Assembly: GCF_011682235.2 (NCBI RefSeq)
Contig: NZ_CP076718.1
Coordinates: 3,520,400-3,584,399 of the forward strand
Source: Rhodocaloribacter litoris
GTDB lineage: Bacteria > Bacteroidota > Rhodothermia > Rhodothermales > ISCAR-4553
DNA: 64,000 nucleotides
Direction of reading: 5' to 3'
Position 1 is the stretch's first letter. Each line of letters starts with the position of its first letter. The position numbers and the translations under genes were made by a program. The notes beneath the pieces were generated by a model. It saw nothing but the letters and a program-made list of their open reading frames with translations. It was not told the DNA's origin and made no database searches. Positions 1-64,000 of the stretch are shown here, in pieces.

Positions 1-1600
1 CGACGTCGTCGCGGAGGAAGTTGAAGATGAGCGTCTCGTCGCCGGAGTGCAGGCCCGAAACCAGCTCGTCGATGTATTTACCCAGGCGGTAGCCCAGCTC
101 GTCGAGGACCGGAAGGGGGCGGTGGGTGCTGGCTTCGATGATGATGCCCAGCGCCATGCCGAGTTGCTCGATCAGATCCGCCTGGATGGCGGCATTCCGG
201 ATCGTCGACGAGTCGCGGATGTCCGAGAGGCCGTAGAGCGGGTAGACGTTGTGGAAGACGATGGGCTCCAGCTCGGCGTGCTCGCCCGTCTCTTGCCGCT
301 GCATGTAGGTGAGGGCCGCCTTTCGGAAGCGCCACTCGACCGTGGGGTGGATGGCCGTGTAATGCTTCTTGATGAGGGCCTGTATCCGGTCTTCCTGCTC
401 TTCGAGACTACGCTTCATGGCGGTGGCGAGCAGGGTGATCACCTCGTCGAGCACCACGGCGTTGGCGGCGTTGACCGCCCCGGGGCGGGGCGAGGCCAGT
501 TCGAGCAGGCCCAGCAACTGGTCCTCGTACCAGAGCGGGGCGATGACCAGGTTGCGCAGGTGCTGCTGGCGCAGGTGTTGTTCAAACCCTGTGCAGACCT
601 CGCAGGTTTGCAGGTCGGTGACGATGAGTGGCTGCCGCATCTTCAGGGCCTGCACGTAATAGGAATGGCACTGGTCCTCGCAGGCCGGCAAGGTGTCCTC
701 GCTCATGAGCAGGCTGCGCCCGACGGCGCGGGCGCCGGTGATGGCCTCGCCGTTGTCGCGCAGGAAGCCGATCAGGCCGACCTGGAGCTGCGGGGCCCGC
801 AGGAGCATCCGCAGCCGCGTCTGCAGCGTGTCGATCCGGTCGACCGACGTGAGGGCCTCGCGCTGGAGCAGGTCGTCTTTGAGCAATGACAGGATCTGCT
901 GCACGGTCACGTCCACGGCCGTCAGGATGGTGAAGCCGTGGAAGACGAACTGCTCGGGCGGGAGCCACTCCTGCCAGAGGTTCTGGTTCATCGGGTCGGC
1001 CAGCAGGCGCTGGATCTGTTCCTCGGAGAGCGGCTTGAACGGCGCGCGCGTCTCGATGTCGATGAACCGGGTGTCGGTGCTGATCTTGAAGTGCCGCTTG
1101 AGCCCCGTCTGCTCGTCCGTCGTGGTGACGATGAGCGGAAAGTCGATGCAGCTGTCGATCCCGTAGAACCGGTTCAGGATGTGGTGATAAGCCAGCATCG
1201 TCTTCATGTGGTTCATCTCCCCGGGATCGAAGGGTTGCCCGTTGATGAGCAGGTCGTCCTGCAGGTGTTCCAGGAGCTTGAGGCGGGCGAAGGCGGGGGT
1301 GGCGTAGAAGCTGACCAGGTCGAACGGGACGAAGGCGGCGGCGTGGGTCTGTTCCCACAGGGCCATCGGGAAGACGGCCGTCATCATCAGGTCCAGCAGT
1401 TCGATGTGTCGTTCGAGCGGGGCCAGGTCGGTGATGGGCTCGCGCAGGTCGGGCGCCTCGTCCAGCATGGCGAGGATGGTACGGCCCAGCGCCGCGCGCG
1501 GCGACGAGGCATCCGCGGCCACCTCCTGCCAGAAGTCGATCAGCGGCCTGAGGCTGAGCACCCGCTCGAAGGGAAAGGTGTCGTTTCGGTCGTTCGTCAT
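1..1600 (-). CDS. GAF-domain protein, 3' end cut by window edge
   Basis: This reading frame starts at an ATG at 1600 and is still open at base 1, so at least 533 residues are visible and the C-terminus is missing. The N-terminus (MTNDRNDTFPFERVLSLRPL) is mostly helical, with no signal peptide or membrane segment, so the protein should be cytoplasmic. A GAF-like fold lies at roughly residues 265-395, ending in the typical LLGLLELAS strand. Inside it are four cysteines, C307, C311, C333 and C336 (CxxxC and CxxC), which could hold a metal or act as a redox switch. No kinase, cyclase or DNA-binding domain is visible before the cut. It is divergent from the DASS transporter gene. I recognise the general GAF protein type seen in Bacteroidota but cannot assign a ligand or partner. 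Confidence 0.75.
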   Translation of the reverse strand, partial: MTNDRNDTFPFERVLSLRPLIDFWQEVAADASSPRAALGRTILAMLDEAPDLREPITDLAPLERHIELLDLMMTAVFPMALWEQTHAAAFVPFDLVSFYATPAFARLKLLEHLQDDLLINGQPFDPGEMNHMKTMLAYHHILNRFYGIDSCIDFPLIVTTTDEQTGLKRHFKISTDTRFIDIETRAPFKPLSEEQIQRLLADPMNQNLWQEWLPPEQFVFHGFTILTAVDVTVQQILSLLKDDLLQREALTSVDRIDTLQTRLRMLLRAPQLQVGLIGFLRDNGEAITGARAVGRSLLMSEDTLPACEDQCHSYYVQALKMRQPLIVTDLQTCEVCTGFEQHLRQQHLRNLVIAPLWYEDQLLGLLELASPRPGAVNAANAVVLDEVITLLATAMKRSLEEQEDRIQALIKKHYTAIHPTVEWRFRKAALTYMQRQETGEHAELEPIVFHNVYPLYGLSDIRDSSTIRNAAIQADLIEQLGMALGIIIEASTHRPLPVLDELGYRLGKYIDELVSGLHSGDETLIFNFLRDDV

Positions 1601-1652
1601 GGATCCGGGAGAGGCTGCATCACACGCGCGGCGACGGGCAGGGTTTAAACGT

Positions 1653-1689
1653 AGCCCGGGTCCGGCGGTTGCACCCGCCGACCCCGGCT
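1653..1689. other. GC-rich stem-loop in divergent intergenic region
   Basis: An imperfect inverted repeat lies in the 246-bp gap between the divergent GAF and DASS genes. The arms AGCCCGGGTC-CGGCGG and CCGCCG-ACCCCGGCT pair around a TTGCAC-type loop with a small bulge. It is not followed by a T-run, so it is not a clear terminator. A separate run of eight T follows at about 1732. It could be an operator or a structured leader. No RNA family was recognised. Confidence 0.3.
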
Positions 1690-1846
1690 GCCCCGCATAC
1701 GGCCATGCCTTGATCGCCGGCGCGGCGCGTGTTTTTTTTGTGAGACGAAGGAGGGGGTCGTTCGTTACGCATAGCGTTCGGGGTATGAAGTTGAAAAACA
1801 GTCGTTTGTCCGGGTGTTTCGGTCGGAGGCGGGCGGAGGGGGGGCG

Positions 1847-3328
1847 ATGAGGTGGACCCTGTTCCGGAAGGGCCCGGAGGCGGTGCCGGGACGCCTGAAG
1901 ACCGCCGGTGCCGTTGCCGGGCCGGTGCTCTTTGCGCTGATGTTGCTGGCGGGCGTTCCGGAGGAGCTCGGCACGGCGGCCTGGCGGACGGCCGCCGTAG
2001 GGGTGCTGATGGCCATCTGGTGGATGACCGAAGCCCTGCCCATCGCCGTGACGGCGCTGCTGCCCCTCATCCTTTTCCCGGTGCTCGGCATCGCCGACCT
2101 CGACGCGACGGCGGCGCCCTACGCCAACCCGCTCATCTTCCTCTTTCTCGGCGGGTTCATCCTGGCGCAGGGCCTGCAGCGGTGGGGGGTGCACCGGCGC
2201 ATCGCGCTGGGCGTCGTTGCCCGGGTCGGCACACGACCCGGGGGGCTCATTGCCGGCTTCATGCTCGCCTCGGCGCTGCTGAGCATGTGGGTCAGCAACA
2301 CCGCCACCGCCCTGATGATGTTGCCCATCGGCCGCTCGGTTGCCGAGCTGTCGGACGGCCCGGTGGAGGCGGGGACGCCCGCCCGGCGGTCGTTTGCCGT
2401 GGCGCTGATGCTCGGCATCGCCTACGCGTGTAGCATCGGCGGGCTGGGCACCCTCATCGGCACCCCGCCGAACACGCTGCTGGCGGCCTTCATGGCCGAG
2501 ACGTACGGTCGTCCGATCGACTTTGCCCGGTGGATGCTCGTCGGCGTGCCGGTGGTAGCCACCGGCCTGCCGCTGGCTTTTCTGGTCCTGACGCGCCTCG
2601 TCTTTCCACTGCGGCTGGCGTCGCTGCCGGGCGGGCGGGCGCTGGTCGAGCAGGAGCGCCGGCGCCAGGGACCGATGCGGTTGCCGGAACGGCTCGTGCT
2701 CGCGGTGTTCATCCTGACGGCGCTGCTCTGGATGACCCGCCCGCTGCTGGCCGCGTATGTGCCGGGCCTCTCCGATACCGGCATCGCCATCTTCGGCGCC
2801 GTGCTGCTCTTCGTGCTGCCCGTCGACCGTTCCGGGCGCCGGTTCCTGTTGAACTGGCGGGACGCCGAGGCCCTGCCCTGGGGCGTGCTCCTCCTCTTCG
2901 GCGGCGGCCTCACCCTGGCGGCGGCCATCAACGACACGGGCCTGGCGACGTGGATCGGGGCGGCGCTGGAAGGGATCGGCACGTGGCCGCGCCCGCTCGT
3001 CGTGCTGATGATGACGCTGGTCGTGATCCTGCTGACCGAGCTGACGAGCAACACGGCCACGGCCGCGGCGTTTCTGCCCGTGGTGGCCTCGGTGGCGGTC
3101 GGGCTCGGAGAGGATCCGCTTCGCTTCGCCGTTCCGGCGGCGCTGGCGGCCAGCTGTGCGTTCATGCTGCCGGTGGCGACCCCGCCGAACGCCATCGTCT
3201 ACGGCAGTGGCCTGCTGTCGATGCCGCAGATGGCCCGTGCCGGTCTCGTGCTCAACCTCCTTTTCACCTTCCTGATCACCGTGCTTGCCCTGCTGCTCGT
3301 TCCGCGGGTCTTCGGCCCCGGCGCGTAA
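1847..3328 (+). CDS. DASS/SLC13-family sodium:anion symporter
   Basis: This 493-residue protein is an integral inner-membrane carrier of the divalent anion:sodium symporter family, which moves dicarboxylates, sulfate or phosphate together with Na+. The two hallmark SNT motifs are present, at S150-N151-T152 (SNTATALMM) and S401-N402-T403 (SNTATAAAF). In known family structures these form the Na+ and carboxylate sites. A GTLIGTPPN stretch follows the first motif and an ATPPNAIVYGSG stretch follows the second, showing the internal repeat. About a dozen hydrophobic segments fill the rest. An ATG at 1814 in the same frame is possible, but the ATG at 1847 sits behind a GGAGGGGGG ribosome site and gives a normal N-terminus. 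The substrate cannot be read from the sequence. It lies just upstream of a two-component system that may or may not control it. Confidence 0.88.
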   Translation: MRWTLFRKGPEAVPGRLKTAGAVAGPVLFALMLLAGVPEELGTAAWRTAAVGVLMAIWWMTEALPIAVTALLPLILFPVLGIADLDATAAPYANPLIFLFLGGFILAQGLQRWGVHRRIALGVVARVGTRPGGLIAGFMLASALLSMWVSNTATALMMLPIGRSVAELSDGPVEAGTPARRSFAVALMLGIAYACSIGGLGTLIGTPPNTLLAAFMAETYGRPIDFARWMLVGVPVVATGLPLAFLVLTRLVFPLRLASLPGGRALVEQERRRQGPMRLPERLVLAVFILTALLWMTRPLLAAYVPGLSDTGIAIFGAVLLFVLPVDRSGRRFLLNWRDAEALPWGVLLLFGGGLTLAAAINDTGLATWIGAALEGIGTWPRPLVVLMMTLVVILLTELTSNTATAAAFLPVVASVAVGLGEDPLRFAVPAALAASCAFMLPVATPPNAIVYGSGLLSMPQMARAGLVLNLLFTFLITVLALLLVPRVFGPGA

Positions 3329-3331
3329 GGC

Positions 3332-3363
3332 TTTTCCCTACACGACCGGTAGGGGAGGCCCTG
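3332..3363. promoter_or_regulatory. Candidate NarL/NreC-type regulator binding region
   Basis: Right after the transporter stop codon and 77 bases before the kinase start there are two related elements: TTTTCCCTACAC at 3332-3343, and TAGGG-GAGG-CCCTG at 3350-3363. The second fits a TAGGG-N4-CCCT inverted repeat, which resembles the site reported for the NarL-family oxygen regulator NreC (recalled, not looked up). Both elements recur upstream of the YceI operon near 10.34-10.42 kb. Autoregulation of the kinase/regulator pair is the simplest reading. The site assignment is inference. Confidence 0.45.
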
Positions 3364-3439
3364 TGGAAAAATCGGGCCGGGGATCGTACCCTGATCCGGA
3401 ACCGTGCAGTGAGGGCGGTCCGCAAACGCGACGAGCTTC

Positions 3440-5251
3440 ATGTCACGTATTCCCGTTTCGATTCTGCCTCCCGTGGAGGAGGGCGGCTTCCCGCAGTACC
3501 TGGACCTGGACGGCGCCGTCTTGCTCGTGCTCGACCGTGCCGGGCGGGTGCTGCGCCTCAACCGGCACGGCAGCGACGTGCTCGGCCTGCCGGAGGAGGA
3601 GGTCGTGGGCCGGGACTGGTTCGCGCGTTTCATCCCGCCCCGGTTCCGCGAAGAGGCCCGGCGTGCCTTCGAGGCTCTGCTGGGCGGGGAGGCCGGCAGC
3701 GGCGGGTATGCCGAGCATCCCGTCCAGACGGCATCGGGCGAGGAGCGGATCCTGGCCTGGAACAACGTCGCGGTGCGGGATGCGGCCGGGCATATCGTGG
3801 CCGTGCTGAGCACCGGGACGGACGTCACCGAGCGGCGCCGGGCCGAGGACGAACGCTTCCGCACGCTCTACAACCGGACGCCGGCCATGCTCCACTCCAT
3901 CGATCGAGACGGGCGCATCGTCAGTGTCAGCGACTACTGGCTCGAGCGGATGGGTTACACGCGGGAGGAGGTGGTGGGCCGGCCGCTGACCGCATTCATG
4001 GACGAGGACTCCCGCCGACGGGCCGTCGAGGAGCACTTTCCCAACTTCTTCGAACAGGGGTTTTGCAAGGACGTGGCGTATCGTTTGCTGCGGAAAGACG
4101 GTACCCCGATGGAGGTGCTCCTCTCGGCCACCGCCGAGCGGAACGCCGCCGGGCAGGTCGTCCGCTCGCTGGCGGTGGTGGTGGACGTCACCGAGCAGAA
4201 ACGTACCGAACAGGCCCTCCGGGAGAGCGAGGCCCGCGTCCGGGCCATTCTGGAGACGACCGTCGACGGCATCATCACCATCGACAGCCGGGGCATCATC
4301 CAGTCCTTCAACCGGGCGGCGGAGCGCATCTTCGGCTATGCGGCGGGCGAGATCATCGGCCGGAGTGTGAACGTGCTCATGCCCGAGCCGTACCGCAGCG
4401 AGCACGACGGCTACATCCGCAATTACCTCGAAACGGGTCACAAGAAGATCATCGGCATCGGGCGCGAGGTCTACGGCCGTCGCCGGGACGGCACGACGTT
4501 CCCGATGGAGCTGGCCGTGAGCGAGGTTCGCCTCGACGGCGAGGTCACCTTCACCGGCATCGTGCGCGACATCACGGAGCGGCGCCGGCTCGAACAGGAG
4601 ATCCTGCGCATCAGCGACCAGGAGCGGCGCCGGATCGGGCAGGACCTGCACGACGGCCTCGGCCAGATGCTTACGGGCGTCGGCCTGATCACCCGTACCC
4701 TGGCCCGGCAGCTGGCGCGCGAAGGACACCCGCAGGCCGGCACCCTGGCCGAGGTCACCGGGACGATCCAGGAGGCCGACCAGTTCGCCCGGAGCCTCTC
4801 GCGCGGGCTCGTGCCGGTGGACGTGGACGAGCACGGCCTGGCGGTGGCGCTGAGCCGGCTGGCCAGGAATGCCGAACGGCTCTTCGGCATCACCTGCCAC
4901 TTCGAGGAGGTCGGTACCCCCGCCATCTACGACGCAGACGTGGCCCTGCATCTCTATCGCATTGCCCAGGAAGCCGTCAGCAACGCCGTCAAGCACGGCC
5001 GGGCCGATCACGTGCGCATCGTGCTGGCGGCCGGCGCGGGGTCGGTGCGCCTGCGCATCCAGGACAATGGCGTGGGCTTTCCCGAGCATCCGAGCGAGGA
5101 GCGGGGCATGGGCGTGCGCATCATGCAATACCGTGCCCGCATCATCGACGGCGTGCTCGACATCCGTTCCGGCCCGGAAGGCGGAACCGTCGTCACCTGC
5201 ACCCTCGCCGGTCGCCCCCTGTTTCCTCAACCGACTGCCGAACAGCCATGA
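3440..5251 (+). CDS. Triple-PAS sensor histidine kinase, FixL-like third PAS
   Basis: This 603-residue cytoplasmic kinase has no membrane segment. Three PAS domains lie at about 20-130, 140-255 and 265-385, followed by a HisKA_3 dimerisation domain with phospho-acceptor H404 in QDLHDGLGQ and an HATPase_c domain with the N box near EAVSNAVKHG and a DNGVGF G1 box. The third PAS resembles rhizobial FixL. It has H322 in SEHDGYI and R342 in GIGREV, twenty residues apart, exactly as the heme-ligand H200 and the oxygen-gating R220 of Bradyrhizobium FixL. Oxygen or another gas is therefore the likely signal, which is inference. The stop overlaps the regulator start as ATGA, so the two are translationally coupled and form a cognate pair. 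Confidence 0.9.
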   Translation: MSRIPVSILPPVEEGGFPQYLDLDGAVLLVLDRAGRVLRLNRHGSDVLGLPEEEVVGRDWFARFIPPRFREEARRAFEALLGGEAGSGGYAEHPVQTASGEERILAWNNVAVRDAAGHIVAVLSTGTDVTERRRAEDERFRTLYNRTPAMLHSIDRDGRIVSVSDYWLERMGYTREEVVGRPLTAFMDEDSRRRAVEEHFPNFFEQGFCKDVAYRLLRKDGTPMEVLLSATAERNAAGQVVRSLAVVVDVTEQKRTEQALRESEARVRAILETTVDGIITIDSRGIIQSFNRAAERIFGYAAGEIIGRSVNVLMPEPYRSEHDGYIRNYLETGHKKIIGIGREVYGRRRDGTTFPMELAVSEVRLDGEVTFTGIVRDITERRRLEQEILRISDQERRRIGQDLHDGLGQMLTGVGLITRTLARQLAREGHPQAGTLAEVTGTIQEADQFARSLSRGLVPVDVDEHGLAVALSRLARNAERLFGITCHFEEVGTPAIYDADVALHLYRIAQEAVSNAVKHGRADHVRIVLAAGAGSVRLRIQDNGVGFPEHPSEERGMGVRIMQYRARIIDGVLDIRSGPEGGTVVTCTLAGRPLFPQPTAEQP

Positions 5252-5898
5252 AAAAGATCCTCATCGTCGACGACCATCCGTTGATGCGCAAAGGGCTGGC
5301 CCTGAGCATCGAAAGCGAGACGGACCTGAAGGTGGTCGCCCAGGCGGCCGACGCCGAGGAGGCCCTGGCCGCGCTCGAAACCCACGATCCGGACATGGCC
5401 GTGGTGGACATCTCGCTGCCGGGCATGAGCGGCCTCGAACTCATCAAACACATGCTGGCCCTCAAACCCGGGCTCAAGGTGCTGGTCGTCTCGCGCCACG
5501 ACGAGTCGCTCTACGCCGAACGGGCCATCCGGGCCGGTGCACGCGGCTACGTGATGAAGCTCGAGGCCGGGGAGGTGATCGTGCAGGCTGTTCGCCGCGT
5601 GCTCAATGGCGGCATCTACGTGAGCGAGGAGGTCAACGAGCGCCTGCTGATGGGCATCGCCGCCGGGCGTGAAATGCTGGCGAAGTCGCCCCTCGAAGTG
5701 CTCAGCGACCGCGAGCTGGAAGTCTTCGAGCTGACCGGGCGCGGGCTGGGCACGCGGGAGATCGCCGAGCGGCTGCACCTCTCGATCAAGACGGTGGAGT
5801 CCTACCGGGCCCGGATCAAGAACAAACTCAACCTGAACACCGCCGTCGAACTGATGCAGCACGCCGTCCAGTGGGTCGAGGGCGAGCGAACCGGGTGA
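5248..5898 (+). CDS. NarL/FixJ-family response regulator
   Basis: This 216-residue regulator has a receiver domain at residues 1-120 and a LuxR-type helix-turn-helix at about 150-210. The acidic pair D8-D9 and phospho-acceptor D54 (VVDISLPGMSG) are in place, as is the conserved lysine in GYVMKLEAG. The DNA-binding half reads LSDRELEVFELTGRG, then the recognition helix region IAERLHLSIKTVESYRARI, typical of the family. It overlaps the upstream kinase gene by four bases and should be phosphorylated by it. Candidate target sites (TAGGG-N4-CCCT) lie upstream of the pair and upstream of the YceI operon. A downstream octamer repeat begins 12 bases after the stop. Confidence 0.92.
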   Translation: MKKILIVDDHPLMRKGLALSIESETDLKVVAQAADAEEALAALETHDPDMAVVDISLPGMSGLELIKHMLALKPGLKVLVVSRHDESLYAERAIRAGARGYVMKLEAGEVIVQAVRRVLNGGIYVSEEVNERLLMGIAAGREMLAKSPLEVLSDRELEVFELTGRGLGTREIAERLHLSIKTVESYRARIKNKLNLNTAVELMQHAVQWVEGERTG

Positions 5899-5910
5899 CA
5901 GCGAGAGGTG

Positions 5911-5970
5911 TGTTTGGGTGTTTGGGTGTTTGGGTGTCTGGGTGTTTGGGTGTTTGGGTGTCTGGGTGTG
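5911..5970 (+). repeat. Tandem octanucleotide repeat, TGTTTGGG x 7
   Basis: Seven contiguous 8-bp units run from 5911 to 5966 with a partial unit to 5970. Five read TGTTTGGG and two (fourth and seventh) read TGTCTGGG, so there is a weak higher-order pattern. The array fills the gap between the convergent response-regulator and threonine-aldolase genes, outside both coding regions. It could vary in copy number by slippage. Its function is unknown. Confidence 0.9.
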
Positions 5971-5988
5971 GGGGAGCGGAGTTGCAGG

Positions 5989-7014
5989 TCAGTTTCCGAA
6001 ACGCCGGTGGATGCGGGCGATGGCCTGCTCGATGTCTTCCATCGACACGTCGCGGTGGGTGGTGGCGCGCACCGTGGCCGGGCCGAAGGGGACCATCAGG
6101 ATGCCGTCCGCCTTGAGTTCCTCGACGGTCCGGAGGGCGTCGCCGTGGTCGACGTCGAAGAGGACGATATTCGTCTGGACGCGGTCGGGGTCCAGGCGGA
6201 AGCCGGGGAGTTCGGCCAGGCCTTCGGCCAGGCGCCGGGCCTTGGCATGGTCCTCGGCCAGGTGGGGGCGATGGTGTTCGAGGGCGTAGAGGGCCGCCGC
6301 GGCCAGGATGCCGGCCTGCCGCATCCCGCCGCCGAACATTTTCCGGTACCGGTGGGCTTCGGTGATGAGGTCTTTCGGGCCGGCCAGGGCCGAGCCCACG
6401 GGGGCGCCCAGCCCTTTCGAAAAGCAGACGTTTACGGTGTCGAACGGTGCGGCGTAGACGTGCTCGGGGATGCCGGTGGCGGCGGTGGCGTTCCAGAGCC
6501 GGGCGCCGTCGAGGTGGTAGCGCAGGCCGTGCCCGCGCACGACCGCCGCGATGGCTTCGACGTTCTCCAGCGGGTAGACGGTGCCGCCCGCCTGGTTGAG
6601 GGTGTTTTCGAGGCAGACGAGCCGCGAGCGGGCCATCCAGTAGTAGCCGGGCCGCACGGCGGCGGCCACCTGCTCGCCCGTCAGGATGCCGCCTTCCCCG
6701 TCGAGGGGGTGCAGGACGACGCCGGAGAGCAGTCCCGGCGCCCCCGACTCGTAGTTGAAGATGTGGCACGTGCGTTCCAGGATCACCTCGTCGCCGGGGC
6801 GGGTGTGCACCTTGAGGGCGAGCTGGTTGCCCATGGTGCCGGAGGGAACGAAGAGCGCGGCCTCTTTACCGAGCAACGCCGCGACCGTCTCTTCGAGCCG
6901 CCGCACCGTGGGATCCTCGCCGAAGACGTCATCTCCCACCTCCGCCTCGTACATGGCCCGGCGCATGCCTTCGGTGGGCTGCGTCACCGTGTCGCTTCGC
7001 AGGTCGATCCGCAT
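5989..7014 (-). CDS. ltaE: Low-specificity L-threonine aldolase
   Basis: This 341-residue PLP enzyme cleaves L-threonine or L-allo-threonine to glycine and acetaldehyde. The N-terminus [20 protein letters not shown] is the family signature (D-RSDT), followed by [11 protein letters not shown] and [13 protein letters not shown]. The PLP Schiff-base lysine is K200 in [12 protein letters not shown], and the cofactor aspartate is in [10 protein letters not shown]. The length matches the fold-type I aldolase family. The start ATG at 7014 is well placed, with a TATCTTTC promoter-like element 78 bases upstream. It converges on the response-regulator gene across the octamer repeat and appears to be transcribed alone. 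Confidence 0.93.
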
Positions 7015-7091
7015 GGGATTTCAGGTGCCTGGTTCCGGGTGTCGGATGCTGTTCCGCCGGGTTGCCGATCGCTCGAGCGTGACAGCCCGGG

Positions 7092-7099
7092 GAAAGATA
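7092..7099 (-). promoter_or_regulatory. Promoter-like -7 element TATCTTTC
   Basis: On the minus strand this octamer lies 78 bases upstream of the threonine aldolase start. It matches the Bacteroidota -7 consensus TAnnTTTG in seven of eight positions, with a TTC triplet 21-22 bases further upstream where a -33 TTG would sit. The same octamer, or the variant TATCTTGC, recurs before several genes in the window. Support comes from position and recurrence only. Confidence 0.35.
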
Positions 7100-7203
7100 G
7101 GGAGTTTGTGGCTGTGTCATCTGAACCCCGGACCGGGCAGGGGGTGTCGTTGGCGGTCAACGCGTTGTGGCCTGGGTCCGGAGGTGACTCCCCGCCGGTG
7201 TGC

Positions 7204-7908
7204 TCAGTATCCCATCTGCTGCATGCGGCGGAGGATGACGTCGCGGTACCAGCCCATGCGGTCCGGGTGGCGGTGGCGGGGGTTGGGGATGACGGCGGCC
7301 AGGGCGGCGGCCTGGTGCCGGGAGAGCCGGTCCGCCCCGATGCCGTAGTAATGCCGGGCGGCGGCCTCGGCGCCGTAGATGCCGTCCCCCCACTCGATCA
7401 CGTTCAGGTAGAGCTCGAGGATCCGTTCCTTCGAAAGCAGCAACTCGGCCAGGTAGGCCAGTGGCACCTCGAGCGCTTTGCGCAGGTACGAGCTGTGGGT
7501 GGTCATGAACAGGTTCTTGACGAGCTGCTGTGTGATCGTCGAGCCGCCGCGCCAGGTTCGGCCCCGGCGCCGGTTGTCTTCGACGGCTTCGCGCACCGCC
7601 TGCCAGTCGATCCCGTGGTGTTCGAAGAAGCGGCCGTCCTCAGCGGCAATGACGGCGTGCTCCAGCACGTCGGCGATGCGTTCGAGCGGGACCGGCCTGT
7701 AGTGTTTCTCGTACGGCTGTTCCGAGAACCAGGAGGCCACCCGGCGCTGGAGTTGCACGCCCGTCGTGGGGGGATCGACGACGTTGTACAGGAGCAGGGC
7801 CAGGGTGCACAGGCCGAAGTAGCCCGCCAGTGCGACGAGGAGCCCCCGCACGATGCCGCGAAGGAGCCGGTGCAGCGGGGAGAGGCGTTGACGGGAGGAC
7901 CGGGCCAT
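7204..7908 (-). CDS. mtgA: Monofunctional peptidoglycan glycosyltransferase MtgA
   Basis: This 234-residue inner-membrane enzyme polymerises lipid II into glycan strands. One transmembrane anchor spans about residues 18-42, and the rest is the periplasmic GT51 domain. Family motifs are intact: E90 in AAEDGRFFEHHG is the catalytic glutamate, RGGSTITQQLVKN at 120-132 is motif 2, and a LLSKERILELYLN motif follows. No transpeptidase domain follows, which separates it from class A penicillin-binding proteins. It sits 48 bases downstream of greA on the same strand and may be co-transcribed with it. Confidence 0.94.
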   Translation of the reverse strand: MARSSRQRLSPLHRLLRGIVRGLLVALAGYFGLCTLALLLYNVVDPPTTGVQLQRRVASWFSEQPYEKHYRPVPLERIADVLEHAVIAAEDGRFFEHHGIDWQAVREAVEDNRRRGRTWRGGSTITQQLVKNLFMTTHSSYLRKALEVPLAYLAELLLSKERILELYLNVIEWGDGIYGAEAAARHYYGIGADRLSRHQAAALAAVIPNPRHRHPDRMGWYRDVILRRMQQMGY

Positions 7909-7956
7909 GGAAGGCAGCAGACGGACCGAAGACGCACGCCGGGCGGTATGGAACCG

Positions 7957-8436
7957 CTACCGGGTGATCTCGACGATCTCGAGTTGTACCTTTCCGGCCG
8001 GCACTTTGATCTCCACGACTTCTCCGACGGTGCGTCCCAGCAGGCCCTTCCCGATGGGGCTGCTGACGGAGATTTTGTTCTGGGACAGGTCGGCTTCCTG
8101 GGCCGAGGTCAGCGTATAGGTCTGTTCGGTGCCGGTTTTGAGGTTCTTCACCCGCACCTTCGAGAGGATGTAGGCCCGGGTCGTGTCGATGGTTTGCTCG
8201 TCCACGACGCGGGCATTCGAGATGGTCTCCTCGAGCTTGGCGATACGGGCTTCCAGGTGTCCCTGGGCTTCTTTGGCGGCGTCGTACTCGGCATTTTCCG
8301 AGAGGTCACCCTGGCCGCGGGCTTCGGCGATGGCCCGGGCGATGCGTGCACGCTCCTTGGTGCGAAGGAACTGCAACTCGTCTTTCAGCTTCTGCAGGCC
8401 TTCCGGCGTCAGGTATACGGTGTCAGGCTTTTTCAT
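7957..8436 (-). CDS. greA: Transcript cleavage factor GreA
   Basis: This 159-residue protein rescues backtracked RNA polymerase by stimulating transcript cleavage in the active site. It has the classic layout: an N-terminal coiled coil (about 8-75) whose tip carries the acidic GDLSENAEYD motif, and a C-terminal FKBP-like domain with SPIGKGLLGRTVGE. The length is normal. The ATG at 8436 gives MKKPDTVYLTPEGLQKLKDE, the canonical start. Longer in-frame starts upstream add unrelated sequence. No clear Shine-Dalgarno site is visible. mtgA follows on the same strand. Confidence 0.96.
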   Translation of the reverse strand: MKKPDTVYLTPEGLQKLKDELQFLRTKERARIARAIAEARGQGDLSENAEYDAAKEAQGHLEARIAKLEETISNARVVDEQTIDTTRAYILSKVRVKNLKTGTEQTYTLTSAQEADLSQNKISVSSPIGKGLLGRTVGEVVEIKVPAGKVQLEIVEITR

Positions 8437-8647
8437 AGGGGTGTCGAGGGGAGACGTGGCTTCATCTGATGGAGGTACAAAAAATGCGAACGCCACGGCC
8501 TTCCGGGAAGGCTGCGGCGAGCGGAGACTATCGCGATGTAGGCGAAGACGACTGTGGAACGGGCCGGCGGGCGTCCATCCGCGAAGCCCTTTCACGCGCG
8601 AGCAGCGGTCTGGGATCCCGTGCCTTCAAAAAAAGGCGGTGCGGGGC

Positions 8648-9232
8648 TTACCAGCCGGGGCGCGGCGCCGGGGGGCGGTCTGCCGGCGGGGGCGCGGTGG
8701 TTGCCGGCAGCACGCGGCGGGCCGCACGGAAGGCGCGTTGCCAGTAGGGTTCGTCGAGGTGGGAAATGGTGACGCCCAGGCTGCTGGAGGCATGGGCGAA
8801 CTCGCCGCAGCACAGGTAGATGCCCACGTGCCGGGTGCGCTTGTCGATCTGAAAAAAGACGAGGTCGCCGGCCCGGAGCGCCTCCGGTCGTACGGGTGTG
8901 CCCGTACGGGCCTGGGCCTCGGTGGTGCGCGGCAGCCGGAGTGCGAAAAGCTCGCCGAAGAGGACGTGCACGAGCCCGGAACAGTCGACGCCCGCGCGGG
9001 AGGCACCGCCCCACCGGTGCGGGGTGCCGATCCAGGTTGCCACCTCGGCCCGGAGGCGCTGCTCGACCACCTCGGCCGGCAGCGGCGTGGTATCCGCCGG
9101 GAGGGGCGTGCGCGGGGCCGATGAGGCACACCCGCCTACCACCAGCACCGTGAGCACCAGCCACGGCACCGGTGGGCCGTATCCCGTACGCCCGGCAGGA
9201 CGGAACCCTCTTGTCGTGACAGGAAAACGCAT
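8648..9232 (-). CDS. NlpC/P60-family lipoprotein (Spr/MepS-like)
   Basis: This 194-residue predicted lipoprotein is a cell-wall endopeptidase of the NlpC/P60 type, which cuts peptide stems or cross-links. A hydrophobic stretch with lipobox VVGGC places lipidated Cys at residue 35. The catalytic triad is visible: C84 in GVDCSGLVHV, H135 in RHVGIYL and H147 in FAHASSSLGV. The ATG at 9232 is preferred over an in-frame ATG eight codons earlier because it gives a cleaner signal. A TATCTTGC promoter-like element lies 40 bases upstream. It stands alone, upstream of greA on the same strand with a 211-base gap that shows no other gene. Confidence 0.88.
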   Translation of the reverse strand: MRFPVTTRGFRPAGRTGYGPPVPWLVLTVLVVGGCASSAPRTPLPADTTPLPAEVVEQRLRAEVATWIGTPHRWGGASRAGVDCSGLVHVLFGELFALRLPRTTEAQARTGTPVRPEALRAGDLVFFQIDKRTRHVGIYLCCGEFAHASSSLGVTISHLDEPYWQRAFRAARRVLPATTAPPPADRPPAPRPGW

Positions 9233-9271
9233 GTACCGAAGAAGCAAGAAGCACATCGACCGGAGCCGGTC

Positions 9272-9279
9272 GCAAGATA
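9272..9279 (-). promoter_or_regulatory. Promoter-like -7 element TATCTTGC
   Basis: On the minus strand this octamer lies 40 bases upstream of the NlpC/P60 lipoprotein start. It is the same word as the element found ahead of the GNAT gene at 19018. There is no convincing TTG about 20 bases upstream, so support rests on recurrence and position. Confidence 0.3.
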
Positions 9280-9423
9280 CGTTCCCGTTTTCTCAGTTGC
9301 GCGGGGTACGAACCGGGAGCGTGTGGGCCGGCTCCGCCCGCGTGGGGTGCCGGGAAGGAACGGAACCGTGCCGCGGTCCATCGTATAACCCCGAAACGCG
9401 TCCGCCTATTTTCCCAGAGAGCG

Positions 9424-9774
9424 ATGTATACGAACCGTGATCTGATCTGCACGGCCCTGCTGGCCTTTGCGGGGGGGGTGGCTGCCGGCATCCTGTTTGC
9501 GCCGGATTCGGGCCGTGCCTCGCGCGAGAAGATTGCTGCCCGGCTTCGTGCCGAACGGCGCCGCATCGAGCAGCAGCTCCGGGCCATGGAGGAGCAACTC
9601 TCCAGCCTGGAGGCGCAGCTTGTCTCGGCCGGTCAGGAGGTTGGGGAAAAGGTGCGCGAGGCGGCCCAGCGGGTTCAGGCCCAGCTTACCCCGGACCTGC
9701 CCGGAGATCCGGACGCCTGGAAGGTCGAGGACAACGAGCTGGGGCGCGACCTGCGCCGGATGCCGCGCCGGTGA
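9424..9774 (+). CDS. YtxH-like membrane-anchored coiled-coil protein
   Basis: This 116-residue protein has one N-terminal hydrophobic segment (about 8-26) containing GGVAAGILFAPDSGR, the glycine-rich membrane motif followed by AP-x-SG that marks YtxH-type proteins. A charged coiled coil follows (about 35-85, rich in E, Q and R). YtxH proteins are small general-stress or envelope proteins of unknown mechanism. The ATG start is clear. It lies 51 bases upstream of a hotdog thioesterase on the same strand, possibly co-transcribed with it. Confidence 0.75.
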   Translation: MYTNRDLICTALLAFAGGVAAGILFAPDSGRASREKIAARLRAERRRIEQQLRAMEEQLSSLEAQLVSAGQEVGEKVREAAQRVQAQLTPDLPGDPDAWKVEDNELGRDLRRMPRR

Positions 9775-9825
9775 AGGCGGGGCGGGTCCACTGTTGCCGC
9801 TTCAGCAGCCTGGAGGCAGGGTCCG

Positions 9826-10281
9826 ATGACGCCGTCGCCGTCCGAGATCTGGGTGGTCCGCCCGACGCTCGAACAGCTCAACGCCCTGAAGGCGGGTACC
9901 ATGATGGAGCACCTCGGCATCACCTTCGTCGAGGTCGGTGCCGATTTTGTGGAGGCGACGATGCCGGTGGACCACCGGACGCGGCAGCCCTTCGGCCTCT
10001 TGCACGGTGGCGCTTCGGTGGTGCTTGCCGAGACGCTCGGGAGTGCGGCGGCCAACTTCTGCGTGGCACCGGAACGCCATTACTGTGTGGGGCTGGAGGT
10101 GAACGCCAACCACGTCCGGGCCGTACGCTCGGGCATCGTGACGGGGCGGGCCCGCCCCCTGCATCTGGGACGTCGCACGCAGGTCTGGGAGACGCACATC
10201 TACGAGGAGGCGGGTCGTCTCGTCTGCATCAGCCGCCTCACGCTGGCCGTGCTCGAGCGCCGCGAGGAACGCCCGCGTTGA
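9826..10281 (+). CDS. PaaI/MenI-type hotdog-fold acyl-CoA thioesterase
   Basis: This 151-residue cytoplasmic enzyme belongs to the 4HBT hotdog superfamily. The sequence QPFGLLHGGASVVLAETLGS carries the HGG loop and the catalytic glutamate E69, the arrangement found in PaaI, EntH and the 1,4-dihydroxy-2-naphthoyl-CoA hydrolase MenI. The second half (GLEVNANHVRAVRSGIVTGR) is the usual substrate-tunnel strand pair. It could serve menaquinone synthesis, aromatic-CoA breakdown or general acyl-CoA hydrolysis. No men genes lie nearby to decide. The length is normal for a single-domain thioesterase. Confidence 0.85.
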   Translation: MTPSPSEIWVVRPTLEQLNALKAGTMMEHLGITFVEVGADFVEATMPVDHRTRQPFGLLHGGASVVLAETLGSAAANFCVAPERHYCVGLEVNANHVRAVRSGIVTGRARPLHLGRRTQVWETHIYEEAGRLVCISRLTLAVLERREERPR

Positions 10282-10341
10282 GCACCCGGTCCGCCCCTGG
10301 CCTTTCTTCTCCCTTCGCTCTGCCGTATCGTGGACCCGGTG

Positions 10342-10421
10342 TAGGGGAATCCCTCACCCGGTTGTGATCGGATGTACCTACGTTTGCCGGTCGTGTTTTC
10401 CCTACACCGGGTGCGGGGAAC
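10342..10421. promoter_or_regulatory. Candidate regulator sites upstream of YceI operon
   Basis: Two dyads lie here. TAGGG-GAAT-CCCTC at 10342-10355 sits inside a longer CCGGTG/CACCCGG palindrome. A second dyad, TTCCCTACACC-G-GGTGCGGGGAA, is centred at 10409 and contains TTTTCCCTACAC (10396-10407), identical to 3332-3343 upstream of the PAS kinase. The first dyad is centred about 43 bases ahead of the start predicted from the -7 element at 10379, a usual spot for an activator. A shared regulon is inferred. Confidence 0.5.
10379..10386 (+). promoter_or_regulatory. Promoter -7 element TACGTTTG
   Basis: This octamer matches the Bacteroidota -7 consensus TAnnTTTG exactly. It lies 168 bases ahead of the YceI start codon. 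There is no well-spaced -33 TTG, which fits an activator-dependent promoter controlled from the palindrome at 10342-10355. Confidence 0.4.
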
Positions 10422-10546
10422 GACTGTCACCGGAGCTGTTCCCGCGTGCGTTTCTTTTCCCTCAGGTTATCGTTCCCACAGACGCTGACCGCGCGGCCGG
10501 GCCGGAAGCCCCGTTCCCCGCGCGTGACGAAAAGAAGGAGGGACTC

Positions 10547-11140
10547 ATGAAACGCTATGCGCTGTATGTGGCGGTGCTCGCCGGGTTGCTGGGGCTCGGA
10601 TGGAGCCTCCCCGGGGTCTACACCCTGACGGCCGAGAGCCGCCTCTGGATCGACGGTACCTCGACGCTGCACGACTGGACGTGTGAGGCCACAACCCTGA
10701 CCGGTACCTTGAGGGTGCCGGACGGAGCCGCCGGCCTTGAAGCGGGGCTCGCGGGGGCCGAGGTCGTCGTGCCCGTGGCAGGCATCGACTGCAAGAAAGA
10801 CAAGATGAACGGGAACCTGTGGAAGGCCCTCAAGGCGGAGGACCATCCCGAGATCCGGTATGTGCTGGATCAGGCCACCGCCCGCCCCGGTGAGGTCGCC
10901 GGCACGTTCGTGCTGGAGACGAAGGGGCGCCTCACGGTGGCCGGCGTCGAACAGCCCCTGGAGATGGCGGTCACCGGGCAGGTCCTCGAAGACGGGCGCT
11001 ATCGCTTCGCCGGCCGCACGGCCTTCTCCATGAAAATCTTCGACGTGAAGCCGCCCTCGCTCATGCTCGGCACCATCAAGACCGGTGAGGATGTGACGGT
11101 GCGCTTCGACGTCGTGGCGGCGCCGGCCGGGACTCTCTGA
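10547..11140 (+). CDS. YceI-family periplasmic protein, copy 1
   Basis: This 197-residue protein starts with a signal peptide (residues 1-24, MKRYALYVAVLAGLLGLGWS). It then shows the YceI lipocalin-like fold: SRLWIDGTSTLHDWTCEA at the start, KMNGNLWKALKAEDHPEIRY in the middle and a C-terminal TVRFDVVA strand. YceI proteins bind long isoprenoid lipids, such as quinone-like molecules, in the periplasm. The ATG is set by a strong AAGGAGG site seven bases upstream, so longer reading frames are not used. It opens an apparent three-gene operon with a second YceI copy and a porin. Two palindromes in its 265-base leader suggest regulated expression. Confidence 0.92.
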   Translation: MKRYALYVAVLAGLLGLGWSLPGVYTLTAESRLWIDGTSTLHDWTCEATTLTGTLRVPDGAAGLEAGLAGAEVVVPVAGIDCKKDKMNGNLWKALKAEDHPEIRYVLDQATARPGEVAGTFVLETKGRLTVAGVEQPLEMAVTGQVLEDGRYRFAGRTAFSMKIFDVKPPSLMLGTIKTGEDVTVRFDVVAAPAGTL

Positions 11141-11151
11141 CCGGGAAGACC

Positions 11152-11850
11152 GTGTCCTCGAACCTGCATCCAACCGCCCGCTCGGCCATGCAAGCACCGC
11201 GTGACATCTACCCCGGAAAGCTGCTGCTCATTGCCGCCTGCATGCTGGCCCTGGCCGGAGAGACCGGGGCGCAGCAGCGGGTTGTGCTGGCCGAGGAGAG
11301 CCGGCTCTGGATCGAAGGGCAGACCAGCGTCAACCGTTTTGCCTGCGAGGCCCGGTCCTTTGCCGGGGAAGGGGTGCTGGCCGGTGGGAACGTCCTCTCG
11401 GGAAGCCCGGCGAAGCGGGGGGCCTCCCGGGGGATACAGCGCCACGTGGCGCGTCTGGTGGTGCCGGTACGGCAGTTCGACTGCGGCAAGGACCGCATGA
11501 ACGCCGACCTCTACGAGGCGCTCAAGGCCGAGACCCATCCCGAAATCGTCTTCGAGCTGGAGGAGGCAGAGGTCGTCGGGCCGCGCAGAGACAGCACCGT
11601 CGCGTTGCGGGTCGACGGGCGGCTCCGCATAGCCGGCGTGGAAAACGACATCACCCTGACGGTCACGGCCTGGCCGGCGGGGGCGGGGCGCTATCGTGCC
11701 CGGGGCGGCTATCCCCTGCGCATGAGCGACTACGGCGTCGATCCGCCCCGTGCCCTGCTGGGCCTCATCCGGGTGCAGGATCAGATCGTTGTCCGCTTCG
11801 ATCTGGTCGCTGTACCGGCGGACTCCCTGAAAAACGAAAAATCGAGATAA
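11152..11850 (+). CDS. YceI-family periplasmic protein, copy 2
   Basis: This 232-residue paralogue begins 11 bases after the first YceI gene. It keeps the same framework (ESRLWIEGQTSVNRFACEA, then KDRMNADLYEALKAETHPEI), but adds about 25 residues around SPAKRGASRGIQRHVARLVV. A signal peptide ends near GETGAQQ. The start is either GTG at 11152 or ATG at 11188. Neither has a strong ribosome site, and both leave a usable signal. The tight spacing and shared fold point to a tandem duplication whose products may act together in carrying or storing isoprenoid lipids. The downstream porin starts 13 bases later. Confidence 0.88.
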   Translation: MSSNLHPTARSAMQAPRDIYPGKLLLIAACMLALAGETGAQQRVVLAEESRLWIEGQTSVNRFACEARSFAGEGVLAGGNVLSGSPAKRGASRGIQRHVARLVVPVRQFDCGKDRMNADLYEALKAETHPEIVFELEEAEVVGPRRDSTVALRVDGRLRIAGVENDITLTVTAWPAGAGRYRARGGYPLRMSDYGVDPPRALLGLIRVQDQIVVRFDLVAVPADSLKNEKSR

Positions 11851-11863
11851 GGAGGCTACATCC

Positions 11864-13129
11864 ATGCGTACACGACGACTGAGCTGGCTTCTGGTACTGG
11901 TGGCCCTGCTGTGGACCGTGCCGGCCTTCGGCCAGGAAACGGACGACGAGAACGAAGGGCCCGAAATCCACGGCTTCCTGCGGCCCGACTGGCTCATGCA
12001 GAAGGTCGACGATCCCTTCCGGGAAAGCCTGCGGGTGTTTCACTTCCTCACGCGGTCGCGCCTGTATGTGCAGGGAACCTATGAGGGCATCCGCTACCGG
12101 GTCGAACTGGGCCTGACGGGGCCGGAAGCCGAAATACCGGTCTCCCGCTCGGGCTTCTGGGGCATGCCGCAGATCCTGCAGGATTTCTATGCGGACATTC
12201 CGTTCCCCGGCCTGGAGAAGGTGTACGTCCGGCTGGGGCAGTTCAAGGTACCCGCCGGCCTCGAAGGCCTGACCTATTCGGCCGAGATGCCCTTCGTGGA
12301 TCGCTCCATCGTCCACGACTTTCTCGGCCTGATGCGGGACTACGGCGGGGCCCTCCATGCCTATCCGGGGGAGAACGTCTCGCTGGTCCTGGCCGTGCAG
12401 AGCGGGCTGGGCCGGAGCATCCCCAACCGGTACCTGCCGGAGGAGTTCGGCTTCCCCTTCCTGACGGCCCGCCTGCAACTGGGACCGAACCGGGGGCATG
12501 ACCTTTTCCGGCTGGCTCCCCGGCTCGCGGGTGAGACGGCGGAGGTACGGATCGGGGCCAACCTTACCTACCACCGGGACGTCGTCGCCGGGCACTCCAC
12601 CGCCCTCAACGTGTGGAACAAGGAAAAACCCATCCTGCTGCAGGGCGGCTGGAACGCCTTCGTCGGCCAGCGGCCGCTGGAGGCCGGGACCCTGCTCATC
12701 GCCGGGGCCGACGTGTCCATGGGCTTCCCCACCGAGGACGGGCAACTCTGGCTGCAGGGGCAGGTCACCCACGGCCAGTATGAGAACGACTACGGCGACG
12801 TGGCGGCCACCGCCTTCTTCGCCCAGGGTACCTACGACCTGGCCCAGGTCGGCTTCGGCCTGCGCTATGCCCTGGTCAGCCTGGACAATCTCGGGGGAGA
12901 TCGGATGGGGAGGCGCGTCATCCAGGAAGTGACCCCCATGCTGACCTACCGGCTGCGTAACAACGTGAAGATCATCCTGGATGGCGACATCCTGCTGGAC
13001 GCGCCGGTGGCCGTGGAAAAAGACGTCGGCGTCTATGTCCTGACCGACCAGCCCGACCAGATCGGCCAGGAGACCATCGAGCGGCAAGATGTCTTCAACT
13101 TCCGGGCAGCCGTGCAGGTGGGGTTCTGA
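11864..13129 (+). CDS. Outer-membrane porin, OprO/OprP-like
   Basis: This 421-residue protein has a signal peptide (ends near PAFGQE) and then alternating amphipathic strands typical of a 16-stranded beta barrel, ending in an aromatic residue (VQVGF), the usual barrel C-terminus. Segments such as LRVFHFLTRSRLYVQG and YVRLGQFKVPAGLEGLTYS resemble the phosphate-selective porin O/P family. Substrate choice cannot be read from sequence. An AAGGAGG-like site precedes the ATG. It is the last gene of the YceI-YceI-porin operon and is followed by a strong terminator. Confidence 0.8.
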   Translation: MRTRRLSWLLVLVALLWTVPAFGQETDDENEGPEIHGFLRPDWLMQKVDDPFRESLRVFHFLTRSRLYVQGTYEGIRYRVELGLTGPEAEIPVSRSGFWGMPQILQDFYADIPFPGLEKVYVRLGQFKVPAGLEGLTYSAEMPFVDRSIVHDFLGLMRDYGGALHAYPGENVSLVLAVQSGLGRSIPNRYLPEEFGFPFLTARLQLGPNRGHDLFRLAPRLAGETAEVRIGANLTYHRDVVAGHSTALNVWNKEKPILLQGGWNAFVGQRPLEAGTLLIAGADVSMGFPTEDGQLWLQGQVTHGQYENDYGDVAATAFFAQGTYDLAQVGFGLRYALVSLDNLGGDRMGRRVIQEVTPMLTYRLRNNVKIILDGDILLDAPVAVEKDVGVYVLTDQPDQIGQETIERQDVFNFRAAVQVGF

Positions 13130-13151
13130 GCGGGTTGCCGGCCTGAAAAAC

Positions 13152-13187
13152 GGAGAGGGGGGCTGCCATGCCCCCTTCTTTTTTTGA
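13152..13187 (+). terminator. Rho-independent terminator after porin operon
   Basis: GGGGGGC and GCCCCC arms pair around a short TGCCAT loop and are followed by CTTCTTTTTTT, a run of T. It lies 23 bases after the porin stop codon and closes the YceI-YceI-porin unit. Confidence 0.85.
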
Positions 13188-13372
13188 GCACGCCCCGCAC
13201 CGGTCGCGCCGGCGTGGGAACGTCGTTTCGGGGCCGGTCGTTGGCCGGGTGTCGCTACGCTGTCATCCCCTCCGGCGTCCTTGATCGAAACACGGGTTTT
13301 TCCGGCGTGCGGGCGCCGGGAGGCCACCGGCGGCCCGGGCACGGCCGGGGCCCCACATCCCGACGGCACACC

Positions 13373-15082
13373 ATGCGCCTCGCAGAGATCCCCTTCGTCG
13401 TGACCGACGTCGAGACCACCGGGATCGACCCCGGGCGACATCGGGTGATCGAGATCGCCGCCGTGAAGGTCGTCGGAGGCGTGGTGGTGGACCGGTTTAC
13501 CCGGCTTGTCAACCCGGGCCGGGCCGTGCCGCGCCGCATCACCGCGCTGACGGGCATCTCGACGGCCATGCTCTATGGAGAGCCCCCGCCCGGGGAGGTG
13601 TTGCCCGGCTACCTCGACTTCCTGGGCGACGGCGTCTTCGTGGCGCACAACCTTCCGTTCGACCGCGGCTTCCTCGACGCCGAGCTGGCCCGTCTCGGTC
13701 GGCCCGCCCTCACCAACCCGGGGCTGTGCACCCTGCGCCTGGCCCGGCGGCTGCTCCGGGGGCTGCGCTCGAAGAGCCTCGGCAGCATCGCCGCCTTCTA
13801 CGGCCTCTCTCCGAACGGGCGGCATCGCGCCCTCGGCGACGCCGAACTGACCGCCCAGGTGCTCCTGCGCCTGCTGTCGCAACTCGGCTTTCAGGCCGGC
13901 CTCGAGACGCTCGACGAGCTGCTCGCCTTTCAGAACAAAACGTACGTTCATCTCGAGGCCGGGCCCGGGCACCTGCAACGCCTTCGGGAAGAGGTGGTGC
14001 CGCGCCTGCCCCGCCGCCCCGGCGTCTACTTCATGAAGGACGGGCAGGGAACGATCCTCTACATCGGCAAGGCCAAAAGCCTGCGCGACCGGGTGCGCAG
14101 CTACTTTACGGGCATCGAGTCGCACGCCGAGCACATCCGGCAGATGGTCGCCGGGGTGCGTGACGTGGCGTGGGAAGAGACGGGCTCGGAGCTGGCGGCC
14201 CTCCTGCTCGAATCGAAACTCATCAAAGCCCACCGGCCCCGCTTCAACCGGGCCCAGCGCCGCTACCGCAACCGTCCCTTCATCCGGCTCGACGTGACCG
14301 AGCCCTTCCCGCGCGTCCGCTGGCAGGCCTTTCTCGCCGATGACGGGGCCGAGTACTTCGGCCCGCTGGGGGGACGGCGCGAGGCCGAACAGGTCGTCGA
14401 ACTCATTCAGCGCTACTACCGGCTCCGCGAATGCGACGACGATACGTTCGCCCGCGGGCACCGGTGCCTGTACGCTGCCATGGGCCGGTGTGACGGGCCG
14501 TGTGAGGGCGGCGACGCCGCCGGAGCCTATGCGGCCGAAGTGCAGCGCGTGCGCGACTTTCTCACCGGCAGGGATCGCACCGTGCTCGAACGCCTGGAGG
14601 CCGACATGCGGGCGGCCGCCGCCAACCTCGACTTTGAGCAGGCCGCCGCCCTCCGGGACGCCCGGGATATGCTGGCCCGCCTGCTCGACCGTCAGCAGGC
14701 CGTCGCCGCCGCCGTCCTGGATCACCATGCCGTGATGGTGTTGCCCGGCCCGCCGGAGGCGGACGACCCCGGGCCCGGGGCGCCGCCCACTGCCCGGCTC
14801 CTGTGCGTGCGCTTCGGCCGTCTCGTCGCCACGCTCACCCTGCCCCTGCCCCCGGGGGCGGACGACGTGATCCGGCTCCGCGCCCGGCTTGCCCGGCACT
14901 TCGATCCCGGCAGCCCGCGTCCCGAACGGTATCTCAAAGAGGAGGTCGATGAAGTCCGCCTCCTGGCGCACTGGCTCTATGTCCACCGCGGCCGGACCCC
15001 GACGGTCCGCTGGCAGCCCGGCGATGACTTCGAGGCCTTTGTCGCCGCCGTGCTGCACGAAGCCCGCCGTCTCCTCCGCTGA
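13373..15082 (+). CDS. DEDDh exonuclease fused to UvrC-like GIY-YIG nuclease
   Basis: This 569-residue fusion has an N-terminal DnaQ-type 3'-5' exonuclease (about 1-175: DVETTG, then NLPFDRGFLDAEL, then HRALGDAELT, giving the DEDDh residues) and a UvrC-like half. The latter holds a GIY-YIG domain (GVYFMKDGQ then LYIGKAKSLRDRV, about 215-300), four cysteines spaced like the UvrC iron-sulfur cluster (LREC, HRCLYAAMGRCDGPC) and a UVR helix pair (ANLDFEQAAALRDARDML). The RNase-H-like second nuclease and HhH tail of UvrC are not recognisable. Similar DnaQ-Cho proteins occur in mycobacteria (Rv2191 type), with a presumed role in DNA repair. The ATG at 13373 is chosen because upstream sequence is unlike any domain. 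Confidence 0.88.
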   Translation: MRLAEIPFVVTDVETTGIDPGRHRVIEIAAVKVVGGVVVDRFTRLVNPGRAVPRRITALTGISTAMLYGEPPPGEVLPGYLDFLGDGVFVAHNLPFDRGFLDAELARLGRPALTNPGLCTLRLARRLLRGLRSKSLGSIAAFYGLSPNGRHRALGDAELTAQVLLRLLSQLGFQAGLETLDELLAFQNKTYVHLEAGPGHLQRLREEVVPRLPRRPGVYFMKDGQGTILYIGKAKSLRDRVRSYFTGIESHAEHIRQMVAGVRDVAWEETGSELAALLLESKLIKAHRPRFNRAQRRYRNRPFIRLDVTEPFPRVRWQAFLADDGAEYFGPLGGRREAEQVVELIQRYYRLRECDDDTFARGHRCLYAAMGRCDGPCEGGDAAGAYAAEVQRVRDFLTGRDRTVLERLEADMRAAAANLDFEQAAALRDARDMLARLLDRQQAVAAAVLDHHAVMVLPGPPEADDPGPGAPPTARLLCVRFGRLVATLTLPLPPGADDVIRLRARLARHFDPGSPRPERYLKEEVDEVRLLAHWLYVHRGRTPTVRWQPGDDFEAFVAAVLHEARRLLR

Positions 15083-15206
15083 GGGCGGGGGCGCTCCGGC
15101 ATCCCGGGGCGAATGCGAGCCGCCCCTCCGGCCCGGTGCGCCGGAATGTCGTGTTTCCTATTTTGATGTTGCCTGACGACGGTCGAACCGGAACACTGGC
15201 ATAACC

Positions 15207-16403
15207 ATGGCCTACAGAGGAACCATCGGCATCCTCACCGGGGGAGGAGACGTGCCGGGCCTCAACCCTGCCATCCGCGCCGTCACCATCCGTGCCCTGC
15301 GCGAAGGCTACCGCGTTCTCGGCATCCGGCGCGGATGGGCCGGCCTCGTCGACCTGATCCCGGACAAGGATGCCGACAACTCGAACAACGTGCAGGTGCT
15401 GACCGAGGACCTGGTCAACCGGGCCGGGCGGACGGGCGGCACGTTCCTGCACACCTCACGCACCCGGCCGAGTCACCTGCCCCGTGCCGTCGTGCCCGTG
15501 CACCTGCGGGACCGGTACACGGCCGAGGTCAACGACGTCACGCCCACGGTGCTCGAGAACCTGGAGTTTCTCGGCATCGACTACCTGATCCCCATCGGCG
15601 GGGACGACACGCTCAGCTATGCGCTGCACCTGCACCGGCAGGGCGTGAAGATCGTGGCCATCCCCAAGACGATGGACAACGACGTGCCCGGGACCGACTA
15701 TTGCATCGGCTTCGGGACGTGTGTCACGCGCACCATCGAGCTGACGCACCAGCTCCGCACCTCGGCCGGCTCGCACGAACGCTTCCTCGTCATCGAGGTC
15801 TTCGGCCGGTATGCCGGCTTCACAGCCCTGCTTCCGACCATGGCCGGGGCCGCCGACCGCTGCGTCATCCCCGAGTATCCGTTCGAACTCGACCGGCTGC
15901 TCGAACTGCTCGTCTACGACCGCAACCGCCATCCGAGCCGGTACTCGGTGGTGCTCGTCTCCGAAGGAGCCCGGCTGGCCGGGCAGGACGAGATGCTCTT
16001 CGAAAGCCACGAAAAGGATCAGTTCGGCCACCGCAAGCTCGGCGGCATCGGGGACAAGGTGTCGGCGCTGCTGAAAGAACGCTCGGCGGACTTCAACCAG
16101 GGACGCCGCATCAACGTGATCAACCAGCGCCTGGGCTACCTCGTCCGCAGCGGGCCGCCCGACGCGCTCGATTCCATCGTGCCGATGGCCTTCGGCAACC
16201 TGGCGCTCGACCTCGTGCTCGAGAACACCTCGGGTCGCCTCGTCAGCATCCGCCACGGCGACTACGACAGCGTCCCCATCGACGTGATCCAGGGACCGGC
16301 CAAGGTGGTCGACGTGGAAAAATACTACAACACGGAGCGGCTACGTCCCCGGTACAAGACGTTCTACCACAACCCGCTCTTCATCATGACGAGCGATGCC
16401 TGA
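15207..16403 (+). CDS. Phosphofructokinase, predicted PPi-dependent
   Basis: This 398-residue enzyme phosphorylates fructose 6-phosphate at carbon 1. The start GTIGILTGGGDVPGLN is the family nucleotide/phosphate loop. Two residues decide the donor: E. coli ATP-PFK has Gly104 in GGDGS and Gly124, but here D134 (GGDDTLS) and K154 (PKTMDND) occupy those places, twenty apart as expected. Asp plus Lys is the established signature of pyrophosphate-dependent PFK, whose reaction is reversible. The catalytic base is in PKTMDNDVPGTD. It overlaps the next gene, a Gfo/Idh oxidoreductase, by eight bases, so the two are co-expressed. Donor specificity is inferred from these residues. Confidence 0.92.
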   Translation: MAYRGTIGILTGGGDVPGLNPAIRAVTIRALREGYRVLGIRRGWAGLVDLIPDKDADNSNNVQVLTEDLVNRAGRTGGTFLHTSRTRPSHLPRAVVPVHLRDRYTAEVNDVTPTVLENLEFLGIDYLIPIGGDDTLSYALHLHRQGVKIVAIPKTMDNDVPGTDYCIGFGTCVTRTIELTHQLRTSAGSHERFLVIEVFGRYAGFTALLPTMAGAADRCVIPEYPFELDRLLELLVYDRNRHPSRYSVVLVSEGARLAGQDEMLFESHEKDQFGHRKLGGIGDKVSALLKERSADFNQGRRINVINQRLGYLVRSGPPDALDSIVPMAFGNLALDLVLENTSGRLVSIRHGDYDSVPIDVIQGPAKVVDVEKYYNTERLRPRYKTFYHNPLFIMTSDA

Positions 16404-17412
16404 AGCACCGCGCACATCCGTGGCGAGGAAGCTACGCTGGGGACTCCTCGGCACGGCCCGGATCAACCGGTCGCTGATCCCGCCCCTGCGCCTTTCGCCG
16501 CGCAACGAGCCGGTAGCCGTCGCCAGCCGTGACGCCGAACGGGCCGCCGCTTTTGCACGGACGTGGGACCTGCCGAAGGCCTATGGCTCCTACGAGGACC
16601 TGCTCGCCGACCCGGACATCGACGTGGTCTACGTGCCGCTGCCGAACCACCTGCACGTGCCCTGGACGCTCCGCGCGGTGGCCGCCGGCAAGCACGTGCT
16701 GTGCGAGAAGCCGATGGCCCTGACGCCGGCGGACGTCGACGCCGTGGCACGGGCCGCCGACGAGGCCGGGGTGGTCGTGGCCGAGGCGTTCATGTACCGG
16801 CATCACCCCCGCACGCGGCGTATCCGCGAGCTGATCGCCGGCGGTGCCCTGGGCGAGTTGCACCTCGTCCGCGGCGCCTTCACGTTCGTCCTCGACCGCC
16901 CGAACGACGTGCGCTGGCGGCCCGAGTGGGGAGGCGGCAGCCTGTGGGACCTGGGCTGCTATCCGGTCAGTTTTACCCGCCACGTCGTCGGCGCCGAGCC
17001 GGAAGCGGTCTTTGCCTGGCAGGTCCTCGGCCCCACCGGCGTCGACGTCTCCTTCACCGGGCAGATGCGTTTTCCCGGGGACGTCCTGGCCGTCTTCGAT
17101 TGCGGCTTCCGCTCGCGCTTCCGCATGGAGATGGCGTTCGTGGGCCGTGACGGGCTGCTCGAGGCGCCCCGCGCCTTCAAGCCGCGGCCGGAGGAGCCGA
17201 TGCGGCGCTACGGCCCCGACGTGGACGTGCCCGAACCCGTCCTCGTCGACGACCCGGACGACCTGTACCTGGGCGAGGTCGAGGACCTGGCCGCTGCCGT
17301 GCTCGACGGCCGTCCGCCCGAGGTGACCCTGGCCGAGACGCGCGCCAACACGGTCGTCCTGGAGGCCCTGCTCCGCTCGGCCCGCACCGGCCGGCCCGTG
17401 CGGTTGTCATGA
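16396..17412 (+). CDS. Gfo/Idh/MocA-family oxidoreductase, cytosolic
   Basis: This 338-residue NAD(P)-dependent sugar or polyol dehydrogenase has the Rossmann loop LGTARI near residue 20 and the family EKP motif at E104-K105-P106 (VLCEKPMAL), whose lysine is catalytic. The C-terminal sheet domain follows, with GGGSLWDLGCYPV carrying the usual DxGxY/H-type site. There is no signal peptide. It resembles the glucose-fructose oxidoreductase and trans-1,2-dihydrobenzene dehydrogenase branch, but the substrate cannot be fixed. The ATG overlaps the phosphofructokinase stop by eight bases, indicating translational coupling with central sugar metabolism. Confidence 0.9.
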   Translation: MPEAPRTSVARKLRWGLLGTARINRSLIPPLRLSPRNEPVAVASRDAERAAAFARTWDLPKAYGSYEDLLADPDIDVVYVPLPNHLHVPWTLRAVAAGKHVLCEKPMALTPADVDAVARAADEAGVVVAEAFMYRHHPRTRRIRELIAGGALGELHLVRGAFTFVLDRPNDVRWRPEWGGGSLWDLGCYPVSFTRHVVGAEPEAVFAWQVLGPTGVDVSFTGQMRFPGDVLAVFDCGFRSRFRMEMAFVGRDGLLEAPRAFKPRPEEPMRRYGPDVDVPEPVLVDDPDDLYLGEVEDLAAAVLDGRPPEVTLAETRANTVVLEALLRSARTGRPVRLS

Positions 17413-17597
17413 TCGGTGCCCGGCGCGAGAAACGGGGGGGCCTGTATGCCTGTATCCGGGGCTTGCGCATGACCGCCGGCATGGCACATGGCGCCGGCCC
17501 CGGTTGCGCATATCCATCCAATTGACTTATTTGGTCCGGTTCGGAAAGAACCACCCTGTCCGGACGGCCCGTCTCAACCCGGCAAAAGAAGGATGTC

Positions 17598-18941
17598 ATG
17601 AAACAGACCCGCCGCGACTTTCTGCACCACGGCACGCTGGCCCTGGCCGGAGCCGGCCTGGCCGGGTGGATGCCCGATGAAGCCGTCGCCCGGAAGCGCC
17701 GGGCCGCTCCGTCCGACCGCATCAACGTCGGGGTCATCGGCTGCAACGGCATGGGCTGGACGAACCTGCGCGCGCACCTGGGGATTCCCGAGGTCGAGTG
17801 CATCGCCCTCTGCGACGTGGACCGGAACGTGCTGGAGCGCCGGGCGGCCGAGCTGGAAGCGCTCCGCGGAGCCCCTCCGGCCCTCTATGGCGACTACCGT
17901 GCCCTGCTGGAGAACCCGGACGTCGACGCCGTCATCATCGCCACGCCGGACCACTGGCATTGCCGGATGCTCGTCGACGCCGTCGAGGCCGGCAAGCACG
18001 CCTACGTCGAGAAGCCGCTGGCCAACTCCATCGACGAGTGCCGGGCGATGGTGGCCGCCGTCGCACGGACCGGCCGGATCGTGCAGGTGGGGCAATGGCA
18101 GCGCAGCGGCACCCACTACGAAGACGCCATCGCGATGGTCCGCTCCGGCGCCCTCGGCCGGATCCGGCTCGTGAAGGTGTGGGCCTACCAGGGCTGGATG
18201 AGGCCCGTCCCCGTGCAGCCGGACGGCGACCCGCCGCTGGGGGTGGACTACGCGATGTGGCTCGGTCCCGCCCCCGCACGCCCCTTCAACCCCAACCGTT
18301 TCCACTTCAACTTCCGCTGGTTCTGGGACTATGCCGGCGGCCTCATGACCGACTGGGGCGTCCACGAGATCGACATCGCCCTCTATGCCATGCAGGCCAC
18401 GGCTCCCGTCTCCGTGATGGCCTCCGGTGGCAAGTTCGCCTACCCGGACGACGCCTCCGAGACGCCGGACACGCTGCAGGCCGTCTTCGAGTACGACGGG
18501 TTCAACATGCTCTGGGAACACGCCACCGGCATCGACGGCGGCAACTACGGGCGCACCGAAGGCATCGCCTTCATCGGTAACCTGGGCACGCTGGTCCTCA
18601 ACCGGGGCGGCTGGGAGGTCCTGCCGGAGACCGAAGAGCGGGACGGCCGCCGCGTCTACAAGATGGAGGCCCTGCCCGAACAGCCGCGCCGGGGGGACTA
18701 CCTGGCCTTCCATGCCCGGAACTTCGTCGAGGCCATGCAGGCGAACGATCCCGCCCGCCTGAAGTGCGGCGTCGAGACGGGCAGCGTCGCGGCCGTCAAC
18801 GCGCACATGGGCAACATCGCGTTCCGGACGGGGCGCAAGCTCTACTGGGACGCCGCCCGTGGCACCTTCCGGAACGATCCAGAGGCCAACGCCTTCCTCC
18901 GGCCCACCTACCACAACGGCTGGACGTTCCCGGAACCGTGA
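17598..18941 (+). CDS. Gfo/Idh/MocA-family oxidoreductase with Tat signal
   Basis: This 447-residue protein begins with a twin-arginine signal (KQTRRDFLHHGTLALAGAG), so it is folded with cofactor in the cytoplasm and exported. After cleavage the Rossmann domain follows (NVGVIGCNGMG), then the EKP motif with K139 (YVEKPLANS), and the sheet domain with GGLMTDWGVHEID. Exported Gfo/Idh/MocA members in Bacteroidota often act on sugars or keto-glycosides. The substrate here is unknown. It is preceded by a 185-base gap and followed by a GNAT gene, and no glycan-degradation genes are adjacent. Confidence 0.9.
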   Translation: MKQTRRDFLHHGTLALAGAGLAGWMPDEAVARKRRAAPSDRINVGVIGCNGMGWTNLRAHLGIPEVECIALCDVDRNVLERRAAELEALRGAPPALYGDYRALLENPDVDAVIIATPDHWHCRMLVDAVEAGKHAYVEKPLANSIDECRAMVAAVARTGRIVQVGQWQRSGTHYEDAIAMVRSGALGRIRLVKVWAYQGWMRPVPVQPDGDPPLGVDYAMWLGPAPARPFNPNRFHFNFRWFWDYAGGLMTDWGVHEIDIALYAMQATAPVSVMASGGKFAYPDDASETPDTLQAVFEYDGFNMLWEHATGIDGGNYGRTEGIAFIGNLGTLVLNRGGWEVLPETEERDGRRVYKMEALPEQPRRGDYLAFHARNFVEAMQANDPARLKCGVETGSVAAVNAHMGNIAFRTGRKLYWDAARGTFRNDPEANAFLRPTYHNGWTFPEP

Positions 18942-18993
18942 GCTGCGCCGTGACCCGGCCACAGCAAGGTGGGTTGTCCGTACGCGATCGGGA

Positions 18994-19025
18994 TTGCTTG
19001 CCTGCCTGAGGCGACGCTATCTTGC
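18994..19025 (+). promoter_or_regulatory. Promoter-like element for GNAT gene
   Basis: A TTG at 18994 and TATCTTGC at 19018-19025 are separated by 21 bases, close to the Bacteroidota -33/-7 spacing. The -7 part matches TAnnTTTG in six of eight positions. It lies 66 bases before the GNAT start codon. Confidence 0.4.
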
Positions 19026-19091
19026 ACTGCCTCAAGGCCCGTTCGGGGCCCTGCGGCGTGATCGATCCCGTCGATTGAAAGGGGGACGGAG

Positions 19092-19568
19092 ATGCATGAC
19101 CGCACCGGGGAGGTTGCGATCCGGTTGCTCGAGGAGCCGGATCTGCAGGAGGCGTTTGACGTGTTGCGCCGGCTGCGCACCCACCTGACCTGGGAGCTGT
19201 TCCGCGAGCGGCTGGACCGGCAACGGCGTGTGCAGGGATACCGGCTGGTCGGCGCCTTCGCGTCGGGAAAAGTGGTGGGGGTGCTGGGGATGCGACCGGT
19301 GGAAACCATGGCCCGGGGACCGCACCTGCACGTCGACGACCTGGTCGTCGCCGAACACGTCCGGGGCCGTGGCATTGGCCGGAGCCTGCTGGCCTACGCC
19401 GAGCAGTTCGCCCGTCGGCACGGGCTGGGAGCCGTCTTTCTCGACAGCCGGCCGGAGGCCCTGCCGTTCTACGTCGCGCTCGGGTACCGGCACCACACGG
19501 CCACCCTGATGCGCAAGGCGCTGGATGATGCCGGGATCGACGGGCCGGGGCTTTCGCCGGGCGGCTGA
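19092..19568 (+). CDS. GNAT-family N-acetyltransferase
   Basis: This 158-residue acetyltransferase has the acetyl-CoA pyrophosphate loop in HVRGRGIGRSLL (R/Q-x-x-G-x-G/A) and the preceding strand HVDDLVVAE, then LDSRPEALPFYVALGY as the C-terminal strand-helix. It transfers an acetyl group to an amine on a small molecule or protein, and the acceptor is not evident. It starts at ATG 19092 and is followed after 84 bases by ftsX on the same strand. Confidence 0.85.
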   Translation: MHDRTGEVAIRLLEEPDLQEAFDVLRRLRTHLTWELFRERLDRQRRVQGYRLVGAFASGKVVGVLGMRPVETMARGPHLHVDDLVVAEHVRGRGIGRSLLAYAEQFARRHGLGAVFLDSRPEALPFYVALGYRHHTATLMRKALDDAGIDGPGLSPGG

Positions 19569-19652
19569 AGCGGGAGCCGGCCGGAACGGAACTTCCGCCC
19601 CGTGTCTTTCGTGGATGCCCGGCACAGGAGTCTCTTGTCTCTGGGATCCGCC

Positions 19653-20531
19653 ATGCCGCTTTTGCCCTACAGCGTACGTGAAGGCCTGGCCGGGCTGCGG
19701 CGCGCTCGTTTCGCTTCCGTGGCCGCCACCAGCGCGATGGCCGTCGCCCTCGTGCTGATCGGGCTGTTCATGTTTCTCAGCTACGAGGCCCAGATCGTCT
19801 CCCAGTGGCTCCGGCAGCGGGTCGGCGAGCTCGAGATTTTTCTGGAAGACGTGGACGAGACGATGGCGCAGGCGCTCCACGAGCGGGCGGCCGCCACGCC
19901 GGGTGTCGCCGAGGCCGAATACGTCTCCCGTGCCGAGGCGGAGGCGATCTTCCGGCGCGAGTTCGGTGAAGGGGCCGAGGTGTTCTTCGACGAGCCGTTC
20001 CTGCCGGCCTCCATCAAGGTGCGCGTCGAGTCGGATTATGCCAACCCGGACAGCCTGGCGGCGCTCGTCGAGGAGTTTGCCTCGTGGAACCGGGTGGACG
20101 ATGTGGTCTTCAACCAGCCCCTGCTGGTCAAGGTACAGCAGAACCTCCGGTTGCTTACCCTCATCGGTCTTTCGCTGGGCACGCTCGTGGTGCTGGCCTC
20201 CATCTTCCTGGTCGCCAACACGATCCGGCTGACGATCTATGCCCGGCGCCTGCTCATTCGCACGATGAAGCTCGTCGGGGCTACCGATGCCTTCATCCGC
20301 AAGCCGTTCATCGTCGAGGGGGTGGCGCAGGGGGTGCTGGCAGCGCTGCTGGCCCTGCTCGTCCTCGGCGGGCTCTATTCCCTGATGAAGCGTTACCTGC
20401 CCGCCCTCGAGGTCGGCGGGGTGGTGCCGGTGCTGCTGGCGCTGGTCGTGCTGGTGCTGGGGGTGCTCCTCGGCTGGCTCGGCTCCTATTTTTCCGTTCG
20501 TCGCTTCATCAAAAACGTCGCACTGCATTGA
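19653..20531 (+). CDS. ftsX: Cell-division ABC-type permease FtsX
   Basis: This 292-residue inner-membrane protein partners with the ATPase FtsE to activate cell-wall hydrolases at the septum. It has the FtsX layout: a first membrane helix (about 20-45), a periplasmic domain, then three more helices at about 170-195, 220-245 and 260-285. The conserved RTMKLVGATDAFIRKPF loop is intact. The ATG at 19653 gives MPLLPYSVREGLAGLRRARF, the normal start. A GTG 17 codons earlier is possible. ftsE is not adjacent. The DUF4097-like lipoprotein gene begins 35 bases downstream. Confidence 0.93.
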   Translation: MPLLPYSVREGLAGLRRARFASVAATSAMAVALVLIGLFMFLSYEAQIVSQWLRQRVGELEIFLEDVDETMAQALHERAAATPGVAEAEYVSRAEAEAIFRREFGEGAEVFFDEPFLPASIKVRVESDYANPDSLAALVEEFASWNRVDDVVFNQPLLVKVQQNLRLLTLIGLSLGTLVVLASIFLVANTIRLTIYARRLLIRTMKLVGATDAFIRKPFIVEGVAQGVLAALLALLVLGGLYSLMKRYLPALEVGGVVPVLLALVVLVLGVLLGWLGSYFSVRRFIKNVALH

Positions 20532-20566
20532 GGCATGCCGTCATGACCGGATGCCGGAGGAAGACC

Positions 20567-21526
20567 ATGTCGTCGATGACCCGCATTTTTTGTGTATGGA
20601 CCGGGGGCCTGCTCGCCGGGGCGGTGGTTCTGCTGGCGGGTTGCCAGCAGGGGGCGGACGTCCGGCAGACCGAGGAGGGGAGCCTGGTGCTCGGCTCGGC
20701 GGAGGTACAGGAGGCCGTCAGCCGGGCCGTGGCCCCCGGTGCCCGGACGCTCGTGCTGGACGGTTTCGCCGGCGACGTTGTCCTCACGGCGTCGGTCGAT
20801 GCGGTGGCCCGCTTCACCTTCACGAAGCGCGCCCGGGGCGACGATGCCGGGGCCGCACGCCGCAACCTGGAGCGCATCCGCATCGAGGAGAGCGGCGATG
20901 CACAGACGTACCGGTATCTGCTCCGCGCGGACCGTGCCGAGCTCAGCCGCGTGGACGTCGAAGGCACCGTACCGCGCGGCGCGACCCTCCACATCCTCCT
21001 CCGGAGCGGCAACGTTTCCCTGGACGGGCTGGAAGGGCCGATCACGGTGACGAATGAGAACGGCAACGTCCGCATCACCGGTGCCGGCGCCGGGGTGACG
21101 GTGCAGACCGCCAACGGCAACGTGGCCGTCGGCATGAACCGCCTGCCCGCCGGGGAGTCCGTACGCCTGACGACCGTCAACGGCAACGTTACGCTGGCCC
21201 TGCCGGCGGCCGTCTCGGCCCGCATCGAGGCCGGCACCAGCGCCGGTGAGATCCGCGTGGACGGCCTCACCTTCGCCGACCGGCGACTCGATCCGCAGGG
21301 AGCCGGAGGGCACTTTCAGGGACGCCTGGGTACCGGTGCGGCCACCGTCACGCTGAAGACGGAAAACGGCAACATCGTCCTGCGGGAAGGTCCCCTCGAG
21401 GTGCCGCCGGCCGGAGAAGACGTGCCGGCCGACACGGCCATGGCTCCCCCGGCGGACACGTCGGCCGCGGTTCCGCCCGGCCCCGCGCCGGTCGCCGTGC
21501 CGCCGGATACGACGGGCGGCCGCTGA
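20567..21526 (+). CDS. DUF4097-like beta-helical lipoprotein
   Basis: This 319-residue predicted lipoprotein has a signal ending in the lipobox LLAGC. The body contains repeated strands such as VTNENGNVRITGAG, VQTANGNVAVG, LTTVNGNVTLA and LKTENGNIVLR, which form the right-handed beta-helix seen in DUF4097/adhesin-like proteins. A proline-rich tail (last 45 residues) follows. The ATG at 20567 is set by a GGAGGAAG site six bases upstream. Earlier in-frame ATGs exist at 20543 and far upstream but lack that site. It should sit on the inner or outer membrane facing the periplasm. Its role is unknown. Confidence 0.8.
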   Translation: MSSMTRIFCVWTGGLLAGAVVLLAGCQQGADVRQTEEGSLVLGSAEVQEAVSRAVAPGARTLVLDGFAGDVVLTASVDAVARFTFTKRARGDDAGAARRNLERIRIEESGDAQTYRYLLRADRAELSRVDVEGTVPRGATLHILLRSGNVSLDGLEGPITVTNENGNVRITGAGAGVTVQTANGNVAVGMNRLPAGESVRLTTVNGNVTLALPAAVSARIEAGTSAGEIRVDGLTFADRRLDPQGAGGHFQGRLGTGAATVTLKTENGNIVLREGPLEVPPAGEDVPADTAMAPPADTSAAVPPGPAPVAVPPDTTGGR

Positions 21527-21536
21527 CCGGCGCTTC

Positions 21537-22325
21537 TCAGCCCGCCGGCACGATGGCCACGATGCGCAGCGGCCCCCCGCTGCCTCCCCGGATCTTCATC
21601 GGCAGGGCAATGACGTAGGCGCCCGTTTCCGGCAGGCGGTCCAGGTTGGCCACGTTCTCAAAGGCCGGGATGTTCTCCGCAAAGAGGGTCTGGTGGGTTT
21701 CGAACAGCTTCGATTGCCCGTAGTCGATGCTGGGGGTGTCGATGCCGACGGCGTGGACCGACCGGTTTTCGACGAGCCAGGCGGCCGCTTCGGGATGCAG
21801 GCCGGGGAAGTGGAGGTCGGCGACGGCTTCGGGGCCGCGGGCATCGGTGCCCATGTAGCGCACGCGGTCGGGCCAGTACTGCCCGAAGCCGGTACGCAGC
21901 AGCACGATGACGCCGTCGGGCAGGCGGCCGTGCCGGGCTTCCCAGGCCTCGAAGTCGGCCACCGTGACGCGGTAGTCGCGGTCGGCGGCGGCCTGTGCCG
22001 TCACGTCCACGACGACGGCCGGGCCCATCAGGCGGTCGAGCGGGATCTCGTCCGTCGCCTGGCGCCCTTCGGCGAAGTGCACGGGGGCGTCCAGGTGGGT
22101 GCCGCCGTGCTCGGCGGTGCAGAACGAGTACGCCGCATAGTAGTACCCGGCGTCGGTGTAGCCCTCGAAGTCGGTCGTCTTCGTGAAGCCGGAGGCGGTA
22201 GGCCAGTAGATGGTTTCGGCGTCGAAGGGATGGGTCAGGTCGACGAGCTCGCCCTGCGGGAAGGGTGCCGGCGATTCGCAGGCCGGGAGGGCCAGCAGCG
22301 GGATGAGCAGCAGCATGGTTCGCAT
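21537..22325 (-). CDS. Cyclase-family (kynurenine-formamidase-like) lipoprotein
   Basis: This 262-residue protein begins with a short lipoprotein signal (MRTMLLLIPLLALPAC). It is followed by a cyclase/KynB fold: VDLTHPFDAETIYWP at the start, the metal-binding HGGTHLDAPVHF motif, and ALPMKIRGGSGGP near the end. Family members are Mn- or Zn-dependent amidohydrolases such as N-formylkynurenine formamidase. An exported version is less usual, and the substrate is unknown. A GGAGG site eight bases upstream fixes the ATG at 22325, with TATCTTTC 36 bases upstream as a possible -7 element. It converges on the DUF4097-like gene. Confidence 0.87.
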   Translation of the reverse strand: MRTMLLLIPLLALPACESPAPFPQGELVDLTHPFDAETIYWPTASGFTKTTDFEGYTDAGYYYAAYSFCTAEHGGTHLDAPVHFAEGRQATDEIPLDRLMGPAVVVDVTAQAAADRDYRVTVADFEAWEARHGRLPDGVIVLLRTGFGQYWPDRVRYMGTDARGPEAVADLHFPGLHPEAAAWLVENRSVHAVGIDTPSIDYGQSKLFETHQTLFAENIPAFENVANLDRLPETGAYVIALPMKIRGGSGGPLRIVAIVPAG

Positions 22326-22360
22326 GGGTGTACCTCCGTTCCGTTGGTGTCCGTCGCCGG

Positions 22361-22368
22361 GAAAGATA
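22361..22368 (-). promoter_or_regulatory. Promoter-like -7 element TATCTTTC
   Basis: On the minus strand this octamer lies 36 bases upstream of the cyclase-family lipoprotein start. It is identical to the one ahead of the threonine aldolase gene. No TTG is seen at the expected -33 distance. Confidence 0.3.
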
Positions 22369-22502
22369 CGGCAGCCGGGCATCGTCTACGGCGTTTCCAC
22401 GGAGCCTTCGAAAACCGGGTGGATTTTGCCGGCGTAGGTGGGCGGCGGCGGTCCGGCGTCGTAGTTTGGCCTGTTGTCGACGCAGGCGTAGCGAAAGAAG
22501 AC

Positions 22503-23519
22503 ATGCGCATCGGGCTGGTATACGACCTTTTCGAAGACTATCCGTGGGTGCCGGGTGAGGCGCCCGACGCCGACGCCGAGAACGAGCCGCCGGAGACCGT
22601 CGAGGCGCTGGCGGCGGCGGTCCGGGCACTCGGGTATGTGCCCGTCCCGGTCGGCACTGCGTTCGACCTGCTCCGGCGGCTCGACACGCTCGAGCTGGAC
22701 GCGGCCGTCAACATCGCCGAGGGGGCGCGCAGCCGCAACCGGGAAGCTTATGCCCCCATCCTGCTGGAGATGGCCGGCATCCCCTGCCTGGGTTCCGATG
22801 CGCTGACGCTCTCGCTCAGCCTGGACAAGGCCTGGACGAAGGACCTGGCCGTCGCCGCCGGGGTGCCCACGCCGCCGTACCGCATCTATGCCTCGGCGGG
22901 TGACGTCGACGCGGACGACCTGCCCGGGCCGTTCCCGCTCTTCGTCAAACCCCGGTACGAAGGCTCCTCGAAGGGGATCACGGCCGAGAGCCGGGTCGAC
23001 ACCGTGGAGGCCCTCCGGGCACAGGTGGATCGGATCGTGTCTGCGTACGATCAGGACGCCCTGGTCGAGCCGTTCATCGAGGGGGGCGGCGAGTTCACGG
23101 TCGCCGTCGTCGGGAACGATCCGCCCGAAGCCCTGCCCGTGCTGCAACGGGCCGTCGAGACCACCACCCGCATCGGGCTGCACGCGCTGGAACGGCGGGG
23201 CCTGCCCGGACGCACCTGGGACTACGCGCTCGAAGGAACGCTCTCCCCGGCACTCGAGAAGGAACTGCAGCGCCTGGCCCTGCGGGTCTACGCAAAGCTC
23301 CAGTGCCGCGACTTCGCCCGGCTCGACTTCCGCGTCGATGCGACGGGCCGGCCGTGGTTTCTGGAGATCAACCCGCTGCCCACCTTCGCACCGGACGGCA
23401 CCTTCGCCATCCTGGCCGAACTCACGGGACGTACCTATCCCGACTTCCTGGCCGACGTGCTGGCCCGGGGCTTCCGCCGGCTCGGCCTGCCTCTGGCCAC
23501 CCGCCGCCGGGCCGGATGA
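22503..23519 (+). CDS. Ddl-like ATP-grasp ligase
   Basis: This 338-residue ATP-grasp enzyme looks like a D-alanine-D-alanine ligase: ATP-binding FPLFVKPRYEGSSKGI, then LVEPFIEGGGEFTVAVVGN, then RLDFRVD and the magnesium site FLEINPLPTF. The N-terminal substrate loop is altered. Where Ddl has HGxxGEDG, this protein reads NIAEGARSRNREA (residues 70-82), followed by LLEMAGIPCLGSD. This divergent loop implies a different amino-acid acceptor from D-alanine. It lies 110 bases upstream of a KamA-type aminomutase on the same strand, so a beta-amino acid may be a substrate, which is inference. Longer in-frame starts upstream overlap the cyclase gene and are not supported. Confidence 0.85.
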   Translation: MRIGLVYDLFEDYPWVPGEAPDADAENEPPETVEALAAAVRALGYVPVPVGTAFDLLRRLDTLELDAAVNIAEGARSRNREAYAPILLEMAGIPCLGSDALTLSLSLDKAWTKDLAVAAGVPTPPYRIYASAGDVDADDLPGPFPLFVKPRYEGSSKGITAESRVDTVEALRAQVDRIVSAYDQDALVEPFIEGGGEFTVAVVGNDPPEALPVLQRAVETTTRIGLHALERRGLPGRTWDYALEGTLSPALEKELQRLALRVYAKLQCRDFARLDFRVDATGRPWFLEINPLPTFAPDGTFAILAELTGRTYPDFLADVLARGFRRLGLPLATRRRAG

Positions 23520-23629
23520 GCGCGGCGCGTTCGGGCACGCAGGCCACGAAGTCGCATCGGATTGCGGGTTGAAGATTGAAGGCGTTTGGACGCCATCCTC
23601 CAGACCTCCCCACCTTCCTCCGCACAATC

Positions 23630-24826
23630 GTGAACCCTGACCGTCATCACCCGCAGTGGCGCGACTGGCGCTGGCAGATGCAGCATCGCGTGCACGACGA
23701 GCCGACGCTGCGGCGCTACATCAACCCCGTGCCGGACGAACTGGCCGCCATCGAGGCGACCCGGGACGTCTTCCGGTGGAACATCACACCGTACTATGCC
23801 GCGCTCATGGACCCGGACGACCCGGATTGCCCCATCCGGCGGCAGATGGTGCCCCGCATGAACGAGCTGGCCCCGGACCTCGTCGGCGTCGTCGACCCGC
23901 TCGAAGAGGTGGCCCACTCCCCCGTGAAAAACCTCATCCACAACTATCCGGACCGGGTGGCCTTCTGCGTTACGGCCGAGTGTGCCATCTATTGCCGGTA
24001 CTGCCTGCGCAAGCGCATGGTGGGGGACGCCGAATACATGATGCGCCGGGCCGAGCACCGGGCCGCCATCGACTACATCGCCGCCCACCCCGAGATCCGG
24101 GACGTGCTCCTGACCGGCGGCGACCCGCTGACCTTCAACGACGCCCACCTGGACGAGCTGCTGGGGGCGCTCCGGGCCATCCCACACGTCGAGATTTTAC
24201 GGCTGGGTACCCGGCTGCCGGTGACACTGCCCTATCGCATCACCCCCGCGCTCTGCGCCGTGCTCGAGAAGTACCATCCGGTGTGGGTGAACACGCATTT
24301 CAACCACCCGAAGGAACTCACGGACGATGCGGCCGAGGCCGTCGACCGGCTGCTCCGGGCCGGTGTCCCCGTCGGCAATCAGACGGTGCTCCTGCGCGGC
24401 ATCAACGACGACGTGACCACGATGAAGGCCCTGTGTGAGGGGCTCGTCCGGATGCGGGTGCGGCCCTACTACCTCTACCAGGCCCAGCTCATCGGCGGGA
24501 CGGCCCATTTCCGCACCTCCATCGAGCGGGGCATGGCCCTCATGGAAGCGCTGCAGGGCCGGACGACCGGCTTTGCCATCCCGAAGTACGTGCTCGATAC
24601 GCCCTTTGGCAAGGTCCCGCTCAACCGGTCGTACGTGCTCGGGCGAGCCGGCGACCACGTGCTGATGCGCACGCCGCGCGGGCCGCTGTGGGCCGAGCCC
24701 AACCCCCTCCCGCCGGGTGAGGCACCGGGGCTCACGTTGCCGGCCGTCCGCCTTCCGGAGAACGTTGCCACGATAGTCACCGGGGTCCCGCGGCGGGAGG
24801 AACCCCTGCTGCACCGGCAGGGGTGA
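23630..24826 (+). CDS. KamA-family radical SAM aminomutase, divergent
   Basis: This 398-residue radical SAM/PLP enzyme resembles lysine 2,3-aminomutase. The iron-sulfur cysteines are C118, C122 and C125 (ECAIYCRYCLRKR), followed by LLTGGDPL. PLP lysine K328 lies in LDTPFGKVP, a loop two residues shorter than the usual PGGGGK. In lysine aminomutase Asp293 and Asp330 hold the substrate epsilon-amine. Here D323 matches the second, but Q286 (YQAQLIGG) replaces the first. Substrate may therefore differ from lysine. The GTG at 23630 gives a compact N-terminus ending in WRDWRWQMQHR. A TTG start at 23576 would add 18 residues. It follows the Ddl-like ligase and may form a two-gene pathway with it. 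Confidence 0.85.
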   Translation: MNPDRHHPQWRDWRWQMQHRVHDEPTLRRYINPVPDELAAIEATRDVFRWNITPYYAALMDPDDPDCPIRRQMVPRMNELAPDLVGVVDPLEEVAHSPVKNLIHNYPDRVAFCVTAECAIYCRYCLRKRMVGDAEYMMRRAEHRAAIDYIAAHPEIRDVLLTGGDPLTFNDAHLDELLGALRAIPHVEILRLGTRLPVTLPYRITPALCAVLEKYHPVWVNTHFNHPKELTDDAAEAVDRLLRAGVPVGNQTVLLRGINDDVTTMKALCEGLVRMRVRPYYLYQAQLIGGTAHFRTSIERGMALMEALQGRTTGFAIPKYVLDTPFGKVPLNRSYVLGRAGDHVLMRTPRGPLWAEPNPLPPGEAPGLTLPAVRLPENVATIVTGVPRREEPLLHRQG

Positions 24827-24890
24827 AGCGAAAAGGCTTGCCGGGTCTGCGGAAAAATTGTCGCAAACAGGCGGCAACAGCGCGTTTTTG

Positions 24891-24921
24891 TTGACTTTCG
24901 TAATGTGTGCTGGTAGATTGG
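24891..24921 (+). promoter_or_regulatory. Promoter for GAF/GGDEF-like and EutN genes
   Basis: TTGACT at 24891-24896 is followed 17 bases later by TAGATT at 24914-24919, which reads both as a sigma-70-type promoter and as the Bacteroidota TTG-N20-TAnnTTG form. The following gene starts 67 bases downstream. It is the clearest promoter in the window. Confidence 0.5.
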
Positions 24922-24987
24922 CGCAGATTTGGAGATAATCGGCTTTCGCGCAGTCCCGTTTTGCCCACGGCCCCGGTGCCTCTCCAT

Positions 24988-26385
24988 ATGATTCGTATCC
25001 TTATGTTCATCCTGGCCATTGTGGCTGTCGTTCTTGCCGTCGTGTTGAAGGAGCCGTTGCTGTTTGTGATTGCCGGGGGGCTGGTGCTGGGGGCACTCCT
25101 GGCCTTCGTGGCGCTGCTGCGTCGTCGTCATCGCCGGATGAAGGTGCAGTATGCGCCACCGGCCCGGGAGGGGGACGACGAGCTCAAGGCGCTCGGAATT
25201 CTGGAGATCCGGCCCAAGGCGTCGGAGGCGCGCCCGGGGCCGCACCTGCAGCAGGAAGCCGGGGTGCCGGATGTGATGCCCGCGGCCACGCCGGAACACG
25301 CCGGGATGCCCGGAGCCCGGGGCGGCGAGCCTCCGGAGCAGGAGCGAGCCGCGGAAGCCGTGCCCGGGACGGGCGGGACGCCGGCGACGGACGACCGTGG
25401 CATCGAGGCCGAAGCGGAGGAGGACATGGTGATCGAGGTGCGCAAGAAGGATCCCGAACGCTACGTGGCCGTGGAGGCGGCGGCGGACGGGTACGAGGAA
25501 GACGTGCTGTTGCCCGTGCTCCATGCCCTCCGGTCGGCGCTGAAGGCCACCACGGTCTGCCTGCTTCGGCAGGAGGAAATCGCCCTCCGCTACCATATCG
25601 TCGCGATCGTCAGCCGGAACGGCTATGCCCGCGGTCCCGGCAGCTTCTCGACACGCATCCCGCTGCTGCCTGCGGGCGAGGCCCCGGTGTGGGTACGCCG
25701 GGTGCACGAGAGTGACCTGCCGGCCAAGAGCCTCGGGTACTACCGCGAGCCCATCGCCGTGCGGCGTGTGGCCGTGGCTCCCGTGCAGGGCGGCGCCACG
25801 GGACACGTCACGCGCCCGAACGCCTTCTTTCTCCTGGCCGACGCCATGGACGAGCGCGTCTTCGAGACGCCCCGCGCACAGGCCCTGTTGCTCCGGAGTG
25901 CCGACTTGCTCGGCGTCCTCCTCGACGGCCGCCTGCCGCCGTCGGTTCCGGCCTCGGCGCCGCGCCCGCGTCGCGAGATCATCGCCGAGGAGATGGCACA
26001 GGCCCGTATGCGCCGGCACCCGCTGGTGCTGGCCCTGGTTTATCTCGAAGGCGGTGAGCGCCTCCGGGCGGCCTCCGAAGGCGACATCGAACAGGCCGAA
26101 GTCGCCCTGAAGGGGCAGCTGCACGAGGCCGTCCCCACCGCACGCATCGAGCGCTTCGGCGAGCTGATGTACGGCGTCTTCTACCGTGAACCCCTCGACG
26201 ACGTCGAATCCTGGGCCCTCGGCCTCCAGGAACGGCTCGATGCCGCCGGCTTCGACGGCAAGGTCTACGTGGGCGTGGCCCTCCTCCAGGAACGCCACCG
26301 GACGCCGGACGACTTCAAGGCGGAGGCAACCGCCGCGCTCTACGAGGCCTACGAGACGGGCACGTGTACCATCATCGAATCTTGA
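24988..26385 (+). CDS. Membrane protein with GAF-like and degenerate GGDEF domains
   Basis: This 465-residue protein has two N-terminal membrane helices (about 3-20 and 25-45) with a basic RRRHRRMK stop, a variable acidic linker (to about 150), a GAF-like region (about 165-310) and a C-terminal domain resembling GGDEF. In that last part the strand before the turn is intact in pattern (LVLALVYLE), but the GGDEF loop reads RFGELMYGVFY from R389, with no catalytic GG(D/E)EF. VYVGVALLQERHRTPDDF and AALYEAYETG match the closing strand-helix of a diguanylate cyclase. It may sense or bind a nucleotide without making it. It heads a likely operon with two microcompartment vertex proteins 61 bases downstream. 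Confidence 0.7.
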   Translation: MIRILMFILAIVAVVLAVVLKEPLLFVIAGGLVLGALLAFVALLRRRHRRMKVQYAPPAREGDDELKALGILEIRPKASEARPGPHLQQEAGVPDVMPAATPEHAGMPGARGGEPPEQERAAEAVPGTGGTPATDDRGIEAEAEEDMVIEVRKKDPERYVAVEAAADGYEEDVLLPVLHALRSALKATTVCLLRQEEIALRYHIVAIVSRNGYARGPGSFSTRIPLLPAGEAPVWVRRVHESDLPAKSLGYYREPIAVRRVAVAPVQGGATGHVTRPNAFFLLADAMDERVFETPRAQALLLRSADLLGVLLDGRLPPSVPASAPRPRREIIAEEMAQARMRRHPLVLALVYLEGGERLRAASEGDIEQAEVALKGQLHEAVPTARIERFGELMYGVFYREPLDDVESWALGLQERLDAAGFDGKVYVGVALLQERHRTPDDFKAEATAALYEAYETGTCTIIES

Positions 26386-26446
26386 AGACGCCGCCCGTCG
26401 TTCTCTTCCGGCATCCGCTACCCGCTGCCTATCATCCGGCCGAATC

Positions 26447-26749
26447 ATGACGCTCGGAAAAGTTGTCGGTACCGTCTGGGCCACCCGCAAGGACGAACAG
26501 CTCGTCGGCATGAAGCTGCAGATCGTGCAGGAGGTCGATCTGGACTACACGCTCAAGGACAGCTTCGTCGTCGCCGTGGACAGCGTCGGGGCCGGCGTGG
26601 GGGAGATCGTGCTGTTCGCCACCGGGTCGAGCGCCCGTCAGACCGAGCTGACCCGCAACAAGCCCGTCGACGCCGTCATCACAGCCATCGTGGACAAGCT
26701 CGACGTGCCCGCGACCGCCGGGGTGACCGAAGCCGAACCCGTCGCATGA
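26447..26749 (+). CDS. EutN/CcmL-family microcompartment vertex protein 1
   Basis: This 100-residue protein belongs to the BMC-P family, which forms pentamers capping the corners of bacterial microcompartments. The start GKVVGTVWATRKDEQLVGMK, then VDSVGAGVGEIVLFATGSSAR, and VDAVITAIVDKLDV match the family along their full length, with the canonical GAG and GSSAR motifs. The stop overlaps the next start as ATGA, so both pentamer proteins are made together. No hexameric (BMC-H or BMC-T) shell gene and no encapsulated enzyme cluster is seen in the window. Confidence 0.9.
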   Translation: MTLGKVVGTVWATRKDEQLVGMKLQIVQEVDLDYTLKDSFVVAVDSVGAGVGEIVLFATGSSARQTELTRNKPVDAVITAIVDKLDVPATAGVTEAEPVA

Positions 26750-27063
26750 ACCTCGCCCGCGTCATCGGTACCGTCTGGGCCACCCGCAAGTATCCCACCC
26801 TCGAAGGGCGGCGCCTGCTCTTTGCCCAGCCCCTGACCTTCGGCGGCGACGCGCTCGGCGACCCGATCGTCATGCTGGACACGGCCGACGCCGGGGTGGG
26901 CGACGTGGTCCTCTACGTCACCTCCAGCGAGGCCGCCATCCCCTTTCACCCGAACCTGACCCCTACGGATGCGACCATCGTCGGGGTGGTCGAACGCATC
27001 GACCGCCTGGATACGACGTGGCACACCCTGCCCGGAGCGGGCACCGACACGGGGCCGGAATGA
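26746..27063 (+). CDS. EutN/CcmL-family microcompartment vertex protein 2
   Basis: This 105-residue second BMC-P protein starts inside the stop of the first (ATGA). It keeps the family opening LARVIGTVWATRKYPTLEGR and LLFAQPL, and the middle strand LDTADAGVGDVVLYVTSSEA. The usual GSSAR loop has diverged to TSSEA, and the tail (DTTWHTLPGAGTD) is different. Two paralogous vertex proteins could form hetero-pentamers or serve two sites. The gene converges on ppc with a 180-base gap that holds no clear terminator. Confidence 0.88.
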   Translation: MNLARVIGTVWATRKYPTLEGRRLLFAQPLTFGGDALGDPIVMLDTADAGVGDVVLYVTSSEAAIPFHPNLTPTDATIVGVVERIDRLDTTWHTLPGAGTDTGPE

Positions 27064-27243
27064 TCCCCGCTCCCGTCCGGGAACGCCCGTGTGCCGGGAA
27101 GGGATGGCACATTGCCCGTTGAAGACCGGGGGCCTGTCGCGTCTTTTGCGCCTTGATGCCTTCGGGGCCCGTGAGGTGGGATGTCCTCAAATCCGTGATG
27201 ATCCGTTCCCGGTTGCAGCGGCGGGTGCCCGCCACGCCCCGCG

Positions 27244-30084
27244 TCAGCCGGTGCTTTGCATGGCGGCGGCGATGCCGTTGATGCTCAGGAAGAGGGCCTG
27301 CCGGAGTGCCTCACGTTCTGCGGGGCGGGCGGCCCGCTCACGCTTCATCAGTTCGATCTGCAACAGGTTGAGCACGTCCGTATACGGGTTGCGCAGGACG
27401 ATGGACTGCTGCACGGCGCGGCTGATGTCGAGCAGTTCCGCCTGGCCGGTGATCTGGAGCACGGCCGTGCGGGCACGGTGGAAGTCGGTGGCGATGATGT
27501 CGTGGAAGGGTTTGTGGATGTCGTCGGCCAGGCGGGCGTAGTGGCGGGCGATCTCCAGGCGGGCCCGGGCCATCTCCAGCTGGGCGTTGTCGATGACGGC
27601 GCGGAAGAAGGGCCATTCCCGGTACATGCGGCGGAGGATGTCGAGGGGGGCGCTTCCGGCGTCGAGGGCTTCGGCCAGGGCACGTCCCAGGCCATACCAT
27701 CCGGGGACGATGTAGCGCGTCTGCGTCCAGGCGAAGACCCAGGGGATGGCGCGCAGTCCCTCGAAGTCGACCTCGTCGGCGGATTTGCGGGAGACGGGCC
27801 GGGAGGCGATGGGCAGGCGGCTGATCTGGGCGATGGGGGTGATGCGGGTGTACCAGGTCCAGAGCTGTTCGTCGTGGATGAGGTCGCGGTAGGCCTGCAT
27901 GGCGCGGTCGGCCAGTTCTTCCATGAGCCGTGCTTCCGGGGCGTCGGAGGTGACGCGGGAAGCCGGGCGTCGGGTGTCTTCCGCCGTGGCCGGTGCTTCC
28001 CGCGGCCCGCCGGGGACCGTGGCCAGCAGCATCGCGTTGACGATCTGCTCCAGGTGGCGATGGGCGATCTCGGGGAGGGCGTAGCGGAAGGAGATGACCT
28101 CGCCCTGCTCCGTGAAGCGGATGCGGCCGTTGTGCGAGACGGGGGGCATGGCCAGGATGGCCCGGTTGGCCCGCCCGCCACCCCGCCCGACGGTGCCGCC
28201 GCGCCCGTGGAAGAGCCGGAAGTCGACCCCGTAATCCCGGCAGACGCGTCCCAGGCGTTCCTGCGCCTTGTGCAGTGCCCAGTTGGCCATCCAGAAGCCG
28301 CCGTCCTTGTTCGAGTCCGAGTAGCCGAGCATGATCTCCTGGAAGTGACCGCGGGCGGCCAGGTGCTTCCGGTAGACGGGATGCTCGAAGAGGGTTTCCA
28401 TGAACAGGTGGGCCGTCTCCAGGTCTTCGATGGTTTCGAAGAGGGGGACGATGTCGAGCGGGCAGGTGACGGTGTCGCCTTCCAGACGCCAGAGGCCGAC
28501 CTCTTTGGCCAGGAGCATGACCTCCAGCAGGTCGCTCACGGCGTGGGTCATGCTGACGATGAGGCTGCCGAGGGCGGCCGGTTCCTGCGCGGCCATCTCG
28601 CGGGCGACCTCGAACGTTTCGATGACCATCCGGGCCGTTTCGGGCAGGGGGGCGCCGTGGGGGCGCAGGGGACGGGGGTTGTGCAGTTCCCGGGTGAGCA
28701 GTTCGAGCCGCTCCGCCTCGGTGAGGGCGGCGTAGTCCCCGGTCACGCCGGCGATGCGGAGCAGGGCCGCCACCGCTTCCTCGTGCACCCGGCTGTGCTG
28801 CCGGATGTCGAGGGCGGCCATGTGGAAGCCGAAGGTGCGGGTTCGGGCCAGCAACCGGCCGAGCTGGCCGTCCCGCGCCAGTTCGCCGAAGCCGGTGGCT
28901 TCGAGACAGCGCCGGAGCAGCAGCAGGTCCTGGAGATAGCGGGTGCTGTCGTAGACGGGCGGGGCCGGTGTTTCCTCGCCGGTGCGTGCGGCCTCGAGCA
29001 GGGTCGCCACCCGTGTCATCATGTAGCTGATTTTGAGGCGGTACGGCTCGTACTGAAACTGCCGTGCCCAGGCCGGGTCGAGCGTGATCTCGGCGGCGTC
29101 TTCGGCGAGTGAGGCGGTCAGGGCCTCGGGGATGCGGATCTGTCGCTCGGAAAGGCTGAGCTCGCGGCGCAGGTGGCGCAGCGCCTCGTAGTGGAGCCGG
29201 AGCGCCACCTGTCGCAGCCGCCGGACGGTCCATCGCGTCACCTCGGGCGTGACGTTCGGGTTGCCGTCCCGGTCGCTGCCGATCCAGGAGCGGAAGCGGA
29301 GGAAGGCGGGTAGCTCGGGGGTGATACCGTAGTACTGTTCGAAGGCCCGGCGCACGTCGGCATAGATCCGGGGCACCGTCTCCCAGATCGTGTTGCTCAG
29401 AAAGTAGAGGCCATGTTCCACCTCGTTCTCGACGCTGACGCGCTCGGCACGGACCTCGTCGGTAGCCAGCAGGAGGGCGATCTGGTTGTGGACGTCGAGG
29501 CGGGCCTGTTCGGCTTCGACGGGCGTCGTCTCGCACTGGCGGCGACGCTGCGTGAGCAGGGTGGCCAGGCTTTGCTGTTTGTACAGGATGCTCCGGCGCC
29601 GCGCCTCGGTGGGATGGGCCGTCATCGTGGGCTGGATGTCGAGGCGGCCGAGTACCGCCAGCGCCTCCTCCGCCGGGAGGCCCCGCGTGCGAAGATGGAA
29701 GAGGGCCTCGTCGATGGCGTCGGCACGGGGGTGTTCCGGGGTGGCCTGCCGTGCCCGTTCCCGGTTGATGCGGATGATTTCCTGCTGTTCGGCCTGGTTG
29801 AGCAGGTGAAAGAAGGCGGTGTAGGAACGCAGGAGCTCGACGATCCGGTCCAGGTCCAGGGCGGCAATGCGGGCCTCGGCCTCGGCACGGGGGGCCGGGT
29901 CGTCCTCGTTCGTGGCACGGCGGCACAGGCGGTGCAGCACCTCGATGTCGTCGAGCAATGCCGGGCCGTACTGGTTTTCGACGGCCTGCCCGAGCTCGGT
30001 GCCGAGCAGGTCCACCACTTCGTGCAGGGACTCGGAGATCCAGACGACGCCGTCATCCGGACGCCAGGGATTCGGTGCAGGCAT
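27244..30084 (-). CDS. ppc: Phosphoenolpyruvate carboxylase
   Basis: This 946-residue enzyme carboxylates phosphoenolpyruvate with bicarbonate to oxaloacetate, refilling the TCA cycle. Catalytic landmarks are present: the histidine in MTAHPTEARRR, the lysine in GYSDSNKDGGF and the glycine/arginine loop HGRGGTVGRGGG. It ends in QSTG, near the usual C-terminal QNTG. The length is typical of the bacterial enzyme. The ATG at 30084 (MPAPNPWRPDDG) is chosen. A longer frame begins at 30168 without support. A TAGATTTT promoter-like octamer lies 34 bases upstream. It converges on the EutN gene pair. Coupling of carboxylation to a compartment is not shown. Confidence 0.96.
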   Translation of the reverse strand: MPAPNPWRPDDGVVWISESLHEVVDLLGTELGQAVENQYGPALLDDIEVLHRLCRRATNEDDPAPRAEAEARIAALDLDRIVELLRSYTAFFHLLNQAEQQEIIRINRERARQATPEHPRADAIDEALFHLRTRGLPAEEALAVLGRLDIQPTMTAHPTEARRRSILYKQQSLATLLTQRRRQCETTPVEAEQARLDVHNQIALLLATDEVRAERVSVENEVEHGLYFLSNTIWETVPRIYADVRRAFEQYYGITPELPAFLRFRSWIGSDRDGNPNVTPEVTRWTVRRLRQVALRLHYEALRHLRRELSLSERQIRIPEALTASLAEDAAEITLDPAWARQFQYEPYRLKISYMMTRVATLLEAARTGEETPAPPVYDSTRYLQDLLLLRRCLEATGFGELARDGQLGRLLARTRTFGFHMAALDIRQHSRVHEEAVAALLRIAGVTGDYAALTEAERLELLTRELHNPRPLRPHGAPLPETARMVIETFEVAREMAAQEPAALGSLIVSMTHAVSDLLEVMLLAKEVGLWRLEGDTVTCPLDIVPLFETIEDLETAHLFMETLFEHPVYRKHLAARGHFQEIMLGYSDSNKDGGFWMANWALHKAQERLGRVCRDYGVDFRLFHGRGGTVGRGGGRANRAILAMPPVSHNGRIRFTEQGEVISFRYALPEIAHRHLEQIVNAMLLATVPGGPREAPATAEDTRRPASRVTSDAPEARLMEELADRAMQAYRDLIHDEQLWTWYTRITPIAQISRLPIASRPVSRKSADEVDFEGLRAIPWVFAWTQTRYIVPGWYGLGRALAEALDAGSAPLDILRRMYREWPFFRAVIDNAQLEMARARLEIARHYARLADDIHKPFHDIIATDFHRARTAVLQITGQAELLDISRAVQQSIVLRNPYTDVLNLLQIELMKRERAARPAEREALRQALFLSINGIAAAMQSTG

Positions 30085-30247
30085 GGGAGCGTTGCGGGAC
30101 TGAGGGGTGAAAAAAGGAAAATCTACAATCGTGCGGGAAAATACCAGTCCGATGGGCCGGGGGGGCATGCACCGGGGCGGGGTGTTGCACGGTGAGGCAG
30201 GCCGTGCGTGTGCGGGCCGGCACCCGCGTGCCTGTGGCCGGGGGCGG

Positions 30248-31075
30248 TCATGCTCGCCCCCGGGCCTCTTCGAGGGTTTGCCGGAGGCGTTCGGCTTCGC
30301 GGGCGGCGGCTTCGGCGAAGTCCGTGCCGCCGGCGGCGTAGAGGATCTGCCGGCTGCTGTTGATCAGAACGGGGCCGCGGCCGGCCGCCTGCATCACCGC
30401 GCGGGCATCGCCGCCCTGGGCACCTACGCCGGGGATGAGCAGCGGCAGGTCCGGGCAGGCCTCGCGAAGGGTGCGCAGGGCCGCCGCGCTGGTGGCGCCG
30501 GCGACGAGCCCACCGTCGCCGGGGGCTTCGGCGGCCCAGGCGGCCACCTGCCGGGCCACGTACAGGTAAAGCGGCTCGCCCCGGCAGTCGCGCTCCTGGA
30601 AGTCCGCTGCGCCGGGGTTCGAGGTGCGGGCGAGCACGAAGGCGGCTTTGCCCGGATAGGCCAGGAAGGGCTGCACGGCGTCGTGGCCCATGTAGGGCGT
30701 CACGGTGCAGGCGTCGCAGCCCAGTTGCTCGAAGACCGACCGGGCATAGAAGCGCGCCGAATTGCCGATGTCTCCCCGTTTGCCGTCGGCAATGACGAGC
30801 ACGTCGTCCGGAAGCTGGCGGCACGTGGCTTCCAGGGCGCGCCAGCCTTCGGCTCCGAGGGCCTCGTAGAAGGCGAGGTTGAGCTTGTAGGCACACGCCA
30901 CGGCGGCCGTGGCCTCGATGAGAGCGGTGTTGAAGGCGACGACGGCCGCGGCAGGGGTCGCGCCGGCGAACAGGTGGGGCGGCATGCGCGCCGGGTCGGG
31001 GTCGAGCCCCACGCAGAGGACCGACTTTTTGCGGGCCTGAATCTGAAGCAGGCGTTCGGTGAACGTGGCGGTCAC
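30248..31075 (-). CDS. pyrF: Orotidine 5'-phosphate decarboxylase (type 2)
   Basis: This 275-residue enzyme converts OMP to UMP, the last step of de novo pyrimidine synthesis. The active-site Asp-Lys-x-x-Asp array is in LVIADGKRGDIGNSA, and the opening VLCVGLDPDPARMP is typical of the long type 2 subfamily, as is PGVGAQGGDA near the end. The start is a GTG at 31075. The 172-base gap to ppc and the 163-base gap to the metal transporter hold no other gene. Confidence 0.94.
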   Translation of the reverse strand: MTATFTERLLQIQARKKSVLCVGLDPDPARMPPHLFAGATPAAAVVAFNTALIEATAAVACAYKLNLAFYEALGAEGWRALEATCRQLPDDVLVIADGKRGDIGNSARFYARSVFEQLGCDACTVTPYMGHDAVQPFLAYPGKAAFVLARTSNPGAADFQERDCRGEPLYLYVARQVAAWAAEAPGDGGLVAGATSAAALRTLREACPDLPLLIPGVGAQGGDARAVMQAAGRGPVLINSSRQILYAAGGTDFAEAAAREAERLRQTLEEARGRA

Positions 31076-31238
31076 GGCAGGCCGGTGGACGGGTGGGGAA
31101 GGAGCACGAGGGCGTCATCCCGTTCGCGCATGACGCGATCCGGTTGGGGCGGCATGCACACACTGCGGACGACAGCCGAATATACGCGTCCCGCTGCCTG
31201 GTCCTCGACGCCGGATTGTCGAATCTCCGTGAGAAACG

Positions 31239-32174
31239 TCATCGGGCCGTTGCTTTCTCGAAGCACGGGGGGGCCGGATCCTGGCCACAGGGTACGAACT
31301 CGAACTCCAGCGTCGAGTGGCCGATGCCGAAGCGCTCTTGCAGCAGGTCCTTGATGCGTTGCTTGATGGTTTCCATCCGTGCCAGGTCCTCCTTTTCGAT
31401 GACGATGTGGGCTTCGAGGGCCGGGTGGTTTTCGTCCAGTTGCCACACGTGCAGGTGGTGCATGTCCAGCACACCGTCGATGGCCTGCACGGCGCGGATG
31501 ACCTCGTCGAGGTCGAGGCGGGGCGGGGCTCCCTCCATCAGGATGTCGGTGGTGCGACGCAGCAGGTGGTAGCTGTGATAGAGGATGTACACCGAGATGA
31601 GCAGCGTCAGGATGGGGTCGACCAGGTAGACGTCGAGCCAGAGGATCAGCACGCCGCCGAGGACGACCCCGACCGACGAGACGGCGTCGGTGAGGATGTG
31701 CAGGTAGGCGCTCTTGACGTTGAGGCTGTGCCGGGCGTCGCGGTGGAGCAGCAGCGCCGTGGCCACGTTGGCCCCCAGCCCGATTACCGCCACCGCGAGC
31801 ATCACCGGCCCGTCGACGGGCTGCGGGTCGAGCATCCGGCGCACGGCTTCCTGGATCAGAAAAAGGGCGATGAGCACCAGCGTGATCAGGTTGACGAAGG
31901 CACCGAGAATCTCGGCCCGCCGGTACCCGAACGTCTTGCGCTGGTTGGCGGCCCGCCCGGACAGGCGTCGTGCCCCGTAGGCTACGCCCAGCGAGGCCGT
32001 ATCGCTGAAGTTGTGCAGGGCGTCCGAGAGCAGGGCCAGGCTGCCCGAGACGATGCCCCCGATGACCTCCGCCACTGTGATGAGCAGGTTCAGGGCAATG
32101 GACCAGCCGAGCCGCTGTCCTCCGCCCGGCGGCGTGTCGTGCACGTGGTGGTGGTGGTGATGTGTATGACCCAT
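31239..32174 (-). CDS. Cation diffusion facilitator (CzcD/ZitB-like)
   Basis: This 311-residue inner-membrane antiporter exports Zn2+, Co2+ or similar metal in exchange for protons. A histidine-rich N-terminus (GHTHHHHHHVHD) binds metal. Six membrane helices follow, with the transport-site HxxxD/DxxxD pairs in LSDALHNFSDTASLG and HILTDAVSSVG. The cytoplasmic C-terminal ferredoxin-like domain contains DGVLDMHHLHVWQLDENH. The length is normal. It is monocistronic and divergent from an outer-membrane barrel gene, and no metal regulator is adjacent. Confidence 0.93.
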   Translation of the reverse strand: MGHTHHHHHHVHDTPPGGGQRLGWSIALNLLITVAEVIGGIVSGSLALLSDALHNFSDTASLGVAYGARRLSGRAANQRKTFGYRRAEILGAFVNLITLVLIALFLIQEAVRRMLDPQPVDGPVMLAVAVIGLGANVATALLLHRDARHSLNVKSAYLHILTDAVSSVGVVLGGVLILWLDVYLVDPILTLLISVYILYHSYHLLRRTTDILMEGAPPRLDLDEVIRAVQAIDGVLDMHHLHVWQLDENHPALEAHIVIEKEDLARMETIKQRIKDLLQERFGIGHSTLEFEFVPCGQDPAPPCFEKATAR

Positions 32175-32242
32175 CGTCTGCCGGTCCCGTGTCCACGATT
32201 CCCTTTCCGTATGCCGCCGTCGTCTTCAGGATCCGCAGGGCA

Positions 32243-32273
32243 TTGAATCCCGGGTTCCGCCGGGGTACCTTTC
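32243..32273 (+). promoter_or_regulatory. Promoter TTG-N20-TACCTTTC
   Basis: TTG at 32243-32245 and TACCTTTC at 32266-32273 are separated by exactly 20 bases, matching the Bacteroidota -33/-7 pattern (seven of eight at -7). It lies 89 bases upstream of the outer-membrane barrel gene. Confidence 0.45.
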
Positions 32274-32361
32274 CCGTAGTCCTGCCGCGCGTTTGCCCGA
32301 GAATCTGTCCCGCCGATTTCTTTCCGACCGGCAGCGGTGGGAAGGAGCCGGCCTTCGTGCC

Positions 32362-33030
32362 ATGAACACATCGACGGTCTTGCGACGTGTGCCGGCCGCC
32401 CTGTTCCTGTGGCTTGGTCTTATCGTGCCGGCGGCGGCCCAGCCGGCCGTTCGGTTTTACGGGCATGCCGGATCGGCATCGCCCGTCGGGCCGAACAGCT
32501 TTGTAGATTTCTGGGAAACCGGTTTGCAGGCCGGGGCCGGTGTCGGTTTCCGGGTTTTCGGGCAGGCAGAAGCCGTCATCGGGGTGGACTACCGGCGGTT
32601 TCCACTCGAAAAGGACGAGTTTCTGGCCGATGCCGGTGTACTGGGCCTGGATCTCCGTCTCGACGGCGGGGGCCTGGCCGTGCTGTCGGGCACCTTCCGC
32701 CTGAAAGCCAATCTGGAGGCGAGCGACCGGTTCGCTCCCTACGTTGCCGCCGGTTTCGGGCTTTACCGGCGCACGCTCGACCGTCTCACGGTTTCCGCTG
32801 CCGGCGAGCACCTGACGCTCCCGGGGGAATCCGAAACCACCCTGGGCCTGGAGGGGGCTGTCGGGGTCGGGGTCATCCTTTCATCCCGCCTGCAGGTGTT
32901 TGCCGAACCGGCTTTCACGTTTCTTGCGACTTCTTTCGAGAAACCCGCTTTCAACCGGGATATCGACCGCACCGAGGACAACAACATGCGCTTTCTGATG
33001 GTGCGGCTCGGGGTGGTGCTGGGCCGCTGA
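32362..33030 (+). CDS. Small outer-membrane beta-barrel protein
   Basis: This 222-residue protein has a signal peptide ending near PAAAQP and then about eight to ten alternating strands (for example AVRFYGHAGSA, FAPYVAAGFGLYRRTLDR and GLEGAVGVGVILSSRLQV), finishing in VRLGVVLGR. That pattern is the OmpA/OmpW-like outer-membrane beta-barrel fold common in this phylum. No enzyme motif is visible. The ATG at 32362 is preferred to an in-frame start 69 bases earlier because it begins the signal peptide. Its function is unknown. Confidence 0.75.
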   Translation: MNTSTVLRRVPAALFLWLGLIVPAAAQPAVRFYGHAGSASPVGPNSFVDFWETGLQAGAGVGFRVFGQAEAVIGVDYRRFPLEKDEFLADAGVLGLDLRLDGGGLAVLSGTFRLKANLEASDRFAPYVAAGFGLYRRTLDRLTVSAAGEHLTLPGESETTLGLEGAVGVGVILSSRLQVFAEPAFTFLATSFEKPAFNRDIDRTEDNNMRFLMVRLGVVLGR

Positions 33031-33048
33031 GGGAACGCACGCCCGCGG

Positions 33049-33291
33049 TCAGGGGAGGTCTTCCCACCGGGCGTCTTCGATGTCGAGGTGGGGCGGGGTG
33101 GATCGGGCCCGAGGGGCCATGCGTTGCCGCTCGTAGGCTCGCGGGCCGTAGGAGGGCGGGTCGGGAGGCGGCGGCATCTCGCGCGGTGGCCGGCCGTCGT
33201 GCAGGGCGGCACGGATCAGGTTGCGGGCGTACCGGAGCACGAGGTAGAACAGGAGGACGAGCAGGACCGTGTTGAACAACAGCTTGAGCAC
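33049..33291 (-). CDS. Small membrane protein (DUF4834-like)
   Basis: This 80-residue protein has one membrane helix at residues 5-22 (LFNTVLLVLLFYLVLRYA) and a soluble proline-rich tail (MPPPPDPPSYGP). The layout resembles the small DUF4834 proteins of Bacteroidota. It begins nine bases after the deoxynucleoside kinase stop on the same strand, so it is probably the third gene of the folK-kinase unit. Its function is unknown. Confidence 0.65.
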   Translation of the reverse strand: MLKLLFNTVLLVLLFYLVLRYARNLIRAALHDGRPPREMPPPPDPPSYGPRAYERQRMAPRARSTPPHLDIEDARWEDLP

Positions 33292-33300
33292 GATGGGACC

Positions 33301-34011
33301 TTACAGGTGAAGCGAGCCGGAGGGCGTCGGGTTGAAGTAGGTCGTACCGGGATGTTTTATCGTCATGATCTGCCGGACAAGTTCCTCCAGTTCGTCCGGA
33401 TTCCTGACGAAATCGATGTGGGAGGCATGGATGATCAGCAGCGGGCTTTTGGTGTAATGGTAGAAGTAGTGGTTGTAGGCCCGGTTGAGGGTGTCGATAT
33501 AGTCGGGGTCCATGTCTTTTTCATAGGGGCGGCCGCGCCGGGCGATGTTCTGCAGGAGGCGCTCGGTCGTGCACTGGAGGTAGACGACCAGGTCCGGCGT
33601 CGGGACGACGGGCTGCATCAGGGTGAAGAGGGTGTCGTAGAGCCGTCGCTCGTCGCCTTCGAGGTTGAGGTGGGCGAAGATGCGGTCCTTGTCGAAGCTG
33701 TAGTCGCTGATGACGAGTTGCTGGAAGAGGTCGCGCTTGAGCAGGTTCTGCTGCTGGCGGAAGCGGCTGGCCAGGAAGCTGAGCTGGGTGTGAAAGGCCC
33801 AGCGGCGGCGGTCTTCGTAGAAGCGGGCGAGGAACGGGTTTTCGTCGAAGGCTTCGAGGACGAGCCGGGCGTTGAAGCGTTCGGCGAGCAGGCGGGCCAG
33901 CGTGGTCTTACCGGCCCCGATGACCCCTTCGATGACGAGGTAGCGCAGGTCCTCGTGGGGTGTCACCGGCGGTGCAGGAGCCTGTGGACCGGGGGTGATC
34001 TCGGGTTCCAT
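33301..34011 (-). CDS. Deoxynucleoside kinase (dAK/dGK family)
   Basis: This 236-residue enzyme phosphorylates purine or pyrimidine deoxynucleosides in salvage. The P-loop is GVIGAGKTTLARLLAE, and the substrate-binding stretch has EAFDENPFLARFYED, then DYSFDKDRIFA. The LID region RGRPYEKDMDPDYI matches bacterial deoxyadenosine/deoxyguanosine kinases. The ATG at 34011 gives a short proline-rich leader before the fold. It lies 19 bases downstream of folK and nine bases upstream of the small membrane protein gene, an arrangement familiar from Bacteroidota. Confidence 0.9.
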   Translation of the reverse strand: MEPEITPGPQAPAPPVTPHEDLRYLVIEGVIGAGKTTLARLLAERFNARLVLEAFDENPFLARFYEDRRRWAFHTQLSFLASRFRQQQNLLKRDLFQQLVISDYSFDKDRIFAHLNLEGDERRLYDTLFTLMQPVVPTPDLVVYLQCTTERLLQNIARRGRPYEKDMDPDYIDTLNRAYNHYFYHYTKSPLLIIHASHIDFVRNPDELEELVRQIMTIKHPGTTYFNPTPSGSLHL

Positions 34012-34030
34012 GGGGGCGGGTGGGGTTCGG

Positions 34031-34582
34031 TCAGGGAGGCGGAAGCTCGCCCGTCCAAAGGGGCTGGGGGAGGCGGACGAGCGGGGTCGGGTCCGGGCAA
34101 CGGTCGAGCAGGATCCGGACCGTCGTATCATACGGCGGGGGAACGTACAGGTTCGGGGCGAGGTCGGCCAGGGGCCGGAGGACGAAGCGGCGGTTGCCCA
34201 GGCGGGGATGCGGCAGGGTGAGGGTGGGGGTTGAGCAGGTGAGGGCGTCGTAGACGAGCAGGTCCAGGTCGAGGGGGCGGGGGGCCCAGCGGCCTGCCCG
34301 GCGATCCCGGCCCGCCCGGTGTTCGAGCGCCAGCAGGACGTCCAGCAGGGCCTCGGGCAGGTGCCGCGTCCGCAGGTGGACGACGGCGTTGAGGTAGGGC
34401 GGTTGTTTCTCGCCGGGGGTGAGGGTGTGGGCCGGGCCCTCGTAGAGGGGCGAGGCCGCCACGACGCGGATGCCCGCGTCGGCGTCGAGCCGGGCCACGG
34501 CCGTGCGTAGCTGCTGCAGGCGGTCGCCCAGGTTGGCTCCCAGCGCCACGTAGGCATCGACCGGCATCGGTTGCGGGTGCAT
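34031..34582 (-). CDS. folK: 6-hydroxymethyl-7,8-dihydropterin pyrophosphokinase
   Basis: This 183-residue folate-pathway enzyme transfers pyrophosphate from ATP to hydroxymethyl-dihydropterin. The opening VALGANLGDR, the loop LYEGPAHT, and the magnesium-site motif RWAPRPLDLDLLVYD are diagnostic, as is LPHPRLGNRRFVLRPLADLAP. An ATG at 34582 follows directly after an in-frame GTG at 34585. It heads an operon with the deoxynucleoside kinase and a small membrane protein. Confidence 0.95.
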   Translation of the reverse strand: MHPQPMPVDAYVALGANLGDRLQQLRTAVARLDADAGIRVVAASPLYEGPAHTLTPGEKQPPYLNAVVHLRTRHLPEALLDVLLALEHRAGRDRRAGRWAPRPLDLDLLVYDALTCSTPTLTLPHPRLGNRRFVLRPLADLAPNLYVPPPYDTTVRILLDRCPDPTPLVRLPQPLWTGELPPP

Positions 34583-34898
34583 CACGTTGGAAAGGTACGG
34601 CTTCTTCGCGGAAAAGAGGAGGGTATTGAACGTTTCGTGGCACCGGAGGCGTTCGCGGCGGGTCCGGAAACGGACGGGACCCGTGGCATGCGGGCCTGCC
34701 CCGGCCTATCTTTCAACATCGGTTTCAACCCATGGTGGAGGTCATGGCTGCCCTTAGCGAACCGGACCCACCGCGCAACGCGTCCCGTCGGTCCGGGCTC
34801 TCCTGTGGGTCAGGGGGTGCACCCGTGAAGGGTGCGGCTACATCGCGCTGCCCACCGACGCCTTCAATGGCTATGACCCGTTTAATATCCGGAAGTCT
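34583..34898. other. 316-base intergenic region with two hairpins
   Basis: This divergent gap between folK and the nitroreductase gene holds no credible gene. It contains a seven-base-pair hairpin at 34659-34683 (CGGGTCC and GGACCCG arms), a TATCTTTC promoter-like octamer at 34707, and a six-base-pair hairpin at 34819-34835 (GCACCC, loop GTGAA, GGGTGC). Nothing matches a known RNA family. Confidence 0.4.
34707..34714 (+). promoter_or_regulatory. Promoter-like -7 element TATCTTTC
   Basis: The octamer matches TAnnTTTG in seven of eight positions and lies 185 bases upstream of the nitroreductase start, so it would leave a long leader. No -33 TTG is visible at the expected distance. Confidence 0.3.
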
Positions 34899-35567
34899 AT
34901 GCATGAACCTGTCTTCGTTCCCCTGAGGGAATTTCCGTCGTACTCCGAGGCCGAGATGCTCCAGCGGGCGACGGCGTTTTACGAGGCGATGCAGCGGCGG
35001 CGCACCGTGCGGCAGTTTTCGGACCGGCCCGTGCCGCGCGCAGTCATCGAGGCGTGCCTGCGGGCGGCGGCTACAGCGCCGAGCGGGGCCAACCGGCAAC
35101 CTTGGCACTTCGTCGTCGTCTCGGATCCGGAACTCAAGCGCGAGATCCGCGCGGCGGCCGAGGAGGAAGAACGGGCCTTCTACCGGGAACGCGCGCCCAG
35201 GGCCTGGCTGGAAGCGCTGGCCCCGCTCGGCACCGACGAGCACAAGCCTTTCCTCGAAACGGCCCCGTACCTCATCGCGGTCTTTGCCGAGCGCTACCGG
35301 GTATCGCCGGACGGCTCGAAAGAGAAGAACTACTACGTGCAGGAATCGGTCGGTATTGCCGTGGGGATGCTCATCACGGGGTTGCATCTGGCCGGGCTGG
35401 CGACCCTCACGCATACGCCGAGCCCGATGCGCTTTCTCAATGAGCTCCTGAAACGACCCGAGAACGAACACCCGTTTCTCCTGCTCGTGGTCGGCTATCC
35501 GGCGGACGATGCCGTGGTGCCCGGCATTGCGCGGAAGGCGCTGGAGGAGGTCACGACGTTTCGATGA
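34899..35567 (+). CDS. Nitroreductase-family flavoprotein
   Basis: This 222-residue FMN-dependent oxidoreductase has the family features [14 protein letters not shown] (FMN phosphate contact), [16 protein letters not shown], and near the end [11 protein letters not shown]. Family members reduce nitroaromatics, quinones or flavins, or remove iodine from iodotyrosine. The specific substrate is open. A hairpin in the leader lies 64 bases before the start. Its end overlaps the convergent PH-like gene by 17 bases. Confidence 0.9.
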
Positions 35568-36036
35568 GGGCGTCGTGGCGGGTGAGGTGGCCGCGGTCGT
35601 CGAGGGTGAGGCCGGGCACGCGGGTGGCCAGCTCGTGCAGAAAGCTTTGCCGGTGGCGGGGCGAGATCAGGACGAAGCGGCGACGGTTGCCGGCCCGGTA
35701 GTCGATGCGGAGACGGTCGAGCGAGAGCGCCGGGCTCGCCAGCGGGTTTCTCGTGGGCCGTACCCGTACGATGGCGTCGTAAGGCACCCGGTAGCGGATC
35801 ACCCCGCTGCGGATCAGGAGGGCGTCGGCGGCCAGCCGGTAGCGGCAGGGGACGATGAGCGAGAGGGTGGCCAGGAGCACCAGCAGGGCGCCGGCCGCCA
35901 GGACCCGGTCTCCGGTGCCGCTCTCGCTGGCAAGCGCCGCCAGGCACGCGGCCATGCCCAGCCCGTAGGAAAGCACCAGGACCGCGATCAGCCAGCGGTC
36001 CACCTTCGAGGGAAAAACCGGTTCCTTTCTTTCCAT
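35551..36036 (-). CDS. Membrane protein with bacterial PH-like domain
   Basis: This 161-residue protein has two N-terminal membrane helices (about 14-33 and 45-63) and a C-terminal beta-rich domain, starting at [27 protein letters not shown]. That layout resembles YdbT/bPH_4-type bacterial pleckstrin-homology domains. These are small membrane proteins of unknown role. It converges on the nitroreductase with a 17-base overlap and is divergent from a glycosyltransferase gene. Confidence 0.7.
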
Positions 36037-36096
36037 CGTATCGCCAGGGCTTGACGGCTGCGATCGTTCCGGTCGGATAGCGCCGTGCAGGAGCGT

Positions 36097-37419
36097 ATGA
36101 ACGTCTCGACACATCAACGTTTCGTCGCGCCCGGTCGTTCTGCTGACGAGCGCCGTGTGCTCGTGGTTGCATACTATTTCCCTCCGATGGGGCTCAGCGG
36201 AGTGCAGCGGGTGGCGAAGTTCGTCAAGTACCTGCCGGAGCACGGCTGGCGGCCCACCGTGCTCACGGCGGCGCCGGGCGGCTATTTTGCCTATGATGCG
36301 TCGCTGCTGGCGGACGTCGAAGCGGCGGGCACTGAGGTCGTGCGCACCGCGTCCTGGGATCCGACCCGGCTTTTCGGAAGGGGCCGGACGGTGGCGTTGC
36401 CGGCGGAACGGGCACGGCGGTGGTGGGCCGGGCTGAGCCAGTTTGCCTTCATACCAGACAACAAGGTGGGGTGGTGGCCGCACGCCGGACGGGCGGGGCG
36501 CCGGCTGCTCCGGGCCGGCACGTTCGACGCGATCTTCTCCTCGGCCCCGCCGTACACGGCCCACCTGGTCGCCGTGCACCTGGCCCGGTGGAGCGGGCTG
36601 CCGCTCATCACCGACTTTCGGGACGACTGGGTGGGCAACCCGCGCCACGTCTACCCGACCCCCCTGCACCGGGCCCTGCACCGCCGCCTCGAACACCGGG
36701 TGCTCCGGGCGAGCCGTCACGCGACCACGATCAACACGTACATCCGTGATGCCCTCCTGGCCCGGAACACCCGACCCGGCTTCACCCCGTCCGTTACCGT
36801 GCTGCCGCAGGGCTTCGACCCTGCGGATTTCGACGTGCCCCCCGTGCCCCGGGACGGCACGCGGATGCGGCTCGTCTACAGCGGCATCTTCTACGACGCG
36901 CAGACTCCCGACGCCTTCCTGCAGGCGCTGGCGCTGCTGCTGGCTCGCCGGCCCGGGGTGCGCCCGCACGTCGAGGCCGTCTTCGTCGGGCTGGTGCCCG
37001 GGGCTTCCCGGGCTCTTGCGACCGCGCTGGGGCTGGATGACCTGGTGCACTATACGGGCTATCTGCCGCACCGGGAGGCTGTGCGCCACCTCCGGGCGGC
37101 CGATGTGCTGTGGATGACGGTGGGGCGCCGCCCCGGCGCCGAAGGCATCTCGACGAGCAAGCTCTACGAGTATTTCGGCGCGCAGAAGCCCATCCTGGCG
37201 CTCGTGCCCGAAGGGGCCGTCCGGGAAGCGCTGGCGCCCTACGGGGCCGCCGTCGTCACCGGGCCGGACGACGTGGAGGCCGTCGCCGATGCGCTCGAAG
37301 GGCTGTACGAACGCTGGCGGGCCGGTTCGCTGCCCGCGCCGGATCGGGCCTACGTGCGTCGCTTCGACCGTCGCCGCCTGGCCGGTGAGCTGGCCGCCCT
37401 GCTCGGGGGCGCGGGCTGA
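36097..37419 (+). CDS. GT4-type glycosyltransferase
   Basis: This 440-residue cytoplasmic enzyme has the GT-B double-Rossmann fold: an N-terminal acceptor half opening VVAYYFPPMGLSGVQRVAKF, and a C-terminal donor half with LVYSGIFYDAQ, HYTGYLPHREAV and SKLYEYFGAQKPILAL, the family E-x7-E-like region. Donor and acceptor sugars are unknown. Likely roles are exopolysaccharide, lipopolysaccharide or glycolipid synthesis. A GTG four codons earlier (36085) is an alternative start. It is not in a polysaccharide gene cluster here. Confidence 0.85.
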   Translation: MNVSTHQRFVAPGRSADERRVLVVAYYFPPMGLSGVQRVAKFVKYLPEHGWRPTVLTAAPGGYFAYDASLLADVEAAGTEVVRTASWDPTRLFGRGRTVALPAERARRWWAGLSQFAFIPDNKVGWWPHAGRAGRRLLRAGTFDAIFSSAPPYTAHLVAVHLARWSGLPLITDFRDDWVGNPRHVYPTPLHRALHRRLEHRVLRASRHATTINTYIRDALLARNTRPGFTPSVTVLPQGFDPADFDVPPVPRDGTRMRLVYSGIFYDAQTPDAFLQALALLLARRPGVRPHVEAVFVGLVPGASRALATALGLDDLVHYTGYLPHREAVRHLRAADVLWMTVGRRPGAEGISTSKLYEYFGAQKPILALVPEGAVREALAPYGAAVVTGPDDVEAVADALEGLYERWRAGSLPAPDRAYVRRFDRRRLAGELAALLGGAG

Positions 37420-37427
37420 GTCGTCGT

Positions 37428-38942
37428 TCAGGGCTGCTCGGGCGTGCTTTCGGGAGCCGGGAGGGCGAAGGGGGCGCGGAGATAGGGCGTCAGGTCGGTG
37501 TTTCCCTGCCGGGCCAGCAGGCCCTCCACGCTGTCGATGGGGGCCGGCGCATAGGCCTGCCAGGCGGAGCGGAAACGGGGAAAGCTCTTTTCCACCCCGC
37601 GATGGAGCGGAATGAACGCCTGCATGAAGCCGCGCAGGGTCTTGTGTCCGTTCGAGTGCTGCCGGAGGGCCATGTCGAGGTAGAAAGCGAAGCGCATGCC
37701 TTCGTAGTAGGTATAGTAGAAGGCCGCCGGGTTGTCGTAGTATTGCTCGCAGGCATCTTGCAGCGTCCAGGCACCTTCCGGGTCCTGTCCCCGGGCGAGC
37801 CGGGTCATGCGTTGCAGGTTCCGGCTCAGGGCTTCGGGGGTGAGCAGGCCGGCATCGAGCAGGGCGAGGTGGGCCAGGTATTCGGTCACCCCTTCACGCA
37901 TCCAGCACATCGGGGTATCCCATTCCACCGGGAGCGGGGCGGGGTGGGGCAGGGCCTGTTCGCGGGCGTAGGTCCAGGTATGGATCAGCTCGTGGGCCAT
38001 GATACGCAGGATGTGCTCGCCGGCGTAGGGCCACATCCGGGTGAGCGGCAGGCCGTGCGGAAACTGGAGTTGTATGGAAGAGGCCCCCGCCGTTCCGCCG
38101 GTCATGATACCCCGGCGGGACGTGTCGTGCAGCAGGAACGTCAGGTGGGTGCCGAAGCCGCCCGGCTCCAGGTCCAGGACGGTCCGGATAACCTGCATCA
38201 TCTGGTTCGCCACCGGTTCCGCCAGGGTGCCGGGCCCCGTCCAGGCCAGCGTGACGTTGGTCTGGCCGATGCGCCGGGTTTGTACGTCCCCGGTACGGAA
38301 CGCGACGAAATAGTTCTTCAGCAGCGCATACAGTCCGGGTGCCTCGACGCTGCGCCGGTCGCTGGACCAGGGGGTCACCACAGTCCATTCTTCCGGGACG
38401 TCCCAGGTCAGGGAGATGGCGGGGTGGAGGGGAATGCCTTCGGGCCACAGGAAGGCATACCGTGTCAGATAGAGCCGGGAGGAGTCGGCGTACGGCATCA
38501 CCGATTGCCAGACGTTGTCCTCGGGCAGGGCGTGCGCGTCGCGATCGGTGCGCACCCGGTAGGAGAAGTGTAGCGTGCCGTGGACATCCTGCAGGATCCA
38601 GGTGCCCGGCCCGTCTGAGACCGGATGCAGTTCCCTTCGCTCGTCGCGGAACGAGACGTCCGTGATCAGTTGCAGGGGATAGGGGCCGAGGCGGGCGGGA
38701 TGGCGAAAGCGCAGCGGGGTGCAGGGTGGGGTTTCCAGCCTGCCGCGTACGAAGACGGACGCCGACGTGGTGTCCATCCGGAAGGTGTAGGCCAGGCGGG
38801 CCGGGGTATCCGGACACCCCTGCTTCGAAGGGATCGTATCCGGGCGGATGCCGGTCAACAGGAAGAGCGGCAGGGCCGGGAACAGCAGGCGAAACAGCGC
38901 GCACATAACCCGCAACACCTTGAAGGGCATACCAACATGCAT
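37428..38942 (-). CDS. Secreted gluzincin-type peptidase (M1/M61-like)
   Basis: This 504-residue protein has an N-terminal hydrophobic signal or anchor (ALFRLLFPALPLFLLTG), a beta-rich N-terminal domain, and a zinc-metalloprotease core with H317-E318 and H321 (MAHELIHTWTY). The third zinc ligand lies downstream in MREGVTEYLAHL, which gives the HExxH/E gluzincin pattern of M1 and M61 aminopeptidases. It should act in the periplasm or outside the cell. ATG starts at 38942 and 38930 are both possible. It converges on the glycosyltransferase and is divergent from the large subtilase. Longer open frames upstream on this strand are antisense to that gene and rejected. Confidence 0.8.
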   Translation of the reverse strand: MHVGMPFKVLRVMCALFRLLFPALPLFLLTGIRPDTIPSKQGCPDTPARLAYTFRMDTTSASVFVRGRLETPPCTPLRFRHPARLGPYPLQLITDVSFRDERRELHPVSDGPGTWILQDVHGTLHFSYRVRTDRDAHALPEDNVWQSVMPYADSSRLYLTRYAFLWPEGIPLHPAISLTWDVPEEWTVVTPWSSDRRSVEAPGLYALLKNYFVAFRTGDVQTRRIGQTNVTLAWTGPGTLAEPVANQMMQVIRTVLDLEPGGFGTHLTFLLHDTSRRGIMTGGTAGASSIQLQFPHGLPLTRMWPYAGEHILRIMAHELIHTWTYAREQALPHPAPLPVEWDTPMCWMREGVTEYLAHLALLDAGLLTPEALSRNLQRMTRLARGQDPEGAWTLQDACEQYYDNPAAFYYTYYEGMRFAFYLDMALRQHSNGHKTLRGFMQAFIPLHRGVEKSFPRFRSAWQAYAPAPIDSVEGLLARQGNTDLTPYLRAPFALPAPESTPEQP

Positions 38943-39158
38943 GAAAGGACGACGCGTACCGTTCAGGTCATCGGCACAGAAGCTTGTTTTTTGAAGCCGG
39001 GACGTGTAGCCGGTTGAGGTGTGGCGCCGGTGCGTTGCAGAGGGGCTTCGAACGAAAAGGCGGGTTGGTCGTCCAAGGGCCGGTGCGGCTGATACCGGCC
39101 TCCTCCGGTGCAATCTCTGCAGGATGATGGCATTCTTTTCCTCTGGTCCTCTTGTGGC

Positions 39159-42100
39159 ATGAAGCGCGTTGCCACTCTGGTGCTTTTTGCTTTTCCGCTG
39201 GTCGTGTACGGGCAGGTGGAGGTGATCGTGCGCCTGGCCGACGAGGCCGGAGCCGATCTCGTTGCCGCCATGGAAGGCGGGGCGGCGAAGGACGGGGCGC
39301 TGGCCCCGCTGTTTGAAGGCGTCCTCGCGGTGCAGCCGGTGGTCGCCCGTCGCGGGGCGGGCAAGCAGGCCGGGGCGTTTCCGGCCTACGTGCTCGCCGT
39401 GCCCGACTCCGCCGCCTTCGAGGCGGTTCGTGCCCGCTGGGCGGCGCAGCCCGGCGTGGCCTACGTACAGCCCAACCGGCGTTACCGGCTCGACGGCCTC
39501 CGCCCGGACGTGGTGCCCCTCCGGGCCGGCGATCCCCTGGCCGACAGCCTCGGCCACCTCGCCGTCATCCGGGCCCTGGAGGCCTGGAACGTCACCACCG
39601 GACGACCCGAGGTGCGCATCGGGCTGATCGACACCGGCGTCTTCTTCGAACACCCCGACCTGGCCGGGCAGATCGCGATCCATCCCGGCGAGGATCTCGA
39701 TAGCAATGGCCGTGCCAACGCCTCCGACTTCAACGGGCTCGATGACGACGGCAACGGCTATGTGGACGACCTCTACGGCTATGACTTCCTCGACCGGCCC
39801 GGCAACGTGGAAGCCGGCGATTACCACACGCGCGATCCGTTCCCCGACGAGGACAACCTGCCCGGCGGGGGACGCGGGCACGGCACCTCCGTGGCCGGTG
39901 TGCTGGTCGCCGCCCGGGACAACGGTGTCGGCATCGCCGGGGTGGCGCCGGGGGTGCGCCTGGTGCCGCTCCGCGCCTTCGGCGCCGACGGGGCCGGGGA
40001 CGACGACGACATCGCCGCCGCCCTCGTCTATGCCGCCGATAACGGCCTCGATGTGGTCAACCTCTCCTTCGGCGATGCGGTGGCTTCTCCCCTGATGCAC
40101 GAGGCCATCCGCTATGCCGTCGACCGGGGCGTCGTGGTGGTGGCATCGGCCGGCAACGCCGGCGGTGACGGGCCCCATTACCCGTCCGACTATCCCGAGG
40201 TGATCTCGGTGGCTTGGTTCGATGCCGACGGGCGCGGCCTCGCGGCCCGGGGCACCCACGGCGTCGGGATCGATCTGGGCGCGCCCGGCTCGTTCGTCTA
40301 TACCACCCTGCTGCCCCCGCCGGAGACGCCGGACCCGGAAGCGGTCGCGGCGCTCTACGGGCGGCGCAGCGGCTCGTCGATGGCGGCTCCGATGGTCGCC
40401 GCCACGGCCGCCTTGCTGCGCTCGCTCGAGCCCGGTCTCACCCCCGCCGCCGTGCGCAGCATCCTCACCGCCTCGGCCCGCGACATCGAGGCGCCCGGAT
40501 GGGACCACCGCACGGCTGCCGGTCTGCTCGACGTCGCCGCCGCGCTGCTGAACGCCCTTCCCGCCCGTACCGAGGTGCTTTCCCCCGCCCAGGATGACGG
40601 TGTGGCCGCCGGCGTCGTGCCGGTCCTCGGAACCGCCGTCGATCCCGCCTTCCTGGCCTATTCGGTCGAGGTGGCGGCCGGTGCCGGCGATCCCGGCGAC
40701 ACCTGGATGCCCGTGGTGACGGAGGTGCGGCGTCAGGTCTGGCGCGACACGCTGGCCCTGTGGGAGGCCGGCCGGCTGCCCGAGGGACCCTATACCCTGC
40801 GCCTGGCGACCCGCCTGCGCACGGGCAAAACGATCGAGGACCGGCGGCGCGTCTACGTCGACCGGTCCCCGCCCCGGATCACCGTCCATTTGCTGGAGCG
40901 GGCCCTGGTCGCCGGGGCGCACGGCCTGCAGGTCGATGTGGAGACGGACGACCTCACCACCGTGTCCCTCGAGGTTGACCACGCGGGGAACACCCACCGG
41001 GTCGCCTCCGGGCGGCGCGGGCGGCGGCACGGGCTCGTCTGGACAGATGCTTCCGGCACGGGCGGCCCCGTCGTCGTGCGCCTGGTCGCCACGAACGCCG
41101 CCGGCCTCCTCACGACGCACACCGACACGCTCGTCCTGCCCGCCCGCACCCTCCATGCGGCCCTCTTCGACGAAGAGACGCTCGCCGTCCCGCACGGCTT
41201 CCTGCTTCCGCACGCCACCGACTTCGACGGAGACGGCCTCCGGGAGATCGTCCTGAACCGGTACGAAGATGGCTGGCTGGGCGACACGCTCGCCGTCTAT
41301 GAGTGGGACGGAACGGGCTTCCGCCCCGCCTTTCACCTGATCGCCGGCGTCTTTCCCCGGGACACGGGCGACGCCGACGGCGACGGGCTCCTCGAACTGC
41401 TCACCCAGGTCGGCGGGGCCACGCTCGTGCTCGAACAGACCGCCGCCCGCGCCTATCCGTCCACCACCGCCTTCCTCGACACCACCGGCCTGGCCAACCC
41501 CTTCGACCCGGAGGCGGCCTTCGGCGCCCGCCTCACCGACCTCGACGGCGACGGGCGCGGCGAGATCCTCGTCCACAACACCCGGCAGTGGCGCCTCCTC
41601 GAACACGACGGGAGCGGCTTTGCGGAGGTCGCCCGGCTGGAAAACCCCACGGGTGTGACGGGCTCCGAGCTCGACCGGAACGAGTTCCAGGAACCCGAGG
41701 CCCTCATCGACGACTTCGACGGGGACGGCCGGCTCGACCTGCTCGTGGGCGACAGCGACGGCGACTGGATCCTCTACGAGCACGACGGCGACAACACCTT
41801 CCGCGTGGCCTGGACGCACGAGACGAACCGGTACAACGCCGGCAGCCGCTTCGCCCGGGGCGACTTCGACGGGGACGGCCGGCCCGAATTCGTCACCTAC
41901 ACCCAGAACTGGACGCAGGTCACCCGGGACGGAGAGCGAGAGCCGGACGCCGGCCTGGTCTTCGTGTGGGAGAACACGGGGGAGGATGCGTTCGCGCTCC
42001 GTCACCGTTTCGCGCTGGCCGGCACCCCGCTCTCGCGCCACGGCTCGCTCAACGCCGCCGACTTCGACGGCGACGGGCGGGACGAACTCGTCGTCGTGCA

Positions 42101-43415
42101 CCCGCCGGATCTCTACGTCCTCGCGTTCGACGCGGCGGGGCCGCAGCTGCGCTTCCATCGGGGAGGGGGCGATCCCGCCGCCCCCTCCGGCCTGCGCAGC
42201 ATCCAGACGGTGGCGGCCGACTTCGACGGGGACGGCCGGCCCGAACTCGTCGCCGCCGGGGCGGACGGCCGGCTGCACCGTTTCATACCGGATCCGGCGG
42301 TGGAGCACACGCCGCCCCCGCAATGGGTGGATGCTTTCGCCCTCGATGCCCGGCAGGTACGCCTGGCCTGGCACGCTCCCGGCGCCGACTCGGTGACGGT
42401 CCTGGCCGGCCCGCCCGGCGCGGCGCTGGATCCGATCGGGACGACGACCCGCGGTGCCTGGGTGGATGAGACGGAGGCCCCGCGCTCCTATGCACTCCGG
42501 GCCTGGTTCGGCGGCACCGCCTCACCTCTTTCGCCGGTGCGGCTCGTCCGCCCGCATGCGCCGGCCATCGTGGCGGCCGTCACGTACCCCGGCCCCGCGA
42601 CGGTCGAGCTGGCGTTTACCGAGCCGCTGGCTCCCGGCCTGCTCCCCGGTCAGTTTCGCCTCGACAGGGGGGGGGAACCGGCGGGGCTGCTCGCGGGGAA
42701 AGGAGGGCGCTCCGTCCTTCTCCGCTTCGACACCCCGCCGCCGGCCGACACGCTCCGGTGGACGGGCGTGCGCGACGCCGAAGGGACGCCGGTCGGGCAG
42801 ACCGCCGCGGCCGTGGCCTTTCCCGAACCGGCCTACGGCACGCTCATCGTCACCGCGTTCGAACTGCTCGACCCCGCCCGTGTGGCGCTCGTCTTTAGCG
42901 AGGCGCTCGACCCGGCCTTTGCCGCCGACGCGGCCAACTACCGCCTGCGACCCGCCGGCCACGTTGCCGAAGCCCGCTTCGACGCCGCCAGGCCCGACCG
43001 GGTGACGTTGCGTGTGGAAGGACGTGTTCTCGGGGCGACGGGCCTGGCAACGTCCGTCGAGGTGCTTCGTATGCGGAGCCTCACGGGCAATACCCTGGCC
43101 CCGGAGGGCACCACCGTGCGCCTGACGGTGGCGGCCGAAGACCTGGCCGGCGTCTACGTTTTCCCGAACCCGTACGAAGCGGGGCGCCACCCGCCTCGCG
43201 TCATGATCGCCGGATTGCCGCCCGAGGCCACCGTGCGTATCCTGTCGGTGCAGGGTGGCTTCATCCGCCTGCTCGAAGAGACCGACGGGGACGGCGGTGT
43301 CGCCTGGGATCTCAACGACGACGGCGGCCGTCCCGTCCCCTCCGGTATCTACCTCGTCCGCGTCGAGGCGCCGGGGCACGCCCCCGTCTTGCGCAAAGCC
43401 GCCGTGATCCGGTAG
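39159..43415 (+). CDS. Secreted subtilisin-like protease with FG-GAP repeats and T9SS tail
   Basis: This 1418-residue exported protease begins with a signal peptide (ends VVYGQ), then an inhibitor-like prodomain. The S8 catalytic triad is D158 (GLIDTGVF), H241 (GRGHGTSVAGV) and S407 (GSSMAAPMVA). After the catalytic domain come at least six calcium-type FG-GAP/VCBS repeats (DFDGDGLREIV, DADGDGLLEL, DLDGDGRGEI, DFDGDGRLDL, DFDGDGRPEF, DFDGDGRDEL), suggesting a beta-propeller for binding. The C-terminus has VYVFPNPYEAG, then WDLNDDGGRPVPSGIYLVRV, a type IX secretion sorting-like domain. The ATG at 39159 starts the signal. It is probably released or anchored at the cell surface. Confidence 0.93.
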   Translation: MKRVATLVLFAFPLVVYGQVEVIVRLADEAGADLVAAMEGGAAKDGALAPLFEGVLAVQPVVARRGAGKQAGAFPAYVLAVPDSAAFEAVRARWAAQPGVAYVQPNRRYRLDGLRPDVVPLRAGDPLADSLGHLAVIRALEAWNVTTGRPEVRIGLIDTGVFFEHPDLAGQIAIHPGEDLDSNGRANASDFNGLDDDGNGYVDDLYGYDFLDRPGNVEAGDYHTRDPFPDEDNLPGGGRGHGTSVAGVLVAARDNGVGIAGVAPGVRLVPLRAFGADGAGDDDDIAAALVYAADNGLDVVNLSFGDAVASPLMHEAIRYAVDRGVVVVASAGNAGGDGPHYPSDYPEVISVAWFDADGRGLAARGTHGVGIDLGAPGSFVYTTLLPPPETPDPEAVAALYGRRSGSSMAAPMVAATAALLRSLEPGLTPAAVRSILTASARDIEAPGWDHRTAAGLLDVAAALLNALPARTEVLSPAQDDGVAAGVVPVLGTAVDPAFLAYSVEVAAGAGDPGDTWMPVVTEVRRQVWRDTLALWEAGRLPEGPYTLRLATRLRTGKTIEDRRRVYVDRSPPRITVHLLERALVAGAHGLQVDVETDDLTTVSLEVDHAGNTHRVASGRRGRRHGLVWTDASGTGGPVVVRLVATNAAGLLTTHTDTLVLPARTLHAALFDEETLAVPHGFLLPHATDFDGDGLREIVLNRYEDGWLGDTLAVYEWDGTGFRPAFHLIAGVFPRDTGDADGDGLLELLTQVGGATLVLEQTAARAYPSTTAFLDTTGLANPFDPEAAFGARLTDLDGDGRGEILVHNTRQWRLLEHDGSGFAEVARLENPTGVTGSELDRNEFQEPEALIDDFDGDGRLDLLVGDSDGDWILYEHDGDNTFRVAWTHETNRYNAGSRFARGDFDGDGRPEFVTYTQNWTQVTRDGEREPDAGLVFVWENTGEDAFALRHRFALAGTPLSRHGSLNAADFDGDGRDELVVVHPPDLYVLAFDAAGPQLRFHRGGGDPAAPSGLRSIQTVAADFDGDGRPELVAAGADGRLHRFIPDPAVEHTPPPQWVDAFALDARQVRLAWHAPGADSVTVLAGPPGAALDPIGTTTRGAWVDETEAPRSYALRAWFGGTASPLSPVRLVRPHAPAIVAAVTYPGPATVELAFTEPLAPGLLPGQFRLDRGGEPAGLLAGKGGRSVLLRFDTPPPADTLRWTGVRDAEGTPVGQTAAAVAFPEPAYGTLIVTAFELLDPARVALVFSEALDPAFAADAANYRLRPAGHVAEARFDAARPDRVTLRVEGRVLGATGLATSVEVLRMRSLTGNTLAPEGTTVRLTVAAEDLAGVYVFPNPYEAGRHPPRVMIAGLPPEATVRILSVQGGFIRLLEETDGDGGVAWDLNDDGGRPVPSGIYLVRVEAPGHAPVLRKAAVIR

Positions 43416-43517
43416 CAGGACGGAAATCCCTGTGCCGTGTTGCGTATTTCACGCCGTGTCCTTAATTGCGTACCGGGTCCCGTCCCTTCAGGCCGCCGAC
43501 AACCTGCCGAGCATCTT

Positions 43518-43949
43518 ATGTTTCCCAGTGATGATCCCGTACCCGACCGGCTCCGCGTGGTCATGGCCAGCGAGCATTTCCAGCTTGAGCGTATCATACA
43601 ACTGGCCGAGGAATTCGTCCGGGGTCATGAGTCCGATGAGGACTTCGTCTACCGCGTCGTGCTGCTGACGAGCGAAGCTTTTACGAATGCCATCGAGCAC
43701 GGTAATCGCCTCGACCCGGACAAGAAGGTGACGGTCGAACTCAGCGCCGAACCGGACCGCATCGAGGTGTGGGTCGAAGATCAGGGGCCGGGCTTCGACC
43801 GGGAAGACGTTGTGGACCCGTTGCAGAAGGAGAACCTGCTCGAGGACAGCGGGCGCGGCCTCTTTCTCATCGAACAACTGGCCGATGAGGTACGCTACGA
43901 ACAGAGCGGCCGCCGCATCGGAATGATCTTCCTTCGCCCGGACCGGTGA
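43518..43949 (+). CDS. RsbW-like anti-sigma-type ATPase
   Basis: This 143-residue protein is a stand-alone HATPase_c_2 domain. The N box is EAFTNAIEHGN, the G1 box DQGPGFD and the G2 box SGRGLFLIEQLADEV, as in RsbW and SpoIIAB serine kinases that hold sigma factors. No sigma factor or anti-anti-sigma gene is adjacent, so its partner is unknown. The ATG at 43518 is chosen. Earlier in-frame starts add unlike sequence. It ends 119 bases before the fusion glycosyltransferase gene. Confidence 0.87.
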   Translation: MFPSDDPVPDRLRVVMASEHFQLERIIQLAEEFVRGHESDEDFVYRVVLLTSEAFTNAIEHGNRLDPDKKVTVELSAEPDRIEVWVEDQGPGFDREDVVDPLQKENLLEDSGRGLFLIEQLADEVRYEQSGRRIGMIFLRPDR

Positions 43950-43964
43950 GGGGCGTCGGGGCTT

Positions 43965-44035
43965 TCGCATTGCACGTTCCTGGAAGGATTTGAGAGCCTG
44001 AAACGCACAACGTGTAACGTGAAACGAGAACCTTC
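43965..44035. other. Word-like intergenic repeats
   Basis: The 119-base gap between the RsbW-like gene and the GT-C fusion has repeated AACG words: CACAACGTGTAACGTGAAACG is preceded by a related TTGCACGTTCC. They look like short decayed repeats rather than a gene. No hairpin or promoter is convincing. Confidence 0.25.
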
Positions 44036-44068
44036 GATTCTTCCACCCAGAGACGCACTATCCGAGTC

Positions 44069-45898
44069 GTGCCGGTGCTGAACGATCGAGGCAAGGTGGG
44101 GCTGCCGGCGCTGCTCGTGCTGGCCGTGCTGGCGATGTCGGTCTGTGCCGGGGTGCGGGCCTGGTGGTACGGCTTCGTGGCGGCGGCCTTCGTGGCCGGG
44201 GGGCTGATGGTGCTGCTCTGGCGCCGGGGCGGCTACCGCATGCGGACGGTGCTGCTGCTCGGCATCGCCCTGCGCCTGGCCGTGCTCTGGCTGCCCCCGC
44301 TCCTCTCCGACGACGCCTACCGGTACGTGTGGGACGGCCTCCTCCAGGTCGAAGGCATCAACCCGTACCGGTATGTGCCGGAGGATCCCGCCCTGGCCGG
44401 GTTCCACGATGAGCCGATCTACGAGTGGCTCAACTCGTCCCGCTTCTACTCCGTCTACCCGCCGCTCTCGCAGGTTTTCTTTGCCGTGGCCGGGCTGTTC
44501 TACGGCTTCGGGTGGGAGGTGAGCTATTACGTCCTGAAGGTGCTGCTGGCCGGCATGGAGGTCGGGGCGATGCTGCTGCTGGCTCGCATGGTTCCCGCCC
44601 GGCGGATGATCCTCTATGCGTGGAACCCGCTCGTGGTCATCGAGACGGCCGGGCAGGTCCACACGGAGGCCGTCATGCTGTTCTTCCTCGTGCTGGCCCT
44701 CTGGCTGGCACGGCGCCGGCGGGGCTCCGCAGCCGCCGCGGCCCTGACGTGCGCCGGCTGGGTGAAGCTCTATCCGTTCGTGCTCCTGCCGTTCCTCTGG
44801 CGGCGTTTCCGGTGGCGTGCCGTGTGGCCCCCGGTACTCGTCTCGGCGGTGCTCGTGGCGCCCTACTTCGACCCGGCCATCCCGGGCCATGTGGCGGCCT
44901 CGCTGGACCTCTACGTCCGCTACTTCGAGTTCAACGCGGGGCTCTACTACGGGGTGAAGAAGCTCTTCCTCGTGTTTACGGGGGAGGACTGGAGCAAGAC
45001 GCTCGGTCCCTTCTTCCAGATGGTCTTCATTGCCGCCCTGCCGCTCCTCTACGCTCTGGACGGATGGGAACGCTGGTCGCTCCGCCGGGCGTTCGTGTGG
45101 ACCCTGGGTGCGTTCTTCGTCTGCGCCACGACCGTGCATCCGTGGTACCTGCTGGGGCTGCTGGCGGTGTCGATGCTGGCGCCGCGCCCGTCCTGGCACT
45201 GGCTGTGGCTGGGCGTGGCGTCCATCGGGACGTACCTCCTCTACGTGGACGGGCCGTACTGGCCGTTCGTCGTCCTGGGCTGGGGCGGATGGGCCGTGCT
45301 GGCGGCCGTCCGGTATGCCGATCCCTTGCTGCAGCGGCTCCAGCGCCATCGGGCCCGCCGCAAGTTCGAAGCCATCCGCGACCTGATCCCGGCTCCCGTG
45401 GGGTCGGTGCTCGACCTGGGCGCGAGCGAGGGGTACGTGGGGGAGGTGGCGGCCCACCGGCTCGGGGCCCGCGTCCACCTGGCCGACGTCGTGGACATGA
45501 ACCGCACCCGGCTGCCCCACACCGTCTACGACGGCCGGCGCCTGCCCTTCGCCGACAGGGCGTTCGACGTGACGATCCTGTACTTCGTCCTCCATCACTG
45601 CGCCGACCCGGAGGCGGTGCTGCGCGAGGCCCTGCGGGTGTCCCGGCGCGGCGTGATCGTCGCCGAGTCGGTGTACGAGACGGAGCCGGAGCGCCGCCGC
45701 CTGGCCTTCCTCGACCGGTGGGCGAACCGCCTGCGCTCGGGCGGGCGGATGCGGGCGCAGGAGGCGCACCTGCACTTCCGCACCGCCGCCGGCTGGCGGG
45801 AGCTGTTCGACCGGCTCGGCGCCGCCGTCGTCGCCGAGAAGCGGCGGGGACGGTGGATCCACCGGCAGGCGTTCTTCCGGCTGCGTCCGCCCGCCTGA
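44069..45898 (+). CDS. GT-C glycosyltransferase fused to SAM methyltransferase
   Basis: This 609-residue protein has about ten or more membrane helices (residues 10-420) with the GT-C lumenal acid pair in LLSDDAYRYVWDG, followed by GINPYRYVP and FYSVYPPLSQ, as in polyprenyl-phosphate-dependent mannosyltransferases of the PMT/GT87 type. The C-terminal 180 residues are a class I SAM methyltransferase: motif I VLDLGASEGYVGE at about 445 and motif post-I HLADVVD, then LPFADRAFDVTILYFVLHH. The two parts are in one frame with no stop between. The start is a GTG at 44069. Presumably it glycosylates and methylates a lipid or surface sugar. That is inference. Confidence 0.82.
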   Translation: MPVLNDRGKVGLPALLVLAVLAMSVCAGVRAWWYGFVAAAFVAGGLMVLLWRRGGYRMRTVLLLGIALRLAVLWLPPLLSDDAYRYVWDGLLQVEGINPYRYVPEDPALAGFHDEPIYEWLNSSRFYSVYPPLSQVFFAVAGLFYGFGWEVSYYVLKVLLAGMEVGAMLLLARMVPARRMILYAWNPLVVIETAGQVHTEAVMLFFLVLALWLARRRRGSAAAAALTCAGWVKLYPFVLLPFLWRRFRWRAVWPPVLVSAVLVAPYFDPAIPGHVAASLDLYVRYFEFNAGLYYGVKKLFLVFTGEDWSKTLGPFFQMVFIAALPLLYALDGWERWSLRRAFVWTLGAFFVCATTVHPWYLLGLLAVSMLAPRPSWHWLWLGVASIGTYLLYVDGPYWPFVVLGWGGWAVLAAVRYADPLLQRLQRHRARRKFEAIRDLIPAPVGSVLDLGASEGYVGEVAAHRLGARVHLADVVDMNRTRLPHTVYDGRRLPFADRAFDVTILYFVLHHCADPEAVLREALRVSRRGVIVAESVYETEPERRRLAFLDRWANRLRSGGRMRAQEAHLHFRTAAGWRELFDRLGAAVVAEKRRGRWIHRQAFFRLRPPA

Positions 45899-45970
45899 GG
45901 CCGCGCTACGCGGCCCAACGGCCCCTGCCGCTGTTTACTCGGGTGAGGGAGGGTTCGTCGATCCGGCTCC

Positions 45971-48900
45971 TCAGAACAGAAAGCCGAAACGGAGGGTGAA
46001 GAGCACGTCCTCCGGGGAGGCGTCGAGCGTGGCGGTGAGGACGAACAGGTCGAAGACATCGGCCCAGAGGCCCGCGCCGTAGCCCTGGTGGTAGCCGTCG
46101 AAGAACGCCTGTGAGACGTCCCGGTCGTCGTCGGCCTCGGTCCAGACGCGGCCGTTGTCGAGGAAGGCCAGCAGGCCTGCCTGCCCCCGGGCCACGTACG
46201 TGGAGAAGTCGAACAGTTCCAGGCGGAGTTCGAGGTTCTGGAAGAAGCTGGTGCGCCCGGCGAAGCGGGTGCTGCGGTAGCCGCGCAGGTTGTCCTTGCC
46301 GCCGAGTGTGTTGGCCTGGTAGAAGGGGAAGTCGCCGAGGTTGTGGGCCACGCCCACGCGGGCGGCCAGCGTCATCTGGGGTGAGATGGACGGGGAGACG
46401 TAGAAGGCGAACGCCGAGGTGAGCCGGGCATAGGTGTCGCTCGTGTTCTCGAAGCCCAGGTTCAGGTCGAGCGTGTTCGTCCAGCGGAAGCCCTGGCGCG
46501 GGTTGAGGTCGCTGTCCGTCTGCGTGAGAGTCAGGCCCGTTTCGACGCCGGCGAACCACTGGTCGGAGAACGACTTCGGGGAGATCCCGGCCTGCGGTTG
46601 CCCGATGAAGCGGTCCTCGTCGCGGCGGACCTTCGTGAACTCGAGCGTGGGGCCGAGGAAGGCCTCCAGGGCGCCGCCCGCGGTCCGGTGGCGGAGCGAC
46701 GGCATCAGGCGCACCTGGGCCAGCCGGGCCTGGTAGAAGGAGAACGTCCGGTCGTCGTCGGGACGGGTCCGGTTGCCGAGGCCGAGGAAGTTGCGGATGC
46801 TGTTGGGGGAGAGCACGCGGGCGTCCAGTCCGGTGTCGAGGGGGCCGAAGGTGTCGGTGAAGCGTCCTTCGTAGACCAGGTTGAACGCCTGTGTGGCGGC
46901 GGCGAAGTTGCCCACGAGCACGTGCCGCCGGGCATACGGCTCCTTCCGGAAGCCGTGACGAATCACCTGCACGCCCCCGCCGACGAAGAGGCCGTCGTCT
47001 TTGTTGCTGCCGAAGAAGAGGCGTGGGGCGGCCGTGTCGAAGCGGAAGGCGCGCGGGTCGTACGTGTTGACGGTTGCGTCGTCGGAGACGATGACACGGG
47101 TCTTCGGGCCGGGCTCGAAGGCGGCGCCGGTCGTCGTGTCGTAGAACCAGACGGGGATATGGGAACGGTCGATCAGGGTGTCCTGTCCCGGCCCGCCCAC
47201 GGCGATGACGCGGGGGCCGCGCCGGGCCGGCCCTGTCACCTCCACGTGGTCGTTGCCGCCGAGGCCGTAGAGGCGGATCTCCCGCGTCTCGTCCGCCAAG
47301 AACGTCCGCCGGAAGAGGGGCCGGACGACCGTGCCGTCCTTTTTCGTCTTGTAGACGACGACCTCCGTCTCGCGGTCGTTCAGGCGCCGCACCTCGAAGC
47401 GTTCGTGCTTGTGGCTGCCGACGACGTCCACCACCTCGGCCAGGATCTCATAGTAGCGTTCGGCCACCTCGGGCAGCCGGTCGCGCCGGGCACGGAGCTT
47501 TTCGGTGAACTCGTCCTCGTAGAGGGCACGGATGGGTTCGGGCCACCGCGCGAGGGCCCGTTCGATGGCCTCGTCGGTCAGGCGGGCCTGCAGGTCCCGC
47601 CCGATGGCGATCCAGTCGGACCGGGTCAGGGAGGCGGTGAAGCGGCGGTCGAGTTCCAGCCCGGCCAGGTTCAGCCCCTTGAGGTAGCCGTAGTCGTGTT
47701 CGAAGTCCTGGAATTTGGGCTCGAAGTATTTCGTTTCGAGGAGGGAGGGGAAGAGGCCGTCCATCTTGTTGAAGGCCCAGTCGCGGTCGCGGGGGATGGG
47801 ACGGTAGACTTTGCCCCGCTTGCGCTCGTCGCCCGTGAGGGAGGGATCGAGTTCGTAGGGCTCGAAGGCGGCCCAGCGCCACTGGTCGCGGTGGCGGTCC
47901 CAGTCGCTGAGGTACATGTCGAAGAGGCGGGTGCGGGCGAAGAAGGTGGCATCGACGCGGTGGTCGTTGTCGCCGTTGACCTCGTCGAAGAGCTTCGGCG
48001 AGCCGATGACGTCGCGGGCACCGCCGAAGCCGGGCAGGTCGGACATGTCGTCGTCCGGTCGCTCTTCGAGCATCATGAGCTGGCCGGCCACGAGGTTGCG
48101 GAAGCGGCCCAGGCGCGGGTCGTCCGGCACATAGACCAGTTCGGGGTTGGTGTGGTAGACGCCGGCGGCTTCGGCCAGGGGCGGGATGATGAAGGCGCCG
48201 TAGGGATGGAGGATGGCGACCTGGTCGTCGAGCACGTCGTCGGCGACGGTGCCGCGGAGGGCCGGTGGGAGCGAACGCTTCGGATCCTTCGTGATGGAGC
48301 GGAGGACGTACGTGTGGCCGTCGCCGCCACGGAGGCGCAGGGAGGTCGTCTGCAGGCCGCCGCCGCGCCGGAGGGGCGTCAGCCCGCCTCTGGCCCGGCC
48401 GACGTCGAGCACGGGGGCGCGGACCGGCGTCGTCCAGGCCGGGCGGTGCTCGGTTCCCAGAAAGAACCGTTTGATCGGGCCGGCGGCGAGGTCCGGACGG
48501 GCGGCCACGACGACGGTGCTGTCGGCATAGTCCGCGGGCGTCGTAGCCGGTGGGGGTGTCTCGGTCGCTCCGGCGAACGCATCGCGGGGGCCGCTGAGGC
48601 GGGTGCGGAAGACGACCCGCCCCTCGTTTCCGTCTCCGGTTGGTTCCCATACCTCCATCCACACGGAACCATCCTCGAAATAGTCGACGACCATGAAGCC
48701 GGGCGCGGCGTGGGTGAAGACGGCCTCGCCGCCGCGTGCGGCGTAGTCCGGCGCCCGTGAACCCGACCCGCTGATGAGGTGGTGCTGGTCCCGGTGGGTG
48801 AAGTACTGGAGGTTGTGCTCATGCCCGGCGGCGTAGATGAGCACGCCGTCGTCGTGCGTCTCGAACAGGCGGAGGAGCGCCCGGCGGAGTGTCGCATACC

Positions 48901-49774
48901 GGGGATGGGCCAGGTCCTGCCGGCCTCCGAAGGTGCGGATGTAGAACGGCACGAGGGAGCCGAGCACGGGCAGGGGGAGGTAGGCGTGCTCGAACTTCAT
49001 CGTGAGCGGGAAGAGGTGCTGCTTCAGGGGGAAGCGGCCGGCGTGGCGCCCGTTCGAGAAGAGGGGGTGATGGCCCACGATGAGCAGGTCGTCGTCGTCC
49101 CGTTCCCGGATGCGCTCGTGGAGTTCCAGGAAGAAGTCCTCGTCCTCCTCGATGTCGTAGTCGCCCGCGTCGCCGTAGGGTTTGTCGTGGGGATAGAGCC
49201 ACCATTCGGTGTCGAGGGCCAGGAGGTAGAGCCGGTCGGCCAGTTTGACCTCGACGGGGCCGGGGAAGCCGTCGTCGGGGAGGAAGACGTTGCCTTTGTG
49301 GGGCAGGTGGGCTTCGATGAAGGCTTCCTGCCGCCGGAGGGCTTCGGCCCCGCCGGGGTGGCCGTGGTTCCAGTCGTGGTTGCCGGGGATGAAGACGACG
49401 CGCCCCGCGAAGTCGCGCACGGCGTCGATCTGGGCGCGGAGGCGGGCCTCGGCCGTGGCCCGGCGGGCGTCGCCCGAGTCGGGCAGGCCGCAGCAGTAGG
49501 CGTTGTCGCCGAGGAAGACGACGGCGGCGTTCGGTCCGGTGGTGTCGAGCCGGGCGCGGAGCAGGCGGAGGACGGGTGTCTCGGGCGTGGCGGCCCCGGC
49601 GTCGCCGATGAGGAAGGCCCGGTAGCGGAGGGCCGAGGCCGGAGGCGGGGCCAGCGTGTCCCAGCCCCGGTACGGCGCGGCCACGTACGGGCCGGTCGAG
49701 GCGCAGGCGGCCAGCAGGAGCGGCAGCACGAGTAGCACGAGGTACCGGAGGAGCGGGCGGGAGGTCGTGGTCAT
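45971..49774 (-). CDS. Lipoprotein: calcineurin-like phosphatase, kinase-like domain, Bam-type barrel
   Basis: This 1267-residue protein starts with a lipobox signal (LLLAACASTG). Part one (about 45-330) is a metallophosphoesterase: GDAGA, FLGDNAY, PGNHDWNHG, VGHHPLF and GHEHNLQ give the metal ligands. Part two (about 480-700) is rarely described. It has a glycine-rich strand GGDGHTYVLRSITK, then SDWDRHRDQWRW (D624-W632) and PIPRDRDWAF (D665), which match the catalytic loop and metal Asp of CotH/Fam20-like kinases. Part three (about 900-1267) is a BamA-like outer-membrane barrel ending RFGFLF. A lipidated N-terminus and a barrel in one chain is unusual. The ATG at 49774 begins the signal. Its substrate is unknown. 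Confidence 0.85.
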   Translation of the reverse strand: MTTTSRPLLRYLVLLVLPLLLAACASTGPYVAAPYRGWDTLAPPPASALRYRAFLIGDAGAATPETPVLRLLRARLDTTGPNAAVVFLGDNAYCCGLPDSGDARRATAEARLRAQIDAVRDFAGRVVFIPGNHDWNHGHPGGAEALRRQEAFIEAHLPHKGNVFLPDDGFPGPVEVKLADRLYLLALDTEWWLYPHDKPYGDAGDYDIEEDEDFFLELHERIRERDDDDLLIVGHHPLFSNGRHAGRFPLKQHLFPLTMKFEHAYLPLPVLGSLVPFYIRTFGGRQDLAHPRYATLRRALLRLFETHDDGVLIYAAGHEHNLQYFTHRDQHHLISGSGSRAPDYAARGGEAVFTHAAPGFMVVDYFEDGSVWMEVWEPTGDGNEGRVVFRTRLSGPRDAFAGATETPPPATTPADYADSTVVVAARPDLAAGPIKRFFLGTEHRPAWTTPVRAPVLDVGRARGGLTPLRRGGGLQTTSLRLRGGDGHTYVLRSITKDPKRSLPPALRGTVADDVLDDQVAILHPYGAFIIPPLAEAAGVYHTNPELVYVPDDPRLGRFRNLVAGQLMMLEERPDDDMSDLPGFGGARDVIGSPKLFDEVNGDNDHRVDATFFARTRLFDMYLSDWDRHRDQWRWAAFEPYELDPSLTGDERKRGKVYRPIPRDRDWAFNKMDGLFPSLLETKYFEPKFQDFEHDYGYLKGLNLAGLELDRRFTASLTRSDWIAIGRDLQARLTDEAIERALARWPEPIRALYEDEFTEKLRARRDRLPEVAERYYEILAEVVDVVGSHKHERFEVRRLNDRETEVVVYKTKKDGTVVRPLFRRTFLADETREIRLYGLGGNDHVEVTGPARRGPRVIAVGGPGQDTLIDRSHIPVWFYDTTTGAAFEPGPKTRVIVSDDATVNTYDPRAFRFDTAAPRLFFGSNKDDGLFVGGGVQVIRHGFRKEPYARRHVLVGNFAAATQAFNLVYEGRFTDTFGPLDTGLDARVLSPNSIRNFLGLGNRTRPDDDRTFSFYQARLAQVRLMPSLRHRTAGGALEAFLGPTLEFTKVRRDEDRFIGQPQAGISPKSFSDQWFAGVETGLTLTQTDSDLNPRQGFRWTNTLDLNLGFENTSDTYARLTSAFAFYVSPSISPQMTLAARVGVAHNLGDFPFYQANTLGGKDNLRGYRSTRFAGRTSFFQNLELRLELFDFSTYVARGQAGLLAFLDNGRVWTEADDDRDVSQAFFDGYHQGYGAGLWADVFDLFVLTATLDASPEDVLFTLRFGFLF

Positions 49775-49844
49775 GCGCCTTGAAGGGGATGAGCGGAGGG
49801 CAGGGCAGGAAGCGGGTACGTGTACACGCGGTGGCCCGGCGAGG

Positions 49845-50765
49845 TCAGCCGTCGTTCCCGGGAAGGTACGTAAAGCGGAGGAGCGTGGCTTTGCCGCCGC
49901 GTCCTTCGCTGGCCAGGAAGAGGTCGCCTTCGGGTGTGAAGGCGATGCCTTCGGGCTGCGGCAGGCGGTCCCCGGGCAGGGGCCACACGGCATGCAGGGT
50001 GCCGTCCGGCTCGAGCACGGCGAGCACCCGGCGCACGGACGAGAGCACGTAGACCCGCCCGGTGATCGGGTGGACCGCCAGGCCCGACGGCTTGAAGTCG
50101 CTCAGGTCGACCAGGGGCGAGAGCAGCCGGCGGAGCGTGCGGTTGAGCGCGTTGCTTTCCGGCAACCGTTCCGCCACGGCCCGGAGCGGGATCGTGTACA
50201 CGGGCGTCTCGCGCAGGCGCTCCGTTTCCAGGTCGAACGCATAGACGGCCCGGTGCCCGTGCAGGTCGTTGCCCGGGTTCTCTTTGCACGCGATGAGGAG
50301 CCGGTGCCGTGCCGGGTCGTGGGCCAGGCCCTCCGCGTCGCACCCTTTCGGAAGACCGGTCCGGTGTTTCTTCGCGTCGTAGTCTTTCGCCTGCCAGTCT
50401 TCGATCTCAAAGAGGGTGCCGTCGCTGCGGAGGACGAACACGCGGCGGTCCACCCGTTCGACCCCCTCGTAATCCCCGTCGCCGGCGAACTTCTCGTCGC
50501 GCACGACCTTGCCCGTGGCGGCGTCGAGGAGGTAGAGCCGGCCGTCCTCGTCCTGTACGGCCCCGAGGTGGTGGCCGTCGAGGAGGGTCAGGCCGGAGAT
50601 TTCATACAGCGCGCGGGGCAGTTCGAAGGCGGTGGCGGGGCGGTCGAAGGCGTACGGCGGCGGGGCGTCCGGGGGCACGGCCGGGCGAGCACAGGCCAGC
50701 CCCAGGCACAGCAGCCAGGCACCGGCGCGAGAAAATGCAGGATGGAAGGAGACGATGTGGAACAT
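49845..50765 (-). CDS. SdiA-regulated-like beta-propeller protein
   Basis: This 306-residue exported protein has an N-terminal hydrophobic signal (AGAWLLCLGLACARP; the cysteine is lipobox-like but not canonical) and a propeller of repeats such as LYEISGLTLLDGHHLGAVQD, RLYLLDAATGKVV and GLAVHPITGRVYVLSS, closing with GIAFTPEGDLFLASEG. This matches the SdiA-regulated/phytase-like family, in which the propeller binds an unknown ligand. The ATG at 50765 begins the signal. It lies 70 bases upstream of the giant phosphatase/barrel gene on the same strand and may be expressed with it. Confidence 0.75.
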   Translation of the reverse strand: MFHIVSFHPAFSRAGAWLLCLGLACARPAVPPDAPPPYAFDRPATAFELPRALYEISGLTLLDGHHLGAVQDEDGRLYLLDAATGKVVRDEKFAGDGDYEGVERVDRRVFVLRSDGTLFEIEDWQAKDYDAKKHRTGLPKGCDAEGLAHDPARHRLLIACKENPGNDLHGHRAVYAFDLETERLRETPVYTIPLRAVAERLPESNALNRTLRRLLSPLVDLSDFKPSGLAVHPITGRVYVLSSVRRVLAVLEPDGTLHAVWPLPGDRLPQPEGIAFTPEGDLFLASEGRGGKATLLRFTYLPGNDG

Positions 50766-50954
50766 GGAGAATGAGGGAAGGCAGGGGGCTTCGGAGCGTT
50801 TCGCCGGTTTCACCCTGCCGGGCACGCGAAAGAGCGAAACGCTTCGTATTTTGGCGGAACCAACGGGCGGCCCGAAAACCCGTTTATCCGTTTTCCACGG
50901 CGGGGTTTCGGGGTGTGATGTCCCGTCGCTCCGATCCGATGCCACTCGACGAGT

Positions 50955-51698
50955 ATGGCCTCATCCGAAGAACATACCGAAGCGGGCGTTGCGCCGTCTC
51001 AGCGACCGGCGACGACCCCCGTTTCGGGCGATGCCGTTCCCGTGCCGGGCACCTCGTCCGGTACCGGAGGCGGGTCCCTGCCTGCCGGTGAAGACGAGGA
51101 TGCGAAGCCGAAGAAGAAGAAAAAGAAGAAAAAGGGGAAGCTTGGCACCGAGCGGGGCATCGAGACGATGTTCCGCACGTCGTATCGGACCCACATGGAC
51201 CTCAGCGCCCTGGCCGATACGAAGGCGAACATCATGATCAGCATCAACGGGTTGATCATCTCCATCCTGATCGCCTCCATCTCCCCGAAGATCGACGCCA
51301 ATCCCTGGCTGCTCATCCCGACGGCCATCTTTCTGCTGTGCTGTCTGGTCTCGATCATCTATGCCGTCCTCGCGGCCCGTCCCCGCGTCACCAGCGGGGT
51401 CATCTCGCTCGAGGACGTGCGCGCCCGCCGGGCCAACATCCTGTTCTTCGGGCACTTCGTCAACCTCTCGCGGGACGATTATGTGGCGGCCATGACCGAT
51501 CTGATGCAGGACACCGATGAGTTGTACCAGAGCATGATCCGGGACATCTACGGTCTGGGGCTGGTGCTCCAGCGCAAGTTTGCCCTGCTTCGTATCTCGT
51601 ACAACGCTTTCATGGTCGGGCTCATCGCCGGCATTCTGTCGTTTCTGGGTATCTTCACCTGGGTTGTGCTGGGTACGGGCGGGACGGCCCTGCCCTGA
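50955..51698 (+). CDS. Pycsar-effector-family (PycTM/DUF5706-like) membrane protein
   Basis: This 247-residue protein has a low-complexity N-terminus with a lysine tract (KPKKKKKKKKGK), then the DUF5706/Pycsar-effector core: ALADTKANIMISINGLIISI, a second helix, RARRANILFFGHFVNLSRDDY, and a third helix near the C-terminus. The KANIMISINGLI stretch is the family hallmark. In Pycsar anti-phage systems such proteins are opened by cyclic CMP or UMP and disrupt the membrane. No cyclase is adjacent here, so the role may be different. An MBL-fold hydrolase starts 12 bases downstream, on the same strand. Confidence 0.78.
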   Translation: MASSEEHTEAGVAPSQRPATTPVSGDAVPVPGTSSGTGGGSLPAGEDEDAKPKKKKKKKKGKLGTERGIETMFRTSYRTHMDLSALADTKANIMISINGLIISILIASISPKIDANPWLLIPTAIFLLCCLVSIIYAVLAARPRVTSGVISLEDVRARRANILFFGHFVNLSRDDYVAAMTDLMQDTDELYQSMIRDIYGLGLVLQRKFALLRISYNAFMVGLIAGILSFLGIFTWVVLGTGGTALP

Positions 51699-51710
51699 GA
51701 AGGGATAGCG

Positions 51711-52535
51711 ATGGTCATCAGGTTCTGGGGGGTACGCGGATCGGTGCCGAGTCCCGGTCGCCACACGTGCCGGTACGGCGGGAATACGTCGTGTGTGAGC
51801 GTGGAGGTGGGCGACCGGGTGCTGGTGCTCGATGCCGGCACCGGGGTGATCCAGCTGGGGGCGGCGCTGGCCGGCTCGGGCCGCGAGGTCTTTTTTTTGC
51901 TCACCCACCTGCACTCGGACCATATCGCCGGTTTTCCGTTCTTTCCCCTGCTGTACCGTTCCGAGAGCCCCGTCCACCTGCTCAGCTATGAAAAGGATGG
52001 AAGGCCCTGGTCGCTGATGAGCCTGCTCGACGGGTATCATTTTCCGTTGCAGGCCGCCGACGTGGTGGCGCCGGTCATCCGGGTGGACACCGATCCGCTG
52101 GGGTATCTGGCGGATCATGGCTTCTCGGTGGCGCGTCTGGCGGTCACCCATCCCGGCGGGGCCTTCGGCTACCGCGTCACGCACGGCGGACGCAGCCTGG
52201 TCTTCATTCCGGACCACGAGCTGAGCCCGCCGCCGCCCGTCGAGGCAAGGCAGGCCGAGGTGGTCGCCTTCTGCCGGGAGGCCGACGTGCTCGTCCACGA
52301 TGCCCAGTACCTGGCAGCGGAGATGCCGGCCCGGTGGGGCTGGGGGCACTCGACGCTCAGGCAGGCCTGCGAGCTGGCCCGGGCTGCCCGCGTGAAGCAC
52401 TTCATCCCCTTTCACCACGACCCGGGCCGCACCGACGAGGCGCTCGACGCCATGCAGGAGCAGGCACGGGCCCTGCTGGAACCCCACGGCATCGCCTGCA
52501 CCGTCGCCTACGAAGGACTCCGGGTCGAGCTCTGA
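51711..52535 (+). CDS. Metallo-beta-lactamase-fold hydrolase (COG1235-like)
   Basis: This 274-residue enzyme has the opening RFWGVRGSVPSPGRHTCRYG and GGNTSCVSV, then the metal motif THLHSDHIAGFP, further ligands in IPDHE and a closing HHDPGRTDEA. This matches the PhnP/COG1235 branch of the MBL superfamily, which contains phosphodiesterases acting on nucleotides or cyclic nucleotides. The substrate cannot be set from sequence. It is 12 bases downstream of the PycTM-like gene, so removal of a cyclic-nucleotide signal is an attractive but untested idea. Confidence 0.85.
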   Translation: MVIRFWGVRGSVPSPGRHTCRYGGNTSCVSVEVGDRVLVLDAGTGVIQLGAALAGSGREVFFLLTHLHSDHIAGFPFFPLLYRSESPVHLLSYEKDGRPWSLMSLLDGYHFPLQAADVVAPVIRVDTDPLGYLADHGFSVARLAVTHPGGAFGYRVTHGGRSLVFIPDHELSPPPPVEARQAEVVAFCREADVLVHDAQYLAAEMPARWGWGHSTLRQACELARAARVKHFIPFHHDPGRTDEALDAMQEQARALLEPHGIACTVAYEGLRVEL

Positions 52536-52668
52536 GGGCGGAACCGGGTCCCCGGGGCAATTCAAGGGCAAATCACGGGCGCGCGGGGCACCTCCCCCCC
52601 GGCTGAGGCGTTTACGGCGCCGGGATCTCGTCGGTCCCTTCCTTCTCCTGCATTCCCTTTCCCTCCCT

Positions 52669-55524
<2,856 letters not shown>

Positions 55525-55543
55525 TCCCGGCCGGCGGAGCCGG

Positions 55544-58500
55544 TCAGGACGACGGGCGTGTGGCGGGGTCGAGGGAGGCGCCGCGCAGGTTGAGGACGAA
55601 GGCGCGGGCGCGGGCCGCCGCGGCCGTGGCACCCACGTAGACGACCGGGATGAGCACGAGCGTGATGAGCGTAGAGGCCAGCAGGCCTCCGATGACCACG
55701 CGGGCCAGCGGGGCCTGCAACTCGGCGCCGGCCCCAAAGCCCAGGGCCAGCGGCAGGAGCCCGAGCGTCGTCGTCAGCGTCGTCATCAGGATCGGCCGCA
55801 GGCGCAGCCGCCCCGCCTCCACGACGGCCGGCAGGACGTCCAGCCCGTGCTCGCGGCGCAACAGGTTGATGTAGTCCACCAGCACGATGGCGTTGTTGAC
55901 GACGATGCCGACGAGCATCACCATCCCCATGACACTCTGCATGTTGAGTGTGGTGCCCGTCAGGAGCAGGGCCGGCACCACCCCCACGATGGCCACGGGC
56001 ACGGAGCACATCACGATGAGGGGGTCGAGGAACCGCTCGAACTGGCCGGCCATGACCATGTAGATGAGCACGAGGGCCATGAGGATGGCGATGAGGAAGT
56101 CCCGTTCGGCTTTCTGCTGCTCCTCGTACTCGCCGCCGAAGGTGATCGAGAAGCCGTCGGGCAGCGGGATCCGGGCCAGCTCCTGCCGGATGCGCTCGAC
56201 GGCGTCGCCGAGGGCCACCCCCGGCGCCAGGTTGGCCGAGATGTAGGTGACGCGCTGGCCGTTGATGCGCTGGATGGTGGTGGGGGCACGGCCCCGCTCG
56301 TTCCGGACGAGCGAGGCCACCGGCACGAGGGCCCCGGCCGGCGTGCGCACGGCGATGTCGTCGAGGTCGAGCAGGGTGAGCCGGTCCTTCGGGCGGAAAC
56401 GCACGGTGATGGGGAACTCGTCGCCGCCGGCACGGAACTGCCCGGCGCGGCTGCCCCCGATGCTCGTCTGGATGGCCCGGGCCACCTCCTGCACCGTCAG
56501 GCCCAGGCTGGCGATTTTCTCCCGGTCGAACACGATGTTTTCCTCGGGCCGGCCTTCCCGGCGGCTCAGGCGCACCCCCGTGACGCCTTCGAGGGTTTCC
56601 ATGCGTTGCTGGATCTGCCGGGCCAGGGCGTCGGCCTGTTCGAGGTCGTAGCCGCGCAGCTCCACCTGCACGGCCTCGGTGCCGTCGCCCGAGCTGAAGA
56701 TGCGGCGGAGGATCCAGAGGGCAGAGCCGGCATCCACACGTAACTCGGCGCCGGGGATGAGGCCGTCGACCTGCCGGCGGATCTGCTCGGCCAGCACGGC
56801 GCTGTCGATGCGACGCTCACCCGCCGGCTTGAGGCGGATCTCAATCTCGGCATCCCCGCCCCGCACCTCTGTCACGACGTTCACCACGTCGTCTTCCGGC
56901 AGCAGGGGGCGCACGACCCGCTCCAGCTCGTCCAGGTATTCCTTCACCACGGCAATGTTCGTCCCCTGGGCCATCTCCAGGTCGATGCCGATCTCGTCGG
57001 CGTCGACCGGCGGGGCCAGCTCGACGGGGATGAGGGGCCAGGCCAGCACCGTACCCAGGAGCAGGACGCCGGTGCAGCCCAGCACCACGTAGCGGTGGGC
57101 CACGGCCGTCTTCAGCGCATGCGAATAGCGGTGCTCCAGGGCCTCGAAGAGACGCCGGAAGCGGGAGCGGTGTGCCGGCGCCTTCTCCTTGCCGGGGCGG
57201 GGGGAGACGGTCAGGAAGCGGCTTGCCAGCACGGGGACGAGCGTCAGCGCCACCAGCAGCGAGCAGCCCAGCGCGAAGACCACCACCACGGCCAGCGCCT
57301 GGAACAGGTCGCCCGTCGTCGAGCGCATGAACACCAGCGGGAGGAAGATCACGCACGTGGTCAGCGTCGAGGCGACGATGGCGCCGGCCACCTCGCGGGT
57401 GCCGATGCGGGCCGCCTCCATCAGCGTGGCGCCCTTCTCTTCGCGGTGTCGCACGATGTTTTCGAGCACCACGATGGCATTGTCCACCATCAGCCCGATG
57501 CCCAGCGCCAGCCCGCCGAAGGTCATCTGGTTGAGCGTCATGCCGCCGAAGTAGAGCAGCCCGAAGGTGGCGATGACCGAGATGGGAATGGCCAGGGCGA
57601 TGATGAAGGTCGAGGAGCCGTTGCGCAGGAACAGGTAGAGCACCAGGATGGCCAGCAGCCCGCCCCAGATGGCCGACGACTGCACGTTCGAGATGCTCTG
57701 CCGGATGAAGGTGCTCTGGTCGCTGATGACGTGAATGCGCAGGTCGTTGCGCTCGGCGTTGATGCGGTCCACCTCGCGCTGGATGGCCTCGGCCACGGTG
57801 ACGGTGTTGGCCCCGCTCTGCTTCTGGATGTTGAGCAGGATGACGGGCATGCCGTTGAGCTCGGTGAGGCGGTCGATGTCCTCGTAGCCGTCGACGACCT
57901 CGGCCACGTCGCGCACGCGGACGGGCTTCTCGCCCACGGTCGTGATGATGGTGTTGCGGATCTGGTCGAGGGAGGTGAACTCCCCGCGCGAGCGCACGTA
58001 GAGGTCGCGCACCCCTTCTTTGACGTTGCCGCCGGGGAGCGTCATGTTTTCTCGGGCCAGGGCCTGCTGCACGTCGGAGGGGGTGAGGCCGCTGGCCTGC
58101 AGGCGGTCCCGCTCCAGGTTGACCTGAATCTCGCGGTAGATGCCGCCGCGCACCTCGATGGTGCCCACGCCGGGGATCTGCTCGAAGCGCTGGGCCAGGT
58201 CGCGTTCCAGGATGCGGGTCAGCTCCTCCAGGTTCCGGCGCGATTCGACCGCCAGCGTCACGATGGAGATGTTGTTCGGATCGAACTTCCAGATGCCGGG
58301 CGGTTCGGCTTCCGGGGGCAGGTCGTCCCGGATGCGGTCCAGGGCCGCCCGCAGGTCGTTGGCGGCCTCGTCCAGGCTCGTGCCCCGGGCGAACTCCAGG
58401 CTGACGAAGCTGACGCCCTCCTGCGAGCGGGAGCTGATGCGCTCCAGGTTGGGCAGGCCCGAGACGGCATTCTCGATAGGGTCGGTGATGATCTGCTCGA

Positions 58501-58678
58501 TCTCCTCCGGTCCCACGTTCGGATACCGCGTGTAGACGGTCATCCGGGTGAACTCGATGGGGGGCAGGAGGTCGACCGGCAGGTAGAGGAAGCCGACGAT
58601 GCCCAGGGTGATCACGACCAGGTAGAACATGGCCGTGGCCACGGGGCGGCGGATCGAGAGGTTGGTCAGGGAAGCCAT
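55544..58678 (-). CDS. RND-family efflux permease (HAE1-like)
   Basis: This 1044-residue inner-membrane transporter pumps drugs or lipophilic compounds outward using the proton gradient. Twelve helices and two large periplasmic loops are present. The N-terminus reads [19 protein letters not shown]. The proton-relay helix 4 has [13 protein letters not shown], where AcrB has D407-D408. The second acid is Asn here, as in many clade members. The second-half [16 protein letters not shown] motif is intact. It is transcribed after its adaptor gene (18-base gap) and ends against alaS. Confidence 0.95.
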
Positions 58679-58696
58679 GGGATCACCGGAATCGGG

Positions 58697-60100
58697 TCAG
58701 GAGCGGGGGGGCGGGGACGAGACGACGGCGGCGGGCGCGGCGGTGGGGTCCCCGGAGGCGGCCGGGGTGGCATCGTTGAAGATGTCGCGGGCCAGGCGCT
58801 GGTGCTTCTCCATGAACTGGCGGAGCAGGTCCTGGTCCTGGAGGGATTGCAGGGCCAGGAGGCGTTCCCAGGTCTGCGGGCGGGCCCGGGCCATGATCTG
58901 CCCCTGCCCGCGCCCGGAGAGCAGGTGCTGCCCGACACTCACGACCCACGCGCCGGGGGGCACGCCGCTGACGCCCACGAGGCCGCGCCCCCGGGCCAGC
59001 ACCGTCACTTCCTGGAACTGCATCGGGGTCGGTTCGGTCAGCGGCGGCGGATTACGCTCGTCGTACGTCTCCGGCGGTTCGAGGGGCGTCTCGGTGCGAA
59101 GGGACGGGGCCACGAACACGCCCAGGGCGCCCGTCGTGGGGTCCTCGTAGAGGGCACTGGCCGGCAGGAGCGTGGCCTGCTCGCTTTCCCCGTAGAGGAT
59201 GTCCACCGTCACGAACATGCCGGGGCGCAGCAGGCCGTCCTCGTTGGGGACGTCGATCTCGGCACCGGCGCTGAAGCTGCCTTCCTCCAGGAAGGGAGAG
59301 ATACGGGAGACGGCCGCCTCGATCACTTCGGAACGATCCCGGTTCAGGGTGATGAGGGCCGTCTGGCCCACCTCGATGTGGTGGATCACCTCGTCCGGAA
59401 TGGCCACCTCGACGCGGACGCGGTCGAAGTTGCCGATGGTGAAGAGACGGGTGCCGGGATCGACGCGCATGCCCACCTCGGCGTTGCGTTGTCCGACCTG
59501 CCCGCTGATGGGGGCCCGCACGACGGTGCGCCGGAGGGCTTCCTGCTGCTCCCCGACCGAGGCCTCGGCCTGGGCGATGCGGGCCAGCGCCTGTTCGTGA
59601 GCGGCCCGGGCCGCCTCCACCTGGGCCTGGAGGGCTTCCAGCTCCTGCCGGCTCTGGTATTGCTTTTCGACGAGCTGGCGGGTGCGTTCCAGCCGGGCTT
59701 CGAGCTCACGGAGCGCGGCCTCGGTGCGCCGGGCATCCGCGCGGGCCACCTCCAGGGCGGCTTCGGCCTGCCGTAGCTGCTCGCGGAACGGGGTGTCCCG
59801 CAGGTAGACCAGGGGCTGGCCGGCCTCTACCCGATCCCCGTTCTGGGCAACGACCCGCACGATGGGGGCCGAGATCTCGGGATGGATGGCCACCTGGTTG
59901 TCCGCCCGTACGATGCCGCTCAGGCGTTCCTCCAGTGGAAGCGCGCCCAGGCGGGCCTGAATGACTTCGACGGACGGGATCGGGCCACGGTCGTCGAAGC
60001 CGGGACGGTCGGAGTCCTCGTCCCCGCCGCAGGCCGCCAGCAGCAGGCAGAACATCATAACCGGACCGATGAGGCGATAAGGCGGACGGATCTGATGCAT
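58697..60100 (-). CDS. RND efflux periplasmic adaptor lipoprotein
   Basis: This 467-residue membrane-fusion protein has a lipobox (LLLAACGG), lipoyl halves (VRADNQVAIHPEISAPIVRV and VVRAPISGQVGQRNAEVGMR), a long coiled-coil hairpin (about 110-195), a beta barrel with RLFTIGNFDRVRVEVAIPDE, and an unusual proline/alanine-rich C-terminal extension of about 65 residues. It links the RND permease to an outer-membrane channel. The channel gene is not in the window. The ATG at 60100 begins the signal. The divergent region to the LytS kinase carries a direct repeat that may control both operons. Confidence 0.93.
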   Translation of the reverse strand: MHQIRPPYRLIGPVMMFCLLLAACGGDEDSDRPGFDDRGPIPSVEVIQARLGALPLEERLSGIVRADNQVAIHPEISAPIVRVVAQNGDRVEAGQPLVYLRDTPFREQLRQAEAALEVARADARRTEAALRELEARLERTRQLVEKQYQSRQELEALQAQVEAARAAHEQALARIAQAEASVGEQQEALRRTVVRAPISGQVGQRNAEVGMRVDPGTRLFTIGNFDRVRVEVAIPDEVIHHIEVGQTALITLNRDRSEVIEAAVSRISPFLEEGSFSAGAEIDVPNEDGLLRPGMFVTVDILYGESEQATLLPASALYEDPTTGALGVFVAPSLRTETPLEPPETYDERNPPPLTEPTPMQFQEVTVLARGRGLVGVSGVPPGAWVVSVGQHLLSGRGQGQIMARARPQTWERLLALQSLQDQDLLRQFMEKHQRLARDIFNDATPAASGDPTAAPAAVVSSPPPRS

Positions 60101-60436
60101 GAAGACCTGGTTTTTTGGCGAGGTAAACACGTGATGCCGGCGAGGGTATGTCCCGGCCCCTATTCCGGGCTTAATAAGGCCGAGCGGCGCGCAGGTTCGG
60201 GCCGGATCGTGAGCTGCACGCCCGTGGTGTGAACTGCACGAGCCTGCAGCCGGCCAGTACGGTGCGCCGAGACGCCACACGGCGGACGGCACGGGGCGAA
60301 GCCGGCGCATGGCACGCAGCCACACCCGTGTTGCGGGCGAGACCGGCCAATGCAGGATGGTGCATCTGGTGGATCGTCTGGTGCCGGTGACGGCATACCC
60401 CTTGAACCGGGGGCGTGTGAAGCGTTTAATACTTCG
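60101..60436. promoter_or_regulatory. Divergent control region with direct repeat
   Basis: This 336-base region separates the RND efflux operon from the LytS/LytTR pair. A 12-base direct repeat is present: GTGAGCTGCACG at 60209-60220 and GTGAACTGCACG at 60229-60240, one mismatch, 20 bases start to start. Direct repeats about 20-22 bases apart are the layout bound by LytTR-type regulators. The rest holds no gene, and no terminator is clear. Confidence 0.45.
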
Positions 60437-61639
60437 ATGCAAAGCACAATATTCGGTCCCGGCATGTTGGATGCACACGAAGCAACGTCCTCCCGGACCG
60501 GCCGCCGCACCTGGCGTCCGTGGGTCGAGGCGGGCCTGATCCTGCTGTTCTGGACGTTGATCGCCGCCTTGACCATCGGCCGCCGGGCCATCGACCCGCG
60601 CGGGCCGCAGGAGGGGTTACGGGCCGGGCAGGTCCTCCAGACCCTGCTGGAGTTTGGCCTGTGGGCGGTCTTCACGCCCCTCATCTTCTGGTTCATCCAT
60701 CGCTTCGGGCTCGAACGGGACAACTGGCTGCGTCGCCTGGCGTTGCACGCCATCATGGCCGTGGCGGTGGCCGCGCTGTTCGACTTCATCGGGCTGAAAA
60801 CCTACTTTGCCCTGGTGCGCCACGAATCCGTCGATTACTCGCTCATGAAGAGCCTGCTGGGGCTGCGTTTTCTGGACGAGCTGATCGTCTACCTGACGGT
60901 GCTGGCCGCTGGCATCGCCCGCGACTACTTCGTGCGGTACCAGGAGCGGCAGGCCGAGGCGGCGATGCTCCGCACCCAGGCCGCCCGGCTCAAGGCCCAG
61001 CTCGCCGAGGCGCACCTGCAGGCCCTGCGCATGCAGGTCAACCCGCACTTTCTGTTCAACACCCTGCATGCCGTCTCCTCCCTCGTCGAACGCGACCCGA
61101 AGGGCGTGCGGCGCATGATCGTCCGCCTGAGCGAGCTGCTGCGCTACACGCTGGAACGCACCGGCGAACAGGAGGTAACCCTGCAGGAAGAACTCGACTT
61201 CCTCGAACGCTATCTGGATATCGAGCGGATCCGGTTTCAGGACCGGCTGGAGGTCGTCCGGGACATCCAGCCGGAGACGCTCGAGGCGCTGGTGCCCAGC
61301 CTGGTCCTGCAGCCGCTCGTGGAGAACGCCATCAAGCACGGTGTCAGCCGGATCGAGGAGACCGGGCGGATCGAGATTGCCGCATGGCGGCGCGGGGGCT
61401 ATCTCTACGTGTCGGTGAGCGACAACGGCCCCGGCCTGCCGGCTGTCTCGGGCAACGGCTTCGAGGTCGTCGGCGAGGGGGTGGGGCTGCGGAACACGCG
61501 CGAGCGCCTCCGGAGTCTGTACGGGGAAGCACAGGAACTGCGCCTGGAACAGCCCGAAACGGGCGGGTTGCGGGTGCTCGTGCGTATCCCTTACCATACC
61601 CGCAGCGACCTCTACACCGCCGTCACCGAAACCGCGTGA
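60437..61639 (+). CDS. LytS/YehU-type sensor histidine kinase
   Basis: This 400-residue inner-membrane kinase has four hydrophobic segments in its first 170 residues (sensing part), a short coiled coil, the His_kinase domain with H204 in QVNPHFLFNTLHAV and an HATPase domain (QPLVENAIKHGV, DNGPGLP, GVGLRNTRERL). The whole N-terminus is membrane-bound with no large extracellular domain, so it may sense membrane state. ATG 60437 is chosen; 60464 is the alternative. The LytTR regulator begins seven bases after its stop, so they are a cognate pair. Confidence 0.9.
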   Translation: MQSTIFGPGMLDAHEATSSRTGRRTWRPWVEAGLILLFWTLIAALTIGRRAIDPRGPQEGLRAGQVLQTLLEFGLWAVFTPLIFWFIHRFGLERDNWLRRLALHAIMAVAVAALFDFIGLKTYFALVRHESVDYSLMKSLLGLRFLDELIVYLTVLAAGIARDYFVRYQERQAEAAMLRTQAARLKAQLAEAHLQALRMQVNPHFLFNTLHAVSSLVERDPKGVRRMIVRLSELLRYTLERTGEQEVTLQEELDFLERYLDIERIRFQDRLEVVRDIQPETLEALVPSLVLQPLVENAIKHGVSRIEETGRIEIAAWRRGGYLYVSVSDNGPGLPAVSGNGFEVVGEGVGLRNTRERLRSLYGEAQELRLEQPETGGLRVLVRIPYHTRSDLYTAVTETA

Positions 61640-61646
61640 GCCGCCA

Positions 61647-62453
61647 ATGACGCCGGAAACGAAGCTTCGGGTGCTGATCGTCGACGATGAACCGCTGGCC
61701 CGGCAGCGCCTCGAAGACCTGCTGGCCGCCCGGGACGACGTGGAGATCGCCGGCACGGCAGACAGCGGCCGGAAAGCCGTCGAGGCCATCCGCACGCTCA
61801 AGCCCGACCTCGTCTTCCTCGACGTCCAGATGCCCGGCCTCACCGGCGTGGAGGTGGTGCAGGAGGTGGGGCCGGAGCACATGCCCGCCGTCATCTTTGT
61901 GACGGCCTTCGACCAGTATGCCGTGAAGGCGTTCGAACTGGCCGCCCTCGACTACCTGCTCAAACCCTTCGACGACGAGCGCTTCGAACAGGCTTTCGAG
62001 CGGGCCCGCCGTGCCGTGCTCCTGCGGGACGTCGAGACGATCCGGACCCGCCTGGCACGCCTCTTCAACCCTGCGCCGGACCCTCCCCGCCCGCCCCGGC
62101 CGGACTACCTCGAACGCATCGCCGTGGACATGCGCGGGCAGGTGCGCGTCATCCCCGTCGAGGAGATCGAGTGCATCACCGCCAGCGGCACGTACGCCGA
62201 GTTGCACGTCGGCAAGGACCGCTACGTCATCCGCGAGCGCATGCAGACCCTGGAGGAACGGCTCGACCCTGCACGGTTCATGCGCATCCACCGCAGCGCC
62301 ATCGTGCGCCTGGATCTGGTGGAAACCCTGTTCTACAACCCCGGCGGCGACTATGCCGTGCGCCTCAAAAGCGGCAAGAAGCTCAGCGTCAGCCGGAGCC
62401 GGCGCAAGGAGCTCGAAGCCCGCCTGGGTCTCGATGCGCTCAAAGGCGAGTGA
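61647..62453 (+). CDS. LytTR-family response regulator
   Basis: This 268-residue regulator has a receiver domain (D13-D14, phospho-acceptor D59 in LVFLDVQMPG, lysine in YLLKPFDD) and a LytTR DNA-binding domain (about 160-265) with IPVEEIECITASGTYAEL, RFMRIHRSAIVRLD and KSGKKLSVSRSRRKEL. LytTR proteins bind paired direct repeats about 20-22 bases apart. Such a pair lies at 60209-60240 ahead of its own kinase and the efflux operon. It follows the kinase by seven bases. Confidence 0.93.
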   Translation: MTPETKLRVLIVDDEPLARQRLEDLLAARDDVEIAGTADSGRKAVEAIRTLKPDLVFLDVQMPGLTGVEVVQEVGPEHMPAVIFVTAFDQYAVKAFELAALDYLLKPFDDERFEQAFERARRAVLLRDVETIRTRLARLFNPAPDPPRPPRPDYLERIAVDMRGQVRVIPVEEIECITASGTYAELHVGKDRYVIRERMQTLEERLDPARFMRIHRSAIVRLDLVETLFYNPGGDYAVRLKSGKKLSVSRSRRKELEARLGLDALKGE

Positions 62454-62572
62454 GGGCGACGCCTCCCATGCGGTAGTTTGTGCAAAAAAGCGGCAAATCC
62501 GGCCGTCACGGGGCGGGGCGTTTGCCCGGGAGAAACCCGAAAGCGTAGATTGTCGTTACTGGCCCCGGCTTC

Positions 62573-62661
62573 GGAGGGGTGCCGGAGTGGTTGAACGGGG
62601 CGGTCTCGAAAACCGTTGTGCCCTTTGCAGGGCACCGTGGGTTCGAATCCCACCCCCTCCG
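62573..62661 (+). tRNA. tRNA-Ser (anticodon CGA)
   Basis: The 89-base gene folds as a type II tRNA. The acceptor stem GGAGGGG pairs with CCCCTCC, with discriminator G. The anticodon loop is CTCGAAA, giving anticodon CGA (reads UCG, serine). The long variable arm (GTGCCC, loop, GGGCAC) is typical of serine tRNA, and GTTCGAATC is the T loop. The 3' CCA is not encoded. A terminator follows six bases later. Confidence 0.95.
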
Positions 62662-62666
62662 CTACA

Positions 62667-62698
62667 GGCGTTCAGGAGAATCTCTGAACGCCTTTTTT
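62667..62698 (+). terminator. Rho-independent terminator after tRNA-Ser
   Basis: Nine-base arms GGCGTTCAG and CTGAACGCC pair perfectly around GAGAATCT and are followed by six T. It begins five bases after the tRNA end. Confidence 0.9.
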
Positions 62699-62783
62699 CT
62701 TTGTCGCCCGCGCCGTTTCTTTCCCGCGGTCCCGGGGCCCGTGCCCCCGGATGACGTCGTCTTGCCGGTTCCGGTCTGCTATC

Positions 62784-64000
62784 ATGCGGGTTCATCGTTC
62801 GGGTTACCAGCGTCTCCTGGGTCTTGCCCTCGGCATGTGGGCGCTGATCGCGCCGGGTGGGAGGACCGTGCAGGCGCAGGGATTCGTCTACAACGTGGTT
62901 TATCGTCCTCCCGAGGCGCGGTACTTCGTGCTGGAGACGCCGCATTTCGAAGTCATCTATGAGGAAGGGGCCGGGGCCGAGGCGCGGGAGACGGCGGCCC
63001 GGCTGGAGGCGAACCTGCCGGCAGTGCAGGCCCTGGTCGGGGCCCGGAGCCGCCTGCGGATGCCGGTGGTGATCAACCGGTTCAACGATCGCTCGAACGG
63101 CTATGTCACGCCGCTGCCGTTCAAGCAGGAGATCGAGGCCGTCAGCATCAAGGGGGCGGTGCTCTCTCCCCGCTATCGTTCGTGGATCCAGACGGTGGCG
63201 CCGCACGAGCTGGTCCATGCGGTGCATGCCGACTTCCAGGAAGGCTTCGGGGTGGGGGAGGTCGTCCGGTGGCTTTCCCCCGACCTTTCCCGCACGCTCA
63301 ACCTGACGATCCCGCCGGGCATCGCCGAGGGGGCGGCGGTGCTGTACGAGAGCAGCCTGGAGGAAGGTCGGGCCGGCCGGCTCAACCATGCCTTCTTCAC
63401 CATGGTGTACCGGGCGGCGCTCATGTCGGATCGACCCTGGAGCCTGGCCCAGATGCTCGAACGGTCCGCCTACACGTTCCCCTTCGACCGGCATTACCTG
63501 GGCGGGGCGTACCTCTTCCGGTTCCTTCACGAGCAAGGGAAGACCGACTTCTTTCCCCGGGCTACCCGGCTGCACTACCGGTTCCCGCTGCTGGGCTACG
63601 GGGTCAACCTCTGGTACGGCGCGCGCACCTGGCCGCGCTCCCTGCGGAAAGCACTCCAGGACTCGCTGCGGGCCGGGGAGGTGCGGCGGGTGGCGGCGCT
63701 CGGGCCGGTCACGGTCCCCACCCGCATCGCCGGGGCGCGGGGCGTCATGCACCACCGGCCCCGCTGGCTCGACGCGCACACGCTCGTCGCCTACGTCTTC
63801 GGCTACGACGTCACGGCCGGCCTCTACCGCATCGACGCCCGCACGGGACGGCGCACGCTCCTCTCGGTGCAGGCGCTGCCGGAGGACCGCTTCTTCAGCT
63901 TCGACGCCGACTCCTCCGCCCTCCTCTTTGCCCGGTACGAGCCCGATCCCCTCGTGCCCATCCGGCGCGTCGCCGAGGTGTTCCGCCTGGAGCTGGCGAC
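62784..64000 (+). CDS. Secreted peptidase MA-like protein, 3' end cut by window edge
   Basis: At least 405 residues are visible; the frame is open at base 64000. A signal peptide (ends TVQAQG) is followed by a gluzincin-like catalytic region: H141, E142 and H145 in APHELVHAVHAD, then the glutamate ligand in IAEGAAVLYE. A beta-propeller-like region begins after about residue 310 (LVAYVFGYDVTAGLYRI then LLFARYEPD), resembling TolB/WD40-type blades. Such peptidase-MA/propeller proteins occur in Bacteroidota. It should act in the periplasm or on the surface. The substrate and full architecture are beyond the window. Confidence 0.75.
   Translation, partial: MRVHRSGYQRLLGLALGMWALIAPGGRTVQAQGFVYNVVYRPPEARYFVLETPHFEVIYEEGAGAEARETAARLEANLPAVQALVGARSRLRMPVVINRFNDRSNGYVTPLPFKQEIEAVSIKGAVLSPRYRSWIQTVAPHELVHAVHADFQEGFGVGEVVRWLSPDLSRTLNLTIPPGIAEGAAVLYESSLEEGRAGRLNHAFFTMVYRAALMSDRPWSLAQMLERSAYTFPFDRHYLGGAYLFRFLHEQGKTDFFPRATRLHYRFPLLGYGVNLWYGARTWPRSLRKALQDSLRAGEVRRVAALGPVTVPTRIAGARGVMHHRPRWLDAHTLVAYVFGYDVTAGLYRIDARTGRRTLLSVQALPEDRFFSFDADSSALLFARYEPDPLVPIRRVAEVFRLELA

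What the first reader, a model, noticed from the sequence alone, without database searches (positions are those of the whole stretch)
24988..27063. Operon of two EutN/CcmL vertex proteins with no shell hexamer
Two BMC-P pentamer genes overlap by ATGA and lie just downstream of a membrane GAF/degenerate-GGDEF protein. Their family motifs (GTVWATRK, VGAGVGE, GSSAR) are clear. No BMC-H, BMC-T, aldehyde dehydrogenase or signature enzyme is in the 64-kb window. Pentamers usually cap a compartment, so two pentamers with a signalling-type membrane protein suggest a use outside a classical microcompartment, or a satellite locus.
Basis: partly seen in the sequence, partly recalled or inferred. Interest (0 to 1): 0.8.

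Follow-up and report, generated by a model that had tools for sequence, protein, structure and literature searches.

The report
Microcompartment genes scattered across one genome
The two vertex-protein genes are real, but they are one piece of a bacterial protein organelle whose shell and enzyme genes are scattered over six places in the genome, and the enzymes' targeting tags suggest that this poorly understood kind of organelle breaks down deoxyribose phosphate, a product of DNA degradation.

Summary
In detail: two EutN/CcmL (BMC-P) genes overlap by ATGA, next to a membrane GAF/degenerate-GGDEF gene. The inference of pentamers without a shell fails. The same 4.50-Mb contig carries a tandem BMC-H pair 780 kb away and a third BMC-P elsewhere; no locus holds both shell types. 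In 60 genomes of the order (Rhodothermales), the set of three BMC-P and two BMC-H is essentially all-or-none.

The likely cargo is three unlinked enzymes that follow the shell across genomes and bear targeting extensions: DeoC with an N-terminal encapsulation-peptide-like helix (22 of 25 clear), acetylating acetaldehyde dehydrogenase with two C-terminal helices (24 of 26 genomes), and RpiB with a module homologous to the shell-binding N-terminus of EutQ (26 of 26). None of the 34 shell-less genomes has this ALDH; no tagged RpiB was seen there; one keeps a tagged DeoC. DeoC, RpiB and ALDH are the SPU (DNA-sugar) enzyme set; the scattering matches FRAG BMCs, published as of unknown function. In other families of the phylum the block is GAF-GGDEF, DeoB, P1, P2, RpoD.

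Verdict: a FRAG-organised, SPU-type metabolosome, a new variant of a known kind with a testable function. The membrane protein is a conserved neighbour present in 33 of 34 shell-less genomes.

The parts
26447..26749 (+). BMC-P1, EutN/CcmL vertex protein, 100 aa
   Evidence: PF03319 89.5 bits; best PDB match is the H. ochraceum BMC-P, 5v74, E 2e-25; one clade of 21 orthologues, support 96/98
26746..27063 (+). BMC-P2, EutN/CcmL vertex protein, 105 aa, overlapping P1 by ATGA
   Evidence: PF03319 84.6 bits; 5v74 E 4e-13; separate clade, support 99/99
24988..26385 (+). Membrane GAF / degenerate-GGDEF protein, 465 aa; conserved neighbour of the pentamer pair, not shell-specific
   Evidence: GGDEF-like fold, profile match to GAF-GGDEF proteins, synteny, present in 59 of 60 genomes including shell-less ones

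Best explanation
The pair is part of a bacterial microcompartment (metabolosome) whose genes are dispersed over at least six loci of one chromosome: BMC-P1/P2 (window), BMC-P3, BMC-H1/H2, DeoC, acetylating acetaldehyde dehydrogenase (ALDH) and RpiB. The hexamers form the facets and the three pentamers the vertices. [quoted passage not shown] ALDH, with two C-terminal encapsulation-peptide-like helices, turns acetaldehyde into acetyl-CoA inside the shell. RpiB is tied to the shell by an N-terminal module homologous to the shell-binding half of EutQ. The purpose would be to use DNA or nucleoside sugars while containing acetaldehyde. Shown: gene identities, dispersion, co-occurrence, conserved extensions, synteny. 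Inferred: assembly of the shell, encapsulation, and the substrate.
For: Own genome: exactly three BMC-P and two BMC-H in three loci. Of 60 genomes of the order, 26 have BMC-P (25 with exactly 3), 25 of those have exactly 2 BMC-H, and 34 have neither. DeoC: N-terminal extension of 54 to about 80 residues in 25 of 25 BMC+ sequences read, clear leader helix in 22; no such leader in the BMC- DeoC read, except G020. ALDH: 24 of 26 BMC+, none of 34 BMC- (the one 42% hit is an AdhE-like 925-aa frame); two tail helices in all 23 readable tails. RpiB: long form with N-module in 26 of 26 BMC+, none or a short form in BMC-; the module matches E. coli EutQ residues 2-63 at E 3.7e-8 against about 2,000 decoys, the region shown in Salmonella to bind shell (PMC12487888). 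Outside the order DeoB lies just upstream of P1-P2 in 10 of 17 dispersed loci, and one also has a leader-bearing DeoC 4 kb away. An acidobacterial ALDH between two BMC-H genes ends in a helix-like stretch plus a module of the same kind, with DeoB about 5 kb away. The three enzymes are the published SPU set (PMC4207490, PMC8217296).
Against: No particle has been seen. The own genome and its family lack canonical DeoB, so the source of deoxyribose-5-phosphate is unsettled there. No PF06130 phosphotransacylase in any of the 60 genomes and no BMC-T, so CoA recycling is unexplained. The leader helices score only modestly for amphipathicity and cross-detection is weak. G043 and G050 have no clear DeoC leader, G059 a weak one. 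The shell-bearing genomes are clustered on a proxy tree (about 4 changes, at least 2 forced), so co-occurrence counts overstate independence.
Confidence: 0.82

Rival explanations
1. Pentamers used outside any shell, in a complex with the membrane GAF-GGDEF protein.
For: Synteny of the membrane gene with P1-P2 is very deep, 17 of 17 dispersed loci outside the order. The pair is physically far from any hexamer gene.
Against: BMC-H genes exist in the same genome and co-vary with the pentamers. The membrane gene persists in 33 of 34 shell-less genomes. Enzymes with targeting tags co-vary with the shell.
Confidence: 0.05
2. A degenerating system: the scattered shell genes are remnants without function.
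For: Dispersion, absence of a main locus, loss of DeoB in the own family.
Against: Five shell genes and three tagged enzymes are kept intact across several families, and BMC-P1 keeps 64-84% identity in most dispersed loci of other families of the phylum; tags are conserved in sequence pattern.
Confidence: 0.05
3. A metabolosome with the same shell and cargo but a different main substrate, for example ribose/ribulose-phosphate or another aldol substrate of DeoC, with deoxyribose incidental.
For: No DeoB in the own family; RpiB is as constant as DeoC; a gene read as class I fructose-bisphosphate aldolase sits near BMC-P3 in 13 of 20 loci.
Against: DeoC scores 278 bits in the deoxyribose-phosphate aldolase equivalog, cut-off 117; ALDH is closest to acetylating acetaldehyde dehydrogenase; DeoB is syntenic with P1-P2 in most lineages.
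Confidence: 0.12

Closest known systems
FRAG BMCs (Sutter et al. 2021, PMC8217296)
   Same: Shell genes scattered over several loci, three BMC-P genes, mostly remote from enzyme genes; reported in Ignavibacteriae and relatives.
   Different: FRAG types are described with AldDh but no signature enzyme and unknown function; here DeoC and RpiB with targeting extensions are identified at unlinked loci. Rhodothermales are not named in the main text.
SPU (sugar phosphate utilization) BMCs (Axen 2014, PMC4207490; Sutter 2021)
   Same: The same three enzymes: DeoC-type aldolase, RpiB-type isomerase, acetaldehyde-type ALDH.
   Different: SPU genes form one main locus, and most of the first described loci have PduL; here everything is dispersed, with no PF06130 protein and no BMC-T.
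HO BMC (Haliangium ochraceum)
   Same: BMC-P triplet; some HO genomes have a remote DeoC-type enzyme with an EP-like N-terminal extension (PMC8217296); its solved pentamer is the closest to P1 and P2.
   Different: HO has a main locus with BMC-T proteins.
EutQ N-terminal module (Eut BMC; PMC12487888)
   Same: Homologous to the N-terminal module of RpiB (residues 2-63, E 3.7e-8).
   Different: Fused to RpiB rather than a cupin; the EP-binding helices H3/H4 of EutQ are essentially outside the matched region.

Membership tests
FRAG BMC | Shell genes in several separate loci, no defined locus organisation | tested here: met
   P1/P2 at 3.547 Mb, P3 at 4.269 Mb, H1/H2 at 4.329 Mb
FRAG BMC | BMC-P triplet | tested here: met
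   Three BMC-P in three well-supported orthologous clades; assignment to the published grey/orange clades not tested
FRAG BMC | Shell genes remote from known enzyme genes | tested here: met
   No DeoC, RpiB or ALDH gene near any of the three shell loci in the own genome
FRAG BMC | Shell sequence types that define FRAG1-7 | not testable with these tools
SPU BMC | DeoC-type aldolase (PF01791) | tested here: met
   TIGR00126 278 bits, N-terminal leader helix
SPU BMC | RpiB-type isomerase (PF02502) | tested here: met
   PF02502 173.6 bits, EutQ-type N-module in 26 of 26
SPU BMC | BMC-associated acetaldehyde-type AldDh | tested here: met
   Best model TIGR02518 552 bits (below its curated cut-off of 620), tail helices
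SPU BMC | Clustered main locus of shell and enzymes | tested here: not met
   Six separate loci; so not filed as SPU proper
SPU BMC | PduL phosphotransacylase (most of the first described loci) | tested here: not met
   PF06130 in 0 of 60 genomes
Satellite BMC locus | A main locus with both BMC-H and BMC-P elsewhere in the genome | tested here: not met
   BMC-H and BMC-P never together; 2 BMC-H and 3 BMC-P in all

The most novel reading that the evidence does not exclude
FRAG-type dispersed microcompartments of this phylum are, as a class, deoxyribose-5-phosphate metabolosomes, built from unlinked genes and assembled with an enzyme (RpiB) that carries the EutQ-type shell anchor itself, in place of a dedicated linker protein.
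Probability: 0.45. Interest if true: 0.75.

Novelty: new variant of a known kind. Interest (0 to 1): 0.62.

Why it matters
FRAG microcompartments were catalogued in 2021 with no function, because their shell genes do not sit with enzymes. Here unlinked enzymes are connected to such a shell by three different targeting extensions and by presence/absence across genomes, giving a concrete hypothesis: catabolism of DNA-derived deoxyribose. It also suggests a way to find cargo of other dispersed organelles, and it gives a lineage in which organelle genes stay together in evolution without an operon. The term 'FRAG BMC' occurs in only one paper of the searched library.

Tried and rejected
Pentamers without a shell: rejected by the whole-genome BMC-H search. 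Satellite to a conventional cluster: rejected, no main locus. Membrane protein as a dedicated BMC partner: weakened by its presence in 33 of 34 shell-less genomes. PEP carboxylase (27244-30168, convergent) as cargo: it was not found next to P1-P2 in relatives. PduL as phosphotransacylase: PF06130 absent everywhere in the order. Literature on microcompartments in Rhodothermus or Salinibacter: nothing relevant by title and abstract. Amphipathic-moment statistics for DeoC leaders: mostly not exceptional, so the case rests on conservation and shell-linked presence. The first attempts at extracting RpiB by frame or motif failed and were redone.

Full report
WHAT IS IN THE WINDOW. The two pentamer genes are real. 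The gene before them (24988-26385) has no family hit of its own, but its alignment of 27 homologues predicts two N-terminal helices and two globular domains (mean pLDDT 78.7). Foldseek matches are to diguanylate cyclases (E 1.8e-8), and hhalign joins it to 2TM-GAF-GAF-GGDEF proteins of other families (probability 94.7, E 6.4e-8). The GG[DE]EF signature is lost, so 'membrane GAF/degenerate GGDEF' was a correct reading.

WHAT IS IN THE GENOME. The window is part of a 4,502,320-base single contig. It holds exactly three PF03319 genes: the pair, and a lone BMC-P3 at 4,268,609-4,268,863. It holds exactly two PF00936 genes, a tandem BMC-H pair at about 4,328,812-4,329,504. No ALDH, DeoC or RpiB gene lies near any of them. 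So there is a hexamer, but neither a conventional cluster nor a main locus. The finding as titled is true of the window and misleading for the genome.

CO-OCCURRENCE. Among 60 genomes of the order, 26 have BMC-P (25 with exactly three; the other, G006, is 77% complete) and 25 of these have exactly two BMC-H (the exception, G050, is 72% complete); 34 have neither. Trees place P1, P2 and P3 in three separate, supported clades, a BMC-P triplet. On a proxy tree of one housekeeping aldolase, presence of the shell needs about four changes, at least two of them forced, so the pattern is more than one event but not 26 independent ones.

CARGO. Searching for the enzymes of known metabolosomes gave three that follow the shell. 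(i) DeoC, own copy near 4,020,335-4,021,189 (L166:7836-8690): in all 25 shell-bearing genomes read it has an N-terminal extension of 54 to about 80 residues, in 22 starting with a helix of the approximate pattern x-x-x-x-[EQ]-[KR]-x-x-[LI]-[IVL]-x-R-L. The DeoC of shell-less genomes read lacks it, except G020, which has a leader but no shell. (ii) An acetylating acetaldehyde dehydrogenase, own copy at 1,387,740-1,389,329: in 24 of 26 shell-bearing genomes and no shell-less one at this identity. All 23 readable C-terminal tails carry two conserved helices (in the own copy SWIDAIEARLRARAGNP, and LPDEQIENLIQRFKK at the very end). (iii) RpiB, own copy near 3,647,119: in 26 of 26 shell-bearing genomes it carries an N-terminal module of about 50 residues; shell-less genomes have no RpiB or a short one, and the four short ones read show no module match. 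That module is homologous to residues 2-63 of E. coli EutQ (E 3.7e-8 against 1,000 shuffles and 1,014 control proteins). In Salmonella, EutQ residues 9-41 bind the shell, 42-61 are a flexible link, and 62-99 bind encapsulation peptides (PMC12487888). RpiB therefore seems to carry the shell-binding half directly; this functional transfer is inference.

STRENGTH OF THE TAGS. A profile of the ALDH end helix, searched over about 2,050 protein termini, ranks a DeoC extension and the E. coli EutC N-terminus (EutC 1-20 is an EutQ-binding encapsulation peptide in PMC12487888) as its two best non-self hits, though neither is significant alone (E 0.07 and 0.27). The DeoC profile's best non-self hits are enriched in ALDH tails. 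Amphipathicity is modest for DeoC leaders and better for the ALDH end helix. The claim of encapsulation rests on conservation, position and shell-linked presence, not on helix statistics.

SYNTENY BEYOND THE ORDER. Of 296 genomes of the phylum, 55 have BMC-P, most with three, commonly a pair plus a lone copy. In 17 of 17 dispersed loci read outside the order the block is membrane GAF-GGDEF, then DeoB in 10 of 17, then P1, P2 and the sigma factor RpoD. DeoB makes deoxyribose-5-phosphate from deoxyribose-1-phosphate (established knowledge of the family). In G131 a DeoC with the leader MDKQTILHLIEQVLNETNAY is in the same block. In an acidobacterial record an ALDH between two BMC-H genes has a C-terminal helix-like stretch and a module of the EutQ type, and DeoB lies about 5 kb away (the module was read by eye). 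Inside the order, membrane gene and DeoB precede P1-P2 in most genomes; the own genome and its sister have lost DeoB.

THE MEMBRANE PROTEIN. The linkage is ancient, but the gene is in 59 of 60 genomes of the order, including 33 of 34 without a shell. It is best seen as a core gene that shares a gene block with DeoB and the pentamers. A regulatory link cannot be excluded.

COMPARISON WITH THE KNOWN. DeoC, RpiB and AldDh characterise SPU compartments, proposed for DNA sugar catabolism (PMC4207490, PMC8217296). Scattered shell genes with a BMC-P triplet characterise FRAG compartments, for which no signature enzyme or function was known (PMC8217296). This system has the organisation of FRAG and the enzymes of SPU. 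It is not filed as SPU proper, because the clustered main locus and PduL were tested and not met, and not as a satellite locus, because there is no main locus.

LIMITS. No physical evidence of particles exists. CoA and NAD recycling are unexplained: no PF06130 protein. The lack of DeoB in the own family is unexplained. The literature searched is open-access only.

Noticed in passing
L303, L294, L304, L292, L301, L293, L289, L297, L299 (next to RpiB in families f10 and f12): A gene of roughly 215-235 codons next to RpiB encodes a protein with no Pfam hit whose C-terminus is another EutQ-type module; the body may be a divergent PduL relative.
   Followed up: partly
G020 (L197; L230): A shell-less genome keeps a DeoC with an encapsulation-peptide-like leader but has no BMC-P, BMC-H or RpiB match, perhaps a relic of loss.
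   Followed up: partly
L006:16792-18780 and relatives: The BMC-H pair is followed by a gene weakly resembling YbbR in most relatives, and P1-P2 face a gene read as DacA in 15; a possible accidental link to c-di-AMP genes.
   Followed up: no
L008:9877-10164 and relatives: BMC-P3 lies beside a gene read as an AAA-type ATPase in 17 and near a class I fructose-bisphosphate aldolase gene in 13 of 20 relatives, but not in the own genome.
   Followed up: no
L338 and L354: Two genomes of the phylum have conventional clusters with BMC-H, BMC-P and a different ALDH; L338 also has class II aldolase-like and acetate kinase-like genes.
   Followed up: no
window 23576-24826 and 27244-30168: Lysine-2,3-aminomutase-like and PEP carboxylase genes flank the block; the former is found in the locus in 6 of 21 genomes, the latter only in the own genome.
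   Followed up: partly
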